Source: Bacteroidota bacterium
GTDB taxonomy: Bacteria; Bacteroidota; Bacteroidia; Bacteroidales; UBA4417
Assembly (NCBI GenBank): GCA_022711175.1
Contig: JAKLFM010000007.1
Location: 1 to 64,000 of the forward strand
Direction of reading: 5' to 3'
DNA length: 64,000 nt
Positions within the stretch are counted from its first letter, which is position 1. Each line of letters opens with the position of its first letter. This document shows positions 1 to 64,000 of the stretch, one piece after another. A program made the translations under genes and the position numbers. The notes under the pieces are model-generated. The model searched no databases. It saw only the letters and a program-made list of their open reading frames with translations, and was not told the origin of the DNA.

Positions 1-15
1 GAGGTACTTCTTTTC

Positions 16-177
16 GTCGTTGTGCTTGGCTGCAACCAATCCCCCGGCGATTATCATCGCCACCCCCTTTGTTAAGGGGGACAGCACCCGCCGTCCCCCT
101 TTGAGCCTGCCAGCAATGAATATAGCATTGAGGCAGGCTGAAAGGGGGTGGCCGACCGTGGGAGGCCGGGGGATTCC
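16..177. repeat. MITE-like long palindromic intergenic repeat, copy 1
   Basis: A nested imperfect palindrome. AATCCCCCGG at 38-47 matches CCGGGGGATT at 166-175, CCACCCCCTTT at 60-70 matches AAAGGGGGTGG at 141-151, and 95-111 matches 132-148 with one mismatch. The centre is CAATG (113-117) facing CATTG (126-130). The left part, 16-82, recurs at 330-396 with one mismatch. No transposase lies nearby, so it is a small non-autonomous or structural repeat of unknown origin. Confidence 0.6.
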
Positions 178-329
178 TTCATTAGCTGTAAACCCACCAC
201 AGTATTAAATCCTAATATCGTAAACTTATTTCAGGACAAGACACCCTACGCCATTTTTTTCATTTATCTTTTGTTGATTGACATTTGATATTTAAGACAA
301 TTCCTTCAAGGAAGAGGTGCTTTTTTTTT

Positions 330-396
330 GTCGTTGTGCTCGGCTGCAACCAATCCCCCGGCGATTATCATCGCCACCCCCTTTGTTAAGGGGGAC
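330..396. repeat. Direct repeat, partial copy 2 of the palindromic element
   Basis: These 67 bases match 16-82 at 66 positions. The copy has only the left arm, including the short hairpin CCCCCTTT-GTT-AAGGGGG; the rest of the palindrome is absent. The sequence between the copies, about 178-329, is AT-rich and has no recognisable gene. Confidence 0.65.
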
Positions 397-547
397 TGCG
401 CCTCCGTCCCTATTTGTTGCCCATGTGAACTACATTTATTAAACAAATCATCGCCAGGTTGTTCCTGATGGAATAAGTCAAGTGGTTTACTTTCACTGTT
501 AATAACTGTGATTGAGCTTGATGAGGTTAAGGTGTATTCAGTTTCCG

Positions 548-579
548 TTGTGCCAGTTTTCCCGAAATTATTACCTTTG
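548..579 (+). promoter_or_regulatory. Bacteroidota-type promoter for the C69 peptidase gene
   Basis: TTG at 548-550 and TACCTTTG at 572-579 are separated by 21 bases, near the TTG/TAnnTTTG consensus. It lies inside the longest possible reading frame of the downstream gene, which argues for the later ATG at 637. Confidence 0.5.
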
Positions 580-636
580 CCTTACCCTATTTTACCGCCT
601 GATTCATTCCAAAAATTTACTTCAAAATACATAAAC

Positions 637-2310
637 ATGAGAAAATTCATAGTCCCTGCGATTTCTCTTTTGCTGATGGCAACCGCCAACCCGGCAAAGG
701 CCTGTACCAACTTCCTCATTACCAAAGGCGCTTCGGCCGACGGCTCCTGTATGATCAGCTATTCTGCCGACTCCCATACCCTGTACGGAGAATTGTACCA
801 CTGGCCTGCCGCCACCTATCCCGAAGGCGCCCTGCTCGATGTGTACGAATGGGACACAGGAAAATACTTAGGCAAAATAAAACAGGCACGCCAGACTTAC
901 AACGTTGTCGGCAACATGAACGAACACCAGGTTGCGATAGGTGAAACTACCTTTGGGGGCCGGCCGGGGCTCGAAGACACTTCGGCCGTTATGGATTACG
1001 GAAGCCTGATTTATATTGCACTTCAGCGCGCAACGACCGCCCGCGAAGCCATTCAAATCATTACCGGCCTTGTAGCCGAATATGGATATTTCAGCTCCGG
1101 CGAATCCTTCAGCATCAGCGATCCCAACGAAGTGTGGATCATGGAATTGGTGGGCAAAGGAAAGCCTGTAGCCGTAAAAGACAAGAAAGGCCGCATTACC
1201 TGGAAACACAACAAAGGCGCTGTGTGGGTGGCAGTAAAAATTCCCGACGGCTATATCAGCGGCCATGCCAACCAGGCGCGTATCACCACTTTCCCGCTCA
1301 ACGACCCCGAAAACTGCCTCTATTCACCGGATGTGATCACCTTTGCACGCGAAAAAGGCTGGTTCACAGGGGAGGATAAGGATTTCAGCTTCAGCGACAC
1401 TTACGCTCCCCTTGATTTTGGCGCTGCCCGCTTTTGCGAAGCCCGCGTATGGAGCGGTTTTAACAAGGTGGCCAAAGGCATGGACAAATACCTCGATTAT
1501 GCCATGGGCGAAAACCTCCACAACCGCATGCCGCTTTATGTTAAACCCGACCACAAGCTGACTGTTCAGGAGGCTTTCGGGCTAATGCGCGATTACTACC
1601 AGAACACCCCCATGGACATGACCAAAGACCCCGGTGCAGGGCCTTACAAGTGTATCGTACGCTGGCGCCCTATGACCTGGAATGTTGATGGCGTTGAGTA
1701 TTTCAACGAGCGTGCCATCAGCACACAACAAACGGGTTTCGTTTTCGTGGCACAGTCGAGGCCCTATGTACCGTCGCCGTTGGGCGGTATCCTGTGGTTT
1801 GGCGTTGATGACACCTATACCAGCGTGTTTTCGCCCATGTATGCCTGCATGACCGAAATCCCCGAAACCTTTGCAGTTGGCAACGGTGATATGATGACGT
1901 TTAGCGATCACTCGGCTTTCTGGGTATTTAACCAGGTTTCGAATTTTGCCTACACCCGTTACAGCGACATGATCCCCGAAATTCAGAAGAAACAAAAGGA
2001 ACTGGAAGAGAATTACATCTCCATGGTTCCTGCCATTGACAAGCTTGCCGCCGAAAAATACAAAACCGATCCGGCGTCGGCCGTTCAGTTCCTTACCAAT
2101 TTCTCGGTAACCCAGGGCAACAATACGGTTTATACCTGGAAAAAACTGTATGCTTACCTTTTCACCAAGTACCTTGACGGGAACATTAAAACGCCCACGA
2201 ATGAGCAGAATCCCACGTTGAAGCAACCCGGCTACAGCGAAGATTTTTACCGCAGGTTAGTGAAGGAAACGGGCGATAAGTTTAAAGTGATCGGGTCATC
2301 AGGGCATTAA
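637..2310 (+). CDS. Secreted C69-family dipeptidase
   Basis: Predicted exported peptidase of family C69 (PepD-like N-terminal nucleophile hydrolases), cleaving dipeptides in the periplasm or outside the cell. The ATG at 637 gives a clean signal peptide (MRKFIVPAISLLLMATANPAKA) ending at residue 22, directly followed by Cys23 in the context CTNFLITKGASADGS. In this family the mature N-terminal Cys is the nucleophile, so signal cleavage would also expose the active site. At 557 residues it matches full-length family members. The reading frame is open upstream to 508, but that part contains a promoter and no plausible leader. The gene stands alone, with a 16-bp tandem repeat downstream. Confidence 0.85.
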   Translation: MRKFIVPAISLLLMATANPAKACTNFLITKGASADGSCMISYSADSHTLYGELYHWPAATYPEGALLDVYEWDTGKYLGKIKQARQTYNVVGNMNEHQVAIGETTFGGRPGLEDTSAVMDYGSLIYIALQRATTAREAIQIITGLVAEYGYFSSGESFSISDPNEVWIMELVGKGKPVAVKDKKGRITWKHNKGAVWVAVKIPDGYISGHANQARITTFPLNDPENCLYSPDVITFAREKGWFTGEDKDFSFSDTYAPLDFGAARFCEARVWSGFNKVAKGMDKYLDYAMGENLHNRMPLYVKPDHKLTVQEAFGLMRDYYQNTPMDMTKDPGAGPYKCIVRWRPMTWNVDGVEYFNERAISTQQTGFVFVAQSRPYVPSPLGGILWFGVDDTYTSVFSPMYACMTEIPETFAVGNGDMMTFSDHSAFWVFNQVSNFAYTRYSDMIPEIQKKQKELEENYISMVPAIDKLAAEKYKTDPASAVQFLTNFSVTQGNNTVYTWKKLYAYLFTKYLDGNIKTPTNEQNPTLKQPGYSEDFYRRLVKETGDKFKVIGSSGH

Positions 2311-2355
2311 GAGAGAGGGTGAGTGAGTGAGTGGGAAGGTGAGAGGGGGCGATTT

Positions 2356-2467
2356 CACGACTGTTAGACTGCACGACTGTTTGACTGCACGACTGTTAGA
2401 CTGCACGACTGTTTGACTGCACGACTGTTTGACTTCACGACTGTTTGACTTCATGACTATACAACGG
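2356..2467. repeat. 16-bp tandem repeat, about seven units
   Basis: Units of the form CACGACTGTTTGACTG run from 2356, with exact or one- to two-base variants through 2451 and a decayed last unit at 2452-2467. The first four units alternate TTAGACTG and TTTGACTG. It fills the gap between the C69 peptidase and the DUF4143 gene; 2311-2355 is a GA/GT-rich low-complexity run. Confidence 0.85.
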
Positions 2468-2600
2468 CGTGACTGCACGACGCTGCGAAGAATTGACGGA
2501 GAACCCGGGTGATGGTGTTAGTATCAGGGAGAAAACCTAAATTTTGGGTAGCACGGTATATAAATTAACGTAAATTTGTGGACCGATATATACAAAATTT

Positions 2601-3734
2601 ATGATCAGGCGATCTTTAGAACAGTCTTTGCTTGAAAACCTGAAACAAGGACACGTCACAGCATTATTCGGTGCAAAGCGCACAGGTAAAACGGTTTTGA
2701 TGCAGCGAATCGCTGAGATACTTTCCGACAAGAAGATATTGACAGTAAATGGCGAAGATCTTGATGCTGCGACCATACTCTCGTCGCAGAAACAGTCAGT
2801 GCTGAGTAACCTTGTGGCCGGATATGATTACTTATTCATTGATGAAGCACAAAGTGTTCCAAATATCGGGCTTAATCTTAAGCTGCTTGTGGATACCAAC
2901 CCGGGTGTATCCGTATTCGTCACCGGTTCGTCATCGTTTGATCTTCGCAATCAAATAGGAGAACCACTTACCGGCAGGTCGCGTTACTGGAGTATTTTCC
3001 CATTTACTGTTTCCGAAATTTCGCACGATTACCTGGCATTGATGCGATTGTTGCCGTCATTGCTTGTGTTTGGTTCATATCCCCAGGTTTATACAGCCGA
3101 AAATGATAAAGAAAAAAGATTAATACTTGAAAATATCCGTAACGGATATCTGCTGAAGGATGTACTGCAACTCGACAATGTTAAAGACAGTCTGTTTGTA
3201 CTGAACTTACTTAAATACCTGGCTTTTCAAATAGGTAATGATGTATCATTTAATGAATTGGCAAATTCGCTGCATTCAACTGTCAAAACAGTGAAGCGGT
3301 ATATCGAAATACTTGAAAAAGCATTTGTAATTTTTCGGTTAACGGGATTCAGCCGCAATCTGCGCAAGGAAATTTCGAAATCGCCGAGAATCTATTTTTG
3401 GGATAACGGAATCCGAAACGCGGTTATCTCAAGGTTTGAACCATTGGAGTTGCGGGATGATGCGGGGAAATTGTGGGAGAACTTTTGCATCTCCGAAAGA
3501 ATTAAAAAACAAACTTACGCCGAATCATTCTCTTCCTTTTATTTCTGGCGAACCTATGATCAGCAGGAAATAGATTTGATTGAAGAAAACGAAGACAAAC
3601 TCCAAGCGTACGAATTCAAATGGGGCGACAAACCGGCCAGAGTACCTGCCGGATTTGAAAGGACTTACCCGAATGCCACTTTTGAAACTATAAACCGGCA
3701 AAATTTTTACGATTTCTTAATCCCCCGGACCTAG
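2601..3734 (+). CDS. AAA ATPase with DUF4143 C-terminal domain
   Basis: A 377-residue member of the widespread AAA/DUF4143 family of uncharacterised ATPases. Walker A is GAKRTGKT at residues 24-31 and Walker B is YLFIDEAQ at about 77-84, followed by a sensor-like VTGSSSFDL. The C-terminal part has the DUF4143 pattern FYFWRTYDQQEIDLI and a KWG near the end, resembling a PD-(D/E)XK-like fold; whether it cuts DNA is unknown. A TAAATTTG hexamer-type -7 element lies at 2571-2578. It is a single-gene unit. A second, divergent family member lies at 45315. Confidence 0.85.
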   Translation: MIRRSLEQSLLENLKQGHVTALFGAKRTGKTVLMQRIAEILSDKKILTVNGEDLDAATILSSQKQSVLSNLVAGYDYLFIDEAQSVPNIGLNLKLLVDTNPGVSVFVTGSSSFDLRNQIGEPLTGRSRYWSIFPFTVSEISHDYLALMRLLPSLLVFGSYPQVYTAENDKEKRLILENIRNGYLLKDVLQLDNVKDSLFVLNLLKYLAFQIGNDVSFNELANSLHSTVKTVKRYIEILEKAFVIFRLTGFSRNLRKEISKSPRIYFWDNGIRNAVISRFEPLELRDDAGKLWENFCISERIKKQTYAESFSSFYFWRTYDQQEIDLIEENEDKLQAYEFKWGDKPARVPAGFERTYPNATFETINRQNFYDFLIPRT

Positions 3735-3807
3735 CAGCCCGCTTTCTCCTTTCTGATTATTATCAACCTGATAACAGGCCTTAGATCATACAACTGTAAG
3801 CATTGAT

Positions 3808-4443
3808 TTACAAAATATCATCTTTCGGTGGTGCCGGAACAACTGTTGTAAACAGCTCCTTTAAAACTTTAGGGAAATACTCATATTCCAGCGCATGTAT
3901 TTTTTGCGCCAGTGTTTCGGGTGTATCCAGGGGCTCAACAGCGCACTTAGCCTGAAATATAACCTGCCCTTCGTCGTATTTGCCGTTTACAAAATGTATG
4001 CTTATACCGCTCTCCTTTTCACCGGCGGCGATCACGGCTTCGTGCACTTTTGAGCCGTACATGCCTTTGCCACCGTACTTGGGCAACAGCGCGGGATGAA
4101 TGTTTACAATCCTTCCGGGAAATGCCTTCAGCAGGTATTCGGGTATCAGCCATAAAAACCCGGCCAGTACTATCCAGTCAACCGATTGCGACTGCAGGAA
4201 CCGCAGCAGGTCTTCGGTTTCATAAAATGATTTCCGGTTGAAGACCACCGAAGGGATGCCCATTTGTTTGGCACGTTCCAGCACAAAGGCATCAGGCTTG
4301 TTTGAGCAAATTACTGAGATAGTGGCCGATCCGTCGGCATGAAAAAATTCGGCCAGCCGCTGGGCATTGCTGCCATTGCCGGAAGCAAAAACAGCCAGTT
4401 TAGGTTTCGAAACTGCGCCGGTGGCGGCATTGCAAAACATCAT
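3808..4443 (-). CDS. purN: Phosphoribosylglycinamide formyltransferase
   Basis: GAR transformylase of de novo purine synthesis: it transfers a formyl group from 10-formyl-THF to GAR. The sequence has the family opening KLAVFASGNGSNAQRL, then VNIHPALLPKYGGKGMYG carrying the catalytic Asn/His region, and the GISIHFVNGKYDEGQVIFQ segment with the conserved Asp. I start it at the double ATG (4443 or 4440). The open frame runs up to 4617, but the extra 58 residues have no family similarity. About 211 residues is normal. It is divergent from acpP, with roughly 250 bases between the starts. Confidence 0.9.
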   Translation of the reverse strand: MMFCNAATGAVSKPKLAVFASGNGSNAQRLAEFFHADGSATISVICSNKPDAFVLERAKQMGIPSVVFNRKSFYETEDLLRFLQSQSVDWIVLAGFLWLIPEYLLKAFPGRIVNIHPALLPKYGGKGMYGSKVHEAVIAAGEKESGISIHFVNGKYDEGQVIFQAKCAVEPLDTPETLAQKIHALEYEYFPKVLKELFTTVVPAPPKDDIL

Positions 4444-4694
4444 GGTTGAAAAAGGAAAATCATCGACAAAGGAAATAAAAATAGTTCTGTACGCGAAAAT
4501 ACATGCCAAAATCTGTCTCTGACATGACATCATACCCATTCGGAGGCCATCCCGAACGTGTTTCCATGGAGCTTGTATATAACTGATTATCTTGCGTTTA
4601 GAGCGATTTACATGCAAATAATTACATCGAAAGTTGGTTTTTATGATGAAATGGTATTTCTTTGCAGCCCCAAACCAATTAATGAAAAATCACA

Positions 4695-4931
4695 ATGTCG
4701 GACATTGCAACAAAAGTAAAAGCTATCATCGTTGATAAGCTGGGCGTTGATGAAAAAGAAGTCACTCCTGAAGCAAGTTTCACCAACGACCTCGGTGCCG
4801 ATTCGCTGGACACCGTTGAGCTGATCATGGAATTCGAAAAAGAATTCAATATCGCTATTCCCGACGATCAGGCTGAAAAGATCGGAACTGTTGGCGACGC
4901 TATCGCCTACATCGAAAACAACGCGAAATAA
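4695..4931 (+). CDS. acpP: Acyl carrier protein
   Basis: Carrier of growing acyl chains in type II fatty acid synthesis. The 78-residue acidic protein has the phosphopantetheine site GADSLD with Ser37, and the usual helix II sequence [15 protein letters not shown]. It is directly followed by fabF (14-base gap) and rnc, the standard order in many bacteria, so the three are probably cotranscribed. Its start is fixed by the family N-terminus MSDIATKVK. Confidence 0.97.
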
Positions 4932-4945
4932 TCAAATCACGTTTG

Positions 4946-6199
4946 ATGAAGTTAAGGCGAGTAGTAATTACCGGCCTTGGTGCACTGACTCCTGTTGGCA
5001 ATACTGTTCCGGAGTTATGGAATGGTTTGACTGGAGGGGTCAGTGGCGCCGGGCCTATTACCCGTTTCGATGCAACAAAGTTTAAAACTCAGTTTGCATG
5101 CGAGGTAAAGAATTTTGACCCGCTGAATTTCTTCGACCGTAAGGAGGCACGTAAATACGACCTGTTCACCCTTTACGGACTTGTTTCAGCCGATGAAGCC
5201 GTTACTGACGCTTCATTGATTTCGGAAAATCTTGATTTAGACCGTGTTGGCGTTATCTGGGCATCAGGTATCGGGGGTATGTCAACTTTTTACGACGAAG
5301 TTGCCGGTTTTGTGACCGGCGATGGCACTCCGCGGTTCACGCCTTTTATGATTCCCAAGATGATTGCCGATATCGCTGCCGGCCATATTTCGATTAAATA
5401 TGGTTTCCGCGGCCCCAATTTTGCCACGGTGTCGGCCTGTGCCTCTTCGGCCAATGCGCTGATTGATGCGTATAATTATATCAGGCTGAACCAGGCTGAT
5501 GTTTTCATCACCGGGGGCTCGGAAGCGCCGATAAATCCTGCCGGTATCGGTGGTTTTAATGCTTTGCACGCAATGTCAACGCGCAATGACGACCCAGTTA
5601 CAGCTTCGCGCCCTTTTGACAAAGACCGCGATGGTTTTGTGATTGGTGAAGGCAGTGGCGCCATCGTTTTCGAAGACCTTGAACATGCCCTTGCCCGCGG
5701 AGCCAAAATATATTGCGAAGTAGCCGGTGCCGGAATGTCGGGAGATGCTTACCACATGACAGCGCCTCATCCCGACGGACTCGGGGCGATGAACTCGATG
5801 CGCGCGGCTCTTAAAGATGCCGGCCTCAGCGTCAGCGATATCGACCACATCAATACGCACGGCACATCAACACCCTTAGGCGACATTGCCGAAATAAAAG
5901 CCGTTTGCGGAGTTTTTGGAGATCACTCAAAAAACATTGCCGTTAACAGCACCAAATCCATGACCGGCCACCTTCTTGGTGCTGCCGGTGCGGTTGAAGC
6001 CATTGCTTCGGTATTAGCCATACAACATGATGTTATACCCCCTACCATCAATCACTTTACCGATGACGAAGAACTCGGCAACATGGTTGATTTTGTTTTC
6101 AATAAACCTTTGAAACGCAGCGTGAATGCTGCCCTCAGCAATACTTTCGGCTTTGGCGGACACAATGCGTCGTTGATTTTCAAGAAATTCATCCAGTAA
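4946..6199 (+). CDS. fabF: Beta-ketoacyl-ACP synthase II
   Basis: Condensing enzyme that extends acyl-ACP with malonyl-ACP. The catalytic triad is visible: Cys165 in TVSACASSAN, His305 in NTHGTSTPLGD and His342 in KSMTGHLLGAAG. Length, 417 residues, is typical. The ATG at 4946 is preferred over the TTG directly before it (4943). It ends two bases before rnc, so coupled translation is likely. Confidence 0.97.
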   Translation: MKLRRVVITGLGALTPVGNTVPELWNGLTGGVSGAGPITRFDATKFKTQFACEVKNFDPLNFFDRKEARKYDLFTLYGLVSADEAVTDASLISENLDLDRVGVIWASGIGGMSTFYDEVAGFVTGDGTPRFTPFMIPKMIADIAAGHISIKYGFRGPNFATVSACASSANALIDAYNYIRLNQADVFITGGSEAPINPAGIGGFNALHAMSTRNDDPVTASRPFDKDRDGFVIGEGSGAIVFEDLEHALARGAKIYCEVAGAGMSGDAYHMTAPHPDGLGAMNSMRAALKDAGLSVSDIDHINTHGTSTPLGDIAEIKAVCGVFGDHSKNIAVNSTKSMTGHLLGAAGAVEAIASVLAIQHDVIPPTINHFTDDEELGNMVDFVFNKPLKRSVNAALSNTFGFGGHNASLIFKKFIQ

Positions 6200-6201
6200 C
6201 C

Positions 6202-6942
6202 TTGTCGCGTTTCGAGGTAATCAGGCCGCTGCGGGCAGCTCTTTCGGAAGACAAAGCATTATTTGATGCCATAAAAAATATTTTCGGGTTTTACCCCGGG
6301 AATATTTTTTTATATAAGCTGGCCCTGCGTCACCGCAGTTTAGCCAAAGAGATCAATAACGGCGCAAGGATAAGCAACGAACGCCTAGAATATCTTGGCG
6401 ATGCCATACTGAGCGCCATTGTTGCCGATCATCTCTTTAAGACATTCCCGCTCAAGGACGAAGGTTTCCTCACCGAAATGCGCTCACGCATCGTGAGCCG
6501 GGCTCAACTTAACAACCTTTCAGAGAAACTCGGCATTGTTGAGCTGATACAGGCAAGTGCCGACAACAACAGCGTTTACCGGTCAATTAAAGGTGATGCC
6601 TTTGAAGCGGTAATTGGCGCCATATACCTCGACCAGGGCTATGAATTTACCCGCAAAGTGATCATTGAGAAAGTGATCAGGCTGCACTTCGACCTCGAAC
6701 AACTCGAAAACAATAACACTAATTACAAGAGCCGGCTTATTGAATGGGCGCAACGCGAAAAGGTAAGCATCGAATTTGTAACCCTAAACGAAGTGGGTCA
6801 CGGTTATGCCAAACAGTACGTGGTTGAAGTGCTCATTGATAAAAAATCGTATGGCCGCGGTCGCGATTATTCCATTAAAGGCGCCGAGCAGAATGCTGCC
6901 ATGAAGGCCATTATGCAGGTTGAAGAACAAAAGTCGGCGTAG
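6202..6942 (+). CDS. rnc: Ribonuclease III
   Basis: Double-strand-specific RNase for rRNA and mRNA processing. The RNase III signature NERLEYLGDAIL is at residues 59-70 and the second acidic site is in GDAFEAVIGAIYLD. A dsRNA-binding domain follows, from NYKSRLIEWAQ to the end with the KGAEQNAAMKAI helix. The start is a TTG two bases after the fabF stop; no nearby ATG keeps the conserved N-terminus, so TTG is the best choice. 246 residues. Confidence 0.93.
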   Translation: MSRFEVIRPLRAALSEDKALFDAIKNIFGFYPGNIFLYKLALRHRSLAKEINNGARISNERLEYLGDAILSAIVADHLFKTFPLKDEGFLTEMRSRIVSRAQLNNLSEKLGIVELIQASADNNSVYRSIKGDAFEAVIGAIYLDQGYEFTRKVIIEKVIRLHFDLEQLENNNTNYKSRLIEWAQREKVSIEFVTLNEVGHGYAKQYVVEVLIDKKSYGRGRDYSIKGAEQNAAMKAIMQVEEQKSA

Positions 6943-6994
6943 CGGTTAGGGAGTGATTGGTTGTTCGGTTGTTGATTCAGTGGTTGATTCGGTG

Positions 6995-7132
6995 GTCATT
7001 TGGTTGTTGATTCAATAGTCATTCGGTTGCTTATTCATTGGTCATTCGGTTGTTGATTCAATAGTCATTCTGTTGCTTATTCATTGGTCATCCGGTTGTT
7101 TATTCAATTGTCATTCGATTGTTTATTCATGA
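6995..7132. repeat. 23-bp tandem repeat with alternating unit types
   Basis: Six successive 23-base units start at 6995, 7018, 7041, 7064, 7087 and 7110, each beginning GTCAT. Units 1, 3 and 5 end like TTGATTCAATA and units 2, 4 and 6 like TTATTCATTG, giving a 46-base higher-order period. The flanking gap, 6943-6994 and 7133-7311, holds related GTT/GATT-rich low-complexity sequence and no gene. Confidence 0.85.
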
Positions 7133-7311
7133 CCAGTTGTCAACTTTCAATTCTTAATTTCCAGTTTCCGGATTGTAGGTTCCATGTGCCGGGTGCCGGG
7201 TGCCAATTATATTTTTCAATTTTCTGGTTCTGGACTTTTAACCATTCAACAATTTCACATTAACCATTCACCATCACCTGCCGTGCCACTCAATACTTCC
7301 TTACATTTGTA

Positions 7312-7319
7312 AAATACAA
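7312..7319 (+). promoter_or_regulatory. -7 element of the CDF transporter gene
   Basis: TACATTTG fits the Bacteroidota TAnnTTTG -7 consensus and sits just 8 bases before the ATG, so the transcript would have almost no leader. No TTG is seen at the standard -33 distance. Confidence 0.4.
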
Positions 7320-7327
7320 CAAATACT

Positions 7328-8239
7328 ATGAGTGCCGGAGGATCAAAAAGGGCCGTGATTTTTGCCCTGGGAGGCAACCTGCTGATTGCCACAATCAAGT
7401 ACATCGTTTCGTTTGTTACCGGCAGTGCCGCAATGCTGGCTGAATCAATACACTCCACCGCCGACAGCATGAACCAGGTATTCCTGCTCATTGGCGACAA
7501 GCGGGCAAAAAAACAACCCGACGAGTGGCACAGCTTTGGCTACTCCAAGGAGATATTCTTCTGGTCGATGATGGTTGCTGTGCTGCTCTTCTTTGTCGGA
7601 GCCCTTTTTTCGATTTACGAAGGCATTAACAAGCTTGCGCATCATGAGCAGGTAGAAAATGCCGTGTGGATATTCATCGTAATCGGTTCGTCCATTATAA
7701 TCGAAGCAAAATCGTTCCATGTAGCTTACACCGAATTCCGAAAAACACATAAACAGCCGATCCTCAGGGCTATACGCGAATCAACCGATGTAAACCTGGT
7801 AGTGATACTGCTCGAAGATTTTGCCGCACTCGTAGGCCTTATCATTGTCCTGCTTTCCACAGGGCTTGCTTTGCTGGCACATCCCGTTTTTGATGCCATT
7901 GGCAGCGTAATGGTAGGCCTTCTGCTGCTTATCATTTCCATTGTGCTTATAAACGAAGTTAAAAACCTTATCATCGGCGAAAGCATCCCGCGGGAACAAC
8001 GGAACCAGATCAGGCAGATCATCCATTCACATAAGGAAGTAAAGCATATCAACCGTATGCAAACCATGGTAATGGGGAATCACAGGTATATGGTGCTCTT
8101 GTCGCTCGATATTGATAATGACCTCTCAGGGTACAAAACCGAAGACCTGATTGAAAAGATGAAAACTGAGATAAGGCACAAATCCAAAGGCATTGAGAAC
8201 ATCTACATCGAAGTTAAGGACAGTGTAAGAAACCAATAG
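7328..8239 (+). CDS. Cation diffusion facilitator family transporter
   Basis: Inner-membrane divalent metal/proton antiporter, 303 residues. Six membrane segments fit the sequence. The first metal site is HSTADS (His42, Asp46) in TM2. The TM5 site reads LLEDFAALVGLI, the acidic form seen in the ZnT9-like CDF branch, instead of the His/Asp pair of YiiP, so the ion is uncertain. A cytosolic domain follows (QIIHSHKEVKHINRMQTM). It ends 9 bases before pyk, so the two may share a transcript. Confidence 0.87.
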   Translation: MSAGGSKRAVIFALGGNLLIATIKYIVSFVTGSAAMLAESIHSTADSMNQVFLLIGDKRAKKQPDEWHSFGYSKEIFFWSMMVAVLLFFVGALFSIYEGINKLAHHEQVENAVWIFIVIGSSIIIEAKSFHVAYTEFRKTHKQPILRAIRESTDVNLVVILLEDFAALVGLIIVLLSTGLALLAHPVFDAIGSVMVGLLLLIISIVLINEVKNLIIGESIPREQRNQIRQIIHSHKEVKHINRMQTMVMGNHRYMVLLSLDIDNDLSGYKTEDLIEKMKTEIRHKSKGIENIYIEVKDSVRNQ

Positions 8240-8248
8240 TTCTGTATC

Positions 8249-9676
8249 ATGAAAACAAAGATCATCGCTACCCTCGGACCGGCTTCTTCGTCGCCGGCCA
8301 TGCTCAAGCAACTGATGAATGCCGGCGCCGATGTTTTCAGGCTTAATTTCTCACACAGTTCGCACGATGCACACAAGGAAGCTATTGCTAACATCAGGCA
8401 GCTCAACACTGAACTTAACCGGCATACCGCCATCCTCGCCGACCTGCAGGGGCCAAAAATCCGCATCGGGGTGATGGAAAACGGTGAGACTAAACTTGCC
8501 GAGGGCCACAAGCTTGTTTTTACCACGCATGAATGTACCTGCACCGCCGACCGGCTGTACATTACCTATCCCGAATTTGCCGCCGATGTTAAACCCGGCG
8601 AGGACATTATACTCGATGACGGCAAGTTGCTGATGCGCGTTCTCGAAACCAACGGCAATGACGAGGTAAAAGCCGAGGTGATACACGGAGGAGTTTTGTC
8701 ATCGAAAAAAGGGGTGAACCTGCCCAATACCAAAGTCTCGCTGCCATCGCTCACGCAAAAAGACAAGCTCGACCTTGAATTTGCCCTGCAAAACAGGGTG
8801 AACTGGATAGCATTATCGTTTGTGCGCAAAGCACAGGACATCCTCCACCTGAAAGATGAAATTGCCAAAAGAATCACGGATGGCTATTCGCCGAAAATTA
8901 TTGCCAAGATTGAGAAGCCGGAAGCCGTGGAGAAGATGGATGAGATCATTGCCGCTGCCGACGGCGTTATGGTTGCGCGCGGCGACCTGGGCGTTGAATT
9001 GCCTTTAGAACAGGTTCCGCTGGTGCAGAAAACGCTCGTGAATAAATGCCTGGCCGCTGCCAAACCGGTCATCATTGCCACACAGATGATGGAAGGCATG
9101 ATCTCAAACATCCGGCCTACCCGCGCCGAAGTGAACGATGTAGCCAATTCGGTGCTCGACGGAGCCGATGCCCTTATGCTCAGCGGCGAAACTTCGGTTG
9201 GAATGTTCCCGGTGGAAGTGGTTATGACCATGAAGAAGATCATCGGTGAAGTAGAACAGTTTCAGAATGTTTACGATAAACGGCACATTATCCCCGAAAC
9301 CGAAAAAGACCGGCTTATTTCCGATGCCATTCTTTATTCGGCCTGCAGTGTAGCGTCCGAATCCAATGCCAGGGCTATTGTTGCCATGTCGCACACGGGT
9401 TACTCAGCCGCACGCATCAGCAGTCAGCGCCCCAGGCAGGATATGTACATTTTCTCGAACAATCACGAATTACTGTGTACCTTAAACCTGCTTTGGGGAA
9501 TTAAAGGCATTTTTTACGATAACATTGTGACTTCAACCAGCAAAACGCTTAAGTCGCTCACCGAGAAACTCAAAAATGACGGATTGATCAAACAGGGCGA
9601 CCTGATTGTTTATGCTGCAAGTACACCTATTTATGTTTCGGGTAAAACCAACATGCTGAAACTGGCATATGCATAA
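8249..9676 (+). CDS. pyk: Pyruvate kinase
   Basis: Last step of glycolysis: phosphoenolpyruvate plus ADP to pyruvate plus ATP. The sequence begins TKIIATLGPASSS and has the substrate and metal motif IIAKIEKPEAVEKMDEII followed by VMVARGDLGVELPLE and the domain-A stretch PTRAEVNDVANSVLDGADA. The 475-residue length is standard, with a C-terminal domain ending SGKTNMLKLAYA. It sits between the CDF gene and the IPExxxDY-like gene. Confidence 0.97.
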   Translation: MKTKIIATLGPASSSPAMLKQLMNAGADVFRLNFSHSSHDAHKEAIANIRQLNTELNRHTAILADLQGPKIRIGVMENGETKLAEGHKLVFTTHECTCTADRLYITYPEFAADVKPGEDIILDDGKLLMRVLETNGNDEVKAEVIHGGVLSSKKGVNLPNTKVSLPSLTQKDKLDLEFALQNRVNWIALSFVRKAQDILHLKDEIAKRITDGYSPKIIAKIEKPEAVEKMDEIIAAADGVMVARGDLGVELPLEQVPLVQKTLVNKCLAAAKPVIIATQMMEGMISNIRPTRAEVNDVANSVLDGADALMLSGETSVGMFPVEVVMTMKKIIGEVEQFQNVYDKRHIIPETEKDRLISDAILYSACSVASESNARAIVAMSHTGYSAARISSQRPRQDMYIFSNNHELLCTLNLLWGIKGIFYDNIVTSTSKTLKSLTEKLKNDGLIKQGDLIVYAASTPIYVSGKTNMLKLAYA

Positions 9677-9714
9677 AGCGCTGAATCACTGATTTGTGAA
9701 GCACACCTTAGGAA

Positions 9715-10197
9715 ATGGCAAAAAAATCGCTCCTCGAACCCGCGTATGAACCCGTTGACCTGCTCCTCGGCATTACGGCAACTCTGCGCGATTACAGGCT
9801 GGCTCATTTCCTGAACAAAACCCTCGGCATTGACCTGAAATCCATTGACGACCTGCCGGTGTATGTTGAAAAACTGCAGCACAATGCCTTGTTTCCCCTC
9901 TTCTGGCATCACCACAAACACCTGCGTTCCGATTTTTTCCTGGTGGCCAACAGCAACGGTGAAATACTTATGCTGCCGGCATTAAAGAATTTCACCTATT
10001 TCCTCATCGTAAAAGGCGATGCCCCGGATAAACATTTCGATGAAATACCGAAGCTGCTCCGCGAAATACCGGGTATTCAGGCCGCTTTCCCTATTGCTCC
10101 GGAGTCGGTGAAAAATATACCTTTTATACTTGCCGACCTTGAACTGCACATGATAGAGGTACAGAAAAAAATGGCCGATAATCAGGAAGGCCAATAG
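9715..10197 (+). CDS. Small Bacteroidota protein, IPExxxDY-like
   Basis: A 160-residue soluble protein without signal peptide or membrane segment. The N-terminal part, LLGITATLRDYRLAHFLNKTLGIDL, resembles the IPExxxDY family, a Bacteroidota-restricted group of unknown function that is usually found beside rnc and pyk, as here. The family's naming motif is not conserved in its usual form (IPGIQAAFPIAPE is the closest segment), so assignment rests on the N-terminus and the neighbourhood. It starts 38 bases after pyk and is probably in the same operon. Confidence 0.6.
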   Translation: MAKKSLLEPAYEPVDLLLGITATLRDYRLAHFLNKTLGIDLKSIDDLPVYVEKLQHNALFPLFWHHHKHLRSDFFLVANSNGEILMLPALKNFTYFLIVKGDAPDKHFDEIPKLLREIPGIQAAFPIAPESVKNIPFILADLELHMIEVQKKMADNQEGQ

Positions 10198-10223
10198 CTT
10201 CAGGCCGCTCTTACTTCTGTGTG

Positions 10224-10703
10224 TCAGTACACATATTTCACAACATACCAAACGGCAACAAACTCTTCGATGGTGAGTAAGCCATTGTAATTGAACAATA
10301 TATCGCTGTAACCGGATGATGGACCGTTGTAAACCCGTCCGTCGGATATGTTGGCAATGATATCGCCATAACCCGACGAACTTCCTTCATAAATCCTGCC
10401 GTCGGTTATTGTCATGAAAATATCGGAATAACCTGTGGAAGCGCCGCGGTAAACTTTCCCGTCGGCAATTGTAAAGAGTATATCGCCGTAACTGCCCGAC
10501 GAACCTTTGTAAATACGGTTTCCCCTGATGTTGCAAAGGATGTCGCTGTAGCTGTGCGAACTTTTTTTATACACTTTCCCATCGTCAACACTGCAGACAA
10601 TATCGCCGTAGCTTCCTGACGATCCTTTATAAACATTCACCTGTGCAGAAGCGGAATTAAACAGTACCATGGCTACAATGAAAATGAGAATCCGTCTTTT
10701 CAT
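10224..10703 (-). CDS. Secreted protein of six 20-residue YGDI/YSDI repeats
   Basis: Unknown function. MKRRILIFIVAMVLFNSASAQ is a clear signal peptide. The mature chain is then almost entirely six consecutive 20-residue units of the form (V/I)Y-x-G-x-S-x-x-Y-(G/S)-D-I followed by a short strand and (D)G(K/R). The units alternate strictly YGD, YSD, YGD, YSD, YGD, YSD, so the structural repeat may be 40 residues. The pattern suggests stacked beta-hairpins, such as a small propeller or solenoid. The tail TIEEFVAVWYVVKYVY is outside the repeat. It is convergent with the IPExxxDY-like gene and divergent from the LytTR regulator. Confidence 0.75.
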   Translation of the reverse strand: MKRRILIFIVAMVLFNSASAQVNVYKGSSGSYGDIVCSVDDGKVYKKSSHSYSDILCNIRGNRIYKGSSGSYGDILFTIADGKVYRGASTGYSDIFMTITDGRIYEGSSSGYGDIIANISDGRVYNGPSSGYSDILFNYNGLLTIEEFVAVWYVVKYVY

Positions 10704-10946
10704 AATCTGTTGATATATTATTCTTATTCAACAAATTAAGTGCCAGACAAGAGTTCCGGGCCAACTATTTCACATGTCAGGAATTACGCCGGCACGCGGC
10801 TGGCCTTGAATTCGAAAAGAATTTCAGATGAAATGAAGGCAAGCTGAAATTTCGCAGACGCGCATTTGATTGTCCCGTTTTCAGGATGTCCCGGTCAATC
10901 GTTTTTTGACCATGACAACAATCCGCTCCTTTGGTTCCAAACTTTC

Positions 10947-11016
10947 AACGTTTGTTGATTAAAACCCGGCGTTCGTTTATCTCTTTCTTCATCCTTTATA
11001 TTGCAAACTAACTTTG
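10947..11016 (+). promoter_or_regulatory. LytTR-like direct repeat and -7 element before the LytTR regulator gene
   Basis: GTTTGTTGA at 10950-10958 and GTTCGTTTA at 10971-10979 form a direct repeat with a 12-base spacer (21-base period), the geometry known for LytTR DNA-binding domains such as AgrA. AACGTTTGT at 10947 fits the published core style xxCGTTNGT. TAACTTTG at 11009-11016 is a -7 element 29 bases after the second box, and no -33 TTG is present, which suggests activator dependence. The same arrangement recurs at 15071-15140. The rest of 10704-11118 shows no gene beyond a 14-codon frame at 11028-11072. Confidence 0.55.
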
Positions 11017-11118
11017 ATTTCATCACAATGGGAAAATCATCCTGTCGCAAGCCTGAGAACTTCAGGCCGTAACAGCCTGATTTAAAACGTACAATCTGGC
11101 GAAAAATTCACTATATTT

Positions 11119-11892
11119 ATGGAAATTATCAACAGCAGCTTGCTCCGGACAATCATCATCGACGATGAAGCGCCTGTGCGTGAAACCCTCACCCGGTTGC
11201 TGGTGCTGCATTGTCCGCAGGTTAAGCTGATTGGAGAAGCCGGAAGTGTTGCCGATGGATTGAAGCTTATTCGCGACCTGCATCCCCAGCTTGTATTGCT
11301 CGACATCAGCATGGGCGACGGCACCGGTTTCGACCTCCTCCGCCAGGTTGAAACCATTGATTTTAAGGTCATCTTTATTACCGCGTACGAAAAATATGCC
11401 GTGCAGGCGTTCAAATATGCTGCTGTTGATTTCCTGCTCAAACCCATCAATCCCGAAGAGCTCGCCGATGCGGTAAAACGGGCTGAGATACTTGTGCAGG
11501 AACACTTCAACACGCAGTTTCAGGCATTGGAGGAAAACCTTCGCAGCGACTTCCGTCAGAAAAAGAAGATTGTCCTGAAAACGCTTGAAAACATTTACCT
11601 CGTCGATATGCAGAACATCACCCTTTGCGAATCGGACGGCTGTTATACCATTATTCACACCATTGCAGGCGACCACATTATGGTTTCGCGCACGCTCCAC
11701 GAGTTCGACCTTATGTTCAGCGAACAGGGATTTTACCGTGTGCATAAATCATACCTTATCAACCTGTTGCAGATCAAGCGATTCGAAAAGCAGGAAGGAG
11801 GCTATGTGATACTGAACGACGATCACAGAATCCCGGTGGCATCGCGCAAACGGGAGGAACTGATGGAGCTTTTTGAGAAGCTTGCAAAGTAA
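11119..11892 (+). CDS. LytTR-family response regulator
   Basis: Two-component regulator of the LytR/AlgR type, 257 residues. The receiver domain has the acidic pair Asp15-Asp16 (IIIDDEAP), phospho-acceptor Asp62 in LVLLDISMGDG and the conserved Lys in LLKPINPEEL. A linker leads to a C-terminal LytTR DNA-binding domain from about residue 150, with YLVDMQNITLCESDGCYT and the end VHKSYLINLLQI. The paired kinase follows 136 bases downstream. Direct repeats in its own promoter suggest autoregulation. Confidence 0.93.
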   Translation: MEIINSSLLRTIIIDDEAPVRETLTRLLVLHCPQVKLIGEAGSVADGLKLIRDLHPQLVLLDISMGDGTGFDLLRQVETIDFKVIFITAYEKYAVQAFKYAAVDFLLKPINPEELADAVKRAEILVQEHFNTQFQALEENLRSDFRQKKKIVLKTLENIYLVDMQNITLCESDGCYTIIHTIAGDHIMVSRTLHEFDLMFSEQGFYRVHKSYLINLLQIKRFEKQEGGYVILNDDHRIPVASRKREELMELFEKLAK

Positions 11893-12028
11893 GGCGATAA
11901 AAAATGAGATAGCAGGAATAAGGATGTAAGAGGGAAATGAGAGAATTTGCAGGCTTCGTGGTTTGTTGCTGATTCATACGATTGAAATACCCGTACTTTG
12001 AAAACAGTCTGTTTTAATCATCATATCA

Positions 12029-14107
12029 TTGAACTATAGAATCATAAAATATTTCTTTATTGTTCTGCTGATTTTTATGCAGGGATTGCAAGCGATTGCC
12101 AAGATTCCGAACAATACTGAACAAAGGATAGTAGACAGCCTTTTCAAAATCCTCTCTGGTTCAACGGGTACCACAAAAGTGGATATTCTGAATCTGTTAT
12201 CCAGGCAGTTGAGTCCGCGCACTTTCGATTCCAGTTACAGGTATGCAGATGAAGCACTAAAACTCTCGAAGAAACTCGGCTATGAAAAAGGTGAAGGCGT
12301 TGCCTTATTCTATTTTGGAAACAGCTTTTTCTTTAAATCGGATATTAAAAATACCCTATCAAATTATCATGCCGCATTAAGAATCCTTGAACATTATGAA
12401 CCCTCCTCAGAACTGGCTGACCTGCTTTACCAGCTTGCTCTCGTAAACCAGGTTGTACGGAATGACAAAAAAGTACATTCATACTTTCTCCGTTCTGCAC
12501 GCAATTATTTTAGTATCGGGGATACCTGGAATGAACATTGGGCGCTTTTATTATTGGGTTTGTCCTATTTCTATGAACTTCAGGTTCTCAAAGCCTTGGA
12601 ATTGACCTCTGCCGAAACTGCCAATCGTATGATGGACAGTGCTCTCAGGTACAACGACATTTGTTTCGGATACTTTAGTTCAAAGCATCCCGACCCGTTA
12701 GTGTTATCTAATATTTATAACAACTATGCATTATTTCACCTGGCAAAAAATGAGACTGATGTTGAAAAATATTATCTGAAAGCATTGGATATTGCAATGA
12801 CAATAGAGGAGACCAATTATTGGAGAAATGTCCAGTTGAGTGTTCAGTATGGTAATCTTGGATGGTATTATTATGACTATCTTAAAGATATAAACAGAGG
12901 TTATAAGTTCTGTCTGATAGGAACAGAATTTGACAAGAAAACAGACCGTTTTGACTTGCATTCTGCAGGTTTAGCAGATATGGGAGAAATAGAAATGGCC
13001 CGAGGTCAATATGCGATAGCCAAGGACTATTTTTTTCAGTCAATACTCTCAAGCAACAAGTTGGTTTTAAATATCAGCAAGATCATCCATGTCGATCCGT
13101 CATTCAGGATATGGGGGATAACGGAGACCCGGTCTACACGAATCAGAGTCTTCAAAAACCTGGTCAGTTTATTTGAATTATCTGGAGATTATAAAAAAGC
13201 GTTAGAATATCAGAAGAAAGTCGATGAAGAAAAAAGCATTCTGGCCCAGGATGAGCTCAGCAGGCAGGTTATCGGTCTCGAAGCAGAAAATGATGATAAT
13301 CTGAAAAGGCAGGAGATTGAAAGACTTAACAGGGATAATGAACTGAGAAGGATAAAATTAAATCACGACAGGTTGCTGTTTGGAGGGATCGGGTGTGTAA
13401 TACTGATTGCTTCACTGGTCATCCTGCTTTGGTTGCAGAGGAAGAGGTTCCAATCCAACCGCAAAGCCATGTTACTGGAACAAAAACTGCTCCGTTCGCA
13501 GATGAACCCCCATTTCCTGTTCAATGCCCTCACCGGTATTCAGAACTTCATTGTCAGCCAGAAACCGGATAAAGCCAGCATTTACCTTTCGAAGTTCGCC
13601 AACCTGGTGAGGAACATCCTCGACAATTCGGTGGATGAATATGTGAAGCTGGAAAAAGAGATTAATACCATTGAAAACTACCTTGAACTGCAAAAGATAC
13701 GATATTCGGGCAAGTTCGATTACCGCATCGAAATAGATGATGAAATTGACCCTGAGGTTGTTATGATCCCGCCCATGCTGGCCCAGCCCTTCATTGAAAA
13801 CTCCATTGAGCATGGCATCAAACACCGGGAAACACCGGGACATATTGATATCCGTTTCACCCGGCAGGATGGGACCCTCATTTTTGAAGTGGAAGACAAT
13901 GGCATCGGCCGGGAAAAGGCCCGTGAGATAGGCATCCTGCAAGATCAGAAACACAGGAGTATGGCTACCTCACTTACCATCCAACGCCTGGCAAACCTTA
14001 ACCGTAAGCTTCAGAAAAAGATCATTCTCGAAATTACCGACCTGAAAAATGCACTGGGAGAAGCTGCAGGGACAAAAGTAATGTTTTCGATACCGGTTGA
14101 GGAATGA
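12029..14107 (+). CDS. LytS-type sensor histidine kinase with TPR sensor region
   Basis: Partner kinase of the preceding regulator, 692 residues. A signal peptide or signal anchor (MNYRIIKYFFIVLLIFMQG) begins the protein. A periplasmic region of tetratricopeptide-like helices reaches to about residue 440, followed by one membrane segment (GCVILIASLVILLWL). The kinase core has the His_kinase motif QMNPHFLFNAL with phospho-acceptor His495, then NSIEHGIKH and VEDNGIGREKA of the ATPase domain. It starts at TTG 12029; no ATG lies near. The sensor half is visibly more AT-rich than the kinase half. The signal sensed is unknown. Confidence 0.88.
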   Translation: MNYRIIKYFFIVLLIFMQGLQAIAKIPNNTEQRIVDSLFKILSGSTGTTKVDILNLLSRQLSPRTFDSSYRYADEALKLSKKLGYEKGEGVALFYFGNSFFFKSDIKNTLSNYHAALRILEHYEPSSELADLLYQLALVNQVVRNDKKVHSYFLRSARNYFSIGDTWNEHWALLLLGLSYFYELQVLKALELTSAETANRMMDSALRYNDICFGYFSSKHPDPLVLSNIYNNYALFHLAKNETDVEKYYLKALDIAMTIEETNYWRNVQLSVQYGNLGWYYYDYLKDINRGYKFCLIGTEFDKKTDRFDLHSAGLADMGEIEMARGQYAIAKDYFFQSILSSNKLVLNISKIIHVDPSFRIWGITETRSTRIRVFKNLVSLFELSGDYKKALEYQKKVDEEKSILAQDELSRQVIGLEAENDDNLKRQEIERLNRDNELRRIKLNHDRLLFGGIGCVILIASLVILLWLQRKRFQSNRKAMLLEQKLLRSQMNPHFLFNALTGIQNFIVSQKPDKASIYLSKFANLVRNILDNSVDEYVKLEKEINTIENYLELQKIRYSGKFDYRIEIDDEIDPEVVMIPPMLAQPFIENSIEHGIKHRETPGHIDIRFTRQDGTLIFEVEDNGIGREKAREIGILQDQKHRSMATSLTIQRLANLNRKLQKKIILEITDLKNALGEAAGTKVMFSIPVEE

Positions 14108-14117
14108 GTTGTGTCCA

Positions 14118-14134
14118 ACCTGCCCAAAGCAGGT
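14118..14134. terminator. Small hairpin between convergent genes
   Basis: ACCTGC at 14118-14123 and GCAGGT at 14129-14134 form a 6-bp stem with a 5-base loop, between the kinase gene and the convergent DUF2442 gene. No clear U-run follows, so a terminator role is only possible. Confidence 0.3.
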
Positions 14135-14168
14135 ACTGATTGCCCGCTTTATCGGATTTTAAGTTGTT

Positions 14169-14453
14169 TCAGTGAATTTTCCCTTCCAGCAGATTCTTAA
14201 TGGGGAATATTAAATCAAAGTCATTCCAGTTAAGATTACCGTCAACGATCACGAATTGCCTGAATAACTTCTCATCAAGGTATTTTTGGATAGAAGGATG
14301 ATGGGAATTTAAAAGAAAAGGCTTGAATTCCACCAGTTTTTCATCGCCGGTGTTAAATTTAATATTGATAGCAAAATTCCCGGCATAGTTGGCAGAAATT
14401 ACTTCCACTACGTCGTTTCCATAAACTTCAATCGGTTCTTCAACTATTCTCAT
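14169..14453 (-). CDS. DUF2442 domain protein
   Basis: A 94-residue protein matching the DUF2442 pattern: a short strand-rich N-terminus, FNTGDEKLVEFKPFLLN, then KYLDEKLFRQFVIVDGNLNWNDFDLIFPIKNLLEG. Its start overlaps the stop of the DUF4160 gene by 4 bases (14450-14453), so the two are translationally coupled. DUF4160/DUF2442 pairs have been proposed as toxin-antitoxin-like modules; nothing here tests that. Confidence 0.8.
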   Translation of the reverse strand: MRIVEEPIEVYGNDVVEVISANYAGNFAINIKFNTGDEKLVEFKPFLLNSHHPSIQKYLDEKLFRQFVIVDGNLNWNDFDLIFPIKNLLEGKIH

Positions 14454-14755
14454 TTTAGCGGTTTATTGATCCTTTCAAATTCGACTTCTTTATGATAAAC
14501 AAAATACTCAACCCATTTTTCGACAATTCTTTCCCCATAATGGCTGATAAAGCTTTTAAAATCATTCAATTTTGAACCCGTCAACGGTTTTCTCCCTTTC
14601 TCCGGTCTAATTCTTACTTCGATAATCGTGCCATTTTCAATTAAAAACTCGGCTGTAATCTCATATTCATTGTACTTCCCGTGCACATGAACCGGCTCAT
14701 GCTCATTCGAATAGAAAAAGATGATGATTCCTAAATACTCATATATCTTGGGCAT
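14450..14755 (-). CDS. DUF4160 domain protein
   Basis: Small protein of 101 residues from the ATG at 14755, which gives the family N-terminus MPKIYEYLGIIIFFYSNEHEPVHVHG. The frame is open to 14791, but the extra residues are not part of the family. His/Glu-rich EHEPVHVHGKYNEYE is the hallmark segment. It forms a two-gene unit with the overlapping DUF2442 gene, placed between the two-component pair and its likely target gene. Confidence 0.8.
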   Translation of the reverse strand: MPKIYEYLGIIIFFYSNEHEPVHVHGKYNEYEITAEFLIENGTIIEVRIRPEKGRKPLTGSKLNDFKSFISHYGERIVEKWVEYFVYHKEVEFERINKPLK

Positions 14756-14934
14756 ACCACTCCATTTCGTGTAGCACAAATTTACAAACAAATTAGTTTT
14801 TTAGTTTACATTTCCTGTTGTAAGACCAATGCTTCCTTAAGAAACCGCTTGGATTATGTGTATGTATGTTGTATATTTGTTTATAGTAATTTATGCGTCG
14901 ATTAAGCTATAAGGCTCGTAACCTCATTCAGCCA

Positions 14935-15060
14935 TATCTCTTCCCTTCTCATTTTCTCATCTCCATATCTCCAAATTTTCTCATTTTCTCTTCTTCTCTC
15001 TTTCTCACATTCTCATCTTCCCACATTCTCACTTTCTCCTTTTCTCCACTTCGTCCCTCT
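14935..15060. repeat. Pyrimidine-rich low-complexity tract
   Basis: About 125 bases almost free of G, made of TTCTCATTTTCTC-like words in irregular order. It lies in the 14792-15227 gap. The open frame across it is a composition artefact. Confidence 0.7.
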
Positions 15061-15070
15061 TTTAAACTAG

Positions 15071-15140
15071 AGCGTTCGTTTACCCAACCCCGGTGTTCGT
15101 TTATCTTCCTCATTCTCCTGTTTCCTGCCAATTATTTTTG
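15071..15140 (+). promoter_or_regulatory. LytTR-like direct repeat and -7 element before the beta-helix gene
   Basis: GTTCGTTTA occurs at 15074-15082 and again at 15095-15103, an exact 9-base direct repeat with a 12-base spacer. TATTTTTG at 15133-15140 is the -7 element. The distance from the second box to the -7 element, 38 bases start to start, is the same as at the regulator's own promoter (10971 to 11009). No -33 TTG is evident. The likely bound protein is the response regulator encoded at 11119. Confidence 0.6.
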
Positions 15141-15227
15141 AATCTTGTTTAACAGCATATGACGTTACCGTTAATGCGGTGAAACTTATAAAACACTGAT
15201 ATAATAACCTTTAAATATCCTAAAACC

Positions 15228-17147
15228 ATGAAAAAATTTACTTTTATTGTGGGCAGTATCTTAGTTACTGCTACCTTGCAGGCAAAGGTTATCCATGTGC
15301 CCGGCGATTTTCCTACCATCCAGCAGGGAATCAATGCTGCCGGTAACGGCGACACTTTGCTGGTTGCTGAGGGTACGTATTACGAACAGATCAACTTCCT
15401 CGGGAAACCTTTAACCGTAGCCAGCCATTTTCTTATGGATGGCAATTCGGGTCACATCGACAATACTATTATTGATGGAAGCAATCTCACCATCCAAATG
15501 GACAGCGCATCCATGGTGTATTTTGTTTCGGGCGAAGATAGTACCTCTATTCTGTGCGGGTTTACGATCAGGCAAGGGAAAGGAACGGCCTACTATTACG
15601 ATGGTATGAACAGAAGACAGGGCGGAGCAATATTGACCTCCCTCTCCGGGGCTAAGATCATTCATAACCATATTACAGATAACCATGTAAGTAGTCTGCA
15701 GCCTTTGAATACGGAATCGGTCGGCGGCGGCGGAGTAGGCAGTACCGATCTGTACGATGACCACTGGGTTGTGATTAGTAATAATGTAATTGATATGAAT
15801 ACATGTGATTGCCACGGCACCTGGTCGTGCGGAGGAGGAGTTCAAACCCATGGTAATGCAAGGATCAGCAATAATACTATATCAAACAATACCTGCACCA
15901 GCACTGGGACTTCTGCTTCTATCGGCGGAGGCTTCAACTGTGCGAATATGGATGCCTCTGAACCGCTTATGGCAATTGTTAAGCACAATGTTATTAAAGA
16001 TAATCATTGCACGGCACTTACCACCTATGCTGCCTCTCCTGGTGGAGATTTTGAATTTATGGATGGCGTTTTATCGGATAACCTGATTGAAAATAATTCA
16101 GCAACCACGAATTCCAATAATAGCTATTACAAAAGTGGCGCTGTATCATTTCTTAATCCGGGTTCATATTCAGAAGCAAAGAACAACACTTTTCGTGCAA
16201 ATACCAATAACAAGTGGAGCGGTGGACTGGCAGTTGTTGGGTGGTTTGTGGATGACTTGCATACAATGCTTGTTGAAAATAACTATTTCCTGAATAACGA
16301 AGCGAAGACTGGAGGGGCATTCGGAGCTTATTCCAATCCTGTTATGTTACAAAACAATGTATTTAGCGGTAATCGCGCCAGTCATAATGGCGGAGCGATC
16401 TATTGTGATAATCAAAAGGGAGTAGATTTTAGTCATATGGTCACATCAATCAATAACAGTTTCTCCGGGAACAAGGCTGATCAGCAGGGCGGGGCGATTT
16501 ATACCGGGCCGAATCATGCTGTTAAACCATTGGTTATCAATTCAATATTTTGGGGCGACATGGCAAGCGAAGGTGCTGAAATCTACACGGCATACCCTTC
16601 GGACACACTTGAAATCGCCAATTCCGATTTTAATGCGGCATCGGTTCATGGAACCGTTCTCGATGGCCTTGGAAACATCAATGAAGACCCCCAATTTTCC
16701 GATACAGTGAATCTTATTCCTTCAATATCAAGCCCAGTTCTTGATAAAGGGACAGATTCGTACCTGAGTACCGGAAACGAACTGTACTTTGCCCCTGCCT
16801 ATGATATTACCGGATTATCGAGGCCTTGGGGATTAGGCTATGATATGGGTGCTTATGAATATGGATTTGTAGGAACAGGACCGGGAGAGGCAAACGAAAC
16901 AAACATCTACCCCAACCCGTTTACAAATACAGTCACCATCAGCTACACAACTTACAGCTCCGGCCCGGTTTTGATAGAGGTTTTCGACCGCATTGGCCGG
17001 CAGGTAAAAGAATTATACAACGGCAATCGCACTTCCGGCACTTACCGGGTCTCTTGGAATGCCGAAGGAATGCCTGCAGGCCTCTATTTTCTCAGGATTC
17101 AAAAAGGTAACCAGGCAGAAACCGGGAGAATGATCCTGCTGAAATAA
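15228..17147 (+). CDS. T9SS-secreted right-handed parallel beta-helix protein
   Basis: Secreted protein of 639 residues. The signal peptide is MKKFTFIVGSILVTATLQA. It opens with VIHVPGDFPTIQQGINAAGNGDTLLVAEGTYYEQ, the usual first coil of pectate-lyase-like beta-helices, and continues with many N/G-rich coils of the form ISNNTISNN to about residue 550. The C-terminal 80 residues (NIYPNPFTNTVTISY to MILLK) form a type A sorting domain for the type IX secretion system, so the product is exported through the outer membrane and probably surface-attached. No catalytic residues can be named. A LytTR-like operator precedes it. Confidence 0.87.
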   Translation: MKKFTFIVGSILVTATLQAKVIHVPGDFPTIQQGINAAGNGDTLLVAEGTYYEQINFLGKPLTVASHFLMDGNSGHIDNTIIDGSNLTIQMDSASMVYFVSGEDSTSILCGFTIRQGKGTAYYYDGMNRRQGGAILTSLSGAKIIHNHITDNHVSSLQPLNTESVGGGGVGSTDLYDDHWVVISNNVIDMNTCDCHGTWSCGGGVQTHGNARISNNTISNNTCTSTGTSASIGGGFNCANMDASEPLMAIVKHNVIKDNHCTALTTYAASPGGDFEFMDGVLSDNLIENNSATTNSNNSYYKSGAVSFLNPGSYSEAKNNTFRANTNNKWSGGLAVVGWFVDDLHTMLVENNYFLNNEAKTGGAFGAYSNPVMLQNNVFSGNRASHNGGAIYCDNQKGVDFSHMVTSINNSFSGNKADQQGGAIYTGPNHAVKPLVINSIFWGDMASEGAEIYTAYPSDTLEIANSDFNAASVHGTVLDGLGNINEDPQFSDTVNLIPSISSPVLDKGTDSYLSTGNELYFAPAYDITGLSRPWGLGYDMGAYEYGFVGTGPGEANETNIYPNPFTNTVTISYTTYSSGPVLIEVFDRIGRQVKELYNGNRTSGTYRVSWNAEGMPAGLYFLRIQKGNQAETGRMILLK

Positions 17148-17222
17148 AATCAAGTTTTATCCGGGTTCGCTCAACGGCTGCTTATAGGAAACCCGGCCCT
17201 GTATTGAAATTACCCGAAAAAC

Positions 17223-17257
17223 AAAAAAGGACCTGAATTCAATCTTCAGATCCTTTT
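17223..17257. terminator. Bidirectional intrinsic terminator
   Basis: AAAAGGACCTGA at 17225-17236 pairs with TCAGATCCTTTT at 17246-17257 except for one position. The A-run on one side and T-run on the other let it serve both the beta-helix gene (plus) and tRNA-Phe (minus). Confidence 0.7.
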
Positions 17258-17265
17258 CAACCTTG

Positions 17266-17338
<73 letters not shown>

Positions 17339-17355
17339 CTTTCGGTATGGGAGTG

Positions 17356-17363
17356 CAAAAATA
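17356..17363 (-). promoter_or_regulatory. -7 element of tRNA-Phe
   Basis: On the minus strand this reads TATTTTTG, 18 bases before the mature tRNA 5' end. No matching -33 TTG at the usual distance. Confidence 0.4.
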
Positions 17364-17544
17364 GAAAAATTTGTTTCTCAGCCGTATGCACTCCCGGCAT
17401 TTTTTCATAAACAGGCAATTTAGAAGCCGTCTAAATAAATCCGACGTACACTTCCGGCTCCTTTTCTGCCGTTAATACATCTGCTTGTTTGTGCCCATAT
17501 TATTTCGTACTTTTAACATTCAATGAACATTAATTTTTGATCAT

Positions 17545-18279
17545 ATGAACCTGGTTATCGATATCGGCAACACACGGGCCAAGCTTGCCTTTTTTGATCA
17601 GGGCAAAATAGTCTCTTATTCGGCTTTTGAGAACCTTTCGATAAACGACATCGACAACTTTGCAGCACACACAAAAGCGGTAAATTGCATCCTTACGAGT
17701 GTTAAAGAAGTAGATAAAAGCATTTCGGAATATCTTAAATACCATTACAAAACACTATTCCTGAGCCACCGCACGCTGCTTCCGGTAAAAAACCTTTACG
17801 AATCGCCCGAAACCCTTGGCAAAGACCGCATTGCCGCAGCGGTGGCAGCATCTGAAATGTTTCCCGGCAGCGATGCGCTTATTATTGATGCGGGAACCGC
17901 CATTACGTACGACCTGCTGCTCGGCGGCAGGACCTACCTGGGAGGGGCCATTTCGCCCGGGCTGAACCTGCGATTCCGTGCTCTTCATGCCTTTACCGGG
18001 AAACTGCCGCTCATCACCGACATAAGTCCTGCTCCGTTAACCGGCGTCAACACCGCCGACAGCATACGCTCGGGCGTGATCAACGGCGCTATTTGTGAAA
18101 TGGAGGGTATTATAGGATTGTACCAGGCGAAATATCCTGATATTAAAGTTATTTTAACAGGCGGAAATCATTATTTCTTTGACAAGCAATTAAAAATTAA
18201 GACCTTTGCAGCCCCAAATCTTGTATTGGAAGGGTTAAATATAATATTGGAATACAACCTTGCAAAAGACACTCTTTAA
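17545..18279 (+). CDS. coaX: Type III pantothenate kinase
   Basis: First step of coenzyme A synthesis: phosphorylates pantothenate. The ASKHA-fold motifs are clear: phosphate-1 MNLVIDIGNTRAKLAFFDQG, the KDRIAAAVAASEMFPG segment, phosphate-2 DALIIDAGTAITYDLL and GGAISPGLNLRF, then VILTGG near the end. 244 residues. Its 3' end overlaps the next gene by 20 bases. Confidence 0.95.
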   Translation: MNLVIDIGNTRAKLAFFDQGKIVSYSAFENLSINDIDNFAAHTKAVNCILTSVKEVDKSISEYLKYHYKTLFLSHRTLLPVKNLYESPETLGKDRIAAAVAASEMFPGSDALIIDAGTAITYDLLLGGRTYLGGAISPGLNLRFRALHAFTGKLPLITDISPAPLTGVNTADSIRSGVINGAICEMEGIIGLYQAKYPDIKVILTGGNHYFFDKQLKIKTFAAPNLVLEGLNIILEYNLAKDTL

Positions 18280-19546
18280 TACCTCCTGGCTTTTTATCAG
18301 CCTGTTTCTTGTAGCCGCGCAGTTACCGGCTCAAACCAGTATAAAATCGCCCTATTCAAGGTATGGATTGGGAGAATTGTATTCAGGCAGCAGCCAGTAC
18401 ACCATGGCCATGGGAGGTATCAGCAGCGGTGTACGCAGCCAGTGGTTTATCAACCCGCAGAATCCGGCTTCCTATACAGCTTTTGATTCTTTAAGCTTTC
18501 TGTTCGATGGGGCGCTATACGGTAAAATGTCCACTTTTAAAATTGACACCCTCAGCCAGCCTTCAAATTATGCTTCACTTTCTTACATTGCCATGGGGTT
18601 GCCCGTTACCCGATGGATGCGTACAAGTTTCGGGCTGATGCCTTTTTCGAGTGTAGGCTACACCATCAACAGCAACCAGCAGGTTGAAGGTTTCGGCAAC
18701 ACCCTCTACGAATTTCAGGGGTATGGCGGCCTCAGCCAGGTTTACCTGGGTGCAGGGTTCAGGCCGGTGAAGGATTTTTCGGCAGGCTTCAACCTGTCGT
18801 ATATTTTCGGCTCTATCGATAAAATCCGCAATATCACCTTCCCCGATTCGTCCAATATACTGAGCTCCAGGATTTCACAACAATCCGGCGTTAAAGGATT
18901 TTACCTTGACCTTGGCTTTCAGTATCACCATACCTTCAGCAACGGTAGTTTTTTCAATGCCGGGCTTACTTACGCTCCAAAACAAAAACTGAATGTATTG
19001 ACCGATAAGTTAGCCTATTCATACTCCCACGATTATTCCACCAATCTTGACGAGATCAGGGACACTGTTGAATATGAAACCGGCAGCAAGGGAACCATTG
19101 AGCTGCCTCTTGGCATTGGCGGAGGCGTTCTTTTCGGTAAGGGCGAAAAATGGATGGGCGGCGCCGACATTAAATGGCAGCAGTGGAGTTCGTTTACCTA
19201 CCTCGGCAAGAGCGATTCGCTGCAGAACAGCCTCACAGTAAATGCCGGCGGACAGTTCAGGCCATCAACCAGCGATATAGCATCGTACTGGAAACGTGTA
19301 ACTTACCGCGCCGGCCTGCGGTACAATCAATCGTATCTTTATCTCAATGATACACGTATCAACGAGTTTGGCATAAGTTTTGGATTTGGATTACCGATGA
19401 AGAAAACAAGGTCAACACTGAACCTGGCTGTTGAAGCCGGAGCAAGGGGAACAACACAAAACAACCTGATTCGCGAAAACTACATCAGGTTTACACTGGG
19501 AGCCTCCATTTTTGACCGCTGGTTTTTGAAACGCAAGTACGATTAA
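18260..19546 (+). CDS. Outer-membrane beta-barrel protein of unknown function
   Basis: A 428-residue protein with signal peptide (MQKTLFNTSWLFISLFLVAAQLPAQ) and alternating amphipathic strands ending in an aromatic-rich strand, consistent with an FadL/PorV-like barrel. The opening SPYSRYGLGELYSGSSQYTMAMGGISSG is shared by conserved Bacteroidota proteins encoded beside coaX. The start is TTG 18260, inside the end of coaX, so expression is probably coupled. No substrate can be named. Confidence 0.75.
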   Translation: MQKTLFNTSWLFISLFLVAAQLPAQTSIKSPYSRYGLGELYSGSSQYTMAMGGISSGVRSQWFINPQNPASYTAFDSLSFLFDGALYGKMSTFKIDTLSQPSNYASLSYIAMGLPVTRWMRTSFGLMPFSSVGYTINSNQQVEGFGNTLYEFQGYGGLSQVYLGAGFRPVKDFSAGFNLSYIFGSIDKIRNITFPDSSNILSSRISQQSGVKGFYLDLGFQYHHTFSNGSFFNAGLTYAPKQKLNVLTDKLAYSYSHDYSTNLDEIRDTVEYETGSKGTIELPLGIGGGVLFGKGEKWMGGADIKWQQWSSFTYLGKSDSLQNSLTVNAGGQFRPSTSDIASYWKRVTYRAGLRYNQSYLYLNDTRINEFGISFGFGLPMKKTRSTLNLAVEAGARGTTQNNLIRENYIRFTLGASIFDRWFLKRKYD

Positions 19547-19570
19547 ACAAACATTTAACCAACTACTACA

Positions 19571-20887
19571 ATGAAAAAGGGACGTTTGATTTTCCTGGCA
19601 ATCGCAGCAGTGGCAGTATTTTATGCCAGCCAGGTTTCTGCCCAGGGTGTTAAAATGCCCAAATACGGCAAGGACAGTGTGCAGTGTGTCACCCATATTT
19701 CGCTGTACCGCGAGTTTTACAAGCAACAAAACTATATTGATGCCCTGCCGCATTGGAGATGGGCTTTCAACAACTGCCCCATTGCCAGCCTGAACCTGTA
19801 TATCGACGGAGCCAAAATGATGGGTTATATGGCCGATAACAGCAAGGAAGCCTCAAAACGCAACCTATACATCGATACGCTTATGAGCGTTTACGACCAG
19901 CGCATCAAGTATTTCGGAAGAGAAGGATACGTTACCGGCCGCAAATACCTCGAACTGCTCAACTACCGGCCTACCGATACCATGACCATATACAATGGCC
20001 TCAGGCATTCCATTGAACTCGAAGGAGTTAATTCTGATCCCGTTGTTGTATCGAACTACTTTATGCTCAACGATAACATGGTTCGCTCAGGACGGTTCCC
20101 CGCCGATTCCATTGCTTCGGCATACGATATCCTAAGCGCCATTACCGATGAAAATCTTGCCGGCGACAAAGACCTCGAAAAATGGGGCAATTCCAAACAA
20201 CTGCTCGAAGCCGTGTTTGAACCCTATGCTACCTGCGACCAGTTGATAAAAATCTACGGTAAAAAATTCAACGAAACACCCAACGATACCGTTCTGCTGA
20301 AGAAGATCACCTTTATGCTCGATAAAAAAGACTGCACCGATTCCGATCTTTTCTTCATGGCTACCGAAAACCTGCATAAGGCAAAACCCACAGGCGCTTC
20401 AGCATTCATGATGGGCAGGATGTACCTGAAAAAAGGTGATAAATCAAAAGCTTCCGACTATTTCCTCGAAGCTGTACCCATGATTGAAGATCAGCAGAAA
20501 ACCACTGCCTATTATTACCTTGCCGTTATGGCTTTCGAATCGAAAAATTACAGCGCATCGCGCTCATACTGCCTCAAAGCCCTGTCAATCAATCCCAACG
20601 ACGGACGCTCATACATACTTATCGGCGACATGTACGCCATAACAGCACCCAGCTGTGGCGACGACGAAATTGCCAAACGCGCCGGTTACTGGACTGCCGT
20701 TGACAAATACGTTCGCGCAAGGCAGGTTGATGCGTCGGTTGCCGACGAAGCCAATGCCAAAATAGCAACCTATTCAAGGCAGTTCCCGCTCAAAGAGCGC
20801 CTGTTCTTCAATGATGTTAAACCCGGATCACCTTACTCGGTAAATTGCTGGTACAGCGAGTCAACCACAGTTCGTTCATCCGATTAA
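19571..20887 (+). CDS. Periplasmic TPR-repeat protein
   Basis: 438 residues with signal peptide MKKGRLIFLAIAAVAVFYASQVSAQ. The region around residues 270-360 (ASAFMMGRMYLKKGDKSKASDYFLEA, TAYYYLAVMAFESKNYSASRSYCLKALSINPND) has typical tetratricopeptide helices. It lies 24 bases after the barrel gene and upstream of lptC in an envelope-biogenesis operon; a scaffold role at the envelope is inference only. Confidence 0.75.
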   Translation: MKKGRLIFLAIAAVAVFYASQVSAQGVKMPKYGKDSVQCVTHISLYREFYKQQNYIDALPHWRWAFNNCPIASLNLYIDGAKMMGYMADNSKEASKRNLYIDTLMSVYDQRIKYFGREGYVTGRKYLELLNYRPTDTMTIYNGLRHSIELEGVNSDPVVVSNYFMLNDNMVRSGRFPADSIASAYDILSAITDENLAGDKDLEKWGNSKQLLEAVFEPYATCDQLIKIYGKKFNETPNDTVLLKKITFMLDKKDCTDSDLFFMATENLHKAKPTGASAFMMGRMYLKKGDKSKASDYFLEAVPMIEDQQKTTAYYYLAVMAFESKNYSASRSYCLKALSINPNDGRSYILIGDMYAITAPSCGDDEIAKRAGYWTAVDKYVRARQVDASVADEANAKIATYSRQFPLKERLFFNDVKPGSPYSVNCWYSESTTVRSSD

Positions 20888-20924
20888 CAGCCGGCTTCGC
20901 CGCCCCCGTAAGGAGAGAAGCGCT

Positions 20925-21491
20925 TTGAAAAGATACATAACAGCACTCATACCTTTAAGCATTGTTGCCTTACTATCGGCAACAATGCTTTTTTCATGCG
21001 AAAGGGAAACACAGGCTGTATCGAAACTTACCCGCATTGATTCGATGCCGGCAATGACGGTGAAAAATCTGAAAGTAAAACAAAGCGAACGCGGCATGAT
21101 CACGCTCGAACTTTCAGCGCCGCTTCTCAGGGCTTACGAAGGCAAAGACCCTTATACCGAATTTCCCAACGGCGTACATATTACTTTCTTCGATTCGCTT
21201 ATGCAACCCAAATCGGAGTTGACGGCTGGTTATGGCGTGAGTTACGACAGCCGGAGGGTAATGGAAGCAAAAAACAATGTGGTGATACGCAATTTCAACA
21301 AGCGCGAACAACTCAATACCGAAAAACTTACCTGGGATGAAAACAGGAAGAGAGTATTTACCGATGAATTTGTAAAAATCACCCAGGTGGATAAAATCAT
21401 CTTCGGACAGGGAATGGAGTCGGACGAACTGTTTGATAATTGGGTGATACGCAATGTTACCGGAACACTCTACGTTACAGACCGGAAATAA
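20925..21491 (+). CDS. lptC: LPS export protein LptC
   Basis: Inner-membrane-anchored periplasmic bridge component of the LPS transport machine. MKRYITALIPLSIVALLSATMLFSCERET ends in a Cys, so here it may be lipidated. The following beta-jellyroll segment (MTVKNLKVKQSERGMITLELSAPLLRAYEG, then LTAGYGVSYDSRRVMEAKNNVVIRN and LNTEKLTWDENRKRVFTDEFVKI) fits Bacteroidota LptC. 188 residues. The start is TTG 20925. Position between TPR and CNNM genes agrees with related genomes. Confidence 0.85.
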   Translation: MKRYITALIPLSIVALLSATMLFSCERETQAVSKLTRIDSMPAMTVKNLKVKQSERGMITLELSAPLLRAYEGKDPYTEFPNGVHITFFDSLMQPKSELTAGYGVSYDSRRVMEAKNNVVIRNFNKREQLNTEKLTWDENRKRVFTDEFVKITQVDKIIFGQGMESDELFDNWVIRNVTGTLYVTDRK

Positions 21492-21567
21492 CCCGCGCCG
21501 GCGATTTTTCATCTTTTAAAGGTATGCCTTTGAGAAGCATTGTCAATAATACTATATTTGATACCTA

Positions 21568-22845
21568 TTGTTTCCTGCCTTGAACGATTTTCTGGTAGTT
21601 GGTCTGATGCTTCTGCTCTCGGCTTTTTTTTCGGGGGTGGAAATAGCCTTTGTTACAGCCAATAAATTAAAGATTGAACTTGATAAAGGCAAAGGACTGC
21701 TGTCGGCAAGAATTATTTCGGGTTTTGCACGTTATCCTTCACGTTTTATCGGCGCCATGCTGCTGGGCAACAACATTGCCCTCGTTGTTTATGGCTTCTC
21801 CATTTCGGCAATACTGCTCAGGTTTCTCGAAACAGAATTTCCCGGTATTGTTCAATCGGAGGGGTTGCTGTTGCTGGTGCAAACCATCGTTTCAACGCTC
21901 GTTATACTGATTGTTGCCGAATTTCTGCCAAAGCTGCTTTTCAGGCTGAACCCAAACGGGTGGCTTAACCTGCTGGCAGTACCCTTATATCTGCTGTACA
22001 TTGTGCTTTATCCACTGATGTTCGTGTTTATTTCGATCTCCGAATTTATACTGAACAAAATAGCAGGTTTAAAAACAGGCAAGGAGGCGTACCAGTTTAC
22101 AGCCATTGATCTTGATGAGTACATCCGCGATTTCTCCCCTGCGGCAGGCACTGAAAACGATACAGAACAGGAAATTCAGATGATACAGAACATGATGGAT
22201 TTCCACACCACGAAGCTGAGGGAGTGCATGGTACCAAGGAATGAGATTGTAGCCATTGAAGATACAGCCTCAATCAATGAGCTCAGAGAACTGTTTATTG
22301 AGTCGGGGCATTCGAAAGTGCTGGTGTATAACGAAACCATTGACAATATTACAGGTTACGTTCATCTTTACGACCTTTTCTGCAATCCTGCTTCGCTTGC
22401 ATCTGTTGTAAAGCCTGTTGTTATTGTGCCCGAAGCCATGACTGCAAACAAAGTGCTCGATCTGTTCATTGGCAAACGCCGCAGTGTTGCCGTTGTGGTA
22501 GATGAATTCGGCGGCACATCGGGTATGGTGACAACGGAGGACCTTATTGAAGAAATTTTTGGTGAAATTGATGATGAATTTGATGTTGAGGAAATGGTGG
22601 AGAAAAAGATAAGCGACACCCAGTACCTGTTTTCGGCCAGGCTTGAGATTGATTACCTGAACCGCGAATACAACCTCGATCTCCCCAAATCGGATGAGTA
22701 TGAAACACTTGCAGGATTAATCATTCATGTTCATCAAAGCATTCCCGCTATCAACGACCAGATAAACATTGGCCGGTTTAGTTTCAAGGTTACAGGGGCA
22801 AGCGAAACCCGAATAGAACAGGTTATGCTGCATATCCTTGAATAA
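21568..22845 (+). CDS. CNNM/CorC-type hemolysin-family membrane protein
   Basis: About 425 residues: an N-terminal DUF21 (CNNM) domain with four membrane segments including LLLSAFFSGVEIAFVTANKLKIE, then a pair of CBS domains (MVPRNEIVAIEDTASINELRELF; VVIVPEAMTANKVLDLFIGKRRSVAVVVDEFGGTSGMVTTEDLIEEIFGEI), then a CorC_HlyC transporter-associated domain. Family members are linked to Mg2+/Co2+ efflux; the hemolysin name is historical. The start is TTG 21568 or the in-frame TTG at 21580; both lack a strong ribosome site. Confidence 0.88.
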   Translation: MFPALNDFLVVGLMLLLSAFFSGVEIAFVTANKLKIELDKGKGLLSARIISGFARYPSRFIGAMLLGNNIALVVYGFSISAILLRFLETEFPGIVQSEGLLLLVQTIVSTLVILIVAEFLPKLLFRLNPNGWLNLLAVPLYLLYIVLYPLMFVFISISEFILNKIAGLKTGKEAYQFTAIDLDEYIRDFSPAAGTENDTEQEIQMIQNMMDFHTTKLRECMVPRNEIVAIEDTASINELRELFIESGHSKVLVYNETIDNITGYVHLYDLFCNPASLASVVKPVVIVPEAMTANKVLDLFIGKRRSVAVVVDEFGGTSGMVTTEDLIEEIFGEIDDEFDVEEMVEKKISDTQYLFSARLEIDYLNREYNLDLPKSDEYETLAGLIIHVHQSIPAINDQINIGRFSFKVTGASETRIEQVMLHILE

Positions 22846-22945
22846 GGTTCACAAAATTGCCTTCGGCAACTCATGCCTGCTTCTAAACAATTCATTTGTA
22901 GTTTGTTCGAAAAGTAAACTTGTGCCGGTTCGCTTCAAATTTATT

Positions 22946-22974
22946 TTTGCGCTTCGGTATTTATTGTAAATTTG
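22946..22974 (+). promoter_or_regulatory. Promoter of the PpiD-type foldase gene
   Basis: TTTG at 22946-22949 and TAAATTTG at 22967-22974, with 17 bases between them, shortly before the ATG at 23010. The reading frame extends upstream through the promoter, so 23010 is the true start. Confidence 0.5.
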
Positions 22975-23009
22975 CACCTCTTTTTACGGAAACTATAAAA
23001 TACAGTAAC

Positions 23010-25130
23010 ATGGCAATAATTGGAGAAATTCGTAAACACTACTGGCTGCTCGTGGTTATCATCGGTATCGCACTTTTGTTATTTGTAGTCAGCGACTTTT
23101 CACGCCGCTCCTCTAAGCACACAAATACCATTGGTGTTGTAGCGGGAGATAAAATTTCGATCGTTGATTTCAACAAAAGAGTAGAAGAAAACTCGGAGAT
23201 TCAGAAAATCAACACCAAAAAAGAAAACCTCACTGCCGAAGAGAACTTCCAGGTACGGCAATCGACCTGGAGTCAAATGGTGAACGAGATGGTAATGGGT
23301 AAACAGCACGACATGCTTGGTGTCACCGTAAGTGTTGACGAACTTGATGATCTTATCCGCGGTAAAAACCCGCACCAGTACATACTTCAAAGTTTCACCG
23401 ACCCAAACACCGGACAATTCGATCAGAAGGCTGTGAACAACTTCCTGCAGAACCTCGACAACGAGGAAATGGTGTCGCCCGAAATGAAGCAGCGTTACCT
23501 CATGATGGAAAAAGCCATTAAGACCGACCGCCTCACTACTAAATACAATAGCCTGATAACCAAAGGATTTTATGTTCCAACGGCTTTCGCTAAACGCAAT
23601 TATGAGGAATCGAATGCTATGGCGTCGTGCCTTGTAACCGGGGTAAGGTACAGCATGGTTAGCGATAGCGCCGTGAAGATCACCGATGAGGATTATCAGA
23701 AATACTATGAAGAGAATAAGTACAAATTTCAGCAGGAAGAACCTGCCCGCGATATTGAATATGTTGTTTTCAGCATAAAACCCTCGGAAGCCGATATGGC
23801 AGCGCTGCAGGAAGATGTTACCAAACTGGCCGCTGAGTTCGCACAAACTACGGATAATGTGAATTTTGTAAACACATCCTCCGATTCGCGCTTCGACAGC
23901 ACGTGGCACAAACGTGGACAGATGACTCCACAGCTTGATTCCATGCTTTTCAGTGCGCCGGTGGGAGTTGTGCTTGGCCCCGTTAACGACAACAACATGA
24001 TGCGCCTTTTCAAGGTTATTGACCGCCAGTCGCGGCCCGATTCACTCAAAGCCAGCCACATCCTCATTTCGTATGCAGGCTCACAGATTAATTCGGCCAC
24101 CCGCACCAAAGCCCGTGCAACGGTTATTGCCGACAGCGTTCTTAACCTCGTAAAAACAAATCCGGCACAATTTGAACTTTTGGGCGGCACCATTTCGGAT
24201 GACGACTTTGCAAAGAAAAAGCAGGGCGACCTTGGCTGGTTTGCCGATGGCGCAATGGTTCCCGAATTCAATAAAGCCGTTCTCGAAGGTAATATCGGCG
24301 ACATTAAGAAGGTAGAAACCGTTTTCGGATACCATATCATTAAAATTACCGGTAAAAAGGATCCTTCTACAAAAATCAAATATGCCAGTGTTGACCGCCG
24401 CATCGAAGCCAGTGCCAAAACTTTTGAAGCCATCTACAACCAGGCCAGCGAATTTGCAGCTCAGAACAACAGCATTGAAAAGTTTGAGAAAACCGTAAAA
24501 GACAAAGGCCTCGACATGCGTAAAGCCGAGCGGCTCGATGCTATGGGCAACCAGATACCCGGCGTGACCAATGCTCGTGAAATTGTGCGTTGGGCATTTA
24601 ACGAAGAAACAAAGAAAGGAGCCGTTTCGAATGTGTTCGACACCGATGGCAGCTATGTTGTGGCAACCCTTAAAAACACGATTGACAAAGGATTTGTTCC
24701 ACTCGAAGTGTTGAAAGATCCTATTAAGCCACTCGTTTTGCGTGAGAAAAAAGCACAGACCATTATCGAAAAATTAAATAAACAGCTTGCCGGCAGCAAG
24801 GACATTACAAAAGTTTCGGGACTGTACCCTGTAACTGTTGATACTGTAGATGTATCGTTTGCCAGTGCCAATCTGCCCAATTATGGCCATGAACCAAAAC
24901 TTACCGGCCAGGTATTTGCAGCCCCCAAAGCACAGCTTTCGGGCCCTGTGCAGGGCGAACAGGCCGTTTATTTGTTCATTGTGAATGATGTTAAAGCAGC
25001 ACCGGCAACCAAGGAGTTTGAAAATCAGAAACGCCAGCTCAGCATGTATTTCCAGAGCCGCGTGAATTCAATCCCCGGCATCCTCGAAAAGAAAGCAAAT
25101 ATCAAGGACAGCCGCCCGTTGTTTTATTAG
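23010..25130 (+). CDS. Periplasmic peptidyl-prolyl isomerase, PpiD/SurA type
   Basis: Membrane-anchored folding factor for exported proteins, about 706 residues. The start MAIIGEIRKHYWLLVVIIGIALLLFVVSDFS gives one N-terminal membrane anchor. A SurA_N-like helical region follows to about residue 250, then a parvulin domain (SLKASHILISYAGSQ ... KKQGDLGWFADGAMVPEFNKAVLEGNIGDIKKVETVFGYHIIKITGKK). It closes the coaX-to-ppiD envelope block and has a strong terminator. Confidence 0.9.
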   Translation: MAIIGEIRKHYWLLVVIIGIALLLFVVSDFSRRSSKHTNTIGVVAGDKISIVDFNKRVEENSEIQKINTKKENLTAEENFQVRQSTWSQMVNEMVMGKQHDMLGVTVSVDELDDLIRGKNPHQYILQSFTDPNTGQFDQKAVNNFLQNLDNEEMVSPEMKQRYLMMEKAIKTDRLTTKYNSLITKGFYVPTAFAKRNYEESNAMASCLVTGVRYSMVSDSAVKITDEDYQKYYEENKYKFQQEEPARDIEYVVFSIKPSEADMAALQEDVTKLAAEFAQTTDNVNFVNTSSDSRFDSTWHKRGQMTPQLDSMLFSAPVGVVLGPVNDNNMMRLFKVIDRQSRPDSLKASHILISYAGSQINSATRTKARATVIADSVLNLVKTNPAQFELLGGTISDDDFAKKKQGDLGWFADGAMVPEFNKAVLEGNIGDIKKVETVFGYHIIKITGKKDPSTKIKYASVDRRIEASAKTFEAIYNQASEFAAQNNSIEKFEKTVKDKGLDMRKAERLDAMGNQIPGVTNAREIVRWAFNEETKKGAVSNVFDTDGSYVVATLKNTIDKGFVPLEVLKDPIKPLVLREKKAQTIIEKLNKQLAGSKDITKVSGLYPVTVDTVDVSFASANLPNYGHEPKLTGQVFAAPKAQLSGPVQGEQAVYLFIVNDVKAAPATKEFENQKRQLSMYFQSRVNSIPGILEKKANIKDSRPLFY

Positions 25131-25154
25131 GCTTATCAGCAAATTCTTCCTCAG

Positions 25155-25186
25155 GCAGGTTGTCGTTCCCGACAACCTGCTTTTTT
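25155..25186 (+). terminator. Rho-independent terminator after the foldase gene
   Basis: GCAGGTTGTCG at 25155-25165 pairs exactly with CGACAACCTGC at 25170-25180 around a 4-base loop, followed by six T. Confidence 0.92.
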
Positions 25187-25327
25187 GTTGGTCTGAAGCA
25201 GCCGGCATCGAATCAGGTTTACCAATGGTTATTAAAGGCATCGCAAAGCAAAGTCCGGGCAACATGTTGTGTGATGGGAACTGCTAAAGTGCCGGCGAAC
25301 CAATGGTTCGGAAAAAGGGAGAATAGC

Positions 25328-25873
25328 TTAGGATTGCTCAGCCTGTTTATTATAATCGTTAAAATATCTGTTTAAAGATTCAAAAAGTTCGTCTGAACTG
25401 ATGTCAAGTCCTGCCGCAGCAATGTTGAAGGGTGAACCATAGTTATTGAAATTGAATTGCATAAGTTTCTTTTTCACGATGCCGGTTTCATTGTTAAGCC
25501 AATATTCCGGATTATTTACTCCAATAATAATTATTCGCGTGCTGTGTATTTTAATTTCCTTAAAACCGGTAATGTCGCTCCATTGAATGAATTCGTCCCG
25601 CGATTTCTCAGGATTTAAGTTAAGCCCAACTGGGGAAATAATGATAGACAGTTCTGATTTAATCAGCCTTTTAATACTTAAAAATGTTCCCAGGCCAAAG
25701 AAAAGAATAGAAGCAATTCCGATAACACGCATATAAACCGGACTTTCTACTCTCCAGCCGGTAAGGTTGTCAGCTTCCAGGAGAAACCAAAAGCCTACAA
25801 CAACAAAAGCAAAAGAGCCAATAAGCAGCAAAACTGATTTCCTTTTGCCCGAATAAATTTCAATGGTCTCCAT
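25328..25873 (-). CDS. STM3941-like membrane protein with PH-like domain
   Basis: 181 residues. METIEIYSGKRKSVLLLIGSFAFVVVGFWFLL begins with one membrane segment, and a second follows (MRVIGIASILFFGLGTFLSIKRL). The cytosolic remainder has the STM3941/PH-like strand pattern (LSIIISPVGLNLNP ... FIQWSDITGFKEIKIHSTRIIIIGVNNPEYWL). Function unknown. It ends the reverse-strand group that contains rodA and mrdA but is separated from rodA by 47 bases. Confidence 0.7.
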   Translation of the reverse strand: METIEIYSGKRKSVLLLIGSFAFVVVGFWFLLEADNLTGWRVESPVYMRVIGIASILFFGLGTFLSIKRLIKSELSIIISPVGLNLNPEKSRDEFIQWSDITGFKEIKIHSTRIIIIGVNNPEYWLNNETGIVKKKLMQFNFNNYGSPFNIAAAGLDISSDELFESLNRYFNDYNKQAEQS

Positions 25874-25920
25874 TTGGGGTTAACTACCTGATTGAGTGAA
25901 ACATCCTTGTAATGTGATTC

Positions 25921-27180
25921 TTACACCAACTGCAGCCTGTTCGAATCCTGTTTTACAAAAATGAACAGCAGGATTGTGAATGCCCACAGCGAGGAGCCGC
26001 CGTAACTTAAAAACGGAAGCGGAATCCCGATAACAGGAATAAGCCCGATGGTCATGCCAATGTTTACAAAAACATGGAAAAACAATATGGAGGCAACGCC
26101 ATATCCATATACACGGCTGAACTCCGAGCGTTGCCGCTCGGCCGCTATTATAATTCTGATACACAGATAGATAAAAAGTCCCAGCACGAGTGAGGCGCCA
26201 ACAAACCCCCACTCTTCACCAACGGTGCAAAAAATAAAATCGGTGCTTTGTTCAGGTACAAAGTTGAATTTTGTCTGTGTGCCTTTCAGGAATCCCTTGC
26301 CCCAGAACCCTCCTGAGCCAATGGCGATTTTCGATTGGTTCACGTTGTACCCTGCTCCTTTGAGGTCTATTTCCTTGCCAAGCAGCACATTGATGCGAGT
26401 TTTCTGGTGCGGTTGCAGTACATGCTGAACGGCGAAGTCAACAGTGAAAACAAAAGCGGCAGCTATGACCACAATGCCGAGAAGTTTCAGAATATTGCTG
26501 CGGTTGCGGCGGATAAACAGCAACATGCCGGCGCCGAGCACAGCCACCACGCCCATAACCCAGAATTTATCGAACATGAGGGCAGCGACGGCAAGAATTA
26601 CAGCAATAACACCAATCATAAGTATATTCCCAGGCATGCCCTGCCTGTACAATACAATTGCAAAAGCGAGATAAACCATAGCCGAACCGGTGTCGTTCTG
26701 CAACAAAATCAGCAACATGGGTATGCCGATAAAGAGGAGAGGCACTATGCGGGAGCGCATTTTTTTGTCGTCGAAATCAAGGGCGCTCAGATACCTGGCT
26801 ACTGCGAGATTGGTGGCAAATTTTGCAAATTCAGCCGGTTGAAGGGCAAAAGAACCTATCTGAAACCACGACTTTGATCCGGCAATTTCGTGACCGAGTA
26901 CTAATACACCTAAAAGCAAGGCTATTGTAATGCCGTATATTACATAGGCAAAAGCCGTGAAAAACTTTACATCCGTGAGCATCACCATAAGGGCGAGAAC
27001 AAGGGCGGTAACAATCCACAAAGCCTGTTTACCATAACTTTGCGTTAAATCGAGAATACTCGAATGCGACTCATCGTACACGGCAGCATAAATGCTTACC
27101 CAGCCAATAGCAACCAGTAGCAGGTAAATAATCACTATACCCCTGTCAATATTCCTGAATATGCTCTTTTCCTGTTTCAA
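25921..27180 (-). CDS. rodA: Rod-shape SEDS glycosyltransferase RodA
   Basis: Peptidoglycan polymerase of the elongasome, 419 residues, about ten membrane segments. Family features include AEFAKFATNLAVARYLS, LLILLQNDTGSAMVYLAF, and INVLLGKEIDLKGAGYNVNQSKIAIGSGGFWGKG with EQSTDFIFCTVGEEWGFVG, then PLPFLSYGGSSLW near the end. Its ATG overlaps the stop of mrdA by 4 bases, so the pair is translated together. Confidence 0.96.
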   Translation of the reverse strand: MKQEKSIFRNIDRGIVIIYLLLVAIGWVSIYAAVYDESHSSILDLTQSYGKQALWIVTALVLALMVMLTDVKFFTAFAYVIYGITIALLLGVLVLGHEIAGSKSWFQIGSFALQPAEFAKFATNLAVARYLSALDFDDKKMRSRIVPLLFIGIPMLLILLQNDTGSAMVYLAFAIVLYRQGMPGNILMIGVIAVILAVAALMFDKFWVMGVVAVLGAGMLLFIRRNRSNILKLLGIVVIAAAFVFTVDFAVQHVLQPHQKTRINVLLGKEIDLKGAGYNVNQSKIAIGSGGFWGKGFLKGTQTKFNFVPEQSTDFIFCTVGEEWGFVGASLVLGLFIYLCIRIIIAAERQRSEFSRVYGYGVASILFFHVFVNIGMTIGLIPVIGIPLPFLSYGGSSLWAFTILLFIFVKQDSNRLQLV

Positions 27181-28988
27181 TTGTTCAGAAGGTTATAACT
27201 GGTTATCCTTTCTTCGAGATCAGTGCGCTTTACTTTACGGTTAATATATTTTTCTACCATGAGTGAAGCAACAGGAGCTGCATAAGTTGACCCAAAACCG
27301 GCGTTTTCAACAATAACGCAAATGGCGATTTTTGGATGATCGATGGGTGCAAAACCAACAAAAACAGCATGCGGCTTGCCATGCGGATTATCGGCTGTTC
27401 CGGTTTTGCCGGCCATAGGTATGCTGTCAATCTTTACCGATCGTGCCGTACCGCTTTCAACCACTTCGGCCATTCCTTTTCGTATTACATCCACATATTC
27501 GGGGTTAATGGTTATAACATTGCGCTTCTTTGTAAAATCAGTGGCGTTCTTTTCGTTGCCTACAGCCTTTACAACATGCGGGGGATAGAACCATCCCCTG
27601 TTGGCAACCATGGCCGAGTAATTTACAAGTTGTAGCGGAGTGGCCAGAATTTCACCCTGCCCTATTGACAATGACCTGATCGTCATAGCATTCCAGTGCC
27701 CTGCACCATAAATTTTGTCGAAAGCATCGGATGGCGGAAGGTTTCCTTTGAGTTCGAAAGCGAGATCGGTATTGAGTTTGCGCCCGAAACCCATGCTGAG
27801 CAGGTGGTTGCGCCACACATCATACCGTTGTTTCACGCTGCCGTAATCCGGGTCATTCAATATAGCCCTGAATACCTGCCAGTGAAAGGGGTTGCACGAT
27901 TGCTGAATGGCCGTATAAACATCGAGAGGCGACTGATGGTTATGTGTACAGCGGATCGGCGAAGAGCCCGGTCCGGCGCACGAAAACCTTGTGGCCGCGG
28001 TTATCACACCTTCCTGCAAGCCTATTAAATCGTTTGCCATTTTAAAGGTTGATCCCGGCGGGTATTGCCCCATAATGGCGCGGTTAAGCAATGGTTTTAC
28101 CGGATCTTCGTTCAGCATCTGGAAGTTTTTCCCGCGCACACGTCCCACAAGCAGGTTGGGGTCGTAACCGGGGCTTGAGAGGAAACAGAGAATTTCGCCC
28201 GTCGAAGGTTCAACTGCTACCACGCTGCCCCGCTTATTTTTCATGAGCATTTCACCATATTGCTGAAGTTCGGCATCGAGCCCGGTATAAAGGTCCTGGC
28301 CCATAACAGCGGCGGTGTCGTAGCGGCCTTTCTGGAAACTGCCCACATCCCGGTTAAAAACATCCACCATTCTTATTTTCAGGCCTTTAATGCCCCTCAG
28401 TTCTTCCTCGTACGATCGTTCGATGCCGCTTATTCCAATATAATCGCCCTGTTTATAATAGGGATTCTTTTCGATTTGCGTTGGGGTTACTTCGCCGATG
28501 TAACCAAGTATATGCGCGGCAATGGACATCGGATAGCTGCGCAGGGTACGCGGCACAACATAGAAGCCGTTAAATTCATACAACTTCTCCTCAAGGTAAC
28601 CGTAGGTTTGTTTTGTAATTTGCTTTTCGAAGGCGGAGGCAAGCATGGGCGAATAGTCGCGTGCTTTTTTCATACGCTCGTCAAAGCCTTCGGGGGTGAT
28701 TTCGAGTATGCGGCAGAGCTCGGCCGTGTCGAGGTCTTTCACCTGCCGGGGTATCACCATAAGGTCATATACAGCTTCGTTGTAAACCAGCAGTTTACCG
28801 TTGCGGTCGTAAATAAGTCCGCGGGCCGGGTACTGCGTTACATATCGCAACACATTGTTGTTGGCCGAAAGGGTATAACTGCGGTCAATCACCTGTATGT
28901 ACAATAGCCGTAAAAGGTAAATTCCTCCTACAATGAGGAAGATGCTGATGATAACGATTTTACGGTCAGCATAAATGCGGCTTGCCAT
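27177..28988 (-). CDS. mrdA: Penicillin-binding protein 2
   Basis: Transpeptidase partner of RodA, 603 residues. One N-terminal membrane segment is followed by the dimerisation domain (YPARGLIYDRNGKLLVYNEA). The catalytic motifs are SxxK at Ser313-Lys316 (PPGSTFKM), SxN at Ser364-Asn366 (QQSCNPF) and KTGTA in MAGKTGTADN. In related genomes mreBCD lies just upstream; here the 266-base gap at 28989-29254 leads to a divergent ferritin gene, so the mre genes are elsewhere. Confidence 0.95.
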   Translation of the reverse strand: MASRIYADRKIVIISIFLIVGGIYLLRLLYIQVIDRSYTLSANNNVLRYVTQYPARGLIYDRNGKLLVYNEAVYDLMVIPRQVKDLDTAELCRILEITPEGFDERMKKARDYSPMLASAFEKQITKQTYGYLEEKLYEFNGFYVVPRTLRSYPMSIAAHILGYIGEVTPTQIEKNPYYKQGDYIGISGIERSYEEELRGIKGLKIRMVDVFNRDVGSFQKGRYDTAAVMGQDLYTGLDAELQQYGEMLMKNKRGSVVAVEPSTGEILCFLSSPGYDPNLLVGRVRGKNFQMLNEDPVKPLLNRAIMGQYPPGSTFKMANDLIGLQEGVITAATRFSCAGPGSSPIRCTHNHQSPLDVYTAIQQSCNPFHWQVFRAILNDPDYGSVKQRYDVWRNHLLSMGFGRKLNTDLAFELKGNLPPSDAFDKIYGAGHWNAMTIRSLSIGQGEILATPLQLVNYSAMVANRGWFYPPHVVKAVGNEKNATDFTKKRNVITINPEYVDVIRKGMAEVVESGTARSVKIDSIPMAGKTGTADNPHGKPHAVFVGFAPIDHPKIAICVIVENAGFGSTYAAPVASLMVEKYINRKVKRTDLEERITSYNLLNN

Positions 28989-29166
28989 TGAAAATCAAAC
29001 AATTATAACTGGTGAATCCTGTTCTGCCTTTATTGCAAAAGTAGCGATTCCTGTTAAGTGGCTGATAGATATTATTAATAACCTGTTGACTTTGCCAGGA
29101 TTTATCCGTTGCATTTTTTCTTCGAAACCGGATGGTAAGATGAGGCAATGCAATTTCAAAAAGCAT

Positions 29167-29174
29167 TAATTTTG
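29167..29174 (+). promoter_or_regulatory. -7 element of the ferritin gene
   Basis: TAATTTTG fits the TAnnTTTG consensus, 80 bases before the ATG. No -33 TTG at the standard distance. The remainder of 28989-29254 shows no gene. Confidence 0.35.
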
Positions 29175-29254
29175 TTAAATATTCAACTCCGGCCGGCAAC
29201 AACGCCGGTAGGTTATAAATCAAGATAACCGCTAACTTAATAATACAAAGAGCT

Positions 29255-29779
29255 ATGATAAAGAAAACCGTTGAAAAAGCCATTGTGCACCAGATAAAGA
29301 ACGAAGAACACTCGTCGCGTTTGTACCTGGCCATGGCTTCGTGGTGCCAGGTTAAGGGTTATCCCGGCGCTGCTGCCTTTTTATACAAACAGACGGATGA
29401 AGAACGCATGCACATGCTCAAATTTGTGCATTACCTCAACGACCGCGGCGGACACAGCCTGCTGTTAGCATTGGATGACCCGACAGCCGAGTACAAATCG
29501 CTCACTGACCTGTTCGAAAAGGTGCTTAAACATGAGGAATTTATCACCGCAGAAATCAATAAACTTTACGAGGTGGCCCTTAATGAGAAAGATTACACAA
29601 CGGGTAGTTTCCTGCAATGGTTTATTACCGAGCAGATTGAGGAAGAAAGCACCGTTCACGGCATTCTCGATAAAATGAAACTTGCCGGCAAAGATTCAGG
29701 CGGATTGTTCCTCATTGACAAGGAATTATCAGCACTCGCAGCTGCAAAAGGAGCTGCAACGGCAGCGCCTGCAGAATAA
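29255..29779 (+). CDS. ftnA: Non-haem ferritin
   Basis: Iron-storage protein that oxidises Fe(II) and mineralises it inside a 24-mer. The ferroxidase ligands match FtnA numbering: Glu17, Glu50 and His53 in TDEERMH, Glu92/Glu93 region HEEFIT, and the TEQIEEE segment at 123-129. 174 residues, with an Ala-rich tail. It is a single-gene unit with a strong terminator. Confidence 0.93.
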   Translation: MIKKTVEKAIVHQIKNEEHSSRLYLAMASWCQVKGYPGAAAFLYKQTDEERMHMLKFVHYLNDRGGHSLLLALDDPTAEYKSLTDLFEKVLKHEEFITAEINKLYEVALNEKDYTTGSFLQWFITEQIEEESTVHGILDKMKLAGKDSGGLFLIDKELSALAAAKGAATAAPAE

Positions 29780-29802
29780 AGGTTTGTGCTGACGAAAAGC
29801 GG

Positions 29803-29837
29803 AAAGCCTGCCATGCGTTGAACGCATGGCAGGCTTT
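29803..29837. terminator. Bidirectional terminator, perfect 15-bp stem
   Basis: AAAGCCTGCCATGCG at 29803-29817 and its exact complement at 29823-29837 enclose a 5-base loop between the convergent ferritin and DUF3109 genes. Confidence 0.88.
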
Positions 29838-29849
29838 ATCTTTTGGTTT

Positions 29850-30419
29850 TTACCTGTTTTCCGGCAGTTCGATGTGTTTCACCAAATCATTGTACCACTT
29901 TTCGCCGTATTTCCTTATAAGAGGTTCTTTCAGGAATATGTAAAGCGGTGTATTGGCTGCCTTGCCTTTCCTGAGGGCCGCGTTACATATCTCCCATTCG
30001 TGGTAATTCACTGCCGTAAAATCGTGCAGCCCGCTGATGCGTATCGGGTAAAGGTGGCACGATATTGGTTTGCGGAAATCAATCAGTCCTTTTTCAAAGG
30101 CTTTTTCGATTGCACATAAGGCGATCCCTTTTTCAAAATACACGAATGCACATTCATGGTCATGAACCAGCGGTGTAACAAAATGCCCGAACATATCGTA
30201 ATCAAAAACGCCGGATTTTTCCACTACGGCAATTCCGTCGGGGGTCATTAACGGCTTTATTTCATCCAGGGCATCCTCAATAATGGCAATTTCCTCTTCT
30301 TCGAGCGGGGCGCCGGCATCGCCTTCCACGCAACAAGCCCCTTTGCATTTTGCAAGGTCGCAGATAAAGCAAACATCGCGGATATCGTCCGAAATAAGAG
30401 TGTTATCGATGGCAATCAT
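29850..30419 (-). CDS. DUF3109 cysteine-rich protein
   Basis: 189 residues from the ATG at 30419. The N-terminal VCFICDLAKCKGACCVEGDAGAPLEEEE has five Cys in a YkgJ/DUF3109-like cluster, and a further Cys motif is CHLYPIRISGL, suggesting a zinc or iron-sulfur site. The family is common in Bacteroidota and uncharacterised. The frame is open to 30473, but a -7 element at 30425-30432 lies inside that extension, supporting the later start. Confidence 0.83.
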   Translation of the reverse strand: MIAIDNTLISDDIRDVCFICDLAKCKGACCVEGDAGAPLEEEEIAIIEDALDEIKPLMTPDGIAVVEKSGVFDYDMFGHFVTPLVHDHECAFVYFEKGIALCAIEKAFEKGLIDFRKPISCHLYPIRISGLHDFTAVNYHEWEICNAALRKGKAANTPLYIFLKEPLIRKYGEKWYNDLVKHIELPENR

Positions 30420-30424
30420 AGGGG

Positions 30425-30432
30425 CAAAGGTA
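30425..30432 (-). promoter_or_regulatory. -7 element of the DUF3109 gene, near-leaderless
   Basis: Minus-strand TACCTTTG only 5 bases before the ATG at 30419, so transcription would begin at or very near the start codon. Confidence 0.45.
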
Positions 30433-30531
30433 CAATATCGGTGATTTTTAAGGATGGCGGAATTACTGTTCATATCTTCAATATTAAACCTCCGCCGGTT
30501 AGCCTAAGTTTCAGCAATTCCCACTTTTGCG

Positions 30532-30539
30532 TACCTTTG
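30532..30539 (+). promoter_or_regulatory. -7 element of glyS, near-leaderless
   Basis: TACCTTTG ends 4 bases before the glyS ATG. It is the divergent partner of the DUF3109 promoter; the two elements lie about 100 bases apart. Confidence 0.45.
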
Positions 30540-30543
30540 CCGC

Positions 30544-32085
30544 ATGGCACAGAACGAAGAAGTCTTCAAAAAAATTATTTCCCATGCCAAGGAGTATGGG
30601 TTTGTATTTCCGTCGAGCGAAATTTATGATGGTCTCAGCGCCGTTTACGATTACGGACAAAATGGCGTTGAACTTAAAAACAACATCAAACAGTACTGGT
30701 GGAAGGCCATGGTGCAGCATCACGAGAATATCGTGGGCATCGACTCGGCCATTTTCATGCATCCCACTATTTGGAAAGCATCGGGCCATGTGGACGCTTT
30801 CAACGACCCGCTCATTGATAACAAGGATTCTAAAAAGCGCTACCGTGCTGATGTGCTCATCGAAGACCAGCTTGCCAAATGGCAGGATAAGATCGATAAA
30901 GAGGTTGAAAAGGCTGAAAAACGCTTTGGTGAGACATTCAACAAAGAGCAGTTCATTACCACCAATCCCCGCGTGCTGGAATACCAGGCCAAAATCGATG
31001 CCGCCAATAAACGCTTTGTAGCAGCCATGGAGAACAACGACCTGGCGGATGTGAAGAAACTAATCGAGGAACTCGAAATTGTATGCCCGGTAAGCGGTTC
31101 GCGCAACTGGACCGAGGTGCGGCAGTTCAACCTGATGTTCAGTACACAAATGGGCTCGGTGAGCGAAGATGCCAACGCCCTTTACCTGAGGCCCGAAACG
31201 GCACAGGGTATCTTTGTAAATTACCTGAATGTGCAGAAAACGGGCAGGATGAAGATACCCTTTGGCATTGCCCAGATCGGTAAAGCCTTTCGCAATGAAA
31301 TTGTGGCCCGGCAGTTCATATTCCGTATGCGCGAATTTGAGCAGATGGAAATGCAGTTTTTTGTCCGCCCCGGCAGTGAACTTGAATGGTTTGAAAAGTG
31401 GAAGGAAACCCGCCTTAACTGGCATCTATCGCTGGGCATCCCGGCCTCGAAATACCGTTTTCACAAACACGAGAAACTGGCACATTATGCCAATGCAGCA
31501 GTTGATATCGAATTTGAATTCCCCATAGGTTTCAAGGAACTGGAGGGTATCCACTCTCGCACTGATTTCGACCTGTCGTCGCACCAAAAGTATTCCGGCA
31601 AAAAGATCACCTATTTCGACCCCGAACTCAACGAAACTTACGTTCCTTATGTGATCGAAACTTCGATAGGCCTCGACCGCACTTTTCTGGCCGTACTAAG
31701 CCATGCCTACACTGAAGAGAAACTGGATGACGGTTCCGAAAGAATTGTACTACGTTTGCCTGCCGTGCTGGCTCCGGTAAAATGCGGGGTGCTGCCGTTG
31801 GTTGCCAAAGACGGCCTGCCCGAAAAGGCGCGCGAAATCATGGACACCCTAAAGTATGACTACATGTGCCAGTATGAGGAAAAAGATTCGATAGGCCGCC
31901 GCTACCGCCGCCATGATGCCATCGGCACTCCATACTGTATCACCGTTGACCATCAGACGCTGGAGGACAATACCGTGACCATCCGCGATCGTGATACTAT
32001 GCTGCAGGAAAGGGTAAGTGCGGACCAGATCGGGGAGATACTAAGGAAGAGGTTGCAGCGGCAGCCGGGATCGGTGATCCTTTAA
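30544..32085 (+). CDS. glyS: Glycyl-tRNA synthetase, single-chain type
   Basis: Class II aminoacyl-tRNA synthetase of the alpha2 (eukaryal/archaeal-like) type, 513 residues. Motif-bearing segments are LYLRPETAQGIFVNYLNV, IPFGIAQIGKAFRNEI (motif 2 region), FRMREFEQMEMQFFV and SIGLDRTFLAVLSHAY (motif 3), then an anticodon-binding domain (LAPVKCGVLPLVAKDGL ... RRYRRHDAIGTPYCITVD). The start is fixed by the conserved N-terminus KIISHAKEYGFVFPSSEIYDG. Confidence 0.96.
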   Translation: MAQNEEVFKKIISHAKEYGFVFPSSEIYDGLSAVYDYGQNGVELKNNIKQYWWKAMVQHHENIVGIDSAIFMHPTIWKASGHVDAFNDPLIDNKDSKKRYRADVLIEDQLAKWQDKIDKEVEKAEKRFGETFNKEQFITTNPRVLEYQAKIDAANKRFVAAMENNDLADVKKLIEELEIVCPVSGSRNWTEVRQFNLMFSTQMGSVSEDANALYLRPETAQGIFVNYLNVQKTGRMKIPFGIAQIGKAFRNEIVARQFIFRMREFEQMEMQFFVRPGSELEWFEKWKETRLNWHLSLGIPASKYRFHKHEKLAHYANAAVDIEFEFPIGFKELEGIHSRTDFDLSSHQKYSGKKITYFDPELNETYVPYVIETSIGLDRTFLAVLSHAYTEEKLDDGSERIVLRLPAVLAPVKCGVLPLVAKDGLPEKAREIMDTLKYDYMCQYEEKDSIGRRYRRHDAIGTPYCITVDHQTLEDNTVTIRDRDTMLQERVSADQIGEILRKRLQRQPGSVIL

Positions 32086-32111
32086 CAGAATCTGTCAGGT
32101 ATTATTAAATC

Positions 32112-32136
32112 AGGCACTTATAGACAGGTGCCTTTC
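32112..32136 (+). terminator. Weak terminator-like hairpin after glyS
   Basis: AGGCAC at 32112-32117 pairs with GTGCCT at 32128-32133, followed by a few T. The gap to the convergent T9SS gene otherwise holds nothing recognisable. Confidence 0.4.
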
Positions 32137-32318
32137 AATCATTATGATCATAAGCCGGCATTTCAGCTATTACAGTTAAGGCAGGATGATTGTGGCAGCT
32201 TTATTATAACCACGCGAAAGGGTTACCATTGGAAAAAAAGGATTTGCATGGCAGAGCGTCCGCGGCTTTTCAGGTGCAATACGTTGAAAGTGTGAATTTT
32301 CTGCCGGCCGGGCATGCA

Positions 32319-33539
32319 TTACCGAACAAGGATTTTCTCAGATACTGTTGCGCTGCCTGAAATCAGCTTTAGTGCATAAATACCCGGGCTCAATGGCCCC
32401 AGGTTCAATTCCATTTTGTTGCCGGAGTTAAAATGCTGATCCAAAACCAGTTTGCCGGATGAAGACATCACCTGTACATTAACGGCACCCGAAAACGGAG
32501 ATTCAATTTCCATTACCGATACTACCGGGTTTGGGTATAAACGGATACCTGCCTCTTGTTGAGGTTTAGCCAGGGTAACGACATATCTGTTCATCGCGAA
32601 TGCAGCATTGTCGCATTCGATCTCAGAAACATTTCCCGGAACGAAACCGGAAATAAAAGTGTTGTCAACCGTATTAAATGCAATCATTTCAGACTCATTG
32701 CCCGTGCTTATCCCCACCACCATATAAGTTCCGGTGTTCTGGTCAAAACAGGAGGAGCCTCCGACGAAACCGTCAAACCCGGCCAATTCCCCACGGTTAA
32801 CAATGTTTCCTGAAATCCTGTCAATGTCAACAACTCTTGTTCCGGTGAAATTGAAGGATGAATCATAGGTGCTGTTGAGTGCATAAATCCTTTCGTTCAC
32901 ATTGTCAAATTCCACACCGAAAATATTATTGTAAGGCCCGGTTAAGTTAAGTATTGTCTTTGTGCAGGATAAGAGGCTATTTCTCACAGAAATTGCATAC
33001 AAACACAAAGAGGGATCATTTGTAAAACCCACGTAATACAATATGCCATTGTTTGAATCGAAAGTTATGGCATCCGCCACAATTCCATCAACACCGGGTT
33101 CGTATATTGTGCCAATAAGGCTATCCTGATTCTTGTTTATATCAAATTCATACACGTTGATGTAGTTCGCAGTCAGCATTTTGAGGTTATACATTTTCCC
33201 TGTGCTCATGTCAAATTCATTAATATTGGTGTACAGGGATGCTACAGTCAGAGACTCTTCGTTTGTGAGCGTGTTAAAGGAATACAATCCCGAAAGAGTA
33301 CCCGATATTCCCGTAAGATAATAGTTGCTATTGTATGAATCGAATGATGACGTGGCAAAGTAATACCCGTCAAGGATTGATGGAAAAACACTTACTGACT
33401 GTGAATCAAGCGCCTGCCATTTTACAATGTCAATTTTACCGCTTGAAAGATTGGCAGCAGCCCCAACCAGGTTGATTTGTGCTCTTATGCTGAAATGGAA
33501 AAGTATTAGTACAAGCGCAATAACGATAGTTTTTTGCAT
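32319..33539 (-). CDS. T9SS-sorted secreted protein with propeller-like repeats
   Basis: 406 residues. MQKTIVIALVLILFHFSIRAQ is the signal peptide. The middle has repeating blocks of the type YNSNYYLTGISGTLSGLYSFNTLTNEESLTV and FDSNNGILYYVGFTND, about 45-50 residues each, which resemble the blades of a beta-propeller. The last 80 residues (IRLYPNPVVSVMEIESPF to SEKILVR) are a type A sorting domain for T9SS. No function can be given. It is a lone gene convergent with glyS. Confidence 0.8.
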   Translation of the reverse strand: MQKTIVIALVLILFHFSIRAQINLVGAAANLSSGKIDIVKWQALDSQSVSVFPSILDGYYFATSSFDSYNSNYYLTGISGTLSGLYSFNTLTNEESLTVASLYTNINEFDMSTGKMYNLKMLTANYINVYEFDINKNQDSLIGTIYEPGVDGIVADAITFDSNNGILYYVGFTNDPSLCLYAISVRNSLLSCTKTILNLTGPYNNIFGVEFDNVNERIYALNSTYDSSFNFTGTRVVDIDRISGNIVNRGELAGFDGFVGGSSCFDQNTGTYMVVGISTGNESEMIAFNTVDNTFISGFVPGNVSEIECDNAAFAMNRYVVTLAKPQQEAGIRLYPNPVVSVMEIESPFSGAVNVQVMSSSGKLVLDQHFNSGNKMELNLGPLSPGIYALKLISGSATVSEKILVR

Positions 33540-34043
33540 GGATTTACCACTTTTAATTCAACTAACATTGAGCGTCTCTGATTTGTTCATCCACGATGAC
33601 ATGGATTAGGGTGGAATGAAACAGTAAGAATACGCTGTAAATTTACATCTAACTTCCGGCAAATCCCGGCATTCATGCCCATTTAATAACCTAACCTTAC
33701 AGCTGCAAACAACAATAAGTGGGAAGGTGGCTGTGAGCCGATAGAGAAAGGCCTCCGGCAGAAAAGGTTGTGGTCCTCAAAAGCGAGAGGTTGAAAAAGC
33801 AACTGGATTCAATTATCAGAATAAACAGCCGGGTGAACTTCCTGGCATTTTTCCAGCTCTGCGATAAGGATCAACAGTTTTTGCCTTTATTAATTTAAAA
33901 GCTTTTTAAATATAAGGCTGCAAAACCGAATTATCTAAGCATTGCTTAAACCATCCGCCGGTTATCGTTTCCCGGTGTTCTTATATAATTGGCAGCGGCC
34001 AGGTAAATCATTGAAATATTTTCCTATTTTCGACATCGTTTAT

Positions 34044-34057
34044 ATAAGTGTACTTAT
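34044..34057 (+). promoter_or_regulatory. Candidate operator before the sugar symporter gene
   Basis: ATAAGT-GT-ACTTAT is a perfect 6-bp inverted repeat with a 2-base spacer, about 100 bases before the symporter gene and next to a near-consensus -7 element TACATTTA. It could be the site of the Nudix-type regulator encoded two genes on; I did not find the same site before other genes of the locus. The remaining gap, 33540-34153, shows no gene. Confidence 0.3.
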
Positions 34058-34153
34058 TACATTTACAAAAACAACCGGCTCTGTAGCAGCCATTTTATCG
34101 CTCGGCATAGGATTTAGAGTTCAGTTCAATATAAACCAAAAAAACAAACAACA

Positions 34154-36019
34154 ATGGCAACACTCGACTGGATTGTCCTGGGTGCTTTCTTTCTGGGTTT
34201 GATCGGTATCATACTTTGGGTATTGCGGCAGAAAGAAGAAACTACCACCGATTATTTTCTTGCCGGTAAAGACGCGGGGTGGCTTTCGATAGGCTCCTCC
34301 ATTTTTGCATCGAACATTGGTTCGGAACACCTTGTCGGTCTTGCAGGCGCCGGGTTTATAAGCGGCATGGCCATGGCCCATTGGGAAATGCATGCCTGGT
34401 GGATTATTATACTCGGCTGGGTTTTCGTGCCTTTTTACGACAGGATCAAGATTTTCACCATGCCCGAATTTCTTGAACGCAGGTTTTCATCGGGTTCACG
34501 CTCAGTTTTATCGGCTATTTCGCTTGTTTCGTATGTACTGACCAAAGTAGCCGTTACGGTATATGCCGGTGGTGTGGTGTTTAAAACCGTCTTCGGTATC
34601 GAATCGATGTGGGGGATCGACTTCTTCTGGATCAGCGCTATCGGCCTGGTTGTAATTACAGGTTTATATACCATTTTCGGCGGCATGAAAGCCATCATGT
34701 TCACCTCGGTGCTTCAAACACCGGTATTGCTCATAGGCTCTATCGTAATTCTCGTTGTGGGATTGATAAAAGTTGGCGGTTGGGCCGAAGTGGAAAGGCT
34801 TGCCGGTCCCAACATGCATTTGATGCGCTCAGCGGCTGATCCCGAATTTCCCTGGACCGGAGTGTTGCTGGCATCGGCTATCATTGGTTTCTGGTATTGG
34901 TGTACCGACCAGTATATCGTTCAGAGGGTACTTTCGGGCAGGGATATGAAACAAGCCCGTAGGGGCTCAATCCTGGCCGGTTACTTTAAGCTGCTTCCGG
35001 TTTTTATTTTCCTCATTCCCGGCATGATCGCTTTTGCCCTCAACCAGAAAGGACTGCTGCATGTCGCCTCCAGCGATTCGGCCTTTGCCTCAATGGTTGC
35101 CCAATTGCTGCCTGCAGGCATCACCGGCGTTGTTGTTTGCGGTCTGCTGGCTGCTCTCATGAGTTCCCTGGCATCGCTGTTCAATTCTTCAGCCATGCTT
35201 TTCACCGAGGACTTCTACAAAAAAATGAAGCCCGGTAAGGATGAACTGCATTATGTGAAAGTCGGGCGGATTGCCACAGCCACCATTGTAGTTCTTGGTG
35301 TTTTATGGATACCGGTAATGCTTGGATTGGGCAAGGTTTTATATGACTACCTGCAGGGAGTTCAGGGCTTGCTTGCACCTGCCATTGCTTCGGTTTTTGC
35401 GCTGGGTGTTTTCTGGAAAAGGGCTACGGCCAAAGGAGCTTTCTGGGGTATGATTACCGGATTTGCCCTTGGCATGTTTCGCCTTATTTTGAATACTATT
35501 ATGGGAGCCAAAGTGGGGCTGGTAGTCGAAGCCGAAAAATATGCCATGAAGATCGGCACCATGACCGAAGCCCTCAAAAGCCAGATTGGTGAAGGGATTG
35601 CAGGCATCAGCGGGAAGATTACAGAAACACTTGGCGCCTCCGGTCAACAGTTCTCATCCATAACCGACCAGGCCTCCGCCGCTTTCCAGGCAGGAAATTA
35701 CAGTGAAGCCTCCGCCCTGCTCACAACAGCCCAAACGGCAATGCAAACTTCGTTTACCGGACAATACGGCTGGTTGTTCAGCATCGCTTCGATAAACCAG
35801 TATCACTTCTGCATCATACTGTTTGTGATCTGCATCCTCACCATTGTCGGTATAAGCCTGGTGACCAAGAAGCCCGATGCCAGCCAGCTCGAATATACCT
35901 TTAATGCAAAAACTGCCGAACACAAAATCGCTACCCGGGCAAGCTGGAACGGCTGGGATATTTTCCATACAGTGATAATCCTCGGCGTTGTGGTGCTATT
36001 TTACATCTACTTCTGGTAG
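34154..36019 (+). CDS. Sodium:solute symporter, sugar type
   Basis: SSS-family cotransporter of the SglT group, 621 residues with about 14 membrane segments. Family features are LAGKDAGWLSIGSSIFASNIGSEHLVGLAGAG near the N-terminus and FWYWCTDQYIVQRVLSGRDMKQARRGSILAGYFKLLP in the middle. Residues about 461-535 form a long Ala/Ser/Thr-rich hydrophilic insert between two membrane segments, which is unusual. Its neighbours suggest an arabinose-containing substrate; the substrate is inference. Confidence 0.87.
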   Translation: MATLDWIVLGAFFLGLIGIILWVLRQKEETTTDYFLAGKDAGWLSIGSSIFASNIGSEHLVGLAGAGFISGMAMAHWEMHAWWIIILGWVFVPFYDRIKIFTMPEFLERRFSSGSRSVLSAISLVSYVLTKVAVTVYAGGVVFKTVFGIESMWGIDFFWISAIGLVVITGLYTIFGGMKAIMFTSVLQTPVLLIGSIVILVVGLIKVGGWAEVERLAGPNMHLMRSAADPEFPWTGVLLASAIIGFWYWCTDQYIVQRVLSGRDMKQARRGSILAGYFKLLPVFIFLIPGMIAFALNQKGLLHVASSDSAFASMVAQLLPAGITGVVVCGLLAALMSSLASLFNSSAMLFTEDFYKKMKPGKDELHYVKVGRIATATIVVLGVLWIPVMLGLGKVLYDYLQGVQGLLAPAIASVFALGVFWKRATAKGAFWGMITGFALGMFRLILNTIMGAKVGLVVEAEKYAMKIGTMTEALKSQIGEGIAGISGKITETLGASGQQFSSITDQASAAFQAGNYSEASALLTTAQTAMQTSFTGQYGWLFSIASINQYHFCIILFVICILTIVGISLVTKKPDASQLEYTFNAKTAEHKIATRASWNGWDIFHTVIILGVVVLFYIYFW

Positions 36020-36065
36020 AAAAACATTTGATCATTTTTACCGGGTTGTAAATCTGAAATGAGAA

Positions 36066-36770
36066 ATGGTTGTTTCTCCTGACATCTACAATTTACATCA
36101 GCCGATGCTGGTGGCCGTTGACTGCATCATTTTCGGATTTGATGAGCGTGGTTTGAAGCTGTTGGCTGTGAAAAGGCAAATGGATCCCGCCCGCGGCGAA
36201 TGGTCGCTCATGGGCGGTTTCCTTGGTGGAAACGAAAGCCTCGACGAAGCGGCAGCGCGTATCCTTCACCAGCTTACAGGACTTACCGGAGTGTACATGG
36301 ACCAACTGTATGCCCACAGCCATCCTCTCCGCGACCCCGGCGCCAGGGTGGTTTCGGTTTCGTATTACGCTCTTATAAAGATAAGCGGGCACAACCAGGA
36401 ACAGGCCAAAGCCCATGGCGCCGAGTGGTTTAAGATTTCGGAAATACCTCCCCTCATTTTCGACCATAACGAAATGGTTGAAATGGCTCTCCAGCTTTTG
36501 CGCCGGCAGGCAAAAACAAAGCCTGTAGGATTTGAACTGCTCCCCGAGAAATTCACCTTACCGCAATTGCAGGCACTGTACGAAGCCATCTATCAGAAAG
36601 AACTCGACAGGAGGAATTTCAGGAAAAACATCCAGTCGATGGGGCTGCTCGAAAAGCTGGCAGAAAAAGACAAGGCCGGATCCCGCAAAGGCGCATGGCT
36701 TTACCGGTTCAATATTGAAAAGTATGAAGCATTCAAAAACCAGGGATTCTTCTTCAATGTTTCCGTATAG
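36066..36770 (+). CDS. Nudix-fold transcriptional regulator, AraR/NrtR-like
   Basis: 234 residues: a Nudix domain (about 10-150) joined to a C-terminal winged helix (LPQLQALYEAIYQKELDRRNFRKNIQSMGLLEKL). This is the architecture of NrtR and of the Bacteroides arabinose regulator AraR. The Nudix box reads G-FLGGN-E-SLDEAAA-R followed by ILHQLTG, so the REUxEExG glutamates are gone and catalysis is unlikely; ligand sensing fits better. It lies 46 bases after the symporter gene and before two DUF1680 genes, which supports a role in arabinoside control. Ligand and operator are not shown by sequence. Confidence 0.82.
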   Translation: MVVSPDIYNLHQPMLVAVDCIIFGFDERGLKLLAVKRQMDPARGEWSLMGGFLGGNESLDEAAARILHQLTGLTGVYMDQLYAHSHPLRDPGARVVSVSYYALIKISGHNQEQAKAHGAEWFKISEIPPLIFDHNEMVEMALQLLRRQAKTKPVGFELLPEKFTLPQLQALYEAIYQKELDRRNFRKNIQSMGLLEKLAEKDKAGSRKGAWLYRFNIEKYEAFKNQGFFFNVSV

Positions 36771-36891
36771 CAGCTATTCTTGAAGTTGTTCGTTGGTCTT
36801 CAATAACTTGCCTTGTCGTATGAAAAAGTCCCGGTTTCGGTCGAACCATTCATCACTTCTTTCAAAACGATTCCAAACAATCCGGCACACT

Positions 36892-39279
36892 ATGAAAATC
36901 ACCTTCATCCTCCTCACTATCCTTTTGCTGACAGGCATCGCGCCCAAACTATCTGCCCAACAGAACGATTATCCCATACAGCCGGCTCCATTTACATCGG
37001 TGCATATAACGGATAACTTCTGGGCCCCGCGTATCAGGCTCAACCACCAGGTGACTATCCCTATAGCCATTCAAAAGTGCTATGAAACCGGCAGGGTTGA
37101 TAACTTTCTGTTCGCATCGGGTGCAAAAAAGGGAGCTTTCTGTACCGATTATCCTTTCGATGATTCTGACGTCTTTAAAATCCTTGAAGGCGCTTCGTAT
37201 TCCCTGCAGATGTTTCCTGATGATAAACTCAGTAAGATTATCGATACCCTTATTCAATACATTGCCGCCGCCCAGGAACCGGATGGCTATCTTTATACCA
37301 ACCGCACCATTGACCCGCAACACCTGCATCCCTGGGTTGGGAAACAACGCTGGGAAAAAGATCCCGAACTGAGCCATGAACTTTACAACCTCGGGCACCT
37401 TTACGAAGCGGCTGTAGCTCATTACCAGGCCACAGGCAAACGCACGCTGCTCGATATTGCCATCAAAAGTGCCAACCTTGTTTACAGCGATTTCATCGGG
37501 AAAAAACTTACTTACTATCCCGGACACCAGGTTATTGAAATGGGTTTGGTGAAGATGTACCGTGCGACCCACGATAACCGGTACCTCGAACTGGCAAAGT
37601 ATTTTCTCGATATACGCAAGGGCGGGGAAGAGTACAACCAGGCGCAGAAGCCGGTAACCGAGCAGGATAAAATTGTAGGGCATGCTGTGCGGGCTACCTA
37701 CATGTATTCCGGCATGGCCGATGTAGCCGCCATCAAGGGAGAGACCGCCTATACTGCTGCTTTGGATAAGATATGGGACGATCTCATTGGCACCAAGTAT
37801 TACATTACCGGTGGAATAGGTAGCAGCGGCTCAAACGAAGGTTTCGGCGAGCCATACGATTTACCCAATATGAGCGCCTATTGCGAAACATGTGCTTCCA
37901 TAGGGCTGGTTTACTGGAACTACCGCATGTTCCTGCTCACCGGCGATTCGAAATACTACGATATACTTGAACGCACCCTTTACAATGCTTTGTTATCAGG
38001 AGTTTCGCTATCGGGCGACCATTTCTTCTATCCTAATGTTCTCGAATCGCGGGGCCAGCACGAACGAAGCCCCTGGTTCGGCTGTGCCTGCTGCCCCAGC
38101 AACATCTGCCGGTTCATGCCTTCCATCCCGGGTTATGTTTATGCCCATGACAAGTCAAACATCTATGTCAATCTGTATATTCAAAACACGGCTGAGATCA
38201 ATTTCAACGGGAATAATGTTAAATTAGAGCAAACCACGAATTATCCCTGGGACGGGCATATAACACTGACTGTAAATCCCTGGGAAACAGGCACATTTGG
38301 CATTGCCCTGCGCATACCCGGCTGGGCGAAAGGTGAGGCGGTTCCCGGTGACCTTTATCATTTTCTTCCCGACGAAAACCGGCCGTATGTTATCACGGTG
38401 AACGGCGTTGCAGCCAAATACATGCTTATCAAAGGCTACGCCGTGATTGTGAAGGAATGGAAAGCCGGCGACAGGATTGATGTAAATTTCCCTATGCCGG
38501 TTCGCAAAATAGCAGCCAATCAGTTGGTTACGGCAGATCATGATAAAATTGCCTTACAGCGCGGCCCGCTGGTTTATTGCCTCGAATGGCCCGATAACAG
38601 GCAGGGACATGTACTCGACCTTGTTTTAAATCCCGAAGCAGGTATCGCACCTTCGTTTAATTCACAATTGCTCAACGGAGTGGAAACCTTATCGGGAAAA
38701 GTGCAAAAAGCCATTCAAACAGCAGAAGGCAACCAACTGTCGGACGAATGTGACTTTACGGCAATTCCCTACTATGCCTGGGCTAACCGCGGCACCGGCG
38801 AAATGCAGGTCTGGATAGCCTCCAAAACAACAGCAGCACGGCCGGTTCCGCCCCCTACAATCGCGAGCAGGAGCAAAGTAAGCGGTTCTACAAAAACCAG
38901 CGCCCTGAGTGCTGTAAACGACCACGACATTCCTTCAAATTCCAACGACCACAGCCTCACCTATTTCCACTGGTGGCCGAAAAAGGACACTACCGAATGG
39001 ATACAGTACGATTTGGGTGAAAAGATGAAAGTATCGGAATGTTCGGTTTACTGGTTCGACGATGGCCCCTGGGGCGGTTGCCGCGTTCCGGACTCATGGC
39101 GAATCCTTTACAAATCAGGCAACAAATGGATACCTGTTAAGACGGATGAAAATTATGCCGTTACCAAGGACATGTTGAACACCATTAAATTCAAGCCGGT
39201 AGCAACCACTGCTCTCAGGCTCGAAGTGAGGTTGCAGAAGGAGTATTCATCAGGAGTGTATGAGTGGAGCGTCAAATAG
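36892..39279 (+). CDS. GH127-type glycoside hydrolase (DUF1680)
   Basis: Predicted beta-L-arabinofuranosidase or relative, 795 residues. The ATG at 36892 gives the signal peptide MKITFILLTILLLTGIAPKLSAQ; the open frame begins at 36793 but adds nothing plausible. The body has the DUF1680 (alpha/alpha) barrel. The zinc/nucleophile set of GH127 is present: Glu332 and Cys334 in YCETCAS, Cys400 and Cys401 in CACCPSN, matching HypBA1 Glu338/Cys340/Cys417/Cys418. The end (about 690-795) resembles a discoidin-like carbohydrate-binding region. It acts in the periplasm or at the surface. Confidence 0.88.
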   Translation: MKITFILLTILLLTGIAPKLSAQQNDYPIQPAPFTSVHITDNFWAPRIRLNHQVTIPIAIQKCYETGRVDNFLFASGAKKGAFCTDYPFDDSDVFKILEGASYSLQMFPDDKLSKIIDTLIQYIAAAQEPDGYLYTNRTIDPQHLHPWVGKQRWEKDPELSHELYNLGHLYEAAVAHYQATGKRTLLDIAIKSANLVYSDFIGKKLTYYPGHQVIEMGLVKMYRATHDNRYLELAKYFLDIRKGGEEYNQAQKPVTEQDKIVGHAVRATYMYSGMADVAAIKGETAYTAALDKIWDDLIGTKYYITGGIGSSGSNEGFGEPYDLPNMSAYCETCASIGLVYWNYRMFLLTGDSKYYDILERTLYNALLSGVSLSGDHFFYPNVLESRGQHERSPWFGCACCPSNICRFMPSIPGYVYAHDKSNIYVNLYIQNTAEINFNGNNVKLEQTTNYPWDGHITLTVNPWETGTFGIALRIPGWAKGEAVPGDLYHFLPDENRPYVITVNGVAAKYMLIKGYAVIVKEWKAGDRIDVNFPMPVRKIAANQLVTADHDKIALQRGPLVYCLEWPDNRQGHVLDLVLNPEAGIAPSFNSQLLNGVETLSGKVQKAIQTAEGNQLSDECDFTAIPYYAWANRGTGEMQVWIASKTTAARPVPPPTIASRSKVSGSTKTSALSAVNDHDIPSNSNDHSLTYFHWWPKKDTTEWIQYDLGEKMKVSECSVYWFDDGPWGGCRVPDSWRILYKSGNKWIPVKTDENYAVTKDMLNTIKFKPVATTALRLEVRLQKEYSSGVYEWSVK

Positions 39280-40853
39280 CTTTCGTGCGTTTCAGCCTGC
39301 CTTCCACACTGTGCAGAAGCTCAGACTACATAATGATAATGTATGAACTGCTTATCAAGACCAAATCCTAACGCGTGATTAAGATTCATGTCAACAAATA
39401 CCTGTATGATCCGATCTTATTTCATCCTCTCATTGCTCCTGGTTTCCCTTTACGTGGCCGGTCAATCTTATGTTCCCGTGAAAGCGGACAGCCGATTCAA
39501 AATTAAACCGGAGATCCCCGTCAAAGCATACGCTTTCAACCTCGGCGATGTGAAGCTGACTGAAAGCAGCCCTTTTAAACATGCCATGGACCTTGATGCC
39601 GCCTACCTGCTGAAATTAGAACCGGACAGGCTGCTTCACCGATTTCATAAAAATGCCGGGCTGCCGGTTAAAGGTGAAATATACGGCGGTTGGGAAAGCG
39701 AAGGCCTGTCGGGCCACAGCCTGGGGCATTACCTATCGGCTGTTTCAATGTACTATGCTTCAACCGGTAACCTGGTGTTTAAAAAACGTGCAGATTACAT
39801 TGTCGACGAGCTCGCACGCTGCCAGGAGGCACGAAAAACCGGCTATGTCGGGGCTATACCAAACGAAGATTCCATTTTCGGAAATGTTGCCAAAGGCATT
39901 ATCAAATCCGGCGGCTTCGACCTCAACGGCGGATGGTCGCCCTGGTACACCGTTCATAAAGTTATGTCGGGGCTGGTGGATGCCTACCTGTATGCCGGTA
40001 ACCAACATGCCCTTGAAGTAGTAATCAGGATGGCCGACTGGGTGCAGCATACCGTTGGCAATCTCACGGAAGAGCAACGCCTGAAGATGCTCAACTGCGA
40101 ATACGGCGGAATGAACGATGTACTCGCTAATATCTATGCCATTACCGGTAATAATAAGTACCTTGACCTTTCACGAAAGTTCAACGACGAATTCGTGATG
40201 GGACAATTGGCAAAAAAAATCGACCCCATGCCGGGGAAACATTCCAATACCAACGTACCCAAAGCAATTGGTGCAGCGCGATGCTTTGAACTCACCGGCA
40301 TTGAAAAAGACAAAATCATTGCCACTTTTTTCTGGAAAACAATGGTGCATCATCACAGCTATGTGATCGGAGGCAACAGCAGCTACGAATATTGCGGCGA
40401 ACCCGGCAAACTCAGCGATCGGCTCAGCGATAATACCTGTGAGACCTGTAATACGTATAACATGCTGAAACTCACCCGGCACCTTTTCAGCTGGCAACCC
40501 ACTCAGGAAAAAGCAGACTATTATGAGCGTGCGTTATACAACCATATTCTTGCATCCCAAAACCCTGAAGACGGAATGATGTGCTATTTTGTGCCGCTGC
40601 GCATGGGCACGCATAAGCAATTTTCCGACGAATTCAACACTTTCACCTGCTGCGTGGGCACCGGCATGGAAAACCACGTAAAATATGCCGAAAGCATTTA
40701 TTATGAAGCCGACGATGGCGGACTGTACCTGAACCTGTTCATTCCCTCAATCCTCAACTGGCGGGAAAAAGGAGTAACCATTGAGCAGCAGACCACTTTC
40801 CCTGAATCGGGACATACCCGGCTTAAGTTCAGTATGAACTCACCGGTAAAATT

Positions 40854-42215
40854 GGTAGTATCCCAAAAAGTGTGTAATATGTTTTTCTTCTAAATTCAAA
40901 AGTAGTCATTTTCTGGTTGTTTCAAAAAGGAATGAATGGCAGCGGAACGAAGGCGTAGCCGAAGTGGAGCTGCCATTCATTCTTCCCATCTAAACTTTTC
41001 TTTTTCATAATCTATCTTTGGGATTTTGCGTTGATAAGCTGATCGGGTCATTGCAACATACCCAAGCAGCAATATAGTAGCATCAGGGCTTGGTAATGCA
41101 CCTCGCATCCTTGTAGTTCTCTTGTAATCGCGATTTAATCGCTCGATCCAGTTGGTTGAGTATAGCATACTGTGAGTCCGGTAATCATAACTCAGATAGG
41201 TGAAGTTGAGTTTGTACCGGTCATTTTCACTCATTCGTTTGATCGATGGATAGTATTTGCCCCATTTTGCACAAAACGTCAACCAGCGATTCCAGCCGTT
41301 CTCAGGACTGTCATTACGGTCCCCCGTTCGAAGTACATCTTTTAAATCATCTGCCACTACCGCTTTGTCTTTGGGCTTAATGTGCTTCATTACGTTGCGC
41401 TGCAAATGGATGGCACATAATTGAATCTCTGCTTCAGGAAACTGACGCCAAATAGCATCCTCAATGGCGGAAAGACTATCGCAGACAATCAATCCAATTT
41501 CATTTATCCCGCGTTCCTTTAAGCTTTTCAACACAACTTCCCAGGCAATTGCACTTTCTGTTGGAAAATTGACTACTGATAATACTTCCCTGGTCCGATC
41601 CGGCCTCACCCCAAGGATGGTATAGTATCCTTCCTTGCTCACATGATCTATACGCCGGGTATAAATGAAACTGGCATCTATCATCACTATTGGATAATAT
41701 GGCTCCAGGGGGCGCTGTAGCCAAGCCTGAACATCATTACGGGCATAGTCGAACATACGGCTGATCTGGCTCGTGCTATACTCCTTGCCATAGATATCGC
41801 CAAATATTTTCCCTACCTGATCTGTTGTTAATCCTGCCCCATATAGATTAAATGCCAATTTTCGGCACTCTTCCTCCTGGTCGCGAAGCAAACTCAATAG
41901 AACTGGGTAAAACTGCCCGCTTCGGCTTCGAGGAACCCTCAGTTCCAATATTTTTCCTTGCCCAAAAGTGCGCCTTGGCCGATATCCATTGCTCATGTCT
42001 CCCTCTGTTCGGTTGTGCTCTTCCCTTTCTGCACGCATCATTGCCTCAAGACTTATCCTCTGTAATTCTTGAATGCCGTTTTCCTTGGTAGCAATCTCTT
42101 CTAAAATGTTCGTAACTTGCTCTTGTGTAAAGTGTAGGTTTTTCATCTTCTAAATTTTTAAGTCGCAACTTAAATTTAGAAAAATCTCACTTTACACACT
42201 TTTTGGGACAGTATC
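40854..42215 (-). mobile_element. IS256-family insertion sequence, complete
   Basis: A 1362-bp element. Imperfect terminal inverted repeats of 24 bp (40854-40877 and 42192-42215, 21 of 24 matching) contain a perfect 17-bp core TCCCAAAAAGTGTGTAA. The target duplication is GTAAAATT at 40846-40853 on the left and GTAAAAATT at 42216-42224 on the right, one extra A. An 8-bp duplication fits IS256. It carries a single intact transposase gene on the minus strand. Confidence 0.88.
40977..42146 (-). CDS. IS256-family transposase
   Basis: 389-residue DDE transposase of the mutator type. The acidic triad is Asp157 (MIDASF), Asp223 (VCDSLSAIED) and Glu335 (TNWIERLNRDYKR), with the conserved CAIHLQRN after the second Asp. 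The reading frame is intact, so the element may still be mobile. It lies opposite to the gene it interrupts. Confidence 0.95.
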   Translation of the reverse strand: MKNLHFTQEQVTNILEEIATKENGIQELQRISLEAMMRAEREEHNRTEGDMSNGYRPRRTFGQGKILELRVPRSRSGQFYPVLLSLLRDQEEECRKLAFNLYGAGLTTDQVGKIFGDIYGKEYSTSQISRMFDYARNDVQAWLQRPLEPYYPIVMIDASFIYTRRIDHVSKEGYYTILGVRPDRTREVLSVVNFPTESAIAWEVVLKSLKERGINEIGLIVCDSLSAIEDAIWRQFPEAEIQLCAIHLQRNVMKHIKPKDKAVVADDLKDVLRTGDRNDSPENGWNRWLTFCAKWGKYYPSIKRMSENDRYKLNFTYLSYDYRTHSMLYSTNWIERLNRDYKRTTRMRGALPSPDATILLLGYVAMTRSAYQRKIPKIDYEKEKFRWEE

Positions 42216-43391
42216 GTAAAAATTCAGGCTGTACCTCAGGAATCCTGCCTGGGTGGCCAGCGGAGTGAAAGTCAGGATCAACGGGGAAATAGCAGAACCA
42301 TTGAAAAACGAAGAGGATTTCCTTATCATTGACCGGAAGTGGAAGAACGGAGATTGGATTGAAATAGAAATGCCCATGGAGCTTTATTCCGAGTGCATGC
42401 CCGATAATCCCGACCGTATCGCCATTCTCTATGGCCCTTTGGTGCTGGCTGCCCAACTGGGCTTGACGGCTCCCGATCCCGTTACCGGAGTTCCTGTGCT
42501 ACTGACCAACAACAAACATATTGCTGACTGGATAAAAGCTGATCTTCTTCCTCTTCAATTCAGGATAAACGGGGTTGGAAAGCCTTTTGATCCTGTGTTG
42601 AAACCTTTTTTCAATACTTACAACGAATATTACAGCGTTTATTTCGACTATTTCACCCCTGAAAGCTGGGCAGCGCGGCAGAAAGAATATGAAGCAGGGA
42701 AAAGACGGCAGGAGGAAATTGAAAAATCGACCATTGACAATTTTCGCATTGGCGAAATGCAACCCGAACGGGACCATAACCTGGTGGCCAGCGAGCGATC
42801 ATACGTTGATGAAGCCCTTGGCCGGACAGGAAGGGAGGCACGGGCCGGTAACTATTTTGCTTTTACGATGAAAGTGCAGCCTGGCGTGCCAAACACTTTG
42901 CTGATGACGTATATCGGCGATGATAAAAACCGGAAGTTCGATATCCTGGCCGACGGTATTTTACTGGCTACCGTGGATTGGAAAGGCGGAGAGTCCAACA
43001 AATTCTACGATCTTGAATACCCGTTGCCCGATTTGCTGATCTCTGGTAAATCATTCATTACCATTCGTATAGAAGCCAATCACGGCACGACTGCCGGCAG
43101 GATTTTCGGGTGCCGCACGATAAGAAAGTAGAGGACCCGGATGTTTTTTTTAACCCTGTCAGGTTTGATTTTCTGAAAAATTACTTCTTACACTCATTTT
43201 TAGAAAACATAATCCCAAATGGGTTCATAGCGAGGGACAGCACTATATTTTACTTGTAATCCGGATATCACATAATATTAAATTCTTCAAATTGCTATAT
43301 TCGTCACTCATTTCAAGCCTTCTCTGCGGAATAATGTTTATCCTTTAAGAATTCGATTCCTAATCAGATATTTTACCAAATACCGAACTGC

Positions 43392-45206
43392 ATGAAACGA
43401 CATCTGCTGACAATCCTGTTTCTCCTTACAATTACCATTGTTTTCGCACAGTCCTGGGCGCCTGCCGGTGATAAAATAAAAACTCCATGGGCCGAAAAAG
43501 TCGACCCCGCAAACCCGTTACCTGAATACCCGCGCCCTATGCTTGAAAGGCCGCAATGGATGAACCTGAACGGACTATGGGAGTATGCCATCCTGCCAAA
43601 AGGGAGCGCCATTCCCGGCACCTTCGATGGTAAAATACTCGTCCCGTTTGCCATTGAGTCAAGCCTCTCGGGAGTGCAAAAACCCGTGGGAGAAGATAAT
43701 GAACTATGGTACAGCAGGTCATTTACTGTTCCGCCTGCCTGGAAAGGCAGCCACATTATGCTAAATTTCGGCGCTGTGGACTGGAAAGCCGACATCTGGA
43801 TCAACGGCATCCAAATCGGAAGCCACCAGGGAGGATATACTCCGTTCAGTTTTGATATAACCCGCTGGCTGGTCACCGGAAAACCCCAGGAACTGCTAGT
43901 TCGGGTGTGGGACCCCACAGATCGCAGTTTCCAGCCCCGCGGCAAGCAGGTTTCAAGGCCTGGTGGAATATGGTACACGGCAGTAACAGGCATCTGGCAG
44001 ACTGTGTGGATTGAACCCGTGAGCGAGAACCATATTGTTTCAGTAAAAACCGTCACAAATATTGACAGGAATACCGTTGCTGTCACGCCTGTAACCTCTT
44101 TTGCTGATGGCACCGGACTGATTGAAGTCTCCATTTTCGAAAACGGAAAAGTGATTGCTGCTGGCAAGGGAATCTCAGGGCAACAGGTTCTCCTTCCTAT
44201 TCCTTATGCAAAATTGTGGAGCCCCGAAACGCCCTTCCTTTATGATGTGGAAGTTTCACTCAACGTGAATGGGAAAATTGCCGACAAGGTGAAGAGCTAC
44301 TTTGGGATGCGCAAAATTTCCGTTAAACGGGATGATGCAGGCATCGTAAGGATGCAACTCAACAATAAGGACTATTTCCAGTTTGGCCCGCTCGACCAGG
44401 GCTGGTGGCCCGACGGGCTCTATACGGCTCCAACCGATGAGGCACTGAAGTCTGATATCGTAAAAACCAAAGAGTTGGGATTCAACCTTATACGCAAGCA
44501 TGTGAAAGTGGAGCCGGCACGCTGGTACTACCATTGTGACCACGAAGGCATCCTTGTGTGGCAGGATATGCCCAGCGGCGATGAGGGGCCTGAATGGCAG
44601 ACTGAACAGTATTTTAACGGATCGGAAGTTGAACGGACTGCCGAATCGGAGGAAAACTACCGCAGCGAATGGAAAGCCATCATCGACCTGTTAATTTCAA
44701 ACCCCTGCGTGGTAAGCTGGGTACCTTTCAATGAATCATGGGGACAGTTTAAAACGGTGGATATCGTTCAATGGACAAAAAGATATGACCCGTCACGGTT
44801 GGTAAACCCTGCCAGCGGAGGGAACTTCTACCCTGCCGGTGATATTCTGGATATCCACCACTATCCTGACCCGAAGATGACCCTCTACGATGGAAACAGG
44901 ATATGTGTGTTGGGCGAATACGGCGGCATCGGGCTTGCCATCCCTGACCATTTATGGCTCAAAGACCGTAACTGGGGCTATGTGCAGTATAAAACTTCAA
45001 AAGAAGCCACGGATGCCTATATCGACCTGGCAGAAAAACTTAAAAAACTGATTGCCAGGGGATTTTCAGCGGCCATCTATACCCAGATCACCGATGTGGA
45101 GATTGAAGTTAACGGCCTGATGACCTACGACCGTAAAGTGGTAAAACTCGAAGCTGACAGAATAAGCAAAGTGAACCGGGAAGTGTGCGGGGCGTTGGGA
45201 GAATAG
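43392..45206 (+). CDS. Glycoside hydrolase family 2 protein
   Basis: Exported GH2 enzyme of 604 residues, signal peptide MKRHLLTILFLLTITIVFAQ. The three GH2 domains are seen: sugar-binding jellyroll (MLERPQWMNLNGLWEYAI ... LWYSRSFTVPPAWKG), an Ig-like middle, and the barrel. The acid/base is Glu448 in FNESWGQ and the nucleophile Glu509 in GEYGG. It is shorter than beta-galactosidases, so the specificity is open; location suggests debranching of arabinose-containing glycans. A decayed copy of its last 31 codons lies at 46653. Confidence 0.88.
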   Translation: MKRHLLTILFLLTITIVFAQSWAPAGDKIKTPWAEKVDPANPLPEYPRPMLERPQWMNLNGLWEYAILPKGSAIPGTFDGKILVPFAIESSLSGVQKPVGEDNELWYSRSFTVPPAWKGSHIMLNFGAVDWKADIWINGIQIGSHQGGYTPFSFDITRWLVTGKPQELLVRVWDPTDRSFQPRGKQVSRPGGIWYTAVTGIWQTVWIEPVSENHIVSVKTVTNIDRNTVAVTPVTSFADGTGLIEVSIFENGKVIAAGKGISGQQVLLPIPYAKLWSPETPFLYDVEVSLNVNGKIADKVKSYFGMRKISVKRDDAGIVRMQLNNKDYFQFGPLDQGWWPDGLYTAPTDEALKSDIVKTKELGFNLIRKHVKVEPARWYYHCDHEGILVWQDMPSGDEGPEWQTEQYFNGSEVERTAESEENYRSEWKAIIDLLISNPCVVSWVPFNESWGQFKTVDIVQWTKRYDPSRLVNPASGGNFYPAGDILDIHHYPDPKMTLYDGNRICVLGEYGGIGLAIPDHLWLKDRNWGYVQYKTSKEATDAYIDLAEKLKKLIARGFSAAIYTQITDVEIEVNGLMTYDRKVVKLEADRISKVNREVCGALGE

Positions 45207-45268
45207 CTTTGACCTGTAAACATCAGTCTGTTCATCCGTTACTATTACCCTATTTCGGATAGGGAATT

Positions 45269-45301
45269 GGAAAAATCCGGAATCTAATTCCGGATTTTTC
45301 C
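45269..45301. terminator. Perfect 15-bp palindrome between GH2 and the DUF4143 gene
   Basis: GGAAAAATCCGGAAT at 45269-45283 and its exact complement at 45287-45301 surround the 3-base centre CTA. It ends two bases before the -7 element of the next gene, so it can be either a GH2 terminator or an operator for the DUF4143 gene. Confidence 0.6.
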
Positions 45302-45302
45302 A

Positions 45303-45310
45303 TATATTTG
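45303..45310 (+). promoter_or_regulatory. -7 element of the second DUF4143 gene, near-leaderless
   Basis: TATATTTG ends 4 bases before the ATG at 45315. The -33 region would fall within the palindrome at 45269-45301. Confidence 0.45.
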
Positions 45311-45314
45311 CAAT

Positions 45315-46487
45315 ATGATTACACGAATAGCATCTGAGAAGCTGGCTGAACTGGCCTCCATGTTCAAAGCCGTTGCTGTTATCGGCCCCCGTCAATCGGG
45401 TAAGACAACATTGGTGAAGAGCCTTTTCCCTTTAAAACAATATGTTAATTTTGAAAATCCTGATGTACGATTTCTGGCTAATGAGGATCCAAGGGGGTTC
45501 CTGGTGAAATACGCTGACGGGGCTATTTTCGACGAAGTACAGCGCGTGCCGCAAATCTTCTCTTATTTGCAGGAAATACTCGATAATTCGAAAGATCGGG
45601 GCAAATTCATTTTGACAGGATCCAACAACTTCCTGTTGCAGGAAAATATCTCTCAAAGTCTGGCGGGAAGGGTTGCATACCTGCAATTGCTGCCATTTAA
45701 TCTTGAAGAATTAGCAGGTCAAAATAAATCACTTGACGAAAACGAAATCATATTTCGGGGGTTCTATCCAGCTCCTATCGACATGGAAATTCCCGTGATC
45801 GAATGGATGCCGAACTATATACGTACCTATATTGAAAGAGATGTTAGGCAGGTTAAAAATATTACCGACTTGCTGATCTTCGAAAGATTCATGAGACTCC
45901 TCGCATCCCGCACAGGACAGGAATTGAATTACAGTTCATTGTCCATTGAAGTGGGAGTTGACAGTAAAACCCTTCAATCCTGGATCGGAATACTTGAAAG
46001 TAGTTTTATTATCTATCTGTTAAGGCCACATTACAAGAACTTCAACAAGACGGTGGTCAAGCGTCCGAAACTGTACTTCATCGACACTGGCTTGGCATGT
46101 TCATTATTAGGGATTTCTACCATTGACCACCTGCTGAATCATCCCTTAAGAGGCTCATTATTTGAATGTTTTATTGTTTCTGAACTTATCAAACAGCTCA
46201 CCCACAGGGGCAAAGAAATAAATCTTTACTACTGGCGCGATAAAACCGGCCATGAAATTGACCTCATTATAGACCAGGTATTAACGCTTGTGCCTGTTGA
46301 GATAAAATCAGGCAAAACCGTCCATGCTGAATTCTTTAAGAATCTTCATTACTGGTCAAAGCTTACCGGTACAAAGAATGCAGCCTTAATCTATGCCGGT
46401 GAACAGGAAATAAACTATCAAAACGGGATTCAATTATTGAGCTGGAAATCACTGTACAGACCTTTTGAAATTCCGATTATATCCTGA
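45315..46487 (+). CDS. AAA ATPase with DUF4143 C-terminal domain, second copy
   Basis: 390 residues. Walker A is GPRQSGKT at residues 24-31 and Walker B AIFDEVQRVPQ, then the sensor TGSNNFLLQENISQSLAGR. The C-terminal DUF4143 domain has LYYWRDKTGHEIDLIIDQ and LVPVEIKSGKT, the Asp...Glu-x-Lys pattern of a PD-(D/E)XK-like fold, which is more complete here than in the copy at 2601. Function unknown. It is flanked by the GH2 3' end and its decayed duplicate, so it looks inserted. Confidence 0.87.
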   Translation: MITRIASEKLAELASMFKAVAVIGPRQSGKTTLVKSLFPLKQYVNFENPDVRFLANEDPRGFLVKYADGAIFDEVQRVPQIFSYLQEILDNSKDRGKFILTGSNNFLLQENISQSLAGRVAYLQLLPFNLEELAGQNKSLDENEIIFRGFYPAPIDMEIPVIEWMPNYIRTYIERDVRQVKNITDLLIFERFMRLLASRTGQELNYSSLSIEVGVDSKTLQSWIGILESSFIIYLLRPHYKNFNKTVVKRPKLYFIDTGLACSLLGISTIDHLLNHPLRGSLFECFIVSELIKQLTHRGKEINLYYWRDKTGHEIDLIIDQVLTLVPVEIKSGKTVHAEFFKNLHYWSKLTGTKNAALIYAGEQEINYQNGIQLLSWKSLYRPFEIPIIS

Positions 46488-46652
46488 ATCCAATTTTAGC
46501 CGGTTAAAAGATAAAACCAGGTCATATTGTGAGTACCTGACGAATAAGTAACCACAAAGGAAAGTTTTATAGAGAGCAGGCTTTATGCTAACCTTCAGAA
46601 GATTTCTTGCGGTTCTTCATGTCCTGATTATCAAAGTTAAAACAGACTAAAA

Positions 46653-46745
46653 GGCCTGATGACCAGAGATCGTAAAGTGTTAAATATCAAAGCCTAACGG
46701 ATCAGGAAGGTGAATAGGGAAGTGTGCGGGGCGTTGGGAAAATAG
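46653..46745 (+). pseudogene. Decayed duplicate of the GH2 gene 3' end
   Basis: These 93 bases align without gaps to 45114-45206, the last 31 codons of the GH2 gene including its stop (about 74 of 93 identical by eye). Translation gives GLMTRDRKVLNIKA, a stop, then RIRKVNREVCGALGK and a stop. The sequence from 46488 to 46652 is non-coding and shows no clear GH2 similarity. Confidence 0.8.
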
Positions 46746-46766
46746 TTCAAAAAATTTTTGGAGGCT

Positions 46767-47336
46767 TTATTTATTATTAAACTCCGACATCGTCCGGGCA
46801 GCACCTGCCAGCACAAAGCTCCTGACGATTTCAACCGCGGCTTCAATGCGTGGAATAAGCACTTTCTCTTCAGCCGAAGACCAGCGCCCCAGCACATATT
46901 CCACCTGGAAGCCTTTGGCGTAGTCCTTGCCGATGCCTACCCTGAGCCTGGCGAATTCAGTTGTGCCAAGCGTTTCAATGATGTGGTTCAGTCCGTTGTG
47001 ACTGCCGCCGCTGCCTTTGGCCCGTAACCTCAGCGCTCCGAGGTCAAGATCCACATCGTCGGCAACAACCAAAATATTTTCGAGTGGAATTTCTTCCTTA
47101 TCCATCCAGTATTTCACCGCCTTGCCGCTCAGGTTCATGTATGTAGTGGGCTTAATGATTATCAATTGCTTGTTTTTAAGCCGTGTTTCGAGTATCGATG
47201 CGTGCCGCCCGATTGTAAACTTTCCGCTGAGATCAGCAGCCAGGGCATCGGCGACAATAAAACCGATGTTGTGGCGCGTATTGGCGTATTCGTCGCCTAT
47301 GTTGCCAAGTCCGGTAATGAGGTATTTTTCAGGCAT
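46767..47336 (-). CDS. pth: Peptidyl-tRNA hydrolase
   Basis: Releases tRNA from peptidyl-tRNA. The active-site residues are present: Asn12 (GLGNIG), His22 (NTRHNIG), Asn in TYMNLSG, Asp in VVADDVDLDLG and Asn in GSGGSHNGL. 189 residues. It lies downstream of rplY, a common pairing, but an intrinsic terminator separates them. Confidence 0.95.
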   Translation of the reverse strand: MPEKYLITGLGNIGDEYANTRHNIGFIVADALAADLSGKFTIGRHASILETRLKNKQLIIIKPTTYMNLSGKAVKYWMDKEEIPLENILVVADDVDLDLGALRLRAKGSGGSHNGLNHIIETLGTTEFARLRVGIGKDYAKGFQVEYVLGRWSSAEEKVLIPRIEAAVEIVRSFVLAGAARTMSEFNNK

Positions 47337-47431
47337 AGCGTTCAGTAACCTGGTTAATGATGCGAAGATACTTGATTATTGGGTTTTCAAGGTTGCTTGA
47401 ATATCTGATTCGGCAGCCGGTTGACTGCAAT

Positions 47432-47463
47432 AAAAAAGGCGCATTGAAATGAATCCTGCGCCT
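47432..47463 (-). terminator. Rho-independent terminator after rplY
   Basis: On the minus strand AGGCGCA and TGCGCCT form a 7-bp stem followed by a run of T (plus-strand A at 47432-47437). Confidence 0.8.
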
Positions 47464-47485
47464 GATTTACTGTAGTAAGGTGGAA

Positions 47486-48058
47486 TTATTTTTCCTGTCC
47501 CGGTGTGGCTTCAACCGCGCGGGTGGAGGCTACCGAAACAACCGTGCTGGTAGCTATATCAAGCATCTGAACATGATCAATTTTCACGTCACTCACTTTG
47601 ATGGAGTCGTTGATATCGAGCTCGCTGATGTTGATGGCGATTTCATCCGGCAAATGCTCGGGAAGCGCTTTCACTTTCAGCTTACGGAATTTCTTTACCA
47701 TTTTGCCTCCGCGAAGAACTCCTTTCGAAGTGCCTTCGATGCGGATAGGCAGCGAAACGGTTACCGGTTTTCCGGGCATGAGTTCGAGAAAATCGGCATG
47801 CAGAATTTCATCGGTAACAGGATGATACTGAATGTCTTTCAGAATGGTTTTGTACTGTTTTTTGTCAACAGTGAGGTTGATGAGATGAATGTACGGTGTG
47901 AAGACCACGGGACCGAAGTCCTTTTCGTCGGCAACGAAATGCACTTCTTCCTTGCCACCGTACAACACGCAGGGGATTTTGCCATCGGCCCTGTTTTTGC
48001 GTGCATCCTTTTTCCCTACGTTCTCGCGAAGAGAACCGCTCATGGATACAGTTTTCAT
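47486..48058 (-). CDS. rplY: Ribosomal protein L25/general stress protein Ctc
   Basis: Binds 5S rRNA. 190 residues with an N-terminal L25 domain (LRENVGKKDARKNRADGKIPCVLYGGKEEVHF) and the C-terminal TL5 beta domain (VSLPIRIEGTSKGVLRGGKMVKKFRKLKVKALPEHLPDEI). It follows prs by 24 bases, so both share a transcript. Confidence 0.94.
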   Translation of the reverse strand: MKTVSMSGSLRENVGKKDARKNRADGKIPCVLYGGKEEVHFVADEKDFGPVVFTPYIHLINLTVDKKQYKTILKDIQYHPVTDEILHADFLELMPGKPVTVSLPIRIEGTSKGVLRGGKMVKKFRKLKVKALPEHLPDEIAINISELDINDSIKVSDVKIDHVQMLDIATSTVVSVASTRAVEATPGQEK

Positions 48059-48082
48059 GTTGTGTAATTTGTTGGTTTGTAA

Positions 48083-49015
48083 TTATTTGAATTGAAACAA
48101 TGAGGAGATGGATTCAAAGTTCTCCACCCTTTTTATTACGTCGGCCAACAAGTCGGCCGTAGTAAGCACTTTAATTTTCTCACTTGCACGCTTCAGCGGA
48201 ATGGTGTCGGTAACAACTATTTCGTCGAAAGCTGAATTTTCGAGACGGTCGTAAGCATTTCCCGATAAAATGGGATGCGTGCACATGCAGCGGACACTCG
48301 AAGCTCCATTGTCAACCATGATTTGGGCAGCTTTGGTAATTGTGCCTCCCGTATCAATGATATCGTCGAGCAAAATTACATCTTTTCCCTTTACATCGCC
48401 AATTAATTGCATGGTTTCTACAAGGTTAGCTTTAAGGCGTTGTTTGTAGCAGATCACAAAACCGGTATCCATGGCTTTGGCATAAGCGGCAGCCCTGCGG
48501 GTACCACCAGTATCGGGCGAGGCAAAAACGAGGTTTAGCAGGTTGAGGTTCTTGATGTAGGGCAGGAAAATGGAAGACGCATACAGGTGGTCAACCGGCA
48601 GGTCGAAAAAGCCCTGTATCTGATCGGCATGCAGGTCAATGGTAACAATACGGTTAACACCGGCTGCTGTGATAAGGTTGGCAATAAGCTTGGCTGTGAT
48701 GGGTACGCGGGGTTTATCCTTGCGGTCCTGGCGGGCGAAACCGAAATAAGGGATCACCACGATAATGTGGCGGGCCGAGGCGCGCCTGGCAGCATCAACC
48801 AGCATGAGCAGTTCAAAGAGGTTTTCGGCAGGAGGGAAGGTTGACTGGACGATAAACACATCGTGGCCGCGAAGGTTTTCCTCGAAAGAGGTGTTGAATT
48901 CGCCATCGCTGAACACGGTAACCTGAACCTCACCCAATGGCTGACCGTAAGAGAACGCTATTTTCTCAGCCAGGTAACGCGTAGCCCTGCCTGAAAATAT
49001 TTTAATCTTTGCCAT
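48083..49015 (-). CDS. prs: Ribose-phosphate pyrophosphokinase
   Basis: Makes PRPP from ribose-5-phosphate and ATP. 310 residues from MAKIKIFSGRATRYLAEKIA at 49015. The frame is open to 49129, but the -7 element at 49042-49049 lies inside that extension. Motifs are RQDRKDKPRVPITAK, VTIDLHADQIQGFFDLPVDHL and the PRPP loop ILLDDIIDTGGTI. Confidence 0.96.
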   Translation of the reverse strand: MAKIKIFSGRATRYLAEKIAFSYGQPLGEVQVTVFSDGEFNTSFEENLRGHDVFIVQSTFPPAENLFELLMLVDAARRASARHIIVVIPYFGFARQDRKDKPRVPITAKLIANLITAAGVNRIVTIDLHADQIQGFFDLPVDHLYASSIFLPYIKNLNLLNLVFASPDTGGTRRAAAYAKAMDTGFVICYKQRLKANLVETMQLIGDVKGKDVILLDDIIDTGGTITKAAQIMVDNGASSVRCMCTHPILSGNAYDRLENSAFDEIVVTDTIPLKRASEKIKVLTTADLLADVIKRVENFESISSLFQFK

Positions 49016-49041
49016 GATGGAAATATTTGCCGAAACCGTGG

Positions 49042-49071
49042 CAAAGATAGAGAAATTTGTGTAACCGGCAA
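49042..49071 (-). promoter_or_regulatory. Promoter of prs-rplY
   Basis: On the minus strand TTG (49069-49071), 19 bases, then TATCTTTG (49042-49049): an exact fit to the Bacteroidota consensus. Confidence 0.75.
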
Positions 49072-49226
49072 TTTTTTCGGATTGGTGATTGGGCCGGTTT
49101 GGGGAGACCAGGCAGAGGGTGTTCAGCACATGGAACCTGATATTTCTTCTCTGTTATTCAGAATCTTTATATCTTTTACAATTGCATATTATCTTTTTTA
49201 ACAATTTTACCCGATTATCTGCCGAT

Positions 49227-49262
49227 GTTCCGAAAAATCAAAATATTCTGATTTTTTGGAAC
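49227..49262 (-). terminator. Hairpin after the glycosyltransferase gene
   Basis: GTTCCGAAAAATCA (49227-49240) pairs with 49249-49262 with one G-T mismatch across an 8-base loop. It ends the reverse-strand GT2 unit. Confidence 0.55.
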
Positions 49263-49295
49263 ATTTTAATACCTAAGCCCTGTTTTACAATTTCA

Positions 49296-50429
49296 TCACT
49301 GATATTTTCTTCCTTTCCATTCGTAAGGAAAAATCAGCCCTGCAATACCTATTAATGCCGTATAAAACGCATTCAATATTTCCATAAACGAAAGCAGCAG
49401 GATGGTTTTTCCAACACCGGAAAATGATGCAACACCCGCCAGCACAGGGAAATCTATTACCAGTTTAATAACATACCAAATAAGGGCAGCCTTCCAGGCC
49501 ATCCCATTGAAAAACCCGATAACAAGTAAGACCGGCAACAGTGCATTCACAATGTAAACCAATGCTCCCGAAGCCAGCACACAAATATCATGATAACCTG
49601 TGTTTTTCGAAACCCAGCGCAGCCGCTGATTCATAAATTCCCTGAAACTTGCAAGCGCCGGCGTTGAAACCATTGCCGCCGGTGATTTGATATACTGCAC
49701 AGCTTTTGTCCCAAACTGTTTCTTCATGGATTGCAGCAGGAAAATATCATCTCCGGAAGAGTATTGCCTGTTTGATGAATATCCTCCCGCCTGCAGAAAC
49801 GCCTCTTTTTCAAATGCCAGGTTGGCGCCGTTGGCCAGCAGCGGGAAACCTGCGGAGGCAGAACCTGCCGAAGTTGCAACTAAGCTGGCAAATTCCAGCG
49901 ATTGCAAATTGCCAAACAGGCTGCCGCCGGAATTCATCCTTACGGGAGCCAGCAATATTTTCGGCTTGCGGGACTGGTAATATGCCGCTATTGCTGATAG
50001 CCATGTTTTCGGGAAACGGCAATCGGCATCAGTGGTCACAATAAGAGCGCCCGAAGCCTTTTCAACACCGGTTTCGATGGCGGCTTTTTTACCTTCCCTG
50101 CCTGCAAAGTCGGCCAGGTTGATGTACCGGATGCCTTCCCATGAAAATACTTCGATAAAAGAGTGAATAACCTGTTTGGTGCGGTCGTCGGAGTGGTCAT
50201 CCACAAAAATGAGTTCAAAATCCTTTTTTGGATAGTCCTGCGCCATCATATCGTTAACCAGCGATGCCAGCCGTTGTTCCTCGTTTCGTACAGGGACAAT
50301 TACCGAAACTCTTAATGACGTTTCGGCTGTTTTTGAAAACCGGGGCAGACGGAACCACCCGATGGTGATGGCAAGCATAAGCAGTGCATACAGTGCCAAA
50401 ACTGCAACAGAAATAATAATCCAGGTCAT
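49296..50429 (-). CDS. Membrane glycosyltransferase, family GT2
   Basis: 377 residues: one N-terminal membrane segment, a GT-A domain and C-terminal membrane segments. Motifs are RVSVIVPVRNEEQRL, FVDDHSDD, the DxD site TDADCRFP, SGDDIFL and the QRLRWVSK (QxxRW) site, which is typical of processive or lipid-linked GT2 enzymes. Its start overlaps the stop of the next gene upstream by 4 bases, so the two work together, probably in lipid or surface glycan synthesis; the substrate is not evident. Confidence 0.87.
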   Translation of the reverse strand: MTWIIISVAVLALYALLMLAITIGWFRLPRFSKTAETSLRVSVIVPVRNEEQRLASLVNDMMAQDYPKKDFELIFVDDHSDDRTKQVIHSFIEVFSWEGIRYINLADFAGREGKKAAIETGVEKASGALIVTTDADCRFPKTWLSAIAAYYQSRKPKILLAPVRMNSGGSLFGNLQSLEFASLVATSAGSASAGFPLLANGANLAFEKEAFLQAGGYSSNRQYSSGDDIFLLQSMKKQFGTKAVQYIKSPAAMVSTPALASFREFMNQRLRWVSKNTGYHDICVLASGALVYIVNALLPVLLVIGFFNGMAWKAALIWYVIKLVIDFPVLAGVASFSGVGKTILLLSFMEILNAFYTALIGIAGLIFPYEWKGRKYQ

Positions 50430-51448
50430 TGTCGGATAAATTTGAGTTTATAAACGAAAAAAGCGCCGGCAAGCGCCGGAATTGCCAGGTTGATGATCCA
50501 TAACAGGGTGGTAGCCGAAACTATGGCCAGCGACAATCCACCCGGCATAGCTGCGCCGGCAAGCGTTCCTGTTGTGATAATTCCAAGCACAAAGATGGCC
50601 ACCGAACCCCTCACACCCAACTCCGACAATGCCACTGTGGGAATTGCAGCCAGCGCCAGGTAAATTACCGGAATAGCCATGGTTGCCTGCACAGGAGTGA
50701 CCGGAATACCGAACAGCATGAGCACCAGGAAAAACTGAAAACCAAAAACTCCATAACGAAGCAGGCTCATCATCAGCACGTTGAGTAATTCACGCCTTGA
50801 AAATTCGTTCAATACCTTCAGGTAGCTGCTTATCCTGTCCCAGTTTTTCTTTTCCACCCAGCCCGATAGCGATCCGAGCAGCGGCACGTTAAAGTAAAAA
50901 AGCACGAAAGCCACATTCGCCGTGACTATTCCAGCCAATATGCCTAGGTACATAGCCAGGTTCCAGGTACCTGAAAAAGGAAAATACACCGGCAGGAAAA
51001 CCAGCAAAGCCACTGACCCCGCAAACACCGTTACCAGCAACTGGCTCATGCTGCCGACAATGGTAAGCAATATGGCTTTCACGGGACTTGCTTCACGAAG
51101 CAGGAATGCCCGTCCGAAATACTCTCCTACGCGGTTGGGCGTGAAAATGCTCACCGTAACTCCCGTTAATACGGCAATTAAAGAATTTCTTAAGCTTACC
51201 TTTTCAATTTTCGCGATCAGGTACTGCCATTTCAGTGTTTCGGTAAGCCAGTTAACGGCCATCAGCAAAAGCAGGATGGTCACGATTGGTTTAACGAAGG
51301 GTTGATTCAAGGTGTTTATGAAAAGTTCCCTCGCCGGCAGTTCTTCTTTTGCGCCAAACAGCTTCCAGGCAATGTAACCGCACGAAAGCATAACGATCAG
51401 CAGCCTGATGGATATGTTTACCGTTTTACTTACTTTTGATTGCTTCAA
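50426..51448 (-). CDS. Lysylphosphatidylglycerol synthase-like membrane protein (UPF0104)
   Basis: 340 residues with about eight membrane segments, the flippase-like half of MprF/AglD proteins without the synthase domain. Typical segments are TGVTVSIFTPNRVGEYFGRAFLL and IPTVALSELGVRGSVAIFVLG. The coupled GT2 gene suggests lipid or glycolipid handling. It is divergent from ruvC. Confidence 0.85.
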   Translation of the reverse strand: MKQSKVSKTVNISIRLLIVMLSCGYIAWKLFGAKEELPARELFINTLNQPFVKPIVTILLLLMAVNWLTETLKWQYLIAKIEKVSLRNSLIAVLTGVTVSIFTPNRVGEYFGRAFLLREASPVKAILLTIVGSMSQLLVTVFAGSVALLVFLPVYFPFSGTWNLAMYLGILAGIVTANVAFVLFYFNVPLLGSLSGWVEKKNWDRISSYLKVLNEFSRRELLNVLMMSLLRYGVFGFQFFLVLMLFGIPVTPVQATMAIPVIYLALAAIPTVALSELGVRGSVAIFVLGIITTGTLAGAAMPGGLSLAIVSATTLLWIINLAIPALAGAFFVYKLKFIRQ

Positions 51449-51477
51449 TTCCGGTACAAATTAGTAATCATCGAACA

Positions 51478-52029
51478 TTGCCAACCGAAAGGATCATACT
51501 CGGCATCGACCCCGGAACCAACATCATGGGTTTCGGGTTAATTGCGGTTAAAGGTAGCAAATTAAGTTTGATGGCGCTCGACGTCATAAAACTTGACCAC
51601 CTTGAAACCCAGCCGTTAAAGCTCAAGAATATTTTTGAAAAGGTGCTGGCGCTGATCGATCATTTTCATCCCGATGAAGTAGCGCTTGAAGCGCCGTTTT
51701 TTGGCAAAAATGTTCAGAGTATGCTCAAACTGGGGCGGGCACAGGGAGTAGCCATGGCTGCAGCGCTGTACCGCGATATTCCGATTTTTGAATATTCGCC
51801 CCGCAAGGTGAAGCAATCCATCACCGGCCGCGGCAATGCCTCCAAGGAACAGGTTTCGGCCATGCTCAACCGCATGTTTACCATTGCCGAACAACCGAAA
51901 TATTTCGATGCCACCGACGCCGTTGCGGTTGCCTGCTGTCATTACTTTCAGCGCAATACCGGCAATACCGGCAAAAGCTATTCAGGATGGGCTTCGTTTC
52001 TCAGCAATAATCCCGAAAGATTGGGCTGA
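51478..52029 (+). CDS. ruvC: Holliday-junction endonuclease RuvC
   Basis: Resolves four-way junctions in recombination. The TTG at 51478 starts LPTERIILGIDPGTNIMGFGL with the first catalytic Asp; further acidic residues are in EAPFFGKNVQS and DATDAVAVACCH. The open frame begins at 51436 but overlaps the divergent gene, and those residues are not conserved. About 183 residues. Confidence 0.94.
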   Translation: MPTERIILGIDPGTNIMGFGLIAVKGSKLSLMALDVIKLDHLETQPLKLKNIFEKVLALIDHFHPDEVALEAPFFGKNVQSMLKLGRAQGVAMAAALYRDIPIFEYSPRKVKQSITGRGNASKEQVSAMLNRMFTIAEQPKYFDATDAVAVACCHYFQRNTGNTGKSYSGWASFLSNNPERLG

Positions 52030-52137
52030 TCTTATATGTGAATTTTTAACATTTTTTAATTTTTCGGGCGGAACAATTTTCCACAACTTTGAACCGTTTT
52101 AAAGATAAAAATCCCGGGCACCTTATTCAAGACCTAA

Positions 52138-54960
52138 ATGAGACATTTTGTCAACCTCTGCCTCCTGCTTTTATTGAGTTTTCCTCTGCTGCTCACAGCC
52201 CAGAATCCATCCAAAGTAACCATCAAAGGCGTAGTACGCGATTCAACAAACGCCGAAGCCGGCTATGCTACGGTGATGCTGCTCAACACAAAAGACTCAA
52301 CCCTGGTAAATTTTACCACTACCAACGATAAGGGCGTATTTTCGTTCAGTGCGGTACGCAACATGCCCTATCTGCTCAAAATCAGCCACATCAGTTACAT
52401 CCCTCACCAGGAGATGCTGCAACCATCGGCCACCGAAGTGAATGACCTGGGGGTAATTATCATGAAGCCCATTTCGCAGGCGCTGATGGAGGTGGTGATA
52501 AAAGCTGCAAAGGCTCCGCTGCGCATCCGCGGCGATACCATTGAATATGATGCCACCACCTTTAAAGTACCGCCGGGATCAACAGTCGAAGACCTGCTGC
52601 GCCGCCTGCCGGGCATTGATGTGGATGCCGAAGGCAATATCTCCACCCAGGGCAAAGATGTGAAACGCGTGTATGTTGACGGAAAAACCTTTTTCGGCGA
52701 TGACCCGAAAAGCGTGACTAAAAATTTGGATGCCGAGGCCATTTCGAAAGTGCAGGTGTTCGACGAAAAATCGGAACAAACCAAACTCACCGGCGTTGAC
52801 GACGGCACCAAGGAGAAAGCCATGAACCTCGGCCTGAAAGAGGAGTATAAGAAAGGGTCGTTCGGCAAAGCAACCGTGGCGGGAGGCACCTCCGAACGCT
52901 GGGCTTTGCGAGGCAATTATAATCGCTTTAACGAGAAAAACCAGTTGTCGTTTATAGGCTATGGCAACAACATCAATCAAGCCGGGGTAAACTGGGAAGA
53001 TTACGGCGAATTTAAAGGACAAAACACCTTTAACGATTATGATAACGGCGATTTTGGTTTTGGCGGAGGCGGACGAGGCTATTATGTGTTCATGGATGGC
53101 GGTATGGGCATGGGATCGGACAGGCGCGGATACAGTAAAAGTTACGGAGCCGGTGTCAATTATAATTTCGACAACAAAAAAACGAAGTACAACGCCAGTT
53201 ATTTCTATAACCAAACCAGCCAGGACCTTGACCAGTACACCAATAAAAGCACCTTTCTCACCGAAGGCTCGGTGCTGAACAACGATACGGTAAATCAAAG
53301 CAATTTTTACGGGAACCACAGCATCGGAACCCGCTTTGAACACGACATTGATTCGAACAATAAAATCATTGCCAAGGTCAATGTGAAATTCAGCAACAGC
53401 AACAACACCAATTACCAGGTACAGCGATTTACTACCGGTGAACTTGCGCCCATCAACAACCTCATCTCGGATAACAGCACCGACCTCGGTTCGTGGAGCC
53501 TTGGAACCGCAGCCATTTACAGGCACCGTTTCCTAAAGGCCGGCCGGTCGTTTGCTCTAAGTGCCGGATACAATACCAGCCACAATTCAACTGCCGACTC
53601 GCTGCTTTCGATCAACCAGTTTTTCACTGCGACAACCTTTACCGAGCAAATAAGGCAGTTGAAGGACAGGGCTACCGATGCTACCGAGATCAAATCGAGC
53701 GCCCTATATACCGAGCCAATCACTAAAAAATGGTACTGGGAAACTTTCTACAATTTCAGCCTCTCGGGCAACGAAGCCAACCGGCAGGTAAAAAGCCTTC
53801 CCGAAGAAAACCGCATCGACAGTGTGAGCGTTTATTCCGACAACAGCACGTTGTATAATCGCCTCGGATCGAGCATACGGTATTCCAACAACGGGTTCAA
53901 TGCCATGGCCGGCATCGCCTTGCAGCAGTTGAAACTGAACGGCAGCTATTTACAGGATGAGGATATGCCGTTTTTAGATTCAGTTCCCGATATAAAGCGA
54001 ACGTACAAAAATTGGGTGCCCAATATCAGTATCAATTACCAGTTGCCCAACAATATGTACCTGTCACTCGATTACTCCTACAATGTTGACGAGCCCTCGG
54101 TAAGCGACCTGGCGCCGGTACCCAATTCGAGCAACCGCAACTTTCTTGTGCTGGGCAACCCCGATCTGAAACCGGCAAGGTCGCATAGTGTGAGCTTCAG
54201 TTATAACTACTGGAATCCCGCTTCGTTTGCCAACATCGGCCTTTTTTCGACAGCATCGCTGAGCGAAGACCGGATTGTTTACAACCAGTGGATTAAAACA
54301 GTTCAAGGCGTTGGATTGCAGACCATCACCAAACCTGATAATATCTCGGACGGTAAAGACCTGAGTGTGGGATTATGGTCGAACGTGCCAATTATCAAAA
54401 CGAAGTTTTCGGTAGGGGTTGATGGTAGCTTCAACATCGGGGAGTCGGCTTCGTTTGTAAACGATATCCGCAACGATAACAAGAATACAGGCGTTGATTT
54501 CGGACTGAATTTCGACATCACCCCTTCTACCAAATTCATTCTTGACCTGCGCGGAAGCCTGGGATTCAATAAGATGAGTTATTCCATCCAGAAGGACCAG
54601 GATCAAAACATACAGAACCACGGCGTTTATGCTTCGCTCAAGTGGCAGTTTATCAACAAGACTTTCCTCGAAACCAGCTACAACTATACGGTGTATATCA
54701 ATGACCGCTGGAATTTCGACCGCCGCATCCCCATCTGGAATGCCTCGGTGAGGCGCATCATAGGCGAGAAAAACCGTTTTGAGGCCAGGCTTGCCGCTTT
54801 CGACATCTTTAACAAGCGTGTAAGCATAACGCAAACAGCCACTTCCAATTATGTGCTGCAATCGATAGCGCCTACGCTGGCACGGTATTTTATGCTCAGC
54901 ATCAGTTACAATCTCCGCGGTTACGAAACCAAGCTGGGCAAGAACCGGATGATGTTCTGA
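52138..54960 (+). CDS. TonB-receptor-like outer-membrane beta-barrel protein
   Basis: 940 residues. Signal peptide, then a carboxypeptidase-regulatory-like domain (KVTIKGVVRDSTNAEAGYATVMLLNTKDSTLVNFTTTNDKGVFSF), a plug-like region (RIRGDTIEYDATTFKVPPGSTVEDLLRRLPGIDVDAEGNISTQGKDVKRVYVDGKTFFGDDP) and a large barrel to the C-terminus. It lacks a SusD partner, which argues against a standard glycan-uptake pair. A GLPGLI-family gene follows at once, a recurring Bacteroidota pairing. Substrate unknown. Confidence 0.88.
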   Translation: MRHFVNLCLLLLLSFPLLLTAQNPSKVTIKGVVRDSTNAEAGYATVMLLNTKDSTLVNFTTTNDKGVFSFSAVRNMPYLLKISHISYIPHQEMLQPSATEVNDLGVIIMKPISQALMEVVIKAAKAPLRIRGDTIEYDATTFKVPPGSTVEDLLRRLPGIDVDAEGNISTQGKDVKRVYVDGKTFFGDDPKSVTKNLDAEAISKVQVFDEKSEQTKLTGVDDGTKEKAMNLGLKEEYKKGSFGKATVAGGTSERWALRGNYNRFNEKNQLSFIGYGNNINQAGVNWEDYGEFKGQNTFNDYDNGDFGFGGGGRGYYVFMDGGMGMGSDRRGYSKSYGAGVNYNFDNKKTKYNASYFYNQTSQDLDQYTNKSTFLTEGSVLNNDTVNQSNFYGNHSIGTRFEHDIDSNNKIIAKVNVKFSNSNNTNYQVQRFTTGELAPINNLISDNSTDLGSWSLGTAAIYRHRFLKAGRSFALSAGYNTSHNSTADSLLSINQFFTATTFTEQIRQLKDRATDATEIKSSALYTEPITKKWYWETFYNFSLSGNEANRQVKSLPEENRIDSVSVYSDNSTLYNRLGSSIRYSNNGFNAMAGIALQQLKLNGSYLQDEDMPFLDSVPDIKRTYKNWVPNISINYQLPNNMYLSLDYSYNVDEPSVSDLAPVPNSSNRNFLVLGNPDLKPARSHSVSFSYNYWNPASFANIGLFSTASLSEDRIVYNQWIKTVQGVGLQTITKPDNISDGKDLSVGLWSNVPIIKTKFSVGVDGSFNIGESASFVNDIRNDNKNTGVDFGLNFDITPSTKFILDLRGSLGFNKMSYSIQKDQDQNIQNHGVYASLKWQFINKTFLETSYNYTVYINDRWNFDRRIPIWNASVRRIIGEKNRFEARLAAFDIFNKRVSITQTATSNYVLQSIAPTLARYFMLSISYNLRGYETKLGKNRMMF

Positions 54961-54996
54961 TCAGTGCTTTCATTTTCATCAAACGCATTCAAAACC

Positions 54997-55794
54997 ATGA
55001 TAAACAACAGGATAACTTCCATCAGAAATACAGGGTTGCACTTTAAAGCAGGACTGGCACTAACGCTTTTGATGGTAATGACGGCTGTGAACATTTTCGC
55101 CCAAAAACCCGAAGGCTACATCCGCTACCTGCGAACCGGCAACTGGGCCAAGCAGATGGCTGCCGTGGATTACCTGAGCAAGCAGCAGCGCGACCGCATG
55201 ATGTACATGTGGGGCAACAGGTCGGAGTATAAATCATTCGCTAACATGTGGTTCTCGCTTTCAGGTTCAAAGTACGAAGATTCGGAGGAGAAAGCCGACC
55301 GCGATGACGAAGGATACAATTGGCGCAAAGAGGAATATACCATTATGCGCAATTTCGAAACGCAAACCATTCACGAGGTACAGTATATTCTCGGGAAAAC
55401 ATACATTATTGACGATTCGCTTCACTACCCTAACTGGAAAATACTCAACGATATGAAGGAGGTAGCCGGGCACATCTGCATGAATGCTTTTTATGAAGAC
55501 ACCCTTAAAATGCAGAAAATTATCGCCTGGTATGCTCTTGATTTACCGGTAAGCACCGGCCCCGAAAGGCTGGGCGGACTGCCCGGAGTAATCCTTGAGA
55601 TCGACATTAACGATGGCGCCATGGTAATTGCTGCCGACAAGGTGGAACTGAAACCCCTTACCACCGAACTCGACCTGCCAAAGAAAGTAAAAGGCCGGAA
55701 AATCAACGAAGCACAGTATTACGGAATCCTGAAAAAGCATTTCGACGAGCGCCGCGAAGCCGAAGAACCTCCGTTCTGGAGCATCCGGTATTAA
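54997..55794 (+). CDS. GLPGLI family protein
   Basis: 265 residues from the ATG at 54997, with signal peptide ending about NIFAQ. The family signature is RLGGLPGVILEIDIND near residue 200, preceded by IIAWYALDLPVSTGPE. The family is exported, Bacteroidota-specific and uncharacterised; it follows the barrel gene by 36 bases and is probably cotranscribed. Confidence 0.87.
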   Translation: MINNRITSIRNTGLHFKAGLALTLLMVMTAVNIFAQKPEGYIRYLRTGNWAKQMAAVDYLSKQQRDRMMYMWGNRSEYKSFANMWFSLSGSKYEDSEEKADRDDEGYNWRKEEYTIMRNFETQTIHEVQYILGKTYIIDDSLHYPNWKILNDMKEVAGHICMNAFYEDTLKMQKIIAWYALDLPVSTGPERLGGLPGVILEIDINDGAMVIAADKVELKPLTTELDLPKKVKGRKINEAQYYGILKKHFDERREAEEPPFWSIRY

Positions 55795-55903
55795 ACTCCC
55801 GTGCCGGGTTGAAGAGACTGTCTGATAATTCTGATTTTGAAAGAAAACAGGAGTCAGAATACAGAATTCAATTTGTAAGAGACTTTTAGAGTTTCTGAAT
55901 CTT

Positions 55904-57082
55904 CTACATCAGCTTCTGGTATGCCTGCCACCAGCGGTCGGGCAGTTCGTCGCTGCAGGCGGTTTGGTAATCGCCATGCGTGCAGGGCACAATATAATGC
56001 CTCAGGTATTTGTGCTTTATATCTTCGGTGCATTTCACCTCCATCCACCAGCGTTCGGTTTTCTTGCTTTTATAAAAGATGATGCCCTCATCGTGGTTGG
56101 TGAGTTGCACGGTATAGCGGATAAAATCGTCGGATTCGGCATTCGGGAAATCATCCTGGCGGTGGTAAAAGCCGTCGATAAAGTACCATATCATTTGTGC
56201 CACGAGGTGAGCCGTTTGGCCATGACGGTCGATAGCGGGGTTAAATTCGAAGATGCCCAGGCAGGAAAGTTTTTCGCTTAGCCCGGCATAGCGCATAATC
56301 TGGCAGGCTTCCTCGCCGTAAAAGCCGTTGGGCGTGGCGTTGCCGTTGCCGGGAGCGTCGGTCTGGCGGATGGCCGAAACATCGAACGACAGCACATCGC
56401 TGTTCCGCACCAGCGGCTCAATTTCGGGGAGATTGGCACGGGCCATTCCCAGGCGGTTGATGTCGAAAAAGAGATTCTTCATCAGCGTGATGGCGCCCTG
56501 GTCAACAAAATAGGTCTGGTAGCCGATGTTGGTAAAATTGAAGAGGTAATTGGGCTTGTGCAGGATGATATGGCTCAGGTAGCTGCGCGAGTTCACCTCT
56601 TTTTCGCCTTCGCCAAGGTCGAAAAGGTTGTCAACGGCGGCTATGTTGATGATGTGTTTCAGGCTTTCGTAAGCTTTATAAATGGCGTAAGTAAGGTCCT
56701 GGCCACCGCCGATGATCACCGGCACAATCTTTTTACTCACCAGTGCGCTCACCACCGTTGAAAGGGCAAAATAGGTATCTGTCACTTCGTGCCCGCGCAT
56801 CAGGGTGCCGAGGTCGGCAATGCGCAGCGGGTAATCGCCCGGATAGAGGCGGTAAAGATATTCCCTTACAAAATCGGCAGCCATGGAACAACCTTCGTTG
56901 GCAATGGCACGGCGGTCCTCGTCAACACCTATCAGGGCAATGTCGATGTCTTTAAGATCGGGGAACCCGCCTTCGGCTGAATGAATGTCGATTACTTCGC
57001 CCATCCTTTTGTACAGCGGATTGGGTGCGACGGGCAGTTCAAAATTGTTTACAGGCCTGAAATAAACTGAAATGTCGTTCAT
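55904..57082 (-). CDS. Arginase-fold protein with degenerate metal site
   Basis: 392 residues of the ureohydrolase (arginase/formimidoylglutamase) superfamily. Aligned to the six Mn ligands of arginase, this protein has Gln128 for His (GGGQDLTY), Asp151, Leu153 for His, Asp155 (VDNLFDLG), Asp234 and Ser236 for Asp (SFDVSAIRQTD): three ligands are lost. The pattern seems shared by a Bacteroidota group often annotated formimidoylglutamase. A C-terminal extension of about 80 residues (TERWWMEV ... RWWQAYQKLM) is additional. A normal hydrolase reaction is doubtful. Confidence 0.78.
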   Translation of the reverse strand: MNDISVYFRPVNNFELPVAPNPLYKRMGEVIDIHSAEGGFPDLKDIDIALIGVDEDRRAIANEGCSMAADFVREYLYRLYPGDYPLRIADLGTLMRGHEVTDTYFALSTVVSALVSKKIVPVIIGGGQDLTYAIYKAYESLKHIINIAAVDNLFDLGEGEKEVNSRSYLSHIILHKPNYLFNFTNIGYQTYFVDQGAITLMKNLFFDINRLGMARANLPEIEPLVRNSDVLSFDVSAIRQTDAPGNGNATPNGFYGEEACQIMRYAGLSEKLSCLGIFEFNPAIDRHGQTAHLVAQMIWYFIDGFYHRQDDFPNAESDDFIRYTVQLTNHDEGIIFYKSKKTERWWMEVKCTEDIKHKYLRHYIVPCTHGDYQTACSDELPDRWWQAYQKLM

Positions 57083-57313
57083 GGTACCGGGTTAAGATAT
57101 TGCAGCAACAAATGCATGCTCCAAACAAAGAAACGAAGTTTTTAACGGGTACGGATGAATGATCCCGGGAATTTATCACAAACCAAAAGTTAATAAACCG
57201 ACACCCGGTAAAATAACCTGGAGTGATTAGTCCTTTATGAAGAAATGGCCGGAAAATTCTGACAGGATTTCGGACTCGGCAAGTCGATACTGTGAATTGG
57301 AACTTACACGAAC

Positions 57314-57384
57314 TTGTTAATAACTTTTTCTGGCTTTTTTACCCCCCCCCCCTGTTGATTTTTTACTTTTCTGTATTATCTTTG
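57314..57384 (+). promoter_or_regulatory. Promoter with 11-C homopolymer, cassette 1
   Basis: TTG at 57355-57357, 19 bases, then TATCTTTG at 57377-57384: an exact consensus promoter. Directly upstream (57342-57352) is a run of 11 C, and before it TTGTTAATAACTTTTTCTG at 57314-57332. The same three parts recur at 60260-60328. The preceding 57083-57313 holds nothing recognisable. Confidence 0.7.
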
Positions 57385-57867
57385 ATTCAGAATAAGAATT
57401 ACAATAAGTATAGCAGGAAAGAAATACGACTATTAAACCAGCAACTCTCCGTAACTCAAATCATAACAACAATAACCAATAAATGAAACCCTGGCAAGGT
57501 AACTGTTTTGCCGGATGATATTTAAGGAGTGATTGCCTTTTGCCTGATTAAGACTTTAAATACCCGGGGTTAGCCTCCCCAAGCATAAAAAAGACCTCCC
57601 CCGGAGGTTTATTAGCCAATGCACATTAACTAAGTACGAACCAAAACCGAGAGAGGCTTTGCAAAGATATGGCAAAATTGACCTGATTTCCTGTCTTTAC
57701 AGGCAGTTTATAACGATATAATAAAATATCGGCAGACAGGAAGGCGTTGTATTACCGGTTTTGGCAACCCTTTACTTAACAATTGAACCGGCGCCGGTTA
57801 GACTTTACTGCGTGATTGGAAAAAGTCTTCCCCTATATACATTTGTTTTAGGGATAATAATATTAAA
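57385..57867 (+). promoter_or_regulatory. Long structured 5' leader with conserved core, cassette 1
   Basis: Non-coding leader of about 480 bases between promoter and lipoprotein gene. Its core, 57429-57669, matches 60379-60618 with three differences. Predicted elements: GGCAA/TTGCC hairpin at about 57493-57512, GGGG (57566-57569) facing CCCC (57577-57580), the terminator-like hairpin 57594-57608, the palindrome CTTTGCAAAG, and the 14-base palindrome AACCGGCGCCGGTT at 57786-57799. GGAGG (57603-57607) can pair with CCTCC at 57595-57599 or at 57574-57578, so two folds compete. A frame for MKPWQGNCFAG lies at 57483-57518. No known riboswitch consensus is recognised. Confidence 0.6.
57594..57612 (+). 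terminator. Terminator-like hairpin within leader 1
   Basis: ACCTCC (57594-57599), loop CCC, GGAGGT (57603-57608), then TT(A)TT. An A-run lies before it. In leader 2 the stem is CCTCC/GGAGG (60544-60556) with the same loop. Confidence 0.5.
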
Positions 57868-58887
57868 ATGAGAAAACTACTTTTAATTATTTGTTTAGCT
57901 GGAACCATTATAGCAGGATGTTCAAAAGAAAAAAATATTGAACAATCCTCTAATATGGATCAATCAGCACTTGAAAAAATAAAAGTGATCACCTATAACA
58001 ATGGCCTGAAGACTGGTACTTCCATGCTTGAGTTTACAAGCATCCAGGCTTTTGATACCACGTTGTACATGTTGGAGCAACAGATGAGAATTTATGATTC
58101 GAGTTTTTATGCTCAATATGGTAATTTAAGCGAAGAAGCATATGATGCGAAACAAACTGAGCTTGGTTACAACGAACAGACTCCCCTGATAGACTTTGAA
58201 TCATTACTACCGTATTCCAATACTATGCGACAGGTGTATGTTGCTTTGGAAAATGATTGGTTAAGTAATACAGAACTGGATATATCAGCTTATCCTAAAA
58301 TTGATTATCCTTTCAGCCTTGCAGAAATGACCTTACTCAATTCAGACGGTGAAGTAAAGATTGGGAACTGCATTCTTAAACTCACTAAGAAAGGCTATCT
58401 TTGGATTACAGATGGTAGTTTTACCACTCTTTCAAGTTTCAATAACGGAGACATGAGCGTACTAAATCTATCTACTGTAATAACAAACTTAAACGAATCA
58501 TCAGGTGATGATTGTGCGAGCTGGAAATCGAAAGAAGTATCAGATGATTATGTTGCCGGTAAAAGAGTTATTAAGCATGTTCATCACCATTCATACCCAT
58601 GGAAATGGACAGAGAGCGCTGAAATAACATCTTACAAACATAATTCAAATGGCTGGAAAAAGTATGCCGTTGATCTAGGTGTATCGTGCCAGTCATATTT
58701 TAGGACATCAGATTGCCTCTCCTCTTCTCAGATTTGGTCAGGCTGGAAGAGAAAACATGATAAAAGTATTGAGAAGAACAATACAATATGGGGCAACTGG
58801 TTAGGCTTGCGTGCTGAGAATGGCGCTTCTGTTTACGGTGGTTTTGAGTACCCCGGTCATTCCAATAGTGAAGTATTAACATGGTAA
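57868..58887 (+). CDS. Lipoprotein of unknown function, cassette 1
   Basis: 339 residues, not recognised. MRKLLLIICLAGTIIAGCSKEK is a lipoprotein signal with lipobox IAGC. The N-terminal half (FTSIQAFDTTLYMLEQQMRIYDSSFYAQYG ... YPFSLAEMTLLNSDGEVKIGNCILKLTKKGYLWITDG) resembles domains in other Bacteroidota surface lipoproteins. The second half has a His-rich stretch HVHHHSYPWKW and Cys residues. The last 7 bases overlap the next gene, so the two are coupled. Codon use is more AT-rich than the housekeeping genes nearby. Confidence 0.75.
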   Translation: MRKLLLIICLAGTIIAGCSKEKNIEQSSNMDQSALEKIKVITYNNGLKTGTSMLEFTSIQAFDTTLYMLEQQMRIYDSSFYAQYGNLSEEAYDAKQTELGYNEQTPLIDFESLLPYSNTMRQVYVALENDWLSNTELDISAYPKIDYPFSLAEMTLLNSDGEVKIGNCILKLTKKGYLWITDGSFTTLSSFNNGDMSVLNLSTVITNLNESSGDDCASWKSKEVSDDYVAGKRVIKHVHHHSYPWKWTESAEITSYKHNSNGWKKYAVDLGVSCQSYFRTSDCLSSSQIWSGWKRKHDKSIEKNNTIWGNWLGLRAENGASVYGGFEYPGHSNSEVLTW

Positions 58888-59729
58888 ATCGATTAACAAC
58901 TTTAACAATGGTGGGGATTCTCCTCACCATTGTTACTCTGAATAAGTCATTGGCTCAAAAACCAAATGATTTTGAAAGCCTGGCCAAGTTTAGAAAATGG
59001 ACGTTTTTCGTCGGGCCAAGACTCTATTTCAAAGCCCGAACCGAAGCTTATTATGGTGATTACACATTTAAAAACAGGATCATGCCTGGCTATCAGTTTG
59101 GTGTTGAATATGAGTTTAAACCTGCGCACAAATGGTCAATAGTTACCGGTTTAATAATTACAAACGAACCAGTGTACAGCATCAAATACAGAATATTACA
59201 AAAAGATTTATGCTCTCATTATACTGAAGATATTATTGGCAAATTCAATTGCTCTGCTATTTACACTTTTTCCTTTCCGATTCTTTATCGTTTAAACTTG
59301 CCTATTACAGACAGGTCACTAATTACACTTGCATCAGGATTCCGATTGATGTATTTCCCCGAAGGTTCTGCTTACTTTGGTCAGGAAATACATGATGACA
59401 GTATGACAAAAACCATTGAAATATTTGGGCTTAACTTACACAGCCAGAATTACTCTCTTTACGAGAGTTTTGTTTTAACAACCGGTTTTACTTTTATTGG
59501 CAAAAAGTATTTGTTTAAACCCAGCATAAGTACCGTCATTAATTTTCAGCCTACTATTATCGGCGAGTATCAGTTTGGCAACCTGTTAAGTTCGCCTCCG
59601 GCTAGGGGGAGTTATAAACTTAGCGGCAATTATGTTTCGCTAAATTTAGGGATCACCTTACGGCACACAAGGCATCCGTTGTTTAAGGTGAAAATTCATA
59701 CGGGTGAAGAACCACCAGGTACCGAATAA
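58881..59729 (+). CDS. Outer-membrane beta-barrel-like protein, cassette 1
   Basis: 282 residues with signal peptide MVNRLTTLTMVGILLTIVTLNKSLAQ. Alternating strands and paired aromatic residues (KWTFFVGPRLYFKAR, FGVEYEFKPAHKWSIVTGLII, LGITLRHTRHPLFKVKI) suggest a small barrel of the OmpW/PorT style. No family name can be given. Translation is coupled to the lipoprotein, so the two products may form a complex. Confidence 0.7.
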   Translation: MVNRLTTLTMVGILLTIVTLNKSLAQKPNDFESLAKFRKWTFFVGPRLYFKARTEAYYGDYTFKNRIMPGYQFGVEYEFKPAHKWSIVTGLIITNEPVYSIKYRILQKDLCSHYTEDIIGKFNCSAIYTFSFPILYRLNLPITDRSLITLASGFRLMYFPEGSAYFGQEIHDDSMTKTIEIFGLNLHSQNYSLYESFVLTTGFTFIGKKYLFKPSISTVINFQPTIIGEYQFGNLLSSPPARGSYKLSGNYVSLNLGITLRHTRHPLFKVKIHTGEEPPGTE

Positions 59730-59866
59730 AGATAAATATCAGGTTTGTTTTAAACCGGTCTTATACAAAAAAGGACAACACTCTTCGAACGAGAGCGGAC
59801 TAAGCCAATTCTGTAGTAAATGAATATTTCGTTACAACGAGAACTTCCTGAATTTGCCGGCTTGTT

Positions 59867-60007
59867 CTATTTTTTCTTCCCTTTGGCCGCAGTTTTCTTC
59901 TTCGCCGTTGCTGGCGTGGCTTCTGCTATTTTCAGGCAATCGTCGAGGGTGAGCGATTCGGGAGCCTTGCTTTTTGAAATACTGTAGTTCTTTTTGCTGA
60001 TTGATAT
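59867..60007 (-). pseudogene. Remnant of the topA 3' end
   Basis: Minus-strand translation gives 46 codons from ISISKKNYSISK to TAAKGKKK and a stop, about 80% identical to the last 45 residues of TopA at 63516. An in-frame stop (60008-60010) lies just before, so it is not a gene. It separates the two cassettes. Confidence 0.85.
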
Positions 60008-60259
60008 TTAAGAGCTATAGCGGCTGGCATAAAGTGAGCGTTTTGTTTTATTTAGATTTGTTCTAAATTTCTTTTAAAAGTATTACCTTTTTTACTTTTT
60101 CGGATACTGCTGCAGAATATACAACACAACATACTGCGTTACTAAAGTTCAAGCAATATATTGTTTTTGTGTGTTTTATGTTATTTACACTTTGGATATC
60201 AACGCTATTTTTGCGTATTGGAATTGTATTAAATTGTTTATTAGTTAATTGCAATAATT

Positions 60260-60328
60260 TTGTTAATAACTTTTTCTGATTTTTACCCCCCCCCCTCGTT
60301 GATTTCTTTAATTTTTAGACTATCTTTG
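60260..60328 (+). promoter_or_regulatory. Promoter with 10-C homopolymer, cassette 2
   Basis: TTG at 60299-60301, 19 bases, TATCTTTG at 60321-60328, with 10 C at 60286-60295 and TTGTTAATAACTTTTTCTG at 60260-60278. It has the same order and spacing as 57314-57384 but one C fewer and one more base between the C-run and TTG. The stretch 60008-60259 is AT-rich with no gene recognised. Confidence 0.7.
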
Positions 60329-60836
60329 GTTCAGAATAATTGCAAATCGAAGATATATTATTGCAGGGAAGTAATACAACTATTAAACCAGCAACTCTCC
60401 GTAACTCAAATCATAACAACAATAACCAATAAATGAAACCCTGGCAAGGTAACTGTTTTGCCGGATGATATTTAAGGAGTGATTGCCTTTTGCCTGATTA
60501 AGACTTTAAATACCCGGGGTTAGCCTCTCCAAGCATAAAAAAGCCTCCCCCGGAGGTTTATTAGCCAATGCACATTAACTAAGTACGAACCAAAACCGAG
60601 AGAGGCTTTACAAAGATACAATGAAACTGAACGGAATCCCAACCTGATCTACAGTTGAACTGATATTACGCATATCATAAGGCTGGTGTGGTGCTACTTT
60701 ACCGGTTTTAGTGCGCTACATCTCAATTATCTGTTTAAATGGAACCGGCGCTGGTTAGGTTTAACTGCGAGAGTGAAAAACTTCTTTTCCACAAAGACAT
60801 TTAAACTAATTGGTGGAATAAAAAAATTCAAGTGTC
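60329..60836 (+). promoter_or_regulatory. Long structured 5' leader with conserved core, cassette 2
   Basis: Leader of about 500 bases. The core 60379-60618 differs from leader 1 by one C-to-T (60528), one deleted A (in the terminator-like stem) and one G-to-A. The C-to-T leaves a G-U pair possible in both alternative stems. The distal palindrome AACCGGCGCTGGTT (60743-60756) also keeps pairing through a G-U. Outside the core the two leaders match only in patches. The MKPWQGNCFAG frame is conserved at 60433-60468. Confidence 0.6.
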
Positions 60837-61535
60837 ATGAAAACAAAGATAATAAACATCATTTTTTTGATTGCTTTTGCAGCGATGCTAGGTTGCTCAA
60901 AAGATAATATTGAACCAACGACCAGTTCTACGACAAAATCACTTAAGGATTTAGAAATCAGTTGGAGTTACTACTATGACGGTAGCCCGGTATCGAGCTT
61001 CAGTTCAGCGCAAAGTATTGAGTATTCATTTGCTGATGAGTCATCAATGCGTATTTATTCCTTTTCTACAGAGCAATTATTTCTAAACTGGGCGGCGAAT
61101 CAGAATTACTATGTGAATGGGGTTAAAATAGATCTTGTTAATTATCATAATAACCTCACAACAATAGGTAATTATGCGTTAAACACAGGTGCAGATGTTT
61201 ATTTTGATACATATGGTACGATACGCTCTGATGTTGTTTCGCTTATGGATTCTTTGCTTATTTTACCTGGTCCTATTGAAGCCTCACTAAGACGACTGTA
61301 TGATAACACATATTATTCTGACCAGATACATTCTTCATTCTTTATACCAATACCGTCATTAGGCAATGCGCGTGATAGAGCAGAGTCATTGAAACAAACT
61401 GGTCCGGGACTTAATGCCTATTGCGATCGGCGATGGTTTTTAGGACCACGCCTCTATGTCCTTTCAGTTATCGAAAATAAAATTGAAAACCTTGGAGCCT
61501 GGAATAACCGATTTGAATCGATTAGTCCTTGCTAA
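60837..61535 (+). CDS. Lipoprotein of unknown function, cassette 2
   Basis: 232 residues, not recognised. MKTKIINIIFLIAFAAMLGCSKDN has the lipobox MLGC. The mature part is Tyr/Ser-rich with no visible relation to the cassette 1 lipoprotein beyond the signal and the CSK(D/E) start. The region near the end (CDRRWFLGPRLYVLSVIENKIENLGAWNNRF) contains GPRLY, also found in the cassette 1 barrel protein, but the match is too short to mean homology. It leads an operon with two barrel-like genes. Confidence 0.72.
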   Translation: MKTKIINIIFLIAFAAMLGCSKDNIEPTTSSTTKSLKDLEISWSYYYDGSPVSSFSSAQSIEYSFADESSMRIYSFSTEQLFLNWAANQNYYVNGVKIDLVNYHNNLTTIGNYALNTGADVYFDTYGTIRSDVVSLMDSLLILPGPIEASLRRLYDNTYYSDQIHSSFFIPIPSLGNARDRAESLKQTGPGLNAYCDRRWFLGPRLYVLSVIENKIENLGAWNNRFESISPC

Positions 61536-61601
61536 AAAATAACCGCAGGGCTGCTGCGTTCAATACCTTTGAATTCAGCAGCCCAATTTAATGAATATAA
61601 T

Positions 61602-62759
61602 ATGTATAAATTGACATTTTTGTTTCTATTTTTTATTATTAATATATCTTTATCAATAGCTCAGGTTCAGAAACTGGATCTTAAATCCAATATATTCTTG
61701 GGATTAGGTATAAATCCTAATATTTTTTATTCCGAGAATTTATCCAAAGGCTCAATAGAAATAGAGGCGATTCCTCATTTTAAATATTTTATTGGAAACC
61801 ACATGTCACTATGTTATGGGATAAGTATAGTTTACGGAAAACGATGGGCTCCTGACTACCTTCAGCGTAATTCCGCAATAACTTCAAGTCCTGCTTTCAG
61901 GTATTATCTTTTTAAAAACAATTTATTGTTTATTGAAGCCGGAATTCAGACCGGTTATTTTAATAATCACGGAGATGATTACAACAAGAAAGGCTGTTTT
62001 AACCAAGCTGGTGTAGGGTTGGGCATCAATATGTTAACAGCTTATCATGAGGGATGGGGACGTTTTGCATTTGAATTTCTTTTTCGTGATAATTTTCCTT
62101 TCAAATCATTTGATGAAAAAAATGTCTTTATTCCATTTAACCGTTTAGGGTCGGGAATAGCTGTTTATTACCTGTTAGAACCGGCACGAAAGAAAAAACT
62201 CACTGCTGAATTGGCAAAACAAGATGCGTTCTTAAGAATTCAGGATTCTGCAAAAGACAGGAATTCCTTTCAGGAAACAGCAATCAAATCCATTCATTCC
62301 ATTTATGTCTCATCGCCTACGGCAATTTCGTACGGATATGAAAAATCAATAACAAACCAGATAGCCATTGATGTTGAAGCTTCAATAGAGATGCTTGCCG
62401 GTTTACTTTATGATACGGCGTTTGTGCGGCCGGCATTGAAAATTGAGCCCCGGTATTATTATGGATTCCAAAAAAGAGCATCACGTGGACAGAATGTCCG
62501 GCATAATTCTTCTGACTTTTTATGCTTAGAAGCAGGATATATCACCGTATTGTCGGGAAAACCGGTAAATTCGGGATATGAGTTTCACCTGATCCCAAAA
62601 TGGGGGCTCCGGAGAGCTTTGGGTAAACATTTTATTTTTGACTTTTCGGCCGGTTATGGTATTTATGGTGAAGTACTTAACCAAAAGTTACGTATTGGCC
62701 ATACTCCCGGTCTGGATATTCGGTTAGGTTATTGTTTTAAAAGCACTGAACGTCAATGA
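61602..62759 (+). CDS. Outer-membrane protein with two barrel-like halves, cassette 2
   Basis: 385 residues from ATG 61602, which gives signal peptide MYKLTFLFLFFIINISLSIAQ; the frame begins at 61569 but adds a poor leader. The first half (to about residue 200) and second half (from about 235) each look like a small beta-barrel, joined by a charged linker KKKLTAELAKQDAFLRIQDSAKDRN. Each half ends with an amphipathic strand. No family is recognised. It overlaps the next gene by 4 bases. Confidence 0.68.
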   Translation: MYKLTFLFLFFIINISLSIAQVQKLDLKSNIFLGLGINPNIFYSENLSKGSIEIEAIPHFKYFIGNHMSLCYGISIVYGKRWAPDYLQRNSAITSSPAFRYYLFKNNLLFIEAGIQTGYFNNHGDDYNKKGCFNQAGVGLGINMLTAYHEGWGRFAFEFLFRDNFPFKSFDEKNVFIPFNRLGSGIAVYYLLEPARKKKLTAELAKQDAFLRIQDSAKDRNSFQETAIKSIHSIYVSSPTAISYGYEKSITNQIAIDVEASIEMLAGLLYDTAFVRPALKIEPRYYYGFQKRASRGQNVRHNSSDFLCLEAGYITVLSGKPVNSGYEFHLIPKWGLRRALGKHFIFDFSAGYGIYGEVLNQKLRIGHTPGLDIRLGYCFKSTERQ

Positions 62760-63463
62760 AATACCTGCTATCAACGATTTTCCCGGTTTTATCAATCATT
62801 CTTCTTCCTCATTGTATATTTTCACAGGCGGTTAAACCTGAGTTTTCCGTACTTGGTGGTGGTAACTTCAATACCGGAATGAAAAGTCACCTTTCATTGT
62901 ATGGAAATTATACTATTTCCGGCGACATAAAAATCAAACCTTCGGAAAACAAAAGGGGAATGAGCCAGCGAGTAACTTTCGGTTATTCACGATTTCGTGT
63001 TTCGTATTACCTTCCCGAAATATCAGCCTCAGAAGCACGTTCATATTTCGACGACGAAAAACGAGCTTTGGAATTGTCTTTGCAAAGTTCATTCCCAATA
63101 AAAAGCAATATGCAGATAGGTTTAGGAATCGGGGTGACATATAATCTGTTCTCGGAATTTAGTTTTGAATCAGGGGTCAGTGTTGGTGATAAGCCATTGG
63201 TATCGGGTAATGAAAGCGAAGCCAACGAACAGTTGAATGATAATAAGAACCTTGTAATACCTTCGGTGCTGCTCGATTACAGGATTAAAGTTTTCACAGT
63301 TTTAAAAAGAAACGGTTATGCTGTTTTTCAGACAAAATTTAATTTATTAAATTTGTACAAAGATGATATTGAACTTGAATATGAGTTTTATTACAACACA
63401 TATACACGCAAAGTGAATCCCCGCTTAATGACAGCTCAAGCCGGGATAAGTATTGATATCTGA
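62756..63463 (+). CDS. Outer-membrane beta-barrel-like protein, cassette 2
   Basis: 235 residues with signal peptide MKYLLSTIFPVLSIILLPHCIFSQ. Strand-rich throughout (FSVLGGGNFNTGMKSHLSLYGNYTISGDIKI, MQIGLGIGVTYNLFSEFSFESG) with a short final strand MTAQAGISIDI. No family recognised. Start ATGA overlap with the preceding stop shows coupled translation. It is convergent with topA, 52 bases away. Confidence 0.7.
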   Translation: MKYLLSTIFPVLSIILLPHCIFSQAVKPEFSVLGGGNFNTGMKSHLSLYGNYTISGDIKIKPSENKRGMSQRVTFGYSRFRVSYYLPEISASEARSYFDDEKRALELSLQSSFPIKSNMQIGLGIGVTYNLFSEFSFESGVSVGDKPLVSGNESEANEQLNDNKNLVIPSVLLDYRIKVFTVLKRNGYAVFQTKFNLLNLYKDDIELEYEFYYNTYTRKVNPRLMTAQAGISIDI

Positions 63464-63515
63464 AAAATGAATGACAAAATATCTTCGGATTCGGTACATG
63501 GCGCCCGGAACCCGA

Positions 63516-64000
63516 CTATTTCTTTCCCCTGTTCGCAGTTTTCTTCTTCGTTGTTGCCGGCGTGGCTTCTGCTATCTTCAGGCAATCTTCAAGCGTAAGT
63601 GATTCGGGAGCCTTGCCTTTGGGAATGCGGTAGTTCTCCTTACCGATTGAAATATACGGGCCAAAACGGCCTTTGAGCACTTTTACATCAGGTCTTTCGG
63701 AAAATTCGCGGATGGTGTTTGAGATGGCTGCATTGCGCTTTTCTTCAATGAGTTCGATGCAGCGCTCGGCAGTGACAGCAGCAGGGTCGTCAGTCTTTTT
63801 TAGAGAGACAAACACCTTGTTGTGAAGCACATAAGGACCAAAACGTCCAATACCTACGGTCATATCGTGGCCTTCAAACTGCCCGATGAGTCGAGGGAAA
63901 TCAAACAATTTCAGGGCCTCTTCGAGGGTTATGCTTTCGAGTGTCTGTCCTTTGCGCATGCCTGCAAAACGTGGCTTCTCAGGACTGTCGGTCTCACCGA
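63516..64000 (-). CDS. topA: DNA topoisomerase I, C-terminal part (cut by window edge)
   Basis: Type IA topoisomerase that relaxes negative supercoils. The window holds the last about 161 residues. The frame is open past the right edge (GETDSPEKPRFAGMRKGQ), so the ATG at 63959 is internal. The C-terminal repeats of TopA are visible: LESITLEEALKLFDFPRLIGQ, VGIGRFGPYVLHNKVFVSL and VLKGRFGPYISIGKENYRIPKGKAPESLTLEDCLKIAE, ending with a Lys-rich tail. A diverged copy of its last 46 codons is at 59867-60007. Confidence 0.93.
   Translation of the reverse strand, partial: GETDSPEKPRFAGMRKGQTLESITLEEALKLFDFPRLIGQFEGHDMTVGIGRFGPYVLHNKVFVSLKKTDDPAAVTAERCIELIEEKRNAAISNTIREFSERPDVKVLKGRFGPYISIGKENYRIPKGKAPESLTLEDCLKIAEATPATTKKKTANRGKK

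Follow-up and report, generated by a model that had tools for sequence, protein, structure and literature searches.

The window, by which we mean the whole 64,000-nucleotide stretch of Bacteroidota DNA that was analyzed, carries a LytTR response regulator gene, a sensor kinase gene and the gene for a secreted β-helix protein, with a pair of direct repeats and a −7 promoter element ahead of the first and the last of these. The features, with boxes and promoter elements as read in the sequence, are as follows.

10928 to 10937, + strand: degenerate upstream box 0, CCTTTGGTTC, matching CGTTYGTTTA at 7 of 10 letters, one 21-bp period above box 1
10949 to 10958, + strand: box 1 of the predicted regulator operator, CGTTTGTTGA
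10970 to 10979, + strand: box 2 of the predicted regulator operator, CGTTCGTTTA, with CCCGG directly before it
11009 to 11016, + strand: −7 element TAACTTTG, 29 bases past box 2
11119 to 11892, + strand: response regulator of 257 aa, Response_reg (PF00072, 3.8e-20) and LytTR (PF04397, 8.9e-18)
12029 to 14107, + strand: LytS-type sensor kinase whose TPR-like N-terminal part is exported, with a single membrane span and His_kinase (PF06580) and HATPase (PF02518) domains
15073 to 15082, + strand: box 1 of the predicted β-helix operator, CGTTCGTTTA
15094 to 15103, + strand: box 2 of the predicted β-helix operator, TGTTCGTTTA, with CCCGG directly before it
15110 to 15113, + strand: the −33 slot holds TCAT, placed as is the conserved TCAT of the 38-site set described below
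15133 to 15140, + strand: −7 element TATTTTTG, 29 bases past box 2
15228 to 17147, + strand: predicted target, a secreted β-helix protein of 639 aa with a C-terminal type IX secretion system (T9SS) sorting domain (PF18962, 3e-11)

The regulator (PF00072 plus PF04397) adjoins the kinase (PF06580 plus PF02518), which identifies the pair as a LytS/LytTR two-component system, and a kinase ortholog also follows the regulator in three other loci (L044, L045, and L197). The PF18962 sorting domain marks the product of the gene at 15228 as type IX secretion cargo, and the SprA protein of the T9SS is encoded in the same genome, where SprA_N was found.

Checked directly in the sequence, the regulator-side site reads CGTTTGTTGA-N11-CGTTCGTTTA-N29-TAACTTTG (10949–11016) and the β-helix-side site CGTTCGTTTA-N11-TGTTCGTTTA-N29-TATTTTTG (15073–15140). 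The original prediction had placed 9-base boxes at 10950/10971 and 15074/15095 with a period of 21; these coordinates and the period are borne out, as are the distance of exactly 38 bases from the start of box 2 to the −7 element (TAnnTTTG) in both promoters and the lack of TTG in the −33 slot of both. The gene downstream of the first site, predicted to be a LytTR regulator, encodes a receiver plus LytTR product by Pfam. The CGTTNGT core ascribed to the boxes is found in three of the four, the exception being box 2 of the second site, which begins with TGTT. The only addition noted is the third, degenerate box (7/10) at 10928–10937, one period upstream in the regulator promoter. LytTR-type operators are defined by two or three direct repeats of 8–11 bases with 10–13-base spacers (PMC4847170, PMC11347149), by genetic linkage to a LytTR-domain regulator, and by in vitro binding of the LytTR domain; the window sites, as candidate operators with 9-base boxes, a 12-base spacer, and a period of 21, fall within these ranges, and linkage and co-occurrence tie them to such a regulator. 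Compared with the consensus for the Bacteroidota primary sigma promoter (PMC7366714, PMC9723704), both have the TAnnTTTG −7 element and lack TTTG at −33.

A single 9-mer is uninformative, with 21 matches at ≤1 mismatch in the window against 17 expected, and single-box enrichment in the window was rejected as a signal, there being no excess over chance. The pair is informative. In the whole 3.61-Mb genome the pair pattern with 0–1 mismatch occurs at the window's two sites only, matches with two mismatches being at background level and no commoner than those of a reversed control, and the exact full composite is likewise confined to these two sites among 393 genomes of the order. Thus the scan for the box pair plus −7 element, which had been proposed in advance as a check, returned near-perfect pairs at the window's two sites alone, and the motif did not prove frequent at random intergenic positions, the outcome named beforehand as counting against the prediction, either in the genome or in the order.

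Among 16 genomes of the genus, orthologs of the regulator are present in G014 (81% identity) and G007 (75%), the best match elsewhere being ≤39%, and the composite is found in 3 of the 16, namely the window genome, G014, and G007, which are exactly those with the regulator ortholog; in all three it lies upstream of the regulator. In G014, further operators precede the gene for a 281-aa exported protein and that for the β-helix ortholog. Counting against the operator reading, some sites are far from the start codon, that of the latter gene at ∼450 bases, and one site in this genome has a weak −7 element, GAAATTTG. β-Helix orthologs under the same operator have 47% (G014) and 46% (G350) identity. 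In the four congener sites, which were found by their boxes alone, a −7 element with 5 or 6 of 6 letters stands at exactly 29 bases in every case, and the sequence between box 2 and this element has diverged with the 29-base gap to TAnnTTTG/A kept. In G350, which belongs to another family, one operator heads a series of genes for β-helix proteins of 1305 and 636 aa, secreted proteins of 784 and 806 aa, the regulator (74%), and the kinase. This single-operon order is probably the ancestral arrangement, and we infer that in the window the operon is split, with an operator at both halves.

Related sites with other letters were sought at LytTR loci without regard to the letters themselves, by scanning for 10-mers that recur at a set period ahead of TAnnTTT(G/A). 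This gave 72 matches at period 21 versus 4, 0, 6, and 3 at periods 19, 20, 22, and 23, counts in which a single site scores several times through register shifts. A grid anchored on CGTT, which combined 15 periods with 25 gaps over LytTR loci with some overlap in the set, had 18 counts in the bin of period 21 and gap 35, a gap of 35 counted from CGTT being the same as one of 29 counted from the 10-base box; the next-highest bins, 17/35 and 25/31, owe their counts to the internal repeat and overlap of CGTTCGTT. When the gap was left free from 20 to 50 in a search of 295 genomes of the order for CGTT-N13-CCGGCGTT followed by TAnnTTTR, 17 of the 23 matches, one being the window, had a gap of 35, two others lay within longer box arrays, and four were scattered; the reversed pattern gave 2. 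A 38-site set has the consensus CGTTcat...A..aAacCCCGG CGTTcatt.Att.Aa.CCCGG CGTTcAt.cATcTg.tTCATttt..C.tTtt..g.gt.G TA..TTTa., that is, up to three CGTT boxes with a 21-bp period and CCCGG preceding CGTT, then TAnnTTTA/G. CGTT stands at box 0 in 29 of the 38 sites, and a fourth box occurs in one. The −33 slot contains TCAT in 29 and TTG in none, TTCAT replacing TTTG, whose absence is as expected of activator-dependent promoters. Judged from these sequences, the geometry is constant and the box letters are variable across the family.

Several narrower or looser searches were set aside. A PWM derived from the initial seven sites proved overly narrow, recovering one locus alone (L087). A self-repeat scan that covered the 600 bases ahead of each of the more distant regulators gave only one site because the regulator gene comes late in those operons, which a whole-locus scan resolved. 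The raw count of a loose CGTT/CGTT/−7 pattern in the 295 genomes mixed chance coding-region matches with real-looking sites; the chance matches are mostly antisense within coding regions and the repeat-like ones lie shortly upstream of start codons. A second match of this pattern in the window genome, C221:2886, overlaps a long opposite-strand open frame and was taken as chance. Other LytTR systems with related sites were observed at L163, L200, and L222. A class-wide search with GTTYGT boxes and a free gap returned the window's two sites and, beside other LytTR systems, L200 with a gap of 29 and L222 with one of 30; the remaining class-wide matches were scattered, without LytTR neighbors. The gap of 30 in L222 indicates that the distance may differ by one between subfamilies.

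Where sites were found by the DNA pattern alone, a T9SS cargo gene lies downstream in nearly every readable case, and behind the cargo genes there is commonly a LytTR regulator gene with a kinase gene, in many cases as part of one operon. The sorting domain PF18962 was present by Pfam in 10 of 10 downstream proteins tested, whose bodies include esterase, C10 peptidase, kelch, receptor-L, and β-helix types. A regulator with 51–68% identity to that of the window was found in 9 of the 10 operator-positive genomes checked, whereas the best identity among 44 other-family genomes was 45%. Divergence of the boxes is weakly correlated with that of the regulators (Mantel r 0.24, p 0.007). The correlation for the LytTR domain is no better than that for the receiver (r 0.29), and therefore specific protein-DNA co-evolution is unsupported and a box code should be treated as a hypothesis; box-regulator covariation was rejected as proof of co-evolution, which it cannot separate from descent.

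It is very likely, judging from these comparisons, that the repeats are operators of the LytTR regulator encoded at 11119, that this regulator activates the gene at 15228 as well as its own operon, and that the pair is part of a larger Bacteroidales family. The best reading of that family is that its sites would be operators through which one Bacteroidales LytTR subfamily switches on operons for secreted proteins and its own expression. We infer binding, phosphorylation, activation, and a signal from the observed sequence, spacing, conservation, linkage, and co-occurrence. Two (ancestrally three) LytTR domains would bind next to one another, since a period of 21 bp corresponds to two turns and places the protomers on the same face of the helix. 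The promoter-proximal domain would end ∼41 bases upstream of the start site, beside the −33 slot, and from there the bound regulator may assist RNA polymerase that carries the primary sigma factor in using the −7 TAnnTTTG. The neighboring LytS-type kinase, with its exported TPR part, presumably phosphorylates the regulator, which in this form would raise expression of its own operon and of the type IX secreted β-helix protein at 15228. Each promoter of the larger family would likewise serve a T9SS cargo set together with its own LytTR regulator. That binding results in activation rather than another outcome is supported by the promoter geometry and by analogy with ComE and YpdB.

If the boxes were LytTR operators at which the regulator represses by blocking sigma access, the system would resemble CoxC at PcoxB, where three direct repeats lie over the −35 element (PMC11347149), and three boxes are common in the 38-site set too. 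However, CoxC covers the −35, which makes repression of its kind less likely here, where 29 bases separate box 2 from the −7 element and the box ends just upstream of the −33 slot; the absence of TTG from this slot in 38 of 38 sites fits a promoter that requires an activator, and the predicted distance agrees with that of ComE, which is an activator (PMC6560143). Repression is accordingly judged quite improbable.

It is also unlikely that the linked regulator is uninvolved and the boxes are bound by another protein, either a LytTR paralog or an unrelated factor. Such a protein could come from the several LytTR-like genes that a genome holds, the window genome having 9 matches in all, and the box-regulator covariation is weak. 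Nevertheless, the box type tracks the regulator subfamily both in the genus (3 of 16, the same genomes for both) and in the order (9 of 10 versus 0 of 44), and operons are common to operator, cargo, and regulator. An accidental origin of the repeats, as a mobile repeat, a coding repeat, or chance, is extremely improbable: although single boxes are common by chance and 21-bp arrays of another origin exist, as in G666, the pair is unique in the genome, syntenic sites are kept as their flanks diverge, and the constant distance to the −7 element in unrelated promoters, seen in the grid and the free-gap search, contradicts it; chance matches are mostly antisense in coding regions, with the repeat-like ones near start codons.

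We lean modestly toward a more specific form of the activation reading. In it, as many as three CGTT boxes with a 21-bp period, CCCGG before each, TTCAT in the −33 slot, and TAnnTTTA/G make up a standard Bacteroidales promoter cassette of fixed geometry in which only the 3′ half of the box changes, and several parallel LytS/LytTR pairs in a genome would each activate a private set of type IX secreted surface proteins. If this were true, the box letters would be a specificity code by which cargo sets could be assigned to regulators from sequence alone. The constant distance to the −7 element would make regulons readable from the sequence and link a large family of LytTR regulators to type IX secreted surface proteins. 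The findings suggest that a −7 promoter lacking a −35 can be activated through the LytTR geometry that is known from Firmicutes. The group is rich in LytTR-like regulators, with about 20–40 matches to the window regulator in most genomes of the genus, receiver-only matches included, yet a literature search of open-licence papers found no LytTR operator described in Bacteroidota and no paper describing a widespread shared on-switch for sets of exported proteins.

To our knowledge, little is known of the control of type IX secreted surface proteins apart from PorX/PorY of Porphyromonas gingivalis, a two-component system that is likewise tied to type IX secretion. PorX, which does not belong to the LytTR proteins, is known for controlling the secretion machine, not cargo operons via LytTR boxes. 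RcoM1 and CoxC share three evenly spaced LytTR direct repeats with the present sites (PMC11347149), but are one-component CO sensors, and CoxC overlaps the −35 and represses. The YpdB/PyhjX system of Escherichia coli is also a LytTR/LytS pair with a direct repeat, GGCATTTCAT, near in letters to the wider-family GGCGTTCATA, and cooperative binding at two sites has been proposed to recruit polymerase (PMC4847170); YpdB has one direct target gene in E. coli, whereas the sites described here head cargo operons and, in many cases, that of the regulator itself. ComE of Streptococcus pneumoniae binds two LytTR direct repeats with spacing of 11–13 bases, the right repeat lying 42–44 bases (mode 42) before the start site (PMC6560143), and the comCDE two-component operon is itself a ComE target. 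In the window, the distance to compare with this class II-like geometry is 29 + 8 + 4 = 41 bases if TAnnTTTG spans −12 to −5 (PMC9723704), the start site being predicted. Although the Bacteroidales sites differ in their box letters, often have a third box upstream, belong to a Bacteroidota −7 promoter without a −35, and serve type IX secreted cargo, with no peptide pheromone seen, their geometry matches that of pneumococcal ComE to about one base, given the predicted start sites.

The geometry of the operator sites recurs with other box types. A second type, CGTTAACTGATT, occurs twice with the same period of 21 bases and the same gap of 35 bases to the -7 element, at loci L252, L256, and L258 and at places in genomes G129, G067, G118, and G122; in several families, genes for exported proteins often lie downstream of these pairs. 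Seven sites in genome G143 (locus L236 and six more places) have the form CGTTAAATTAA...CCGTTAATAAA, again with a gap of 35 bases to the -7 element, and apparently represent another regulon with the same geometry.

CGTT boxes with a period of 21 and a gap of 35 also precede operons encoding a membrane-fusion protein and an RND efflux protein, which are located 55-69 bases downstream, at L237 (G272:C1:3410525), where the boxes are two copies of CGTTAATCAA, and L233 (G124:C34:181604).

The regulator gene 3' of the operator appears to be broken in two related genomes, at L286 (G193:C15:38473) and L287 (G284:C16:13953), where there is one TAG within the receiver match and the open frame is just 136 residues. 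In the same-genus genome G014 (L044 2246-2677 and 2999-5835), an open reading frame resembling a four-helix bundle lies between the regulator and kinase genes, and the first kinase gene is followed by a second.

Three further features of the window flank the regulator-kinase genes or the second operator.

10224-10703, minus strand: small exported protein gene, divergent from the regulator gene
14169-14791, minus strand: DUF2442/DUF4160 gene pair, between the kinase gene and the beta-helix operator
14930-15060: low-complexity, pyrimidine-rich stretch with CTCATTTTCTC repeats, immediately 5' of the second (beta-helix) operator

The exported protein is built of near-identical repeats of the GSSGxYGDI type. 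The DUF2442/DUF4160 pair may mark an event that split the operon in the window, whereas the operon of G350, a genome from another family, is continuous at this place.
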